Origin: a virus
Virus record (IMG/VR): IMGVR_UViG_3300030389_000247
Coordinates: 1 to 32,235 of that record
DNA length: 32,235 nucleotides
Strand: one strand, 5' to 3'
Below, in pieces: positions 1-32,235 of this stretch; the first letter of the stretch is position 1, and each line of letters begins with the position of its first letter. The position numbers and the translations under genes were made by a program. The notes under the pieces are model-generated. The model did no database searches. It saw nothing but the letters and a program-made list of their open reading frames with translations, and was not told the DNA's origin.

Positions 1-15
1 ACACGGAGACTTAGC

Positions 16-1161
16 ATGAGTAAAGCAGCAGAATTAGCAAAGATGGGTGAAGTCCTAACCAATAGTCAGATTGGTGGAAGACGCAACGTTGTAATAAATG
101 GTGAAATGAAAATATCACAAAGAAGTTCGTCAGCCACATCTATTACATCAACTGGTTATCATGCTTTAGATAGATTTGCATTGTTATATACAGATGCTGG
201 AACATGGACAATGTCACAGTCATCAACTACTCCAAATGGATTTGCTAATAGTTTAAAGTTAGATTGTACTTCAGCTAAATCTTCTTTAGCTTCAGACAGT
301 AGATTATTTTTACAAACAAAAATAGAGGGTCAAGATGTTCAACAATTTAAAAAAGGTACGTCTGATGCTGAACAATACACACTAAGTTTTCATGTTCGTT
401 CTAATAAAACTGGTACTTATCAAGTCAATATTGAAGATAATGATAATACAAGAATAGTAGGTTCAACTTATACAATAAGTTCGGCTAATACATGGGAAAA
501 AAAAGAGATTACTTTTCCAGCAGACACAACTGGTGCTTTTGCAGATGATAGTGGAGATAGTCTAGCTATAATGTGGGCATTAGTCGCAGGAACAGATAAC
601 TCATCAGGTGCAGTTCCTGCAACATGGGAAGCTAAAGTTAACACAGATAGAGGTGCAGGGTTAAATATTAATCTTGCAGATAACACGGATAATGAATGGT
701 ATATTACTGGCATTCAGTTAGAAGTCGGCTCTGCAGTGACCCCATTTGAGTATAGGTCATTTGATGAAGAGTTTTTACTCTGTCAACGCTATTGCACAGT
801 TTACAATGTAGGTGGAGACCAAGTGCATGATGAAAATTTGATTCACAATTCTGCTCCATTACCCGGAAGCTCTGGTCATGTTGATGTTGCAAATAGAGCA
901 GAGTGGTTTTTATCATACCCAATAAAAAGAGCAACACCAACAATAACTGTAACAAATCCAACTGAATTAAGATGGTTATCAACTGGTAATGTTGTTCAAA
1001 ATGGAACAAGTGACGTAACTTTTCCAGTTGGACTTGGTATTCAAAGAACAAATTGTTTTCAATCCGTAGCAGGTTCATTAACTACATCACATCATTGTGA
1101 CTATTGGGGTCATGATGGTGGTAGCACTTACGCTAGATTACTAATAGATTCGGAGTTATAA
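16..1161 (+). CDS. Tail fibre / receptor-binding protein
   Basis: A 381-residue protein, probably a distal tail fibre that contacts the host surface. The N-terminus (MSKAAELAKMGEVLTNSQI) resembles short virion-anchoring segments of other phage fibres. It is followed by GRRNVVINGEMKISQR, the typical opening of a phage jelly-roll carbohydrate-binding module, and by DRFAL. Around residues 235-260 the run ITGIQLEVGSAVTPFEYR, then FLLCQRY, matches the conserved end of this module in many phage and prophage fibres. The remaining C-terminal part (about 270-381) shows no recognisable motif and is likely the variable receptor-contacting part. GGAG lies seven bases before the ATG. The following two small genes are tightly coupled, as usual for fibre operons. 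The fold call is strong; the receptor is unknown. Confidence 0.85.
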   Translation: MSKAAELAKMGEVLTNSQIGGRRNVVINGEMKISQRSSSATSITSTGYHALDRFALLYTDAGTWTMSQSSTTPNGFANSLKLDCTSAKSSLASDSRLFLQTKIEGQDVQQFKKGTSDAEQYTLSFHVRSNKTGTYQVNIEDNDNTRIVGSTYTISSANTWEKKEITFPADTTGAFADDSGDSLAIMWALVAGTDNSSGAVPATWEAKVNTDRGAGLNINLADNTDNEWYITGIQLEVGSAVTPFEYRSFDEEFLLCQRYCTVYNVGGDQVHDENLIHNSAPLPGSSGHVDVANRAEWFLSYPIKRATPTITVTNPTELRWLSTGNVVQNGTSDVTFPVGLGIQRTNCFQSVAGSLTTSHHCDYWGHDGGSTYARLLIDSEL

Positions 1162-1162
1162 A

Positions 1163-1363
1163 ATGAACATTACTCAAGTAAAACATTGTTCAATTAAAAG
1201 ATATGAAGGAACTGATGCAGAGGTAACTATTACTGGGGTTGTGGTTATCGCAACTATTGATGGTGAAACAGTTTACGTTCCCACTGACCCTAACAACAGA
1301 CACTACGCAGAAATACTAAAACAAGTAAATGCAGGAACACTAACCATCAAGGATGCCGATTAA
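1163..1363 (+). CDS. Small fibre-associated protein
   Basis: A 66-residue protein beginning one base after the fibre stop codon, so probably translated by coupling. Residues 38-58 (VPTDPNNRHYAEILKQVNAG) match a pattern common in small phage proteins encoded just after tail fibres: a hydrophobic strand, then D-x-x-N-R-H-Y, then a short helix ending in x-x-G. No catalytic motif or membrane segment is present. The position suggests a role in fibre assembly or attachment, but this rests on context only. Confidence 0.6.
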   Translation: MNITQVKHCSIKRYEGTDAEVTITGVVVIATIDGETVYVPTDPNNRHYAEILKQVNAGTLTIKDAD

Positions 1364-1365
1364 AC

Positions 1366-1599
1366 ATGGAAATAGATGCAATGTTATTTTGGAACATTAT
1401 CCTAACTATGGTCGTTGTACCATTCGGTTGGGCATTCAACAAGATGTTTGGCGAAGTAAAGAGATTACAGATACTACTAAACAAAACACGAGAAGAGTAT
1501 GCACGTAAAGATGATGTCAAAGAAGATATGCATGACATTATGGATGCAATGAAAAGATTAGAAGATAAACTAGATAAGATATTAATTGGAGCTAAATAG
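1366..1599 (+). CDS. Holin-like membrane protein with coiled coil
   Basis: A 77-residue protein with one hydrophobic segment at about residues 5-26 (WNIILTMVVVPFGWAF inside it), followed by a charged, heptad-patterned helix to the end (KRLEDKLDKILIG). This single-span plus coiled-coil plan resembles XhlA-type lysis accessory proteins and small holins, and the position after the tail fibre fits a lysis gene. No endolysin or spanin is visible nearby, so the lysis role is tentative; a membrane-anchored virion or assembly factor is an alternative. Its TAG stop shares one base with the GTG start of the next gene. Confidence 0.5.
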   Translation: MEIDAMLFWNIILTMVVVPFGWAFNKMFGEVKRLQILLNKTREEYARKDDVKEDMHDIMDAMKRLEDKLDKILIGAK

Positions 1600-3473
1600 T
1601 GGCAATATTCACAGGTTTTAAACCAACAGGATTACAAAAGATTGCTAATAAACTTGGATATGAAGGTTCATTAGATAACTTTGAAAACTACCTAGAGCAA
1701 AATCCTGAGAAGAAAAGACAAATGATTGTCTATGAAGAATCTGCAAAACAGATGGCTCGTGGTGGTGTTGTTAAAATGCAAGAGGGTGGTGATATACCTA
1801 CAGAAGAACAGCCATCTAACATACAAGATATGACACTTGAAAGAGCACAGACAGGTGCATTACCTGCAGGTGCAGTTACTACTCCTCAATTAACTTTACA
1901 AGAACAAGGACAAACTATTGATCCTTCAATAGGTGCAGTTGCAGGGGAAGCCAATGTAATACCCACTGTGGCACAGGCAGGTACACAACAAACAGGACAA
2001 CCTACTGTAACACCTGCAGCACAAGTAGACCCTAGATTATCCCAACCTGATATTCAAGGTGCAATAGCATCTAATCAAGCTGCTACAACAGATGTAAGTG
2101 ATAAGGCACAAATATTAGCTGCTCAACAAACTGCAAGTAGTGTAGCTAATTTAAGTGCTGCACAAGGTAATGCTATACTTATGGCAAGTCCACCACAACG
2201 TGAAATACGTGAAGGTGAATTAATAGACTCTGTTGCAAATGCAGAAAAAGCTAAAACTTTTACAGAGCAAATTGAAGCTGCAACCTCAACTGCTAGTGAT
2301 CAAGCCACTGTAGCAGGTCAGTTAGCAGGATTAACTGCAAACTTTGATGCAACAAATCCACCATCATGGGCAGCAGGAGCAATCAGAGGTGTTCAAGCAG
2401 TAATGCAACAAAGAGGTCTTGGTGCTTCTAGTATTGCAGGACAGGCACTTGTTCAGGCTGCAATGGAATCTGCACTACCTATTGCACAGGCAGATGCAAA
2501 TACTGTAAGAACATTTGAATTACAAAATTTATCTAACAGACAACAACGTGCTATGTTAGCTGCAGAACAAAGAGCTAGATTCATAGGGCAAGAGTTTGAT
2601 CAAGAGTTTCAAACAAGAGTTCAGAATGCTTCTAAGATAAGTGACATAGCAAATAGAAACTTTACTGCAGAACAACAAGTGGCATTAGAAAATAGTAGAA
2701 TAGCAAATACATTAAACCTACAAAATCTATCTAATAGACAAGCACTTGTATTAGCAGAGGCTTCTGCACTAACAGGATTAGATACAAGTAATCTAACTAA
2801 TAGACAACAAGCTGCAGTAGAAAACGCAAAAGCATTCTTGCAAGTAGACATGGCAAACTTATCTAATGAACAACAATCAGGTATGTTTAATATGCAGTCA
2901 TTAACTCAAAGTATATTAACAGATCAAGCTGCCCAAAATGCTGCAAGACAATTTAATGCTACATCACAAAATCAAGTAGATCAATTCTTTGCTAATTTAA
3001 GAAGTCAAGTAGAACAGTTTAATGCAACACAATCAAATGCACAAGATCAGTTTAATGCAGGTGAAGTAAATACATTGTCAAGATTTAATGCAGAGGTGAT
3101 GAATGCAAGAGATCAATTCAATGCACAAAATCAAATAGCTATAGCACAGAATAATGCAGTATGGAGAAGAGAGTTAGCCACTGCAGACACTGCTGCTATT
3201 AATCGTGCTAATGAATTGAATGCTAAAGCAGTTCTTGATATATCTAATGAGGCTTATGATGACTTATGGGCATTCTTTGCAGACACAATGGAGTGGGCAT
3301 GGAAGAGTGCAGAGAATGAGCAAGATAGAATTAATGCATTAGGTGTAGCAAATATAAGTAAAGAAGCACAACAATACACTGCAGAGCAAACTAAGAAAGC
3401 TGCAGGTTCAAGTGCATTAGGTAGTATGTTAGGCACATTAGGTGCTGCAGTTATTAGAGGACCTTTTGGATAA
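1599..3473 (+). CDS. Large repetitive Gln/Asn/Ala-rich virion protein
   Basis: A 624-residue protein of unknown function, starting at GTG within the upstream stop (TAGTG). The N-terminal 60 residues form a separate unit: FKPTGLQKIANKLGY, then YLEQNPEKKRQ, then the glycine pair motif MARGGVVKMQEGGD, a combination I recall from other marine phages. Residues about 80-300 are Gln/Thr/Ala-rich and probably disordered or helical. From about 305 the sequence is repetitive: NLSNRQQ-type units recur four or five times (307-425), then QFNA units recur at about 450-510. The C-terminus is Gly/Ala-rich (SSALGSMLGTLGAAV), like a membrane-active helix. It heads the block of large overlapping virion genes, so an internal or ejected protein is likely. 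There is no enzymatic motif. Confidence 0.6.
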   Translation: MAIFTGFKPTGLQKIANKLGYEGSLDNFENYLEQNPEKKRQMIVYEESAKQMARGGVVKMQEGGDIPTEEQPSNIQDMTLERAQTGALPAGAVTTPQLTLQEQGQTIDPSIGAVAGEANVIPTVAQAGTQQTGQPTVTPAAQVDPRLSQPDIQGAIASNQAATTDVSDKAQILAAQQTASSVANLSAAQGNAILMASPPQREIREGELIDSVANAEKAKTFTEQIEAATSTASDQATVAGQLAGLTANFDATNPPSWAAGAIRGVQAVMQQRGLGASSIAGQALVQAAMESALPIAQADANTVRTFELQNLSNRQQRAMLAAEQRARFIGQEFDQEFQTRVQNASKISDIANRNFTAEQQVALENSRIANTLNLQNLSNRQALVLAEASALTGLDTSNLTNRQQAAVENAKAFLQVDMANLSNEQQSGMFNMQSLTQSILTDQAAQNAARQFNATSQNQVDQFFANLRSQVEQFNATQSNAQDQFNAGEVNTLSRFNAEVMNARDQFNAQNQIAIAQNNAVWRRELATADTAAINRANELNAKAVLDISNEAYDDLWAFFADTMEWAWKSAENEQDRINALGVANISKEAQQYTAEQTKKAAGSSALGSMLGTLGAAVIRGPFG

Positions 3474-3709
3474 TGATTACAAACCCTTCAGCAAATATAT
3501 ATAATAAGTTTCTTAATTACAAAAGAATTACTAGAGATTTGGAAAACCAAGCACAAGCTCCTGAAACAAAAGGCTTGTTATCTAGAGATATGTCAATGAA
3601 AAAAAATATGAAGATGCCTCAAGAAAATGATCCATTTAATGAGGCTATGGATTTTTTTGAAGCAATTCAAAATGAAAGGTTAAATGGTAAAGAAGAAATA
3701 GAAACATGA
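3473..3709 (+). CDS. Small hypothetical virion-block protein
   Basis: A 78-residue charged protein, start overlapping the previous stop as TAATG and end overlapping the next start as ATGA. No family is recognised. It contains the internal motif KGLLSRDMSMKK (residues about 34-45), which resembles the GLM-x-R motifs at the C-termini of three neighbouring proteins. The C-terminal half is acidic and helical. The tight coupling on both sides supports its being a real gene of the virion block. Confidence 0.55.
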   Translation: MITNPSANIYNKFLNYKRITRDLENQAQAPETKGLLSRDMSMKKNMKMPQENDPFNEAMDFFEAIQNERLNGKEEIET

Positions 3710-4218
3710 GATACGGAAATAGAACAGAACCCATATTAGAAGCACCTATTCCGGGCATGGCTATGACTCATGAGGTTGGTGCAAGACCTTGGCAAACACC
3801 ACCACAATATCCAACTGTAAATAAAGCAGCACAATATTATGTGGTTAGTATGCAAGATGAATCATTTGTAGAACAAGCTATCAACTTGATGGAAACAGGT
3901 ATGCCTATCACATTGATTGCTAATAATATGCAACTGATGAGTGTTATGGAGGGCAAACATACTATTGATGTAGGTATGTTACTTATACCTGTTATTATGG
4001 AAATGCTTATGTTAATTGGAGACAGAGCAGGTATAAAATATGCGACAGGTATGGAAAGAGACAAAGAAATAGAATTAAAAGATTCTGCATCTGAAGCAGC
4101 GTTTTCTAGATTTCAAAAAGAATTAGATAAACCTGAGGTAGAAGATGTTGTTGTAGAAGAAGAAAAGGAAAAAGAAAAGCAAGAAGAACCTATGGGTTTA
4201 ATGGCTAGGAGAGTATAA
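3706..4218 (+). CDS. Conserved marine-phage virion-block protein
   Basis: A 170-residue protein. The N-terminal half carries a proline-rich signature, EAPIPGMAMTHEVGARPWQ, that I recall from several marine podovirus genomes, always near large internal proteins. Residues about 60-110 alternate hydrophobic and Met-rich helices (VGMLLIPVIMEMLMLIG), which could insert in or lie on a membrane. The tail is strongly acidic (EEEKEKEKQEE) and ends in PMGLMARRV, one of the recurrent GLM-x-R motifs. Start (ATGA) and end (TAATG) overlap both neighbours. The function is unknown; a structural or ejection-complex component is plausible from context. Confidence 0.6.
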   Translation: MRYGNRTEPILEAPIPGMAMTHEVGARPWQTPPQYPTVNKAAQYYVVSMQDESFVEQAINLMETGMPITLIANNMQLMSVMEGKHTIDVGMLLIPVIMEMLMLIGDRAGIKYATGMERDKEIELKDSASEAAFSRFQKELDKPEVEDVVVEEEKEKEKQEEPMGLMARRV

Positions 4219-5747
4219 TGGCAGAAAAAGAATCATCATTTTTAACTGATAGAAGTTTTGGTGGCAGATTTAAAAGAGCACTTGCAGTTGCTTTGCCTTC
4301 TATAGCTTTGGCAAAAGATAATCCGTATCTTGTAAAATCTTTATATGATAAAGAAGAAGAGTTTGGAAAACTAGACAGAGCAGAAAATAATGAATTAGTT
4401 AAAAGTGTTGTTAGCAATATTAGTGGAATAATTACAAAGAATAGAACAAAGAGAGAAAGTAGGATAGATAGTAATTTAGAGAGCCTAACTAAAATTAAAA
4501 ACCTATTTAAAAATGATAACTTAGATAATGCAGACATAGCTTTTATACATGATAGAGGATTGTCAAAAACATTTAATGATATTAAAAATGAATATTCTTT
4601 ATCTTCTATTAAACCTTTAGTAGAGAATATGAAGTCACAATCGGATACAAGTAGTGAAGACCCAAACACTACTAAAATTCCTAACATGACATTAAAAGAA
4701 TTAGCTACTGCAATGGCTCCAGCTGCAAAACGATTTGATATGGAGATGATGAATCTTCGTACTGCACCTGCATCAGGACCTATTACATCTTTTGTATCAG
4801 GTGAAATGTTTGCAGATGAAAGTGAAAAAGGTGTAGACATAACACCAAGAGTACAAAATATTCTAAAAACTTCAGATGTTAAGTTAGCAGAAGACGATGA
4901 AAAAACAAAAGAAATAAAAAGTTATTTAGACAGTCAAGACGTAATGCTAAGTGAATTAGGAAAAGAAGCACAAAGATTATCTGAACTGACAAGTACAGAC
5001 AAATTGCCTGAAAAGAAAATGGAATCTGAAATGGCTAAGAAAGTTGGTGCAGTGCTTGGTGTTACAGTAGATGTAGATGAAGTTAATAATACTGTTAAAT
5101 TTTTAACTACTAATATAAAACTTAAAAAAGCAATGCCAATCATAGTGCAAGAGTTAACTGCTCAAGCAAAGAAATTAAAACTAGACATGGCTAAAAAACA
5201 AGATGATCCAAGACTACTAACTAATCTTGATTCAATTAATTCTATATTTAAACAGAATACAACATTAACTGATGATGGATTTGATATTGCTAAACCGGGA
5301 AGTTATTTGTTTGAAGAACTAAAGAAAAGAGGATTAGTTACAGATAAAGGTGATATAGTAAAAGACCCTCAAAAAAAAGATAAAGATAAAGACAAAGATA
5401 GTGGAGCACCTAAAGTAGGAGAACCTAAAAAACCAAAAACTTTTGATGAATTACTCAAAGATTTAAAAGGAACAACTACTGCATCAACTTTAGGAAAGAA
5501 GACAATACTTCAAATGTTAAAAATAGAAAGACAAAAATATATTGATAGAATTAAAAAGTTAGATGCAAATAATCAAGCAAATGTTGCTGAAATATTTAGA
5601 AGAAGATATAGTAATGAAGGATTCTTAGAGATTGTAAAAGATAAATTAAAACAAAATAATATAAGCATGGGTCCTGCAACTATAGATTATTTTAAAAATA
5701 TATTAATAAATGACCCTGCCTTTGCTAATCCTTATGCAACTAATTAG
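4218..5747 (+). CDS. Large coiled-coil virion-block protein
   Basis: A 509-residue, Lys/Glu-rich, mostly helical protein with no recognised domain. A Lys/Asp-rich linker (about residues 380-400, KKDKDKDKDSG) separates a long N-terminal part from a C-terminal helical part. The N-terminus (SFGGRFKRALAVALPSIALA) is basic and hydrophobic and might be a membrane-active helix. It starts within the previous stop (TAATG). Size and position between a small conserved virion protein and a glycine-zipper protein of 1152 residues resemble the gp14-gp15-gp16 order of T7-like ejection proteins. That comparison is positional only; there is no visible sequence similarity. Confidence 0.55.
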   Translation: MAEKESSFLTDRSFGGRFKRALAVALPSIALAKDNPYLVKSLYDKEEEFGKLDRAENNELVKSVVSNISGIITKNRTKRESRIDSNLESLTKIKNLFKNDNLDNADIAFIHDRGLSKTFNDIKNEYSLSSIKPLVENMKSQSDTSSEDPNTTKIPNMTLKELATAMAPAAKRFDMEMMNLRTAPASGPITSFVSGEMFADESEKGVDITPRVQNILKTSDVKLAEDDEKTKEIKSYLDSQDVMLSELGKEAQRLSELTSTDKLPEKKMESEMAKKVGAVLGVTVDVDEVNNTVKFLTTNIKLKKAMPIIVQELTAQAKKLKLDMAKKQDDPRLLTNLDSINSIFKQNTTLTDDGFDIAKPGSYLFEELKKRGLVTDKGDIVKDPQKKDKDKDKDSGAPKVGEPKKPKTFDELLKDLKGTTTASTLGKKTILQMLKIERQKYIDRIKKLDANNQANVAEIFRRRYSNEGFLEIVKDKLKQNNISMGPATIDYFKNILINDPAFANPYATN

Positions 5748-5764
5748 ATGAGGTTTGCAATACC

Positions 5765-8700
5765 ATGCAATATTTTAAAGATTATAATCTTCTAGAATCC
5801 CAAGATCAAAATAAAGAAAACTTAATCGCAAATCAAAATTTTATCAACGATGCTTATTCCTTTTTAAAAAATAGAGAGGGATATAAACACTCTGATTTAG
5901 ACACAGTTGAAAAAGTTTATGATCAATTCCTAGAGCATTTTAGATACCAAAACGTAAATGAGGTCACTGCCATACGTGATCTAGAGTATGCACAAAATGC
6001 AAACCTTCAAGAGAAACAAGAATTTGCTAGACTAATTAATCTGTATGATAAAATGGAAGGAGATGGTTTTAACCTAGAAACTTTCAAAGATTATGCAGGT
6101 GGTATAGCTAGTGCTCCATCAACTATCATAGGACTACTTACAGGGGGTGCAGGTAAACTTGCAGCAGTGGGTGGTAATCAAGCTGCTAAACTAGGTATAC
6201 GTGCATTGTTAACAAGAGAGATAGGTAAGAGTGCTCTTAAAGGTGCAGCAGTAGAGGGTAGTATAGGTGCAGTACAAGCAGGTGCTCAAGAAGGCACAAA
6301 AGTAGAAGTAGGCTTACAAGATGAAGTAGACACAGGTAAAGTGGTAGGAACTGCTTTAATATCTGCAGGTGGTGGTGCAATATTAAATGCAGGAGCAGGT
6401 GCTTATCAAACAATGAAAGCTATCAAAGCAGATGAATTATTGACTGCATCAGAAGTAGCCACTAAAAAGATAGCAGATGAAGCAAGTAAAAAATCTAAAG
6501 CATTTTTAAAAGGTGTAAGAGAAGGTGAAGACACAGAGTTTTTAAATAAAATATTACAAGAGTTAACACCTGATACATATAAAATGACCAAAGATGGTTT
6601 AAAAAGAATAGCTAAAAGACCTAAACCAAAGATGAAACCTTTAGATGCAGAAAAAGTATCTGTAGGTAGAGAACTAGCAAAAGAAAAAGGATTAGAAAAA
6701 TTACCTATAGAATTTTTTGAGAACTTATCTTCTGCAGTTTTAAAAGTAAAAGACAAAATAAAATTAAGAAAAGGACAAAGAATAACCTCTGCCATATCAG
6801 ATGCTATTGGGGATAATAAATTAAAGTTTACTGAACTAAGCACTATTTTAAGAGATCATAATCTTTCTTACGATCAGTTTTCTCTAATATACTTAGCAGA
6901 TATATCTGATGCAGGTAGAACATTAGGAACACATGGCTTTCTAAAAAAACAATTAAGTCCTAATGCATCTCAAGCTACAGTTACTAAACTATTAAACGAT
7001 ATTCAAGAGCTAGAAAAAAGAGGTCTAACAAGAATAGACAAAGCAAAAGCTCTTGAAGTATTAAAGAATAAAAAAGAAAATGGATTACTAAGAGATTTAG
7101 ATAGACTAAGATTAGGATTAATGACTTCTCAACCTGCAACAACTATGCGTAACAATGGTAATGCTTTGTTTAGAGTTGTAGTAGATGCAGGTACACGTGC
7201 ATTTTATAATGTATTAAGAAGAAAAAATCCTTTTGATGGTACATTTGATGTAGCAAAATATATGCTAAATCCGTATGAAGCACAAGCAGTTAGAAATATA
7301 TTCTCTACTACGATGCCTGATAGTGCTTCTGTTTTATTTAGAGAAGCAGCAGATTTATCATCACAAACAGGTGGTGGTGCTTTAGCAAAAATAGGAACTA
7401 AAGCAAACTTTTTAAATACAATGTCTGATAACTTTTTTAAACAGGCAATGTTGACTGCATCATTAAGAAGAAGATTAGCAGATAATGGACAAGATTTAAT
7501 TGAAATTATTAAGCAGGGCAAATTTAATACAATAAGTAAAGATATATTAGAAGGCTCTATGCAAGATGCTCTTGAGTTTGTTTATCAAAAGTCTTTTAAA
7601 GGTGATGGATTTTTTAGTAAAGTTGCAAAGGGTACTATAGATGCTCATAGAAATGTCCCTTTTATAGTTTCCTCTGTATTACCTTTTCCAAGATTTGTAG
7701 CTAATCAAATGAAATTTTTATATGAGCATACTCCTTTACTTGGTTTATTAAATTTAGAAAAGATAGGAGTCAAAGGTGGTTATGTAAATGCTATAAAGAA
7801 TATGACTAAGGATGAGTATCAACAAAAAATAGCAAAACAACTTACAGGACTAATGATGCTTTCTACTGCTTATGCTTGGAGAAAAGAACAGATAGATGAT
7901 GATGGTAAACTAGGAACATATTGGTATGAGTTCAAAGATGACACAGGAAAAGTTGTAGATGGTAGACCTACATACGGACCTTTTGCACCTTATTTGTTAG
8001 CTACAGATATACTGTTAAGATATCAAATGAGTGATGAGAGAGGTAATAAAGTAAAGCTAACTGAAAATAATTTTTACTCACCTGCCACAGGATTATGGCA
8101 AGATTTGTATGAGAGATGGGGTGCAGATGGTAAGAAGATGACTGAGGTTATGAATAGTCCTAGGCAATATGGTCAAGATGCAATGCAATCTTTATTTGGT
8201 TCTTCTTTTAGAACAGGTTATGGCTATTGGGTTATTGATAAATTATTTGATGATGTCGCTGCAGGTGGTGAGGGAATTGTTGAAAAAGGATTTGCAGAGT
8301 TTGGAGCTAATCTTGTAAACACCTACACATTACCTGTTGCAGTATTAAAAGATGCCTACAGTCAATTTGACAAATTTTCTAGATATGTGCCTGAGACTAG
8401 AAAAGGAGACCCAAGAGGAGATATAAGTTTTTTTGAAATATTATATAATAGAGGCACTCGTGCTTTTCCTGATGTAGGACCTAACACTGCCATAGGTAGA
8501 TACTTTGGTGCGACAGAATATGATACACCTTTAAGAAATCCATTGAGATCAGGAGATGTAATCTCTCTAAATCCATTAGAAAAACAAATGTTTGGTTTGG
8601 GTAAACGACCTAGATTAAATACATTAGAAAGAGAAATGAGAGATTTAAATCTACAATACTATGACTTTTATAAAAAACTTCCTAATGAATTTATTGATAG

Positions 8701-9223
8701 AAAATTAAGAGAAGTTTTAAGTGGTGAAGAAACTGTCAGAAATTTAAGTGTAGTAATGCAACAAATAATTAATGATGATCCTCTATATGCAAGTAAAAAA
8801 TCTAAGGCAGAAAAAAGAAACTACTTAGTAACTCAACTAAGAACTAGAATATTGCCAAATGCAAAAGAGAAGGCATTAGATTTAGTAGAACTAGAAAGAG
8901 AAAAAGGATTATTAAATAAAGAAGAAGAGGAAAGTTTACCATATAGTTTAGTACAACTAATGGAATATAGAAGAATATCTTCTCCTGAAAAAGATTCTAT
9001 AAATGCAGAGTTTAGAAATGGATTACGTGATGGTTCATTTGTTATAGATGGACAAGAAAATTTAACAGAAAAAGAAATAGAAACTTTAAATGTAGAAAAT
9101 AGTAGAGATTTAACTTTAATAATAAAAAATACTAAGGCTCGTGAAAATATATTAGCATGGGCATTAAGTAGAAAAGGAACTGCTAAAGGTAAAATTAAAA
9201 AAGGATTAATGGGTAGAAACTAA
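5765..9223 (+). CDS. Giant internal virion (ejection) protein, glycine-zipper type
   Basis: A 1152-residue protein, the largest in the window. Residues about 105-220 form a long Gly/Ala zipper region (GGIASAPSTIIGLLTGGAG and later GGGAILNAGAGAY), typical of segments that insert in membranes during DNA ejection. Residues about 445-470 hold RLGLMTSQPATTMRNN, a motif I recall from large internal proteins of marine podoviruses. Two hydrophobic stretches follow near residues 635-660 and 685-705. I found no lysozyme or transglycosylase motif. The C-terminus ends GLMGRN, related to the GLM-x-R ends of neighbours. The ATG lies about nine bases after GAGG, and the stop overlaps the next start (TAATG). 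Role inferred from size, zipper and context. Confidence 0.65.
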   Translation: MQYFKDYNLLESQDQNKENLIANQNFINDAYSFLKNREGYKHSDLDTVEKVYDQFLEHFRYQNVNEVTAIRDLEYAQNANLQEKQEFARLINLYDKMEGDGFNLETFKDYAGGIASAPSTIIGLLTGGAGKLAAVGGNQAAKLGIRALLTREIGKSALKGAAVEGSIGAVQAGAQEGTKVEVGLQDEVDTGKVVGTALISAGGGAILNAGAGAYQTMKAIKADELLTASEVATKKIADEASKKSKAFLKGVREGEDTEFLNKILQELTPDTYKMTKDGLKRIAKRPKPKMKPLDAEKVSVGRELAKEKGLEKLPIEFFENLSSAVLKVKDKIKLRKGQRITSAISDAIGDNKLKFTELSTILRDHNLSYDQFSLIYLADISDAGRTLGTHGFLKKQLSPNASQATVTKLLNDIQELEKRGLTRIDKAKALEVLKNKKENGLLRDLDRLRLGLMTSQPATTMRNNGNALFRVVVDAGTRAFYNVLRRKNPFDGTFDVAKYMLNPYEAQAVRNIFSTTMPDSASVLFREAADLSSQTGGGALAKIGTKANFLNTMSDNFFKQAMLTASLRRRLADNGQDLIEIIKQGKFNTISKDILEGSMQDALEFVYQKSFKGDGFFSKVAKGTIDAHRNVPFIVSSVLPFPRFVANQMKFLYEHTPLLGLLNLEKIGVKGGYVNAIKNMTKDEYQQKIAKQLTGLMMLSTAYAWRKEQIDDDGKLGTYWYEFKDDTGKVVDGRPTYGPFAPYLLATDILLRYQMSDERGNKVKLTENNFYSPATGLWQDLYERWGADGKKMTEVMNSPRQYGQDAMQSLFGSSFRTGYGYWVIDKLFDDVAAGGEGIVEKGFAEFGANLVNTYTLPVAVLKDAYSQFDKFSRYVPETRKGDPRGDISFFEILYNRGTRAFPDVGPNTAIGRYFGATEYDTPLRNPLRSGDVISLNPLEKQMFGLGKRPRLNTLEREMRDLNLQYYDFYKKLPNEFIDRKLREVLSGEETVRNLSVVMQQIINDDPLYASKKSKAEKRNYLVTQLRTRILPNAKEKALDLVELEREKGLLNKEEEESLPYSLVQLMEYRRISSPEKDSINAEFRNGLRDGSFVIDGQENLTEKEIETLNVENSRDLTLIIKNTKARENILAWALSRKGTAKGKIKKGLMGRN

Positions 9224-11847
9224 TGGCTATAAGAGGATTGGAATTAGGAACTGAAACTGATAGAATGTTTGCCGATCAGGAACGTATGAGAAGAGAACGT
9301 GAAGCAGGTAAAACAGAACAGTTTGCTCAAGTAGAACAGATGATAGCAGAAGGAGCAAAGCCTATAACTATTAAGGATATAGGTTACTTTGGTTTATCTG
9401 TTGCTCCTGTAACAGGAGATGTGATAGCATTTAAAGATGCACCTGAAGATTATGAACGTGCATATGAATTAATTCAAGCAGGTTATGGCGAAAGAGATTT
9501 AATTAAATTAGGTCTAGGTAGTGCATATTCAGGACTTATCACACTAGGATTGATACCCGGAATAGGTTTCATATCTAGGATAGGTAAGAGTGCATTAAAA
9601 CAATTAGCTATTGACTCAATTAAAAAAGGAGATAATGCTAAAGGTGCAGAGATATTATTTAATACAAGTGATTTTGTTAAGAAAGAAATGGGAGATAAGT
9701 TAAACAAAAACTTTTCAACTAAAAGACAAAGTGAAATTAAAAAAATAAAAGAGCAATACTCAGGAAAAGCTAAAACTGAAATGCTTAAAAAATTAAGTAA
9801 TCCTACTAAAAAAGAAATAGTTTTTCATGGCACTGCTATGGGTCAGTATACTAAAAATCCTAAATTAGGTATGTATGCAGACAATGATTATTTAGCTACA
9901 GAATTAGCACAATCTTATGGTGATAGTTCTAAAATATTTATGGAGTTAGTTACTGATAATAATGATAATCCTATCATAGACATAGCTACGTATGGCATGA
10001 AAAAAACTTCAGATGAAGTAGATAAATATGCAGGAACTAAATTACGTTTTCCTATAATAGCTAAAGATATTAATGGTTCTCCTAAAGTATATAGTCAAGA
10101 GATATCATTAGATGTAAACAAGGAAGCAGGAGAGGTATATCTGAAAGGTGCTAAAGCTGCACGTAATAATTATGAAGGTGACACAATAGGTGTGGTAAAG
10201 TTAGCTGAAGTAGACAATAGAACTGATTTTCAAAAGAATGGATTATTTACTAATATGGGAGATGATGGTGCTCTTTTAGAGTACGAAGATATAGGATTCA
10301 ATCTAAATGAATATATGATTAGAGATGATAGAAGTGCTTTACTCAAAGCATTTAATTCTCCTAACTATGCATCTTATGATCAAGTAATGAAAGCAAATTT
10401 ACAGAAAGCATTTCCTTCAGGTAAAATTAAAGTAGAGAGAGTTGAGAATTACGTAGAGCAAGGAGAAGGTGCAGGTTTAGTTCTTACACCTAAAGACAAG
10501 CAAATAAAAACTTATAAAGAGGTAGATATAAATGAAGTTAAATTTGTAGGTGGTGGAGAGGAAAGAGAGATTATACTTTTAGATACACCTAGAGCAAATG
10601 AAAAAGGAGCTATGGTTGGAGAAAAACAATTATTGTCTTATTCTATAAGTAAAAATCAAAGTGATAAAAATTTAGTAGATTTAAGAGAGATAGAAGATGT
10701 GCTAACTAAAAAGAACAAGGCAGATATAAAAGAGTTAAAAAGTTACGATGAAAAATTTATAGATAAACTTACAACAAAAGGATTTGATAAGTTTGAAGAT
10801 GAGAGATTTCCACAGTTTGTGGATGAAACATCTTATGTAGGAATGGGAACTAGTAGAAAAACAGGAGCACATTCTGAGCTAGGAGAAAAAGCAGTATCAG
10901 GTTCATTTGATCCTCTCATGTCAAGTAGTCCTGCATTCACAACTCCGGGTGAGTACGGAGGTTTCAGTGATCTAGGGGTAGGTAGTGATCCTATGGGTAG
11001 AACCATAGAAAATTTAGTATATACGGAGATACCTTATAATAAATTTAAAAATATGACACCTGAAGATTACGAACAGATTGTAAATTTATATAAAGATGAC
11101 CCTAAACTTAGAATACAACTATTAAATAAATACAAAGGTGAGTTTGTCACATCTAAAGGAGAAGGAACTAAGCTACCAAAAAGCATACACACAGAGGCAG
11201 AGGTAGCCATGTTTAGTCCTGAACTAAAAACGTTTAAAAAGGTTACAGATGATCCTAAAATATTAGAAAGAGTTACTAAAGGTAATGAAGCCTTTGATAA
11301 AATGAAGGACATAGAAATGAAAATTGCAGGAATAGATTCAGGAAAACTAACAGGCAATAGAGTTGAACAACAGAAAGCCTACAATACTATAAGAGACTAT
11401 ATGAATGCAGGTATAGATATGGGTAAATACACAGGTACATATGGTGCAAGAGGTAGTTATGATGTATTCTTACAACAAAACATAATGGATGGTATGAAGT
11501 TTAATAGTTTAGTATCTCAGTTAGCTATCCAATTACCTAAAGGACAGAAGAAACGCAACATGAGAATACTCAGTAGAATATTAGACAATAAATTTGAAAC
11601 TACAACAGGTGCAGTTTCTAGAGTAAGACCTACTTATGAACAGATTGCAGAAGGTATAGCTGAAAAAGACTTTAGTGCTAAAAAAGTTATAAATGATTTG
11701 GGTAATACTTTAGATAAAGTAAAAGATAATTTAGTAGACTTCAAAAATGAAACAGGTTATATTGAAAAACTTTCTCCAAGACAAATAAAAGAACTTATAA
11801 TGGAAATCACACCAAAGTTAAATCGTGGTGGATTGATGACTCGGTAA
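9223..11847 (+). CDS. Internal virion protein with ADP-ribosyltransferase-like segment
   Basis: An 874-residue protein ending the late block. Residues about 50-125 are hydrophobic and glycine-rich (YSGLITLGLIPGIGFISRIG), suggesting a membrane-interacting helix. From residue 199, IVFHGTAMG, then MYADNDYLATELAQSYG, then NPIIDIATYG follow the strand pattern of ADP-ribosyltransferase (ART) domains in phage polyvalent proteins: H202 on strand 1, a Tyr-containing strand, then a beta strand with NP-I-I-D. A second stretch (about 538-675) has SYVGMGTSR, an SSSPAFTT loop and E658-A-E660 followed by VAMFSPELKTFKKV, resembling an R-S-E-x-E type ART end. Activity is unproven; both could be inactive folds. 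The C-terminus is RGGLMTR. Modification of host proteins after ejection is a possible role. Confidence 0.6.
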   Translation: MAIRGLELGTETDRMFADQERMRREREAGKTEQFAQVEQMIAEGAKPITIKDIGYFGLSVAPVTGDVIAFKDAPEDYERAYELIQAGYGERDLIKLGLGSAYSGLITLGLIPGIGFISRIGKSALKQLAIDSIKKGDNAKGAEILFNTSDFVKKEMGDKLNKNFSTKRQSEIKKIKEQYSGKAKTEMLKKLSNPTKKEIVFHGTAMGQYTKNPKLGMYADNDYLATELAQSYGDSSKIFMELVTDNNDNPIIDIATYGMKKTSDEVDKYAGTKLRFPIIAKDINGSPKVYSQEISLDVNKEAGEVYLKGAKAARNNYEGDTIGVVKLAEVDNRTDFQKNGLFTNMGDDGALLEYEDIGFNLNEYMIRDDRSALLKAFNSPNYASYDQVMKANLQKAFPSGKIKVERVENYVEQGEGAGLVLTPKDKQIKTYKEVDINEVKFVGGGEEREIILLDTPRANEKGAMVGEKQLLSYSISKNQSDKNLVDLREIEDVLTKKNKADIKELKSYDEKFIDKLTTKGFDKFEDERFPQFVDETSYVGMGTSRKTGAHSELGEKAVSGSFDPLMSSSPAFTTPGEYGGFSDLGVGSDPMGRTIENLVYTEIPYNKFKNMTPEDYEQIVNLYKDDPKLRIQLLNKYKGEFVTSKGEGTKLPKSIHTEAEVAMFSPELKTFKKVTDDPKILERVTKGNEAFDKMKDIEMKIAGIDSGKLTGNRVEQQKAYNTIRDYMNAGIDMGKYTGTYGARGSYDVFLQQNIMDGMKFNSLVSQLAIQLPKGQKKRNMRILSRILDNKFETTTGAVSRVRPTYEQIAEGIAEKDFSAKKVINDLGNTLDKVKDNLVDFKNETGYIEKLSPRQIKELIMEITPKLNRGGLMTR

Positions 11848-11935
11848 TTACCACAACCCCAACACCCTACCATTACCCACGATAATAAATAGACACGTAA
11901 CGATATGCAAAGTATACCAAAATATCTGTGCTAAT
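11848..11935. other. Convergent gene junction
   Basis: These 88 bases separate the end of the rightward virion block from the end of the leftward operon. The plus-strand stop codon lies in a 10-bp palindrome, GGTAATTACC (11843-11852). A weak stem GATAT/ATATC is also visible. No hairpin followed by a T-run is present in either direction, so transcription termination here, if any, is not canonical. Confidence 0.5.
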
Positions 11936-12184
11936 TTAAACAAATAAGTGTCTCATTATCCCCATAGCTAATGCTGCACAAGCAACACCATTTACCATAA
12001 GTAGTGCTCTATCATGCCATATGTAAGCCATACCTGCTAACAAGCCTGTGCCTAAACATGAAGCTACTAAATCATAGAAGGGCAACACACCTGCTGCCCT
12101 ACATATAATTCCTGACATAATTAAGAATGAACCTGACCATTTTAAATACCATGACAGATCATGAGTTGGTGTTATTTTTTGCAT
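11936..12184 (-). CDS. Small three-span membrane protein (DUF6552-like)
   Basis: An 82-residue membrane protein, last gene of the leftward operon. Three hydrophobic segments lie at about residues 17-35, 37-54 and 60-80. The features DLSWYLKW near the start, a PFYDL turn, and HDRALLMVNGVA in the third span match a family of small proteins in alphaproteobacteria and their phages. I believe it is listed as DUF6552, from memory. The function is unknown. The start lies 26 bases inside the end of the preceding small gene. Confidence 0.6.
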   Translation of the reverse strand: MQKITPTHDLSWYLKWSGSFLIMSGIICRAAGVLPFYDLVASCLGTGLLAGMAYIWHDRALLMVNGVACAALAMGIMRHLFV

Positions 12185-12323
12185 TTAATTCTTTTGCCTT
12201 TTTCAAAATTACCTCAGATAAATTTTTTAGCAGTCTTGTATTCTCTACTAATTCTTCTAGTTTTTTATCAAACGTATTACTCTTACCCTGCATGAACAGT
12301 CGTGCTTCTTCTTCTAGCTTCAT
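12159..12323 (-). CDS. Small coiled-coil protein, 54 aa
   Basis: A short gene filling the gap between the RMF-like gene and the terminal membrane-protein gene. The product is highly charged and helical, with leucines in heptad spacing (KKLEELVENTRLLKNL). No family is recognised. It overlaps the preceding gene by 41 bases and the following one by 26; an internal ATG at 12293 would cut the first overlap to 11 bases and give 44 residues. No strong ribosome binding site marks either start. Coding status is supported by gap-filling and by the coiled-coil pattern, not by homology. Confidence 0.5.
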   Translation of the reverse strand: MKLEEEARLFMQGKSNTFDKKLEELVENTRLLKNLSEVILKKAKELNAKNNTNS

Positions 12324-12552
12324 CACGTTTTACTTTCTCTAAATTTTTAAAGTATGCAAAGTTATAACCTCTCTGCCATTCTCTATGTTGCATGGTATTA
12401 AAATTATAAGGACTTACTGTCGCTATAATTTTATGACCTTTAACATTTCTTATGTACTGATTACCCTTAAAGGCATTCACCCCACGTTCAAACTGTATAC
12501 GTAGGGGTGCATCATATTTACTTAGATTTGGATTTCTCTTCTTTCTTTTCAT
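12283..12552 (-). CDS. RMF-like small basic protein
   Basis: An 89-residue basic protein. The start at 12552 is preferred over 12567 because AAAGGA lies six bases before it. FERGVNAFKG (21-30), then SPY (47-49), then REWQRGYNFAY (57-67) reproduce the pattern of ribosome modulation factor and its phage/CrpP-type relatives: R-G-x-x-A-x-x-G, a Pro-Tyr, then W-x-x-G-(W/Y)-x-x-A. RMF binds 70S ribosomes and drives their dimerisation into inactive 100S particles. Here the spacer between the two halves is longer than in RMF and the tail is extra basic. Binding to ribosomes or RNA is an inference from pattern similarity only. Confidence 0.5.
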   Translation of the reverse strand: MKRKKRNPNLSKYDAPLRIQFERGVNAFKGNQYIRNVKGHKIIATVSPYNFNTMQHREWQRGYNFAYFKNLEKVKRDEARRRSTTVHAG

Positions 12553-12760
12553 CTTCTTTCCTTTCAAAATATTTAATTACCATTCCTAGTCTGTCATCAA
12601 ATTGAGCAATCTTTTCTATCTCTTTATCAATAGTTTCTTGTATATCAGAGTGCTCTCCTATACCTACAGTCATCCTTAAATAAACTTCTACGTTGGCTAT
12701 GTGTCTATTTATGTTTCCTACGTAGTAGGATTTTAATGCATTTAACATTAAGTCTCTCAT
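12518..12760 (-). CDS. Conserved small marine-phage protein
   Basis: An 80-residue helical protein. Its core, HIANVEVYLRMTVGIGEHSD (residues 20-39), then a helix with KEIEKIAQFDDRLGM, is one I recall from cyanophages and other marine phages. No function is known to me. The last 15 residues are a Lys/Glu/Ser-rich tail. A clear AAGGAG ribosome binding site precedes the ATG, separated from the RNR stop by 30 bases. The C-terminal codons overlap the RMF-like gene's start. Confidence 0.65.
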   Translation of the reverse strand: MRDLMLNALKSYYVGNINRHIANVEVYLRMTVGIGEHSDIQETIDKEIEKIAQFDDRLGMVIKYFERKEDEKKEEKSKSK

Positions 12761-12790
12761 TTAGTATCTCCTTCCCAATAAAAATTATAG

Positions 12791-14755
12791 TTAACTAGCT
12801 TCAATGTCAACAACTTCACAAACACCTGCAGTACAGGCTAACTCTTTACTGCCACTTGTCGTATCTTCTTTCTCAAAGTCTTGTAGCTTACTCCAATCAA
12901 TAGACTTGGGCATAGTCTTCATGAGTTCATTGTATTCATTCTCATCTATGTCTTGATAAGGAGCTTGTTTATATGTATGCTCATCAAAAGGTAAAAAAGA
13001 CACACCTGATACTTCATCAAAGTTTTTGTATACCCATGCACCTACTTCCATCCATTCATTTTCTTTAACAGAAACAGTCACAGATGGTTTGTGTTCACAC
13101 CAATATCTTTGAAACATAAGCCAATAGTCTAACTGCTCTATTGCAGTCATGGCAGTTCGTGTGATTGCACCTGTAGGTGATTTCATAGGGAAACTAAATA
13201 CTGCTACACTATCAGGTTTCATAACATCAGGCTCTACAGGTATACCTGCTTCTTTCATAAACTGAGTGAGAGGGTCTTTATTATCACCACGTACAGTTCT
13301 AATGTAATAGTCACTATGTCTTGCATGAATACCACTAGCACTGTCTACTAATTGTGATACAGTTCCTGATGGTTTTACACAAGTGATAGCAGTTGACTGT
13401 GGTATACCTAAATCTTCTGCAATCTTCTTATTAGTTTCTACTGCAACTTGTTTAAGTTCTAATAGTATTCTTTGTATAGATTCTTTCGTACCATTATTAA
13501 GAAGATAACAATCTAATATACCTGTCAAAGACACACCTAATAATCTTTCTTCTTCTGTATTTTCTTTCCACACTTTCCTAAGATATTTAAAATTGGTAAG
13601 TGTAGATTGAAATGTACCAAGTATTGTAGATAACCTAACTTTTTCTTTCAGAATGTCTAAATGATCTGCTTCTCTACATACAACCTCTGTAAGATTACAG
13701 AACTGATAAGGTCTTAATATAATTTCTGAACAAGGGTTACAACCAAACTGTATATAATCAGATGGTTCTGTAGGTTTTTCTACCAATGCATATTTTCTTC
13801 TTCCATTTTTAGATGCTTGTTTGATAGCTGATTCTCTATTAAAAATACCACGTTCTCCTGATTTAGATTCATACAATGCAGTCCATTCTCTCATGAATGT
13901 ACCCATCTCAGGTTTATTTTTAAATGCTACAGAGTTATTAGCCAATGACCTTTGGCTCTCATACTTATACCACTCACCTGACTTTGCGTGTCTCATTTGA
14001 TCATCACCTAAGTTAGACAAAGATATAAGTGCAGAACGTCTAACACCACCTACAACTACAACCTGTCCTATCTTACACATAATATCATGACACTCAATAG
14101 GATACAATCTTCTACCTGATGCTTTCTTAAATATAGCTACACAGAAATTGTATAGATCAACTAAAGGTTGAGGACCTGATGCCCTGCCACCAAAAGTTTT
14201 AAGTCTAGCACCTGCAGGTCTAACCTGTGATACATCAAGAGATGGTATCTGTCCTACATATAACATAGCTATTAACTCACGTAAAGCTCTTGCCCATCCG
14301 GGTCTACTATCTGCAACAGTAATTACTGTAGTGCTCTTCTCAAAATGCTCATTAACTACAGGTAATTTATCAACACATTCTCTTTCAACAGAGAAACCTA
14401 CACCTGTACCACACATAAGTATATACATACATTCATCAAATGAACGTGGACTATCCACAGGTATATAACTACAGTTGTAACCTGCAACATGGCATCTATC
14501 TAAAGCAACACCTGCAGTCATAAGTGCTCTCATACTAGGCATAATACCTAATGATATTATTGAATCCGTTAATTTTTCTCTCAGAGCTTTAGTTATAGTA
14601 TAGTTATGTTTCTTTTTTAAATGATTCTCCATATAATTAAAGTATCTATCTACAGTTTCTATCCATGTCTCTCTTCTCTGCTCATCGTCTTTCCATCTTG
14701 CATACCTAGAAAGAGCAATAAAGTTCTGATAATCAGTTGGTAAATAATTATTCAT
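12791..14755 (-). CDS. nrdJ: Adenosylcobalamin-dependent (class II) ribonucleotide reductase
   Basis: A 654-residue monomeric class II reductase of the RTPR type, which makes deoxyribonucleotides using an adenosylcobalamin radical. Catalytic residues are in place: C95 in GYNCSYIP (partner cysteine), N340-P-C342-S-E344 (thiyl radical Cys with Asn and Glu), and C353 eleven residues later, the same spacing as C408 to C419 of the Lactobacillus leichmannii enzyme. MCGTGVGFSVER and KPSGTVSQLV are further signatures. The C-terminal C641-T-A-G-V-C646 pair would re-reduce the active site. It is shorter than the roughly 740-residue prototype. Its start overlaps the preceding small gene as ATGA. Dependence on host cobalamin follows from the class. 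Confidence 0.95.
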   Translation of the reverse strand: MNNYLPTDYQNFIALSRYARWKDDEQRRETWIETVDRYFNYMENHLKKKHNYTITKALREKLTDSIISLGIMPSMRALMTAGVALDRCHVAGYNCSYIPVDSPRSFDECMYILMCGTGVGFSVERECVDKLPVVNEHFEKSTTVITVADSRPGWARALRELIAMLYVGQIPSLDVSQVRPAGARLKTFGGRASGPQPLVDLYNFCVAIFKKASGRRLYPIECHDIMCKIGQVVVVGGVRRSALISLSNLGDDQMRHAKSGEWYKYESQRSLANNSVAFKNKPEMGTFMREWTALYESKSGERGIFNRESAIKQASKNGRRKYALVEKPTEPSDYIQFGCNPCSEIILRPYQFCNLTEVVCREADHLDILKEKVRLSTILGTFQSTLTNFKYLRKVWKENTEEERLLGVSLTGILDCYLLNNGTKESIQRILLELKQVAVETNKKIAEDLGIPQSTAITCVKPSGTVSQLVDSASGIHARHSDYYIRTVRGDNKDPLTQFMKEAGIPVEPDVMKPDSVAVFSFPMKSPTGAITRTAMTAIEQLDYWLMFQRYWCEHKPSVTVSVKENEWMEVGAWVYKNFDEVSGVSFLPFDEHTYKQAPYQDIDENEYNELMKTMPKSIDWSKLQDFEKEDTTSGSKELACTAGVCEVVDIEAS

Positions 14756-14922
14756 GTTCTCTCCTCACTAAATGTTTTCATATGTGTAATCTTTACACCC
14801 TCTAAGTCATGCAAAGAATCTTTAATATAATCCTGTATATCTTCGTCAACCTTGCCATCTGCAGGAACAGGATAGTCCTCAGGGTCTACTTGTAATGTCA
14901 TATTAACTTTAACTCTTATCAT
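14752..14922 (-). CDS. Small acidic phage protein
   Basis: A 56-residue gene immediately upstream of the reductase, with an ATGA stop/start overlap. Its sequence opens MIRVKVNMTLQVDPEDYPVP, then ADGKV and an acidic helix (EDIQDYIKDSLHDLEG), ending in a strand ITHMKTFSEE. I recall this beta-acidic helix-beta pattern with D-P-E-x-Y-P from many marine phages, function unknown. An ATG one codon further upstream (14925) is equally possible. The beginning overlaps the end of the DUF3310 gene by 14 bases. Confidence 0.7.
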   Translation of the reverse strand: MIRVKVNMTLQVDPEDYPVPADGKVDEDIQDYIKDSLHDLEGVKITHMKTFSEERT

Positions 14923-15244
14923 CATCTAACTCATCAATCAACTCATTGAGATACCATTGTGCTTTTTTTAAATCTTCTATACCATTTTTATATCTGTATC
15001 TCCATAGATACTTCATAATATTACCTTGTAGATAATATTCATATCCATCATCTGTCATAGCTTTAATAGCATCAATAGTTTCTATTCCATTTTTATTATA
15101 ATGTGGTGGGTGATTAACCATATCTTCTTTCTTTGAACCTGATAAATATTTAGGTTGCTTTCCTTCCATCTTCTTTTCCATAATCTTCCTAACCTCTCTA
15201 AATCTTTTTCTTATTTCTTCTCTATACATACCCATACCATACAC
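14909..15244 (-). CDS. DUF3310 protein (T7 gp1.7-like nucleotide kinase family)
   Basis: A 111-residue protein whose C-terminal 70 residues are a clear DUF3310 domain: VNHPPHYNKNGIETID (43-58), then YLQGNIMKYLWRYRYKNG (71-88), then DLKKAQWYLNEL (91-102). T7 gp1.7, a member of this family, is a nucleotide kinase acting on dTMP and dGMP, so a role in dNTP supply beside the reductase two genes downstream is likely. The N-terminal 40 residues are basic and extra to the domain; Met4 or Met6 could be the true start. The stop lies a few bases inside the following small gene. Confidence 0.85.
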   Translation of the reverse strand: MYGMGMYREEIRKRFREVRKIMEKKMEGKQPKYLSGSKKEDMVNHPPHYNKNGIETIDAIKAMTDDGYEYYLQGNIMKYLWRYRYKNGIEDLKKAQWYLNELIDELDDDKS

Positions 15245-15547
15245 CTATTTGTTATTAAAGTCAATAGAAATAACATTGTCATCTGTTTTAATATCATCAG
15301 TAAGTAATACATCAATAGGCATATGCTCTCTTGCTATCATCTCTGCTGCTTGTTCTAACTTTGAATCTTCTGACATCATAGGAACTAATGCACAAATTCT
15401 TCTAGCAAGTTTTAATAAATCTACTTGATCCTCTTTATCAAGAGTCATTCCATTGGAAGATACTAATGAAACAGACACATCTCCTGTCCACTTTTTATTA
15501 TCCATAAAAGGTTTCAGTATAATACAAACATCATTATTCTTTATCAT
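15245..15547 (-). CDS. Hypothetical protein
   Basis: A 100-residue protein of alpha/beta appearance: a strand region (DVCIILKPFMDNKKWTGDVSVSLV), a helix (QVDLLKLARRICALVP) and an acidic end. I recall a similar protein, opening with I-K-P-F-M-D and W-T-G, from marine phages, without a known role. Its ATG overlaps the upstream stop as TAATG and it abuts the DUF3310 gene, so it belongs to the recombination/nucleotide part of the operon. Confidence 0.6.
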   Translation of the reverse strand: MIKNNDVCIILKPFMDNKKWTGDVSVSLVSSNGMTLDKEDQVDLLKLARRICALVPMMSEDSKLEQAAEMIAREHMPIDVLLTDDIKTDDNVISIDFNNK

Positions 15548-16005
15548 TATTTTTTTCTCCTAATTTTTGCACCTGAAAATTTTATAAATTTAGGATATTT
15601 ATTTTTACCCTTTTCTTTTATCCAATCCTCAGGTATTATTCTATCATAATAACGGAATCCATATTTAATACACCACTCTGCATAGTTAGACTTTGCTCCT
15701 TTGCGTAATTTATTCCTACTATTTTCAAACACAAATCTAATATCTAAGTAGGGGTGTTGTTTCTTTATGGCTAGATGTTTACGTCTATCTGATGCTAAAA
15801 ATCTACCTTTAGTTTCTATTATTATCCCATTGTTTAACACGAAGTCAGGGGTATAGGTACGATAAGCTAAGTCTTCCCACTCTATCTTAATTGCTTCATA
15901 AGTAAACTTACACTTATTTTCTTTTAGGTATAAAGAAATCTTATGTTCTAACCCACTTCTATACCCATGCTTGATAGCATTCCTACGTGCTTGATGAGGA
16001 GACAT
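15547..16005 (-). CDS. T7-type endonuclease I (Holliday junction resolvase)
   Basis: A 152-residue protein, essentially the length of T7 gp3 (149 aa). All active-site residues align: E20 in SGLEHKI, D54 in YTPDFVL, and E64-T-K66 in IIIETKGRF, the E-D-ExK set that binds two metal ions. The dimeric enzyme cuts branched DNA, resolving recombination and replication intermediates and helping to degrade host DNA. It lies directly downstream of the RecB-like exonuclease gene and a small coiled-coil gene. A second resolvase of a different fold is encoded at 19939-20379. Confidence 0.95.
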   Translation of the reverse strand: MSPHQARRNAIKHGYRSGLEHKISLYLKENKCKFTYEAIKIEWEDLAYRTYTPDFVLNNGIIIETKGRFLASDRRKHLAIKKQHPYLDIRFVFENSRNKLRKGAKSNYAEWCIKYGFRYYDRIIPEDWIKEKGKNKYPKFIKFSGAKIRRKK

Positions 16006-16245
16006 CTATAGGAAGGTTCTCCAACCTGTAAATGGACTCCACTCTTTATAAGATGAGCTAGTATTATAGGTATAACCCAATGCTTTTAGCTCTTCTTTTA
16101 CTGCTTCGTCTGCTAACTTCTTAGCTTCCATAGCATCTTTTAAACCTTTCGTTCTCATTTCACGATAGGCAGTTTTGGCTTCAGCTAACTCTTTTTCCAT
16201 ATTCTCAATGTTAGCCTTTAGTTCGTCAAGTTTTTTTTCTGACAT
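16006..16245 (-). CDS. Small coiled-coil protein
   Basis: A 79-residue protein, almost entirely a charged helix with heptad leucines and alanines (LDELKANIENMEKELAEAK), ending in a short aromatic tail (WSPFTGWRTFL). I choose the start at 16245: it forms TAATG with the exonuclease stop and has GGAG eight bases upstream. An ATG at 16260 would add five residues. It sits between two nucleases, so it may be a partner or modulator of one of them, but nothing in the sequence proves that. Confidence 0.6.
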   Translation of the reverse strand: MSEKKLDELKANIENMEKELAEAKTAYREMRTKGLKDAMEAKKLADEAVKEELKALGYTYNTSSSYKEWSPFTGWRTFL

Positions 16246-16994
16246 TACTTTACACTCCATATTTTTTTTGCTTCATCTTTCATCTCTCCTGACCACAACC
16301 AAGAATCATAATTAGGGTAGACAAGTGAAGCTAACTCATGCTTATCATCACTGATAGACAAAAATTTCTGTATACCAAGAGCAACCTTTTGAAGTTGTTT
16401 CTTGTAAACAGATAAGTCTTTTAAAGTAAAGACCTTACTATCCTTAGGAGTAGCGAAGAATAAATCTACACTACTCTTTGGATATGCCATAGCATATAAA
16501 GCCATTTGTCTTTTCTGTGCCTCAGTTGGTTTAGTAGGCATTCTTGTAGACGTTTTTAAATCTACAATCTTATCCTTAAACCTGAAGTCAATATATCCTA
16601 TGACAGGTACAGGCATATCATCAAACTGTACTTCAACTTTTTCTTGATAGTCCTCAAGATTATCATAGTTAAAGTTCTTATCAATGACATTACCAAAGTC
16701 ATTCAATAACTTTTTTTCTTTTGCAGTTTTAACGTCTCCTAAATCTATCAAAGACTCTGCACAAAGAGACATAAACTTAACATCCAAAAGATTAAAGTCA
16801 AAGAATCCTTTTTCATATTTGTCGGCTAGTACAAACTCAGTAGCAATACCCCTTACTGCACTTGCACCACTTGAAGATTTAATCTTAAACAAGTACCTTG
16901 CCACCCACAATGACATATCATTGATATATGTATTGATACTACTAGGTGACAAGTAGTTTATACCATGTGCTTTGAAGGGGTTATTACTTTTCAT
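16245..16994 (-). CDS. PD-(D/E)XK exonuclease (RecB/Cas4-like)
   Basis: A 249-residue nuclease of the RecB-like PD-(D/E)XK superfamily. Visible motifs are the N-terminal LSPSSINTYINDMSLW, RGIATEF with a Glu (E53), D136 in VIGYIDFRF, D145-L-K147 in KIVDLKTSTRMP, and the QxxxY signature Q163-MAL-Y167. In T7-like marine phages this enzyme occupies the place of the gp6 5'-3' exonuclease, for end processing, host DNA breakdown and recombination. It lacks the four-cysteine iron-sulphur cluster of true Cas4. Its ATG overlaps the stop of the candidate ssDNA-binding protein gene. Confidence 0.9.
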   Translation of the reverse strand: MKSNNPFKAHGINYLSPSSINTYINDMSLWVARYLFKIKSSSGASAVRGIATEFVLADKYEKGFFDFNLLDVKFMSLCAESLIDLGDVKTAKEKKLLNDFGNVIDKNFNYDNLEDYQEKVEVQFDDMPVPVIGYIDFRFKDKIVDLKTSTRMPTKPTEAQKRQMALYAMAYPKSSVDLFFATPKDSKVFTLKDLSVYKKQLQKVALGIQKFLSISDDKHELASLVYPNYDSWLWSGEMKDEAKKIWSVK

Positions 16995-17899
16995 TATACT
17001 ACTTCTTTATCATCAATCTGCACAAACGAATCGACTGTTTCTGCATCATCAGGTGATAGACTTGAATTAACATTCTCATCCCACTTACTTAATATATAAG
17101 CATTATGATTCTCAATCCAAGAGATGAAGTCACTAAAAGTTTTTTGATCATCTTCTGATACACTCAAACTCTTAGTCATATCCATAGCTACCTTTGGAAC
17201 ATAAAACTTTTCTCCATTAGGTATGCTTCTAGCATCACCTACTGCAGTTATTGTATGTTGCACAGGCAACTTCCTAGCCTTAGATAGTTCTGTAAATGGA
17301 CTACCTACAATCTTAAATGCTTCACGATTATCTATCTCCCAAATAAAAGGAACATTAGTTACTTCATCAAGATTGCCATCTATCTCTGTCTTAACATTCT
17401 TAATAGAAATTAATCCAAAGATAACTCTGACTCTTTTTATTTGCTTAATAAGAGTCTGCATATCTGCAGATAAAGATTTAAAGTCTTTAATATATCCACT
17501 AGGTTTACCACAATTAAATGTGCCTTGTGTATCTTTTAAATCTACATTAAGATTATCTGCCATTATAGTCTTATGATATGTACCCTGAGGCTCACCCTGC
17601 TTTGCATTAGGGTTCTTTACAAACTTCTTATACATAAAACGTTGCATAAAAGGTCTGATAGTTACCTCTTCACCATAGTATGCAGTATCCTCAGGTACAT
17701 CTAACTTATAAGAACCTGCCTTTATTTTTACTACAGTCTCTATTTCATCACCAACCTGCTTCTCTCCCATGATTGGTTTATGTTGTAGTTTTAATCTAGC
17801 TAGAGTACTAGACTTTTTATCAGATGATTCTCCTGCTATACCCATAGCTTTAGCCATTGCAGAATAATTATCTGTATTGATAGTAACAATATCATTCAT
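16994..17899 (-). CDS. Candidate single-stranded DNA-binding protein
   Basis: A 301-residue protein that I do not recognise by sequence. It lies between the DNA polymerase and the exonuclease, where T7-like phages often carry the ssDNA-binding protein (gp2.5). The centre looks beta-rich (VTIRPFMQRFMYKKF, RVRVIFGLISIKNVK, VPFIWEIDN) and the C-terminal 25 residues are acidic, as in proteins that recruit polymerase and helicase. Opposed to this, it is longer than typical SSBs and I see no canonical OB-fold signature. A good AAGGAAGG ribosome binding site precedes the ATG, consistent with high expression. The call rests on context and the acidic tail. Confidence 0.5.
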   Translation of the reverse strand: MNDIVTINTDNYSAMAKAMGIAGESSDKKSSTLARLKLQHKPIMGEKQVGDEIETVVKIKAGSYKLDVPEDTAYYGEEVTIRPFMQRFMYKKFVKNPNAKQGEPQGTYHKTIMADNLNVDLKDTQGTFNCGKPSGYIKDFKSLSADMQTLIKQIKRVRVIFGLISIKNVKTEIDGNLDEVTNVPFIWEIDNREAFKIVGSPFTELSKARKLPVQHTITAVGDARSIPNGEKFYVPKVAMDMTKSLSVSEDDQKTFSDFISWIENHNAYILSKWDENVNSSLSPDDAETVDSFVQIDDKEVV

Positions 17900-17936
17900 A
17901 ATTTTTACCTTCCTTTCTTAAAGATTATTTGTTATA

Positions 17937-19955
17937 TCATATTATGTCTTTTGTGTCAAGCCAATTCTTACCTATTTTCATATCTAATGTTAATGGCACA
18001 TTAAAATCAATACTGAACTGACTATCTATTATCTGTTTCATGTTAGCATTAACAGTCTTCAACATAAATACCACCTTCTGTTTTTCATCAGGATGTATAT
18101 CAATAACTATTGAATCATGAACAGTATTCACAATACAAGATTGTAAATCTTTTAATCTTTTTTCTATTTCAATAAGTATAACAGGCACTATATCTGCAGT
18201 AGCAAAACTTTGTACAGGATAATTTTTTATCTGTGTAAAGTGTGATACCTTACCATTACCATATCTTTGTACATTACTAAATGCAAACTCTCTACCTGAT
18301 GGTGTCTTTATCTTACGTGTATTCAGAGCTTCTTGAGCCAATCTGGTGTGCCATAAGTTGACTTCCTTGTATTTTTCTGTGAAGTGTTTATAGTACGTTG
18401 CCTGTGCAGACGATCTGCCAAAGCCTGTTGCTCCATATAACGGAGCAAACGTGTGTGCTTTCGCCTCTTGACGAGTAGTAGGCTCACCTGCATCACTAAT
18501 AACACGAGCAGTATAACTATGCACATCAAATCCATCTTCAATCTCCTTCATTGCTATTTTATCTTGTGACAGAAAAGCTGCAGTTCTAAATTCTAACTGA
18601 GCAAAGTCTGCCTCTAATATCTCTCCATCTTCCCAACGAGAAACAAATACTTTTTTTACAGGAAATGTACCACCTCTAGGCATATTCTGCATATTAGGGT
18701 CTGCTCCACTAAATCTACCTGTGGCAGTTCTATGTTGCAACAACCTTACATGAAGTAATCCATCAGGTTTTACATATCCCTCTATGCCCTCGACAAAAGA
18801 AGACAAGTACGTGTCTAATGCAGATAGTCTTTGTATATCTTTTAAGAAAGACATAGCCTGTGTCATGTGTCTATCTTTTGCCACATTGTAAAGTGTATCT
18901 AAATTAGTTTTACTAACTGTAAATCCATGAGCACTAACCCACTTTGAATTAGGTGCAGAAAATTTTAATCCTGCAATGTGTTTAGTAGGAATAAATTTAT
19001 ATCCTTGTCCACCACAATGTGAACAAGTGCTAGGCTTGGCAAAAGGTTGTCCATTCTTTTTAATCTTTCTGACCTGTCCTGTGCCTCTACAATTTAAACA
19101 TTGCATAGCTTCTGTTTTATACAAGATAGTAGAGTTATATGCTATTGCGTTTTTAAAATGCTTGGGTAACATATTAGGATGAAAAGAGTTACCCCATAGA
19201 GCTTTATCTTTAGGCTTTCTACTATAGATAACCCAAGACATTTGTTCAGGACTGTTCAGATTAATAGGTGTATCACCCATAAGTTCTTTCACTTGTTTAG
19301 TTAAACGTTCTTCAATCTCTAACTTCTCTTGTTCAAATTCTTCTTTAACCTCTCGTAACTTATCTTGATCTACTTTAAATCCATTACGATATATCTTGGC
19401 TAATGTGACTGCTACTTTATTTGTAAGTATAACTGACTCCATAAGTCCTGCATACTCTTGTGTATTTAATTTCTTATATTGCACATTGCATAGTTCTTGT
19501 GTAGCTTTTAAATCTGCAGTTAAGTATTCTGCTAATTCATCTTTTGGTATTTCATCAACACCCTTACCCTCTGCAAAATATTTCTTCAACGTGTCTTGCT
19601 TTTGAGTTTCTAATTTATATCTCTCTGCACAAGCCTCAAGAGATAGAGGTTCTTTGACTCCTCTCTGCATTATATATTCTGCTAACATGGTATCAAATAC
19701 CACACCATCATATTTAAACCCACACTCCCACAACCACATCAAATCGTAGGCTATATTATGTCCTATTAAAACTGTAGCTTTGTCCAACATCTCTTGTATA
19801 TTAGATGAGCTTTCTGCCATATCATAGATATATGTATTAGCATGATCATCTCTAATACCTACCATAACTAATTTATTAGTAGGTTCAAAAGGATCAAGGT
19901 GCATCTTGCCATTCTTTTTGGTTACTGTATTCTCTACATCAAGTATTAGTTTCAT
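17937..19955 (-). CDS. Family A DNA polymerase with DnaJ-type zinc insert
   Basis: A 672-residue replicative polymerase. The N-terminal 3'-5' exonuclease has D6-V-E8 (LDVEN), LIGHNIAYDL and YLTADLKAT. Polymerase motif A is LEADFAQLEFR (D450), motif B is RQEAKAHTFAPLYG with K499, F503 and Y507, motif C is VHDSIVIDI (H613, D614). F503 matches E. coli Pol I F762. Motif C has Ser615 where Pol I and T7 have Glu. Between the exonuclease and palm lies an insert with two CxxCxGxG units (C286-x-x-C289 and C311-x-x-C314), the zinc-binding repeat of DnaJ. From memory, phage HMO-2011 has such a polymerase. There is no 5' nuclease domain. It overlaps the endonuclease VII gene by 17 bases. Confidence 0.95.
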   Translation of the reverse strand: MKLILDVENTVTKKNGKMHLDPFEPTNKLVMVGIRDDHANTYIYDMAESSSNIQEMLDKATVLIGHNIAYDLMWLWECGFKYDGVVFDTMLAEYIMQRGVKEPLSLEACAERYKLETQKQDTLKKYFAEGKGVDEIPKDELAEYLTADLKATQELCNVQYKKLNTQEYAGLMESVILTNKVAVTLAKIYRNGFKVDQDKLREVKEEFEQEKLEIEERLTKQVKELMGDTPINLNSPEQMSWVIYSRKPKDKALWGNSFHPNMLPKHFKNAIAYNSTILYKTEAMQCLNCRGTGQVRKIKKNGQPFAKPSTCSHCGGQGYKFIPTKHIAGLKFSAPNSKWVSAHGFTVSKTNLDTLYNVAKDRHMTQAMSFLKDIQRLSALDTYLSSFVEGIEGYVKPDGLLHVRLLQHRTATGRFSGADPNMQNMPRGGTFPVKKVFVSRWEDGEILEADFAQLEFRTAAFLSQDKIAMKEIEDGFDVHSYTARVISDAGEPTTRQEAKAHTFAPLYGATGFGRSSAQATYYKHFTEKYKEVNLWHTRLAQEALNTRKIKTPSGREFAFSNVQRYGNGKVSHFTQIKNYPVQSFATADIVPVILIEIEKRLKDLQSCIVNTVHDSIVIDIHPDEKQKVVFMLKTVNANMKQIIDSQFSIDFNVPLTLDMKIGKNWLDTKDII

Positions 19956-20379
19956 TTATTTTCTCCTTATGATTTTCTAAATATATTATAGCTCTTTTTA
20001 AAAATTCAACACTATCAAAGAAACCACCTAAAGAACGATTACAACTATGACATAGCCATCCTCTAAATGTTTCTGATTCATGGCAATGATCTATGACCCA
20101 AGCACCATTTCTTTGTCCACCTTTTCCTGCCACCTCTGTCTCATCTTTTTTACATATTGGACATTGATAATCATTATCAGGCATACCATACTTGTGTCGC
20201 AATCTGTTTCTAACTTTACTTAAATCGTTATTACATTTCTTACACTCAGGTCTGAGAAAGTTAGCACCTGAAGATACACTAAAACTAGATAAAGGTAATT
20301 TTCTTTCACACTTGCTACAAGTTTTAGTTTCACCATCTATATGACTTAGTTCTATTTCAAACAATTCTTGTTGTGTCAT
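19939..20379 (-). CDS. Recombination endonuclease VII family (His-Me finger)
   Basis: A 146-residue protein related to T4 gp49, which cleaves Holliday junctions and other branched DNA. The core has the structural zinc pair C73-P-I-C76 and C110-HS-C113, the catalytic D97-H-C-H100 stretch in WVIDHCHESETFRGWLC, and N114 after the second pair. An extra N-terminal zinc ribbon (C21-x-x-C24, C46-x-x-C49) is typical of HNH-type proteins with this architecture. It lies between helicase and polymerase, overlapping the helicase by ATGA. A free-standing homing endonuclease is an alternative, since the fold is shared, but no intron is visible. Confidence 0.85.
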   Translation of the reverse strand: MTQQELFEIELSHIDGETKTCSKCERKLPLSSFSVSSGANFLRPECKKCNNDLSKVRNRLRHKYGMPDNDYQCPICKKDETEVAGKGGQRNGAWVIDHCHESETFRGWLCHSCNRSLGGFFDSVEFLKRAIIYLENHKEKINETNT

Positions 20380-21599
20380 GCTTGATACCTTGCAAGTTTA
20401 TAATCTAACTCACATACAATCTTACCATGCCAACCTGTAATTTTATTCTTTACAATGTTAAGATGTCTGACTGAATCTTCACTCTCTTGTCCTTCAACTG
20501 CAGGGTTCTTAGCTATAAGAATCATAACATCTGCCTCTGCTGCTTTACCTGTACGTGAGCCTTCCATCATGGCTTGGTTCAATATAACTTTACCTTCTGC
20601 CTCTGCAGATAACTGTGACATATAAAAGACTGCACAGTTGTATGCTTTACCAATCTGACGAGCATGAATAGCATTAGCTTTCAATGCTTCATCTGTTCTA
20701 GCAAATCCTTGTGTCGTAGCAAACTTATCTCCCATATCTAATACAAGAACATCAGGCTTGTATGCTTTGCACACACTCTCTACCCAATTCATATCTTTAT
20801 TTGTAGCATCTTTGAGAGACACATTATTCTCAACTTTCTTCCACAAATCTCTAGCTTGACTAGGATTATTTTTTATCTCATGCATATCCATACCTGTAGA
20901 TGCAGTTAAGTATCTAGCACCTACTCTTTTAGCCTCTTCTTCATTACAAAGTACAATACATCTAGCACCTTGACTTGCAAACCCTGATGGGGAAGCGATT
21001 AGAGAGGCATGGAAACTAGTTTTACCTGTGTTAGGTCTTGCACCTACCTCAATCAGATGACCTGAGTTCACACCCTCTAATTTGTGGATTAGAGAGGGTA
21101 TATTAAATGTCCATCTTGTAGCTAAATCATTAGCTTTCATCAATGATTCTAAACTAATATCTTCCCAATCAATATTTAAATTAGGAATGAAATCATCTCC
21201 ATAAGAATCAAGTATGTTTCTCAAAGGCTCAAGTGTGGATTGAGTACCATTAACATAGTCAAAACCAATATTAGCAATATCCTCACCCACAACTTGTTGA
21301 AACAGTTTTGATAATACTTCTTGTGCAATATCTTTACCAAGTTCATTCTCCTTTTTTAAATTAATAAATGCAGACTCGTATGCTTGTTTCTGTGCAGTAG
21401 TTAAATTAGGATTAGAAGCCAAGAACAAAGCCTGTATCTCATCAGAGGTTACAGTTCTGTCATACTGTGTCATTGCTTTATCAATAGTCTTCTTAATAAT
21501 CCTCATATCTTTACTGAACAATCTCTCAGGACACTTAGCACCCTTATGATCATCATAGAAGTCTTTATTCATTAAAGTTTTAAGTAGTGATAGTTCCAT
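20376..21599 (-). CDS. Replicative DNA helicase (DnaB/T7 gp4 type)
   Basis: A 407-residue RecA-fold hexameric helicase. The ATPase domain starts near residue 175, with Walker A G186-ARPNTGKT-S195, the following NEEEAKRVGARY helix, Walker B in DVLVLDMGDK (D288), and a sensor-like FYMSQLSAEAEG. The first 170 residues are helical, replacing the primase half of T7 gp4. It unwinds the fork ahead of the polymerase encoded two genes downstream. Its first 20 bases lie inside the primase gene, so the primase-helicase pair is split but translationally linked. Motif set and length are normal for DnaB-like phage helicases. Confidence 0.92.
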   Translation of the reverse strand: MELSLLKTLMNKDFYDDHKGAKCPERLFSKDMRIIKKTIDKAMTQYDRTVTSDEIQALFLASNPNLTTAQKQAYESAFINLKKENELGKDIAQEVLSKLFQQVVGEDIANIGFDYVNGTQSTLEPLRNILDSYGDDFIPNLNIDWEDISLESLMKANDLATRWTFNIPSLIHKLEGVNSGHLIEVGARPNTGKTSFHASLIASPSGFASQGARCIVLCNEEEAKRVGARYLTASTGMDMHEIKNNPSQARDLWKKVENNVSLKDATNKDMNWVESVCKAYKPDVLVLDMGDKFATTQGFARTDEALKANAIHARQIGKAYNCAVFYMSQLSAEAEGKVILNQAMMEGSRTGKAAEADVMILIAKNPAVEGQESEDSVRHLNIVKNKITGWHGKIVCELDYKLARYQA

Positions 21600-22359
21600 G
21601 TATTAACTCCTTTAGTTTAATTATATCATTTTCTTTTTTATATTTTAGATCGTCTTCTAATCTTAGCACTAAAACTTTATTAACACAACCTCTAAGTTCC
21701 TTTGCCATAGCAAAAGACTTATTACTAGCATCAGGGTCTAGAGCGATTATAACTGTTGAGAATTGTTTCAGATACTCTTTGTGATGTTGTGATAAAGATG
21801 TTCCTAACAAAGCAACCCCAACACACCCCTCACTATCCAACACAGAGGCACTTACGCAATCCTCAACAATTACTGCAACGTTACCCTTGCCATAAGCAAA
21901 AGGCACGTTACTGTTCCCATATCTTTTCCACTTTGGTCTGACAAAAATGCTTGTTGATCTCCCAACTGCATCAACTATCAGACCTCTGTGCTTGATAGGA
22001 AACACTATCCTCTTGTCTTTAACATCAAAGTACAAGGGAATCCTTTCATAATCTAATCCATATTCATATGCAAAACTTTTTACCTCAGGTCTGTCCATGT
22101 GAAACACAACTGAATCAGGCATCTCAAATTTTTCTTGTGCCTCTTTGTTATCTTGAAAGTGGTTAATGATATCGGCAACTGATAATCTAGTTTTCTTTGA
22201 ACCTGATACATTGCATGATGCTTTGTAACAGTTCCATATCAACTTGCCCATATTATTTGTTACTGTAAAAGTTTTGTAGCCATTGCAGTTAGGACAATCC
22301 ATTCTTTTAGTTTCTCCATTCGCAATGTCATCTGATATGTAATTTATTATACTGTTCAT
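21580..22359 (-). CDS. DNA primase (zinc-binding and TOPRIM)
   Basis: A 259-residue primase equivalent to the N-terminal half of T7 gp4. The zinc-binding domain has C22-P-N-C25 and C44/C49 (WNCYKASC), used for template recognition. The TOPRIM domain follows: E166 in VAVIVEDCVSA and D208-P-D210 in VIIALDPDASNKS, the metal-binding acidic residues for RNA primer synthesis. The first C-x-x-C is normal, while the second pair is spaced C-x4-C. It overlaps the helicase start by 20 bases and the integrase stop by ATGA. Confidence 0.9.
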   Translation of the reverse strand: MNSIINYISDDIANGETKRMDCPNCNGYKTFTVTNNMGKLIWNCYKASCNVSGSKKTRLSVADIINHFQDNKEAQEKFEMPDSVVFHMDRPEVKSFAYEYGLDYERIPLYFDVKDKRIVFPIKHRGLIVDAVGRSTSIFVRPKWKRYGNSNVPFAYGKGNVAVIVEDCVSASVLDSEGCVGVALLGTSLSQHHKEYLKQFSTVIIALDPDASNKSFAMAKELRGCVNKVLVLRLEDDLKYKKENDIIKLKELIHGTITT

Positions 22360-23264
22360 CGTGGCACATCCTTAGTGCTTTTAACATAGATTTCTCTTTT
22401 TGTCAAGGCATTTTCTGCAGAGGCATAAGTATTTTTCATGTAAGGTTTAACACTATTGGGTGTAGAATGCCCTGTGACAGACATAATCTGTGCCATAGAT
22501 ACTCCTGCCTCTACCATTTCTGTTGTGCCTGTGCGTCTTAGGTCTGCTATCCTTAACTCGTTAGGTAATCCACATTGATTCAACACTCTACGTGCTACCT
22601 TAGATAGTCTATGCAAAGTGTATGGCTCGTATGATTTACCTCTAGCAAAAGGATAAGGTGCTACCCAATCTTGAAATCCAAACTCTTCTTTCTGTTGACG
22701 TAACATCTCCAAAAGATTATCACTTACAGGTAGATGAACTAATGCTCTACGTTTAGACTGCTCTAGATTCAATACACCTATATCAAAATTTATGTTATCA
22801 AACTTTAACATTCTCATGTCACCAACTCGTTGACACCATTCATATGCCATCTGAACTATTAGTCCTAAGTTCCTGTATTCAAAGGATAAATAGCAATGAT
22901 CTAAAAATGTTTTCACTTGTTCTCGTGTCCAAGTTACCTTTCTATTGTGTGTCGTTTTACATTTAAATGTTTTGAAAGGGTTTGTTTCTGCATATCCCAT
23001 TTCATTTGCATAGGAATACATTTTCTTGGACACAGAACAAATGTGATTGGCAAAAGATATACCTCTCTTGAGCCAATGTTCGTATGCTCTTCTAGCTTTT
23101 ACACCTGTAAAGGTAGACACTCTTGACTTAGATATTTGTCTGCCATTGACAGAAGTAAATAACATTACGTTTAAAAAGTAAACATAATCTTTCTGTGTTT
23201 TATTTGCGAGTAGTTTGAAGTCTTGTGACTCTAGGTACTTCTCTTTTAATTCTAAAAGATTCAT
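22356..23264 (-). CDS. int: Tyrosine recombinase (phage integrase)
   Basis: A 302-residue site-specific recombinase. An N-terminal SAM-like DNA-binding domain (KEKYLESQDFKLLANKTQKD and on) precedes the catalytic domain: R146 in CQRVGDMRML, R243 in RIADLRRTGTTEM, H266 in SVTGHS and nucleophile Y275 in VKPYMKN. The usual His of H-x-x-R is Ala240 here. The start at 23264 has AAAGG six bases upstream; an ATG at 23270 would add two residues. The gene overlaps a small upstream reading frame by 65 bases. It suggests a capacity for lysogeny, yet no repressor or attachment site was recognised in the window; resolving multimers during replication is an alternative role. Confidence 0.9.
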   Translation of the reverse strand: MNLLELKEKYLESQDFKLLANKTQKDYVYFLNVMLFTSVNGRQISKSRVSTFTGVKARRAYEHWLKRGISFANHICSVSKKMYSYANEMGYAETNPFKTFKCKTTHNRKVTWTREQVKTFLDHCYLSFEYRNLGLIVQMAYEWCQRVGDMRMLKFDNINFDIGVLNLEQSKRRALVHLPVSDNLLEMLRQQKEEFGFQDWVAPYPFARGKSYEPYTLHRLSKVARRVLNQCGLPNELRIADLRRTGTTEMVEAGVSMAQIMSVTGHSTPNSVKPYMKNTYASAENALTKREIYVKSTKDVPR

Positions 23265-23379
23265 TATCATCCTTTCTCATATCCCATATATTAAATGTAG
23301 GTATAGTATTATCAGGAACTAAACTCTCATGCTCTCTGTCTACTATTTCTAAAAACATTTCGTAACTTTTATCTTTCAT
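23200..23379 (-). CDS. Small hypothetical protein
   Basis: A 59-residue product beginning MKDKSYEMFLEIVDREHESL, with a basic Arg/Lys-rich end. Its ATG lies 11 bases inside the previous small gene, which sets the start at 23379 rather than 23433. The last 65 bases lie in another frame within the integrase gene, a long overlap that makes the end of this protein suspect, although the earlier part fills an otherwise empty gap. No family recognised. Confidence 0.45.
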   Translation of the reverse strand: MKDKSYEMFLEIVDREHESLVPDNTIPTFNIWDMRKDDNESFRIKREVPRVTRLQTTRK

Positions 23380-23497
23380 CTTTCTTCTCTCTCTTTCTGT
23401 TATATGAACCCTTACCTTTTTTAGGTGGAACAACTTGTGTTCTCTTTCTAAGGTAAGCGAATGCCCTAGCGATAGGGTTTATCTTTTTTATATTCAC
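23369..23497 (-). CDS. Small basic protein, GTG start
   Basis: A 42-residue, strongly basic protein. The GTG start at 23497 overlaps the stop of the preceding 27-residue gene (GTGA), which argues against a longer frame beginning at 23557. INPIARAFAYLRKR, then VVPPKKGKGSYNRK recalls short basic proteins common in marine phages with a VP-x-KKGKGSY core. The charge suggests nucleic-acid or membrane binding; the function is unknown. Confidence 0.55.
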   Translation of the reverse strand: MNIKKINPIARAFAYLRKRTQVVPPKKGKGSYNRKREKKDER

Positions 23498-23577
23498 AAA
23501 CCTACTCCCATAAATCCTAGTATGAATGCCATGCAACACATACCTAATATAAACCATATTAATTCATCATTATTCAT
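23494..23577 (-). CDS. 27-residue membrane peptide
   Basis: A very short gene with a GGGGGTG ribosome binding site five bases before its ATG. After five polar residues (MNNDE) the peptide is one hydrophobic helix, LIWFILGMCCMAFILGF, ending MGVGL. The start overlaps the upstream gene's end and the stop overlaps the next gene's GTG start. Too short for family assignment; the good ribosome site and double coupling support it as a single-span membrane peptide. Confidence 0.5.
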   Translation of the reverse strand: MNNDELIWFILGMCCMAFILGFMGVGL

Positions 23578-23926
23578 GTTCACCCCCTACATCATTTGGA
23601 TCATATTTAAATCTCTTGCCATTGTAATACATATATCTACTTCTGCTAGGTGTGTGATAACCTTTCTTCAAAAAGAATGTAGGTTTTCTTTTAGCAGTTT
23701 CAAACGTAGCTACAGTTAAAACAATAGCACCTAATATAAACACATGAGCAATAGCAGTTATCCCAAACATCCACATACTACCAAAGTACATGGAGAATGC
23801 AATGCACCACATCCATGCTAACACTTGCATAATCATATGTCTAGTATTTAGGTCAGGTATATGTCGTAAGGGATTACGTTCATAGTTCATAACTGAATCC
23901 CATGTATTATAAATTAATCTTTTCAT
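23570..23926 (-). CDS. Two-span membrane protein conserved in marine phages
   Basis: A 118-residue protein. The N-terminal amphipathic part, NYERNPLRHIPDLNTRHM (14-31), leads into two hydrophobic segments (about 31-50 and 52-74) rich in Trp and Met, then a basic cytoplasmic tail ending GGEHE. I recall this pattern, N-P-L-R-x-I-P then T-R-H-M-x-x-Q-V-L-A-W-M-W, from many pelagic phage genomes. No known function; superinfection exclusion or membrane remodelling would be guesses. The start overlaps the upstream gene by four bases. Confidence 0.65.
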   Translation of the reverse strand: MKRLIYNTWDSVMNYERNPLRHIPDLNTRHMIMQVLAWMWCIAFSMYFGSMWMFGITAIAHVFILGAIVLTVATFETAKRKPTFFLKKGYHTPSRSRYMYYNGKRFKYDPNDVGGEHE

Positions 23927-24147
23927 TCGCTATTCTCCTCTATTTTAAGTTCTCCATATAAATAAATTCCAAAGTCATATCCTTGATTATAATAGTGATG
24001 GCTATTATGGGTTGACCTGATACCTTTAATCAAACCATCTGCTACACCATCTTTAAATGCTTTTAACACACCATTTGATTCTATCTGTTTATCTAAATGA
24101 TGTGCATCTATTAACTTCTGTGCTAATTGGTCTCGTTCTACACTCAT
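23923..24147 (-). CDS. Small hypothetical protein
   Basis: A 74-residue soluble protein. The centre holds two glycine-containing helical motifs, LKAFKDGVADGLIKG (28-42) and YNQGYDFGIYLYG (53-65), separated by a His-rich stretch (THNSHHYY). The G-spaced pattern loosely recalls the two half-motifs of RMF-like proteins, but the key Pro-Tyr and Trp are missing, so I do not assign it. Four-base overlaps with both neighbours support the gene. Confidence 0.5.
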   Translation of the reverse strand: MSVERDQLAQKLIDAHHLDKQIESNGVLKAFKDGVADGLIKGIRSTHNSHHYYNQGYDFGIYLYGELKIEENSE

Positions 24148-24557
24148 AATTCATCTCCTTGTTTTGGTGAAATAAAATCTAAATTAGTACCATAACTAAC
24201 TACACAATATATACTATGTTGAGGATGAAACTCTACAATAGTATATGTTTTAGTTTTTATGTTAGCATATATCTGCAAAGGTATCATAACAGGTTTCTCC
24301 TGTAATCCCTCTTTACTTCTAACTTTAGCTAGTTGTACTGCATTAAATAATAACTTTTCATTTTTATCTTGTATTGTGTACATCATCTCTTTTTCTTTTG
24401 AACACATCACAGGCTTGTCATTCCAAGTTCCTGCCATGAGTTCATTTGCTACTGCAAATATTGCATAACAATACAAAATTATTATTACTAATTTTAATGT
24501 CTTATTGAATGAATCATCAGACATAACTTCCCAATGGGGTCTAACTTTTTTAGGCAT
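24144..24557 (-). CDS. Single-span membrane-anchored protein
   Basis: A 137-residue protein with a short polar N-terminus, one hydrophobic anchor at about residues 20-38 (LKLVIIILYCYAIFAVAN), and a 95-residue outer part with three cysteines. The basic residues before the anchor predict the C-terminal domain to be periplasmic. No domain is recognised. It overlaps the methyltransferase stop by eight bases. The envelope location suggests a host-takeover or exclusion role, unproven. Confidence 0.55.
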   Translation of the reverse strand: MPKKVRPHWEVMSDDSFNKTLKLVIIILYCYAIFAVANELMAGTWNDKPVMCSKEKEMMYTIQDKNEKLLFNAVQLAKVRSKEGLQEKPVMIPLQIYANIKTKTYTIVEFHPQHSIYCVVSYGTNLDFISPKQGDEL

Positions 24558-25608
24558 GAATAAAATATCCTTTCTCGTAGTTAATTGATTTAATTTTTTT
24601 AGGCAATAACATTTCTCCTAGTATGTGAGCAATCACATCTACTGTCCACCCATTGCCAATCATCTTGTATCGTTGTGTCTTGGACACACCCTCTGTATAA
24701 TTATCAGGTAGTGTCTGCAATCTCTCACACTCTACAGGAGTTAGCTTTCTCCATGTCATACCTTCTAGGTCAACAATCTTACCACCATCAGTAGAATACG
24801 TAGCTACCTTTGGTTCTCTATTGCCACCTTGCATAGTGAGTAACGTAGGTGCTTTACCATTCATGTGATATACTTCCTTAGTTGCTCTGTAATTGTAGTG
24901 TGCATACTCTTCTGCTTGTCCTACAGGTATAAGTCTATCAACCAATGTCATGCCATTGTTACCTGCACCTTTGTACATAGTAGCAGTCGTACACAATGCC
25001 TTTTGATTAGGGTTTTTGTGATGTCTTGCATTACGTTCATTGATAGGAACAGGTGGCTCGTCATGGTCGGTTTGTAATATATCCTTGAGTACCAAGCCTT
25101 TGTCTTCCATAGGTGGTATCTCTATACCATAATATTTGCCATTCATTCTTACACCAAACCAATAGTTTCTCCATCTGTTTTGTGCAGAAACTTTGCTTGA
25201 GTTTAATAACTGTGGTGGAAACCCCATGTGTTCTGTAATGACATCTTCAAACTGTTTCTTCATTCGTACATTCTCAAGCAATACATACTTGGGTTTTAAG
25301 TCATTCATAATTCTTATGAACTCAAAGAATAATTTAGAACGTGGGTCATTAAATGCCAACTGTTCTCCTGCAAAAGAAAATCCCTGACAAGGTGAGCCAC
25401 CGAGAAGTAAATCTATCTCTATAGTATCTCCATCTGTTTTTAACTCTGACACATCTCCCAACTGTATTGTGTTAGGAAAATTTTTGTTAGCTATCTGCAT
25501 TGCATACTTGTCTATCTCACAAGCAAAGTAATTATCTACAGATACATTGGCACGTTCTAAGGCAAGTTGCCCACAGGACATACCATCAAATAAACTTAAT
25601 ACATTCAT
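24550..25608 (-). CDS. DNA (cytosine-5) methyltransferase
   Basis: A 352-residue enzyme adding a methyl group to C5 of cytosine in DNA. Motif I is LSLFDGMSCGQLAL, motif IV is GGSPCQGFSFAG with catalytic C74, motif VI is L-ENV (E112), motif VIII is Q143-N-R145, and motifs IX-X are RKLTPVECERLQTLPDNYT and YKMIGNGWTVDVIAHIL. The FDGMSCG and EIDKYA pattern groups it with phage and Dnmt3-like enzymes. The target-recognition region (about residues 160-280) gives no readable specificity. No restriction enzyme lies nearby, so it is an orphan enzyme, probably protecting phage DNA or altering its expression. The start shares TAATG with the upstream stop. Confidence 0.95.
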   Translation of the reverse strand: MNVLSLFDGMSCGQLALERANVSVDNYFACEIDKYAMQIANKNFPNTIQLGDVSELKTDGDTIEIDLLLGGSPCQGFSFAGEQLAFNDPRSKLFFEFIRIMNDLKPKYVLLENVRMKKQFEDVITEHMGFPPQLLNSSKVSAQNRWRNYWFGVRMNGKYYGIEIPPMEDKGLVLKDILQTDHDEPPVPINERNARHHKNPNQKALCTTATMYKGAGNNGMTLVDRLIPVGQAEEYAHYNYRATKEVYHMNGKAPTLLTMQGGNREPKVATYSTDGGKIVDLEGMTWRKLTPVECERLQTLPDNYTEGVSKTQRYKMIGNGWTVDVIAHILGEMLLPKKIKSINYEKGYFIHA

Positions 25609-25832
25609 TATTTAATCTCCATTTTACTTGTTGTTTTCATACACCCTACTTGAATTATTTCAGATTTAGTTAGCCTAGGTTGAATTAATTCATATACACT
25701 ATTATCTAAATCTTTTTTATTGTCAAGATAAAATTGATTACATTCTTGTTCTGTCTTAAAATAATGTTGGGATAATATCCCTTGCAAAGTCCTAGCCTCT
25801 GTCATTATCATAACATACAATACCCAAGTCAT
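25608..25832 (-). CDS. Small protein with hydrophobic N-terminus
   Basis: A 74-residue protein. The first ten residues are hydrophobic (MTWVLYVMIM), perhaps a weak signal or anchor, followed by a helix with Cys (FKTEQECNQFYLDNKKDL) and a second Cys near the end (VGCMKTTSK). Two spaced cysteines after a hydrophobic start are common in tiny secreted phage proteins. No family assigned. Four-base overlap with the upstream gene. Confidence 0.5.
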   Translation of the reverse strand: MTWVLYVMIMTEARTLQGILSQHYFKTEQECNQFYLDNKKDLDNSVYELIQPRLTKSEIIQVGCMKTTSKMEIK

Positions 25833-26005
25833 AATATTTTCAACTCCTCTGATAAAAATAAACTACTACAAACTGCATAATATATATTACCATCATGTTC
25901 AATTATATTATGTATTGCACCCACACAAGTAACATCAATGTCTTTTGACTTTCCTATTACTTCAGTTCCTATTTTCCATTCGTAACTATTATAATCTTGC
26001 ATCAT
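25829..26005 (-). CDS. Small hypothetical protein
   Basis: A 58-residue, mostly beta protein (YEWKIGTEVIGKSKDIDVTC, then IYYAVCSSLF). The tandem ATGATG at 26005/26002 overlaps the stop of the preceding gene, which makes it the likelier start than an ATG at 26038. The opening W-x-I-G-x-x-V pattern resembles small SH3-like or KOW-like folds, but I cannot assign a family. Confidence 0.5.
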   Translation of the reverse strand: MMQDYNSYEWKIGTEVIGKSKDIDVTCVGAIHNIIEHDGNIYYAVCSSLFLSEELKIL

Positions 26006-26313
26006 CTTGCCCTCAACATCTGATGTGTGCCTCTCCAATGTAACTTATCCATACAAGTTAATTTATTATTAAGTCTATTCAACTGAGTTGCTAATCTATT
26101 ATATTTTATGTACCATTTTCTTTGATAAGGACAAAGACCTTTGTCTACTTTGTAGAAAGTTATTCTTCCTACATCTATAGTACGTAAAGATAATTCATCA
26201 TTACCTGTTTCCATATCTTCTATATATGAATTTAAAGCATCTGTAATCAGATCCAACTCCTCTTGACTTACAGTTAGCTTAATATTTTTAATTACAATAT
26301 TTGATTTAGCCAT
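26002..26313 (-). CDS. Hypothetical protein
   Basis: A 103-residue basic protein. An N-terminal helix with regularly spaced leucines (LTVSQEELDLITDALNSYIE) is followed by a beta turn (RTIDVGRITFYKV) and a basic C-terminal helix (YNRLATQLNRLNNKL). It lies in a run of unassigned small early genes with start/stop overlaps. No domain recognised. Confidence 0.5.
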   Translation of the reverse strand: MAKSNIVIKNIKLTVSQEELDLITDALNSYIEDMETGNDELSLRTIDVGRITFYKVDKGLCPYQRKWYIKYNRLATQLNRLNNKLTCMDKLHWRGTHQMLRAR

Positions 26314-26903
26314 TACTCTTCTCCTTTCTTTTTATCTATGTAAACTCTCATATGTGTAGAATCTCCCAAGGTAGCACCATGATAGGCTTTACCTTGACCA
26401 TACAATTCTTTTTTAAGGTGTTGCCCTTTCACTCTTATTGTGTATGATTCTTTATTAAGATACTTCTTTATATTATCTAATGTTTCTTGACCCTCTGTAT
26501 CATTAGGTATCCCACTAAATACATACCTATGCCCATTAGTAGGTGGCTCTGTCCAATGAGGTCTATCCAATAGCTTGTGTAGTATCTCATCTTTTTCCTC
26601 TATGATTCCATTTAAAGTTTCATTCTTATTTTTTAATTCATCTATCTCCTCTTGTAGTCTTATCATTCTTTCTTTTTGCATTTCATATGCTCGTTTACTA
26701 GAGTCTACAGATATTTTCATGTCATCATAATCAGATTTAGTTTGATTGAATACTCTAACAAAATAAATTAACTCCATATCTCCAATGTTAATTGTGATAT
26801 CTCTAGACTTAGAATGATACTCATGCTCTAAATGTTCTACATCACATGGTAACTTCTTACCTGTAATGATAGGTTCTAATTCTAAATGTTGTCTTAGTTT
26901 CAT
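26313..26903 (-). CDS. Coiled-coil protein
   Basis: A 196-residue protein. ATG at 26903 is preferred over GTG at 26912: it makes an ATGA overlap with the upstream stop and has GAGGAG eight bases before it. A beta-like N-terminus (RDITINIGDMELIYFVR) is followed by a long charged coiled coil at about residues 60-110 (QEEIDELKNKNETLNGIIEE), then a compact C-terminal part with HGATLGDSTHMRVYI. Possibly a dimer. No homology recognised. Confidence 0.55.
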   Translation of the reverse strand: MKLRQHLELEPIITGKKLPCDVEHLEHEYHSKSRDITINIGDMELIYFVRVFNQTKSDYDDMKISVDSSKRAYEMQKERMIRLQEEIDELKNKNETLNGIIEEKDEILHKLLDRPHWTEPPTNGHRYVFSGIPNDTEGQETLDNIKKYLNKESYTIRVKGQHLKKELYGQGKAYHGATLGDSTHMRVYIDKKKGEE

Positions 26904-27265
26904 ATTTTCCACTCCTCTATTTTAAAGTTATTAAATAATTTTTCATGATCTATATATCTTTTACCCATGAACTTAACTCTACTTTTTAATTCTTCTATTG
27001 TCAAGTTTTTAACATCTGTACTATTTCCCTCATCATCACAACTTAAAATGATTGCATTGCCACTTACAATGACATCATCTATCGTAAAAAAATAGTTGTA
27101 CTCTTTTAAATTTCCCTCTTCATCAGTCCATATATCATTACCATTAACATTGTGAGGGTACAGTTCTAACCTATTGCACCCCAATAGTTCTAGTTTATGA
27201 TCGTAGTTTTTACAATTTACTTCTATAATAAATTCGTCTTTTGAATTAATTAAATATGCTTTCAT
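26900..27265 (-). CDS. DUF3846-like protein
   Basis: A 121-residue protein. The layout, an N-terminal strand (MKAYLINSKDEFIIEVNC), an ELYP element, DIWTDEEGNL, then DDVIVSGNAIILSCDDEGNS, resembles the DUF3846 family of small phage proteins, where an early D-E-E-G and a later G-N-x-I-x-x-x-x-D-x-E-G are typical. Function of that family is unknown to me. The acidic character and the early position are shared with cyanophage examples. Assignment is from memory of the pattern. Confidence 0.5.
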   Translation of the reverse strand: MKAYLINSKDEFIIEVNCKNYDHKLELLGCNRLELYPHNVNGNDIWTDEEGNLKEYNYFFTIDDVIVSGNAIILSCDDEGNSTDVKNLTIEELKSRVKFMGKRYIDHEKLFNNFKIEEWKI

Positions 27266-27290
27266 AGTTTTTCCTTTCTAGTTGTTGTTG

Positions 27291-27707
27291 TTAAATATAA
27301 ACTCTTGGTGCTACTCCATTCTCGTGGTGTAAAGATTCCATGTGTATGTTCCCTACAAAGTCTCTTGGAATTTCATTCCACGTATCATGTCCTATGCCTT
27401 GATGCATAAAATAATCATCTGTGTAAGGATTATATTTTACTCTATCCCAATCCCCAAACTCTAATTTTAATCTCTCTGAGGTTGGTACAGAGAACTCACT
27501 TATGTAACCTACTGCAAAGGCATGAACATTTTTCTTGCCCTCTTTTCGCACTCGTTCTTGTCCACCTTTACGAACTACAAACTTTGCATCTTGTAGTGTG
27601 ATGTGTTGCTTATGATCTGTTACTAAACCTGTCTTGCAACTTTGCACACTCCACTTGTGCTTATGTAAGTTCCAATATACTCGTACTTTTTCCATTTTCA
27701 TACTCAT
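27291..27707 (-). CDS. Conserved phage protein, VYWNLHKHKWSVQ family
   Basis: A 138-residue protein. Its N-terminal 70 residues, VRVYWNLHKHKWSVQS, then DAKFVVRKGGQERVRKEG, then KKNVHAFAVGYI, form a family widespread in phages and prophages and annotated only as hypothetical. The conserved W, H and K-N-V-H residues suggest a small folded domain, possibly binding nucleic acid. The remaining C-terminal part is aromatic- and His-rich. AGGAG lies six bases before the ATG, which overlaps the upstream stop as ATGA. Confidence 0.65.
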   Translation of the reverse strand: MSMKMEKVRVYWNLHKHKWSVQSCKTGLVTDHKQHITLQDAKFVVRKGGQERVRKEGKKNVHAFAVGYISEFSVPTSERLKLEFGDWDRVKYNPYTDDYFMHQGIGHDTWNEIPRDFVGNIHMESLHHENGVAPRVYI

Positions 27708-27877
27708 ATTAAACTCCTATTCTTTGTTGAACAACTACTACAACAATCTTTTGTAACGTAGTTATCCCAAGCAAAATTCCAATCATCTGTTGTAAGTTCT
27801 TCAACGATAAAGTCTTTTTTGCATACATTACATTTAATAACATCTTCTTCTACTATGTCACTTAAATACTGTGCCAT
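27704..27877 (-). CDS. Small zinc-ribbon protein, 57 aa
   Basis: A short gene filling the gap between two assigned genes, with GGGAG eight bases before its ATG and an ATGA overlap with the next gene. The product carries two Cys pairs, C16-N-V-C19 and C46-S-S-C49 (preceded by another Cys), the arrangement of a small zinc ribbon. Between them lies an acidic aromatic stretch (DDWNFAWDNY). Likely a protein- or nucleic-acid-binding factor; no target can be inferred. Confidence 0.65.
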   Translation of the reverse strand: MAQYLSDIVEEDVIKCNVCKKDFIVEELTTDDWNFAWDNYVTKDCCSSCSTKNRSLI

Positions 27878-28066
27878 TTATTTTCTCCCTTTATTAATAG
27901 TTATTAGTGGATAGTATAAAGTTATTACTGTAAACAACCCACTTGCCATGAATAGAATAAAAAATAATCCCACAAAGTTTATAGACAATAAGTAAAAACT
28001 TATAGGAAATATCATAAGAAACTGAAACAATGCCACAGTTAAAACTATCTCATACCTCATGTACAT
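27878..28066 (-). CDS. Two-span membrane protein
   Basis: A 62-residue hydrophobic protein with spans at about residues 7-27 and 32-54 and a short basic end (NKGRK). Starts at 28066 or 28060 are both possible; AGGAG lies three or nine bases before them. It overlaps the end of the preceding small gene. Small two-span early phage proteins can act as holins or exclusion factors, but no motif supports a choice. Confidence 0.5.
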   Translation of the reverse strand: MYMRYEIVLTVALFQFLMIFPISFYLLSINFVGLFFILFMASGLFTVITLYYPLITINKGRK

Positions 28067-28205
28067 TATCTCCTGTTACCTCTAGTATTACATCATCATA
28101 ACCTTGATCAACCCAATTATCGTAACACTCTTTTGCTCTTTTGTAAATGTTACCAAGGTAAACATCTACTCCACCTACCCAAACTATATACTTGTACTCT
28201 TGCAT
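28050..28205 (-). CDS. Small acidic protein, 51 aa
   Basis: A short gene in the gap between two reading frames. The product, with KYIVWVGGVDVYLG near the start and YDNWVDQGYDDVILE later, recalls a frequent tiny marine-phage family with V-W-V-G-G and W-x-x-Q-G-Y-D-D-V signatures: a beta-alpha-beta unit with a predicted strand, helix and strand. GGATAAATT precedes the ATG. The end overlaps the next start by 17 bases. Function unknown. Confidence 0.65.
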   Translation of the reverse strand: MQEYKYIVWVGGVDVYLGNIYKRAKECYDNWVDQGYDDVILEVTGDNVHEV

Positions 28206-28208
28206 AAT

Positions 28209-28454
28209 TTATCCTTTATCCTTTATTAATTTTATATTGTTCTCCTCTTCCCTCACCCAAAAATCTTCAGTTTCTTTATATCCTAACTCAGTTTTAAGAT
28301 TTTTCTCTTTTATCTTTAGACGTTCATGAAGATAAATTTTTTGTGTTCCTAATTGTTTTAACAATTTATCTAGGATATTTATCTGTCCTTTTGTAAAAGA
28401 AATATCATGTGCTAGACAATCTATTTGTTGTTCTAATTGAGTTTTATATTTCAT
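28209..28454 (-). CDS. Small coiled-coil protein
   Basis: An 81-residue charged helical protein (LEQQIDCLAHDISFTKGQIN, then ILDKLLKQLG and LKIKEKNLK in heptad spacing). The ATG forms TAATG with the stop of the DUF7227-like gene and has GAGGTGG upstream. No family recognised; probably an oligomerising adaptor. Confidence 0.5.
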   Translation of the reverse strand: MKYKTQLEQQIDCLAHDISFTKGQINILDKLLKQLGTQKIYLHERLKIKEKNLKTELGYKETEDFWVREEENNIKLIKDKG

Positions 28455-29197
28455 TATGCCACCTCTCTTTTGTTAAAGTTATTCTTACCATTACCATGCA
28501 CTACGATTGTAATGTTCTTAGCTTTTATCTTAGACCCACCACATAAACCACAATCAACACAATGCACCCTAGGACTTGGGCAAAGTATCTCTTTACCTTT
28601 TACTATCTCTCTTGTATGGTTTATTATTCTAAAGGTTCTCTCGCCTTTTGCCCATGATTGTTGAGCCTCTTCAAGTGTGTCTGCACTTCTCATGAAAATG
28701 TCAGGTCTATAGTCCACACCTTTAACGCCACTTTGATGAGAGTATCCAAGCCACTTTTCAGATTGTGAGATAAGACTATCCCATATATAACTTGGGACTA
28801 TTGATGGATCGCCATATGTTCCTAATCTAACTACCCTATCTTTGCCTAACTCTTGTAATGCCTCATGACCTGTAAGCATAGGATAGTTACCCTTTTTATA
28901 CGATTTATAAACTTGTAATACACCTTGCCCTAGATTAACATAACAAGTGCGATTAGTCGCAGTTTTTCTGTTAGGATCATCGCTTGGTGTTCCTCTATGT
29001 GGACAAGTCCCACATATAGAATAGTCCTCACCTGTCTTGTTAGCAAGTAAAGGGTCAATGTCATCACGTAAAATGGTAGTTTGTATTGCATTACCTGTCT
29101 TAGCATTTACACTTGAAATGTTAGCGATAACAACAATAGGTTTACCATCAATAAGACTAGCACCCTTGTAGATTACATATCCTGTTGGTTTTTTCAT
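28454..29197 (-). CDS. DUF7227-like Cys-rich protein
   Basis: A 247-residue protein. I place the start at 29197, where AGGAGAG lies about eight bases upstream, rather than at 29227, because the longer form would read into a promoter palindrome. YVIYKGASLIDGKPIVVIA, then SICGTCPHR (C62, C65), TCYVNLGQG (C85) and CPSPRVHCVDCGLCGG near residues 206-220 form a pattern shared by many phage proteins; I recall it as DUF7227, function unknown. The seven cysteines (three plus four) suggest metal or iron-sulphur binding, loosely like the phage Gp88 family. It is the second gene of the leftward operon and has its own promoter-like site. Confidence 0.7.
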   Translation of the reverse strand: MKKPTGYVIYKGASLIDGKPIVVIANISSVNAKTGNAIQTTILRDDIDPLLANKTGEDYSICGTCPHRGTPSDDPNRKTATNRTCYVNLGQGVLQVYKSYKKGNYPMLTGHEALQELGKDRVVRLGTYGDPSIVPSYIWDSLISQSEKWLGYSHQSGVKGVDYRPDIFMRSADTLEEAQQSWAKGERTFRIINHTREIVKGKEILCPSPRVHCVDCGLCGGSKIKAKNITIVVHGNGKNNFNKREVA

Positions 29198-29223
29198 ATC
29201 ATACTCTCCTGTTATATTAGGGT

Positions 29224-29252
29224 ACAATACAGATGTATTGTCCCTATGTCAA
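29224..29252 (-). promoter_or_regulatory. Leftward sigma70-like promoter with palindromic operator
   Basis: On the minus strand TTGACA (29252-29247) lies 17 bases before TATTGT (29229-29224). A perfect 8-bp inverted repeat with two central bases, ACAATACAGATGTATTGT (29224-29241, plus strand), covers the -10 and part of the spacer. This is the classic place for a repressor operator. It would drive the DUF7227-like gene and the rest of the operon. Confidence 0.5.
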
Positions 29253-29259
29253 GACGTAA

Positions 29260-29484
29260 TTATCCTGCAAAGTGGTTTAGTGGTTTCAAAGGTATTGCCT
29301 TTTCAAAAGCAATGGTAAACTTGCCAAAGTGATACTGCTTAAATGTAGCACCCTCGTCAGTTTTAAACCACCCTCTAGATTTATCTTTTCTTAATCTAAA
29401 GAAACCTTTTTTATTGAAGACATTAAACCTTCTGCCTTTAGTTCCATCATTTAATGGTTTAGTAGCGATTGCAATTACAAACAT
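29260..29484 (-). CDS. First gene of leftward operon, small basic protein
   Basis: A 74-residue basic protein, predicted mostly beta (MFVIAIATKPLNDGTKGRRF, then GFFRLRKDKSRGWFKT, then KFTIAFEKA). No family recognised. A strong AAGGAG site seven bases before the ATG and the first position after the control region suggest early, efficient expression, as for phage host-takeover proteins. It ends 63 bases before the next gene's start, enough for the separate promoter at 29224-29252. Confidence 0.55.
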   Translation of the reverse strand: MFVIAIATKPLNDGTKGRRFNVFNKKGFFRLRKDKSRGWFKTDEGATFKQYHFGKFTIAFEKAIPLKPLNHFAG

Positions 29485-29510
29485 AGTTATACTCCTTATA
29501 TATAAGTTAG

Positions 29511-29592
29511 CAAGGTTGTTGTGTGTATATTATCCTCGTCAAGTCTTTACACTATAATAGACGATTACTGATCACTCCAACAACCTTGTTGG
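29511..29592 (-). promoter_or_regulatory. Leftward operon promoter region with inverted repeats
   Basis: A perfect 11-bp inverted repeat, CAAGGTTGTTG (29511-29521) and CAACAACCTTG (29578-29588), brackets 56 bases. The right arm is part of a 16-bp palindrome, CCAACAACCTTGTTGG (29577-29592). On the minus strand a moderate promoter, TTGTTG (29583-29578), 18 bases, TATTAT (29559-29554), overlaps that arm. The other arm lies just upstream of the first gene's ribosome site. Two operator-like copies of this kind could loop DNA. Confidence 0.4.
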
Positions 29593-29648
29593 GTATTATA
29601 CCCTAGTATAACAGGGTAAACAGGGTATAATAAAAAGATATCATACCC
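29591..29648. repeat. Array of GGGTA/TACCC half-sites
   Basis: Five copies of GGGTA or its complement lie within 58 bases: a 13-bp perfect palindrome GGGTATTATACCC (29591-29603), two direct copies ACAGGGTA (29611-29618 and 29620-29627, 9-bp period), and ATACCC (29643-29648). More isolated copies occur at 29735, 30531, 30647 and 30710. A binding array for a regulator or replication initiator is the likeliest reading. Confidence 0.45.
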
Positions 29649-29794
29649 TATTTAGATATTAAACTTCATCATACGATTATAATAAAATAATTTTTAAACG
29701 AATAAAATTTATTCTCCAAGTAAAACTTGTTTTATACCCTTAAAATTTTTACGTATGGTATAGTAATGTAGATTTTTCCTCAGTATTTTTCAAC

Positions 29795-30125
29795 CTTTGA
29801 ACGTCACCCAACTTGGTTATTAAGACGTGGCAGACTAGACAACACACAAAACTAGTCTCTTTATTTTTTCTCGCACCTCTAGCACTCGTTGCCACCCTAG
29901 GATTTCTCTAGTCGCACTTCTCATGTCTTTTACAAGTTACACTTGGTCGCTTGTATAGTGTCATAAGGTTACCATTAGATTGGCGTACCTAGTTAGCTCA
30001 CGTCTCGCCCACGTATGGCTAGATATTCGCATCTATCGTCTAGTGAATTTGCACTTGATAGGTTCAGTTTAAAGTCTGCACTTGCACCATTTTTTTAAAG
30101 GGTTGTCGTTTCCCTTGATTTTTAT
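29795..30125 (+). ncRNA. Candidate structured non-coding RNA
   Basis: A GC-richer block (104 of 240 bases G+C at 29821-30060) in otherwise very AT-rich non-coding DNA. Helices visible in the plus strand: ACGTC/GACGT near its start, GTGGC (29827-29831) with GCCAC (29891-29895), enclosing AGACTAG (29832-29838) with CTAGTCT (29852-29858), which would stack directly, TACAAG (29931-29936) with CTTGTA (29950-29955), and GATA/TATC near 30022-30037. A terminator-like hairpin AAGGG/CCCTT followed by a T-run ends it (30098-30125). An extended -10, TGGTATAGT (29756-29764), could start it. No known RNA family recognised; strand inferred from the terminator. Confidence 0.4.
30098..30125 (+). terminator. 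Terminator-like hairpin
   Basis: AAGGG (30098-30102) pairs with CCCTT (30112-30116) around a nine-base loop, followed by GATTTTTAT. On the minus strand the hairpin is followed by A-rich sequence, so it would act only rightward, after the GC-richer block. Confidence 0.4.
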
Positions 30126-30840
30126 GTTAAACACTTTTTTGAATATTGCAAGTTTTTTTTTAACTTTATGTTTTTAAGATATCGTTGTTATAACTGTTAC
30201 TTAAAAACTGAGTTTAAAACTTTGTGTCATGAGCGATTTATAAGACTTAACTTTTTAAGGTGCTTATAAAAAGACAGTTTGTAAACTGTAATAAACTCTT
30301 TTTAAAAACTTGTTAAACAATTTTGTGTTCAACGATTATTGTTATAGCATTAAATAAAAAATTAAATCAACAAAAAAATAAAAAAAATTATAAGTGATTG
30401 TTTTTATTGAATATTTTTTTAGAATATTATTTGATATTAGATTATATGAGAACGAAACGTGAACAAATTTTTTTTTTATATATATAGTATGCATAATTTT
30501 ATAGACGAATAATGTTTATAAACAATTTATGGGTATATCTTGGCAATATTTACAATTTTAAAAGGTAACTGATGAATAAACAGTTAATAAAATTATAAAA
30601 AATGTAGTAATATCAATATGTTAGCAATAAATAAAAGTATTATTTAGGGTAAAATAGTAAAAAAATAAAAAAATAGTGTAGAAAAGTAGAACAAAACATG
30701 AACAAGGTAGGGTATAGCCACAGCCATGCCACCCGGTACAGTACGTATGTACACAGAAATACACAGATGGGAAAAATCAACTGTTAACTACTTAGGCAAA
30801 CTGTACCATTTAAGTGTCAAGTATAATATTTTTTAAATTT
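30126..30840. other. AT-rich non-coding region, possible origin
   Basis: No credible gene in either strand. G+C is 51 of 300 bases at 30361-30660. It holds a 16-bp palindrome ACAGTTTGTAAACTGT (30274-30289), an imperfect 18-bp direct repeat (16 of 18 identical; 30449-30466 and 30688-30705, AGAAC-rich), a TAACTG/CAGTTA hairpin near 30566, and an inverted repeat GGTACAGT/ACTGTACC (30735-30742, 30800-30807). Easily melted DNA with repeats fits a replication origin, but no perfect DnaA box was seen. Confidence 0.35.
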
Positions 30841-30845
30841 AGGTA

Positions 30846-30874
30846 TTGACAAAACTTAAAAATTCTGGTATAAT
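30846..30874 (+). promoter_or_regulatory. Consensus rightward sigma70 promoter
   Basis: TTGACA (30846-30851), exactly 17 bases, then TATAAT (30869-30874), preceded by TG at the extended -10 position (TGGTATAAT). Both hexamers are perfect. Transcription should start near 30881 and serve the rightward genes from 31007. The match implies recognition by the host's housekeeping polymerase, probably early or strong, unless repressed. Confidence 0.85.
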
Positions 30875-30880
30875 TATGTA

Positions 30881-31006
30881 TAACAGTACATATAAGTGAA
30901 ACATTTAAATGTAAATAACTTAATATATAAAAACATATATATGTACATATAAATGAAACCCTATATATTATCTCTCGTACTGTTAAGATTTATTTAAAAC
31001 TTGACA
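30881..31006 (+). promoter_or_regulatory. Structured 5' leader of rightward operon
   Basis: About 125 bases between the predicted transcription start and the first ATG. TAACAGTAC (30881-30889) is exactly complementary to GTACTGTTA (30977-30985), so the 5' end could pair with bases about 20 before the start codon. Inside are two 12-bp palindromes, ACATTTAAATGT (30901-30912) and ACATATATATGT (30933-30944), and a 17-bp direct repeat with one mismatch (30886-30902, 30943-30959, GTACATATAA-x-TGAAAC). These may be operators or an RNA switch. No ribosome site precedes the ATG. Confidence 0.5.
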
Positions 31007-31222
31007 ATGAAAAAAAAATCAGTAAAACTATACATATCAGAAGATAATATCTTGGATGCATTCTATAATGCAATACATAATAATACATTACATAAGATTC
31101 ATATCCCTCATAGTTCCGTATTTTATGCTCGTGCTGCAATAGAAGCTAGATATGGGAAGCGATTTACGTTAAAACACGTAGAGAACGCAATGAAACATGA
31201 AGGAATGTTAGACGATGTATGA
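31007..31222 (+). CDS. Small conserved marine-phage protein
   Basis: A 71-residue basic protein. ATG at 31007 is preferred to the in-frame TTG at 31001. After a Lys-rich start comes VKLYISEDNILDAFYNAI, then IPHSSVFYARAAIEARYGKR and FTLKHVENAMKHEG, a pattern I recall as a small conserved protein near the terminase end of marine podovirus genomes. The C-terminal helices look like a small DNA-binding fold, but no helix-turn-helix can be claimed. It is the first gene after the consensus promoter. Confidence 0.6.
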   Translation: MKKKSVKLYISEDNILDAFYNAIHNNTLHKIHIPHSSVFYARAAIEARYGKRFTLKHVENAMKHEGMLDDV

Positions 31223-31475
31223 ATTATTTGTATTAGCTTGTCTAATGCAGCAACCAAATATGTGTGTGACCCTAAAAGATTTATATAGTCCTCACAATAC
31301 TCACGATAAGTGTTTAGCGAGAGCATATGAAATAGCATCAGGAATGCCTATACATATGCCAATGTATTTTCCAAAGAGTTATAAATGCTTAAACATGGAA
31401 ACAGAAGGAAATAAAATAAAAACTAAATGGCACACGAAAAAAGAAAAGCAGCCTTACTCAAGAAACACGGACTAA
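31215..31475 (+). CDS. Small Cys-containing, possibly exported protein
   Basis: An 86-residue protein with a hydrophobic start (MYELFVLACLMQQP) that may be a short signal, then CVTLKDLYSPHNTHDKCLARAYEI with cysteines at 17 and 33 and a third near residue 58 (YKCLN). I recall similar proteins in marine phages with an E-C-L-A-R-A-Y-E-I core. The C-terminal 25 residues are basic and overlap the next gene by 49 bases, so part of this tail may be non-essential. Confidence 0.55.
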   Translation: MYELFVLACLMQQPNMCVTLKDLYSPHNTHDKCLARAYEIASGMPIHMPMYFPKSYKCLNMETEGNKIKTKWHTKKEKQPYSRNTD

Positions 31476-31720
31476 GTGGTGTAAACAAAGCAAAGAGAAC
31501 ACCTAATCATAAAACAAAGTCTCACATGGTTCTTGCAGTAGAAGGGCATAAGATGAAGTTGATCAGGTTTGGTCAACAAGGTGTAAAGGGAGCAGGAAAG
31601 AATCCTAAGACTGCTCGTGATAAAGCACGTAAGAAGAGTTATTATGCAAGACATGATGCTCAAGGTAAACCCACTACTAAGCTAAGTGCTAAGTATTGGA
31701 GTCATAAAGTTAAATGGTGA
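31427..31720 (+). CDS. Small basic protein (RFGQQGVKG family)
   Basis: A 97-residue, very basic protein. KRKAALLKKHGLSGVNKAKR, then PNHKTKSHMVLAVEG, then IRFGQQGVKGAGKNPKTARD and YWSHKVKW at the end form a family I recall from marine phages (perhaps DUF6321). The Lys/Arg/His content and F-G-Q-Q-G core suggest a nucleic-acid-binding protein, possibly packaged or host-directed. No catalytic residue evident. Confidence 0.65.
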   Translation: MAHEKRKAALLKKHGLSGVNKAKRTPNHKTKSHMVLAVEGHKMKLIRFGQQGVKGAGKNPKTARDKARKKSYYARHDAQGKPTTKLSAKYWSHKVKW

Positions 31721-31727
31721 GGAACAA

Positions 31728-31931
31728 ATGGCACTTAAAAAAATACCAGACAGTAATCCCGGATTGAAAGCATTAAAACAAAAAGCACCCGATGTGGTCA
31801 AGAAGATGGGTTACATGAAAATGGGTGGTATGATGAAGAAAAAGAAAATAGGAAATACTGACTATCGTAAAGGTGGTGCAGTTGGCATGATGATCACTAT
31901 GAGTGATAATATAAAAAAGAAAGGAAAATAA
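31728..31931 (+). CDS. Small basic KGGA-motif protein
   Basis: A 67-residue protein. The start is ATG 31728, with GAGG six bases before it. IPDSNPGLKALKQKAPDVV forms an N-terminal helix, followed by a Met/Lys/Gly-rich part, MKMGGMMKKKKIGN, then YRKGGAVGMMITM. The R/K-G-G-A motif also appears in the next protein and in the late-block protein starting at 1599. Strongly basic; function unknown. Confidence 0.6.
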   Translation: MALKKIPDSNPGLKALKQKAPDVVKKMGYMKMGGMMKKKKIGNTDYRKGGAVGMMITMSDNIKKKGK

Positions 31932-31933
31932 TC

Positions 31934-32110
31934 ATGGCTATGAGAAAAAAAACAAAAATGTACTCTAAAGGTGGTGCAATGAAAAAGAAAACCAAGATGA
32001 TGTCTAAAGGTGGTGCAATGAAAAAGAAAACCAAAATGATGTCCAAGGGTGGTGCAATGAAAAAGAAAACCAAGATGATGTCTAAAGGTGGAGCAGCTAG
32101 ACGTAGATAA
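31934..32110 (+). CDS. Tandem-repeat basic protein, 58 aa
   Basis: A 58-residue protein made almost wholly of a 13-residue unit, SKGGAMKKKTKMM, in three full copies and a partial one, ending in GGAARRR. It contains no acidic residue, so its pI is extreme. The start lies two bases after the previous stop and the stop overlaps the next ATG (TAATG). Function unknown; DNA or RNA binding is suggested by charge alone. Copy number may vary between relatives by slippage. Confidence 0.6.
   Translation: MAMRKKTKMYSKGGAMKKKTKMMSKGGAMKKKTKMMSKGGAMKKKTKMMSKGGAARRR
31964..32095 (+). repeat. 39-bp tandem repeat within a gene
   Basis: Units begin at 31964, 32003, 32042 and 32081, an exact 39-bp period, with only a few base differences between copies (for example TCTAAAGG to TCCAAGGG). 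The period is a multiple of three, so gain or loss keeps the frame of the basic protein. Confidence 0.9.
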
Positions 32111-32235
32111 TGTCTTATCTCATCAGTAACATCCCACACTTTAAGTGCTGGGTGAGAAGAGAGTTCACTTGTAATCATCAAAACTATCATGGTGAGTTCC
32201 TTCATGCGTTGGCGATAGCTGTAAACACAATACCT
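32110..32235 (+). CDS. Partial hypothetical protein, cut by window end
   Basis: An open reading frame beginning at ATG 32110, overlapping the repeat gene's stop as TAATG, and still open at the window end (42 codons). It begins MSYLISNIPHFKCWVRREFT, then HQNYHGEFLHALAIAV. I recall a similar start in marine phage proteins encoded near the packaging genes, but with only the N-terminus visible I cannot assign a function. The frame is supported by tight coupling. Confidence 0.55.
   Translation, partial: MSYLISNIPHFKCWVRREFTCNHQNYHGEFLHALAIAVNTIP

Follow-up and report, generated by a model that had tools for sequence, protein, structure and literature searches.

A predicted two-domain non-coding RNA of about 500 nt in the divergent gap of some HMO-2011-type marine phages

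Introduction

HMO-2011-type phages have been described as a marine virus group that is both dominant and widespread (PMC9038755); two published descriptions of these phages that we searched mention no non-coding RNA. The stretch of DNA analysed here (the window, 32,235 nucleotides) comprises bases 1–32235 of a 35145-base viral contig. Judged by its genes, the source is a marine phage of the HMO-2011 type: the DNA polymerase shares 62% identity with the counterpart in Puniceispirillum phage HMO-2011, and the gene plan matches that of HMO-2011, in which one arm carries the polymerase, helicase, integrase, and ribonucleotide reductase genes and the right arm is divergent. The two divergent arms are separated by a gap of 1.5 kb. 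A reading of the letters alone (the sequence-only reading) had singled out a block within this gap, at 29795–30125, as a structured RNA or a structured cis element such as an origin or attachment site. Which of the two is encoded here, on which strand, and how far does it extend?

Results

Conservation of the block among uncultured relatives

Analysis of the gap confirmed the two compositional features that had drawn attention to it. The G+C content is 40–43% (200-base windows, 29800–30099) versus 15–19% at 30300–30700, and 29485–30341 carries no ORF of at least 50 aa on either strand. The folding energy is ordinary (z = 0.05 and −0.23 for the predicted minimum free energies of the two strands), and because it is unremarkable on both strands, the evidence for an RNA is comparative, not energetic.

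With the 97-aa right-arm protein as query, we identified two relatives, L220 and L222, in which the block aligns at 75–76% identity over about 365 bases. A three-sequence profile (window, L220, and L222) detected diverged homologues in L252 (E = 2.6e-8) and L282 (E = 1.5e-4), again in the same location. Among these five sequences, the stem of a hairpin designated P2 varies (GACTAG/CTAGTC, GGCTAG/CTAGCC, and GGTTAG/CTAACC) and its loop is kept. Scanning IMG/VR with a P2 hairpin pattern tolerant of stem changes returned 31 contigs, 28 of which were accepted as members. The other three (L305, L317, and L326) were regarded as chance matches, having no synteny, a fit of P2 alone to the model, or no match, and a pattern scan of a genome collection gave five chance matches to the P2 loop alone. 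A more diverged lineage is formed by L268, L299, L338, L339, and L340. The RNA-bearing set comprises about 34 contigs, window included, and all relatives are uncultured. The homologues share place and orientation, about 1.6–1.8 kb upstream of the gene for the 97-aa right-arm protein; conservation in relatives, on which the sequence-only reading had staked its proposal, is thus evident. A search of phage-isolate DNA with the gap and the RNAs of two relatives as queries found no homologue of the block, and the RNA model did not match HMO-2011, CRP-345, CRP-1, CRP-2, or CRP-603.

Fold and covariation

We consider it highly probable (roughly 0.88) that the locus encodes a real structured RNA on the minus strand. 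The predicted features are listed below in RNA order, with window coordinates.

29616–30117, minus strand: structured non-coding RNA gene of about 500 nt, both ends predicted, defined by position conservation, covariation, and a promoter-like site at its 5' edge; order 5' to 3': domain I, P2, P1, domain II, terminal hairpin P12
30124–30151, minus strand: promoter-like site, TTGCAA (30146–30151), 16 nt, TAACAT (30124–30129); a weak version, whereas relatives have a consensus-like one
30099–30115, minus strand: 5' hairpin P9, with covarying stems AAGGG/CCCUU, AGAC/GUCU, and AGAG/CUCU and a kept ACGA loop
30033–30083, minus strand: hairpins P9b (30072–30083) and P10 (30033–30061), supported by alignment A7
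29877–30024, minus strand: core of domain I, with covariation counted in 22 and in 10 sequences
30018–30024 with 29877–29883, minus strand: P4, closing helix of domain I, with the top pair of the unguided covariation ranking
30000–30014, minus strand: hairpin P5 of domain I, within the domain I covariation counts
29988–29997 with 29888–29901, minus strand: long-range helix P6 of domain I, within the same counts
29962–29967 with 29920–29925, minus strand: helix P7 of domain I, within the same counts
29932–29954, minus strand: hairpin P8 of domain I, within the same counts
29941–29946, minus strand: P8 loop CCAAGU, first kissing partner, kept with the P2 motif and co-varying with the domain II loop
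29833–29857, minus strand: hairpin P2 with loop UUUUGUnnnUUGU, found by the pattern scan in 28 phage contigs, with a strand-diagnostic G.U at pair 5
29801–29828, minus strand: hairpin P1 with a covarying outer stem
29670–29757, minus strand: domain II, closed by P11, with covariation in alignment A6 and in group B
29752–29757 with 29670–29675, minus strand: P11, CAUACG with CGUAUG, closing domain II
29716–29721, minus strand: domain II loop ACUUGG, second kissing partner, complementary to 29941–29946 with compensatory changes
29622–29649, minus strand: P12, AGGGUAU/AUACCCU, a hairpin resembling a terminator at the 3' end of the RNA, seen in the window and in relatives
29260–29484, minus strand: first left-arm ORF after the RNA (74 aa, from the ORF list), with a TATAAT box at 29595–29600

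The block as proposed covers most of this RNA, but the feature is larger, reaching about 180 nt further left, where the stretch 29650–29790 holds a second domain. Both complementary word pairs that had been pointed out are present. AGACTAG/CTAGTCT is the conserved hairpin P2, while GTGGC/GCCAC is not conserved among relatives, and its GCCA is part of a different helix, P6. The supposed terminator at the right end (AAAGGG..CCCTT) proved to be the 5' hairpin P9 of the minus strand, and a strict terminator scan gave it no score. In L220, P12 is formed by GGGUUACA/UGUAACCC followed by UCUUU; this hairpin is present in many members and missing from some relatives.

Alignments were made with MAFFT from sequence alone, and the controls were the structure slid by 1–3 columns and shuffles. 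In the core of 39 pairs and 22 sequences (A2), 85.6% of cells are paired, compared with 30–46% in the slid control, which flatters a structure derived from the same sequences, and 72.9 ± 0.8% in shuffles; none of 500 shuffles reaches the observed value, although these values are not probabilities because the sequences are related. Double changes occur in 24 of the 39 core pairs, P2 included, and the same alignment contains 124 double-change cells versus 45.4 ± 6.0 in shuffles, counts that are not independent events, as several sequences are close relatives. In A2, the group A sequences are out of register by one column at P4, P6, and P7, an error that lowers these counts and does not raise them. 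The shift is corrected in A4 (the window's own group, 10 sequences), where 95.8% of cells are paired versus 33–47% when slid, with double changes in 11 pairs. Pairing is similarly high in the 5' hairpins (A7, 98.2% of cells versus 32–53% slid), in P1 and domain II of the window's group (A6, 94.0% versus 29–44% slid, with double changes in 14 of 21 pairs), and in domain II of a second group, group B (A5, 95.8% versus 18–42% slid). The outer stem of P1, ACGUC/GACGU in the window versus UACCC/GGGUA and UUCCC/GGGAA in relatives, is 100% paired. In an unguided covariation ranking, in which many other top-ranked pairs mirror between-group differences, a P4 pair ranked first and further pairs of P4, P5, and P7–P8 ranked high. 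At the level of covariation, these comparisons show a fold of two domains in which many helices covary. Conservation and covariation among relatives are both strong and support the structured RNA that the sequence-only reading had suspected.

Strand and predicted promoter

The pattern used to collect members treated A-C and G-T equally at the variable P2 pairs. At P2 pair 5, plus-strand A-C occurs in many members and G-T never, which corresponds to G.U on the minus strand. Counted on the minus strand across the entire structure, wobble cells are G.U in 95 cases versus A.C in 34 (A2), and 39 versus 7 (A4). On this pattern we reject a plus-strand transcript terminated by the right-hand hairpin, and the covariation, being strand-specific, exceeds both the shuffled and the slid controls. 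Upstream of P2 by 240–300 nt, a minus-strand TTGACN-16..18-TANNNT motif is found at 17 of 27 loci versus 0.04 expected from shuffles, and the site in the window, TTGCAA-16-TAACAT, is weak and falls outside this strict pattern. A promoter of its own is strongly suggested for the RNA by this motif prediction.

Contact between the two domains

Comparison of the loops revealed that CCAAG in the P8 loop and CUUGG in the domain II loop are found in all P2-motif members with domain II sequence in hand. A sixth pair co-varies (CCAAGG with CCUUGG, CCAAGU with ACUUGG) and is missing in four exceptions, L222, L316, L321, and L315. Within the diverged lineage, the two loops read CCUAGUG and CACUAGG in L268, L299, and L338, and CCAAGUG and CACUUGG in L339 and L340; A-U has been completely exchanged for U-A across a distance of about 170 nt between the loops. 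Because the complementary loops change together, a predicted loop-loop (kissing) contact between domain I and domain II, within one molecule or between copies, is well supported.

Distribution and downstream genes

The gaps fall into two classes: those of about 650–1090 nt are RNA-free and followed by an ORF of ~180–230 aa, and those of about 1400–1690 nt are nearly all RNA-bearing. The short-gap HMO-2011-type phages (HMO-2011, CRP-345, CRP-1, CRP-2, and CRP-603) have the same genome plan as the window. In short-gap relatives, unlike the RNA-bearing phages, an ORF of ~200 aa comes directly after the gap. When presence of the RNA is mapped onto a tree of two right-arm proteins that includes only loci with sufficient sequence upstream, 10 changes are required, at least 6 of which are forced by well-supported branches. 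As traced on this tree, the distribution is patchy, via loss or exchange, and the RNA is an accessory module that was repeatedly gained or lost. The majority of sampled HMO-type phages are without the RNA, which is therefore not essential to the group.

The first ORF after the RNA belongs to a 117–126-aa family in 14 loci (L222, L252, L306, and 11 others), to a 74/108-aa family in the window, L220, and L325, and to a 71-aa family in L329, L268, and L299. The 117–126-aa family has the sequence pattern YWKQSTGLTGQNL... KASR..ARQ.K.EFG. Searches of the downstream ORFs against Pfam and PHROGs gave no meaningful match. The interval between RNA and ORF contains a separate sigma70-like promoter in 14 of 26 loci versus 0.86 expected, and the window does not belong to these 14.

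We propose that host RNA polymerase would transcribe the RNA as an independent transcript, ending near P12 or in the U-rich stretch 3' of P11. The folded RNA would be a trans-acting structural RNA that works singly, as an oligomer, or together with a protein of the host or the phage, and would not be a controller of the next gene. Action in trans is favoured, not decisively, because the RNA persists whichever of three unrelated proteins the next gene encodes and because a separate promoter often precedes that gene; on balance we regard it as probable.

The main competitor is a cis-acting 5' leader (an attenuator, an antiterminator, or a protein- or ligand-responsive element) of the left-arm early operon. 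The RNA is co-oriented with the first left-arm ORF and directly upstream of it, about 180–350 nt off, and where P12 is missing read-through would be possible. However, the ORF has a sigma70-like promoter of its own at the loci counted above, the downstream gene is not a constant family but one of at least three unrelated ORFs, and at about 500 nt, with two docked domains, the RNA is large for a leader. Such a leader is unlikely.

Much less likely still is a DNA element with cruciform-forming repeats, such as a replication origin or an attachment or packaging site. The block lies in a divergent gap, a usual location of origins, and the phage encodes a tyrosine integrase; but the paired columns accept G.U in one orientation, the helices are nested and long-range with docking loops, and RNA-free phages retain the neighbouring elements E1–E3 (see below), which are better origin candidates. 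Between the two options first put forward, an RNA is favoured over a DNA element by both the G.U pattern and the promoter-like site on the minus strand.

Comparison with known RNAs

In size and complexity the RNA is comparable to RNase P, tmRNA, 6S, group I introns, GOLLD, and ROOL, yet a diverged member of one of these families is very improbable, as searches with Rfam 15 and ARAGORN returned no match to it. Rfam 15 gave no match for the window at gathering thresholds or for the gap up to E = 5. Among 13 RNA-bearing relatives the sole match was a tRNA elsewhere (L323), and among four further members it was a snoRNA outside the RNA (E = 0.7). ARAGORN found 0 tRNA or tmRNA genes in the 32 kb window and no tRNA-like domain, and cmscan with the Rfam 15 covariance models of GOLLD/ROOL, RNase P, 6S, and group I introns matched neither the window nor the relatives. 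The initial judgement that the block is not a tmRNA, RNase P, 6S, tRNA, or group I intron agrees with these searches. By the same comparisons, the RNA is a new, previously uncatalogued family of about 500 nt carried by some HMO-2011-type marine phages.

GOLLD and ROOL are large ornate RNAs of phages and prophages, often located near tRNA islands (PMC12286853). The RNA described here resembles them in being phage-encoded, large, and multi-helix, in having kissing loops conserved by covariation, and in originating from metagenomic DNA (PMC12286853). It differs in length (about 500 nt versus about 660 to over 800), in matching no Rfam model, and in having no tRNA island nearby. A further trait of GOLLD and ROOL is the RNA-only homo-oligomer (nanocage). 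Among known RNAs, GOLLD and ROOL are the most similar by these features, and the new RNA is not a member of either family. The phi29-type pRNA is likewise a phage RNA with loop-loop contacts, but is far shorter, with loops that join one copy to another on a packaging motor; the new RNA differs from it also in having no Rfam match.

It is doubtful, though conceivable, that the RNA founds another type of large RNA assembly in phages through CCAAG/CUUGG docking between copies. If so, an RNA-only or RNA-protein particle would be built during infection of abundant marine bacteria. A covarying RNA of ~500 nt with an interdomain kissing contact would represent an unexplained function in a dominant marine phage group.

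Other features of the phage genomes

Three large right-arm proteins (624, 509, and 1152 aa) encoded within 1599–11847 of the window have no PHROG match, and an 874-aa right-arm protein from the same interval has no tblastn match among phage records. To the right of the RNA, three elements, E1–E3 (30265–30807), are common to HMO-2011, CRP-345, and CRP-1 with near-constant spacing. E2 (30564–30587) forms a hairpin, and at least 120 viral stretches contain its pattern. The region is a candidate origin or second RNA. The E2 copy of HMO-2011 (NC_021864.1, about 53761–53784) lies inside annotated gp72 and overlaps gp73, and these two annotations may be spurious genes. At the head of the right arm, a conserved stretch of the window carries a perfect TTGACA-17-TATAAT promoter with a TG extension (30846–30874, plus strand).
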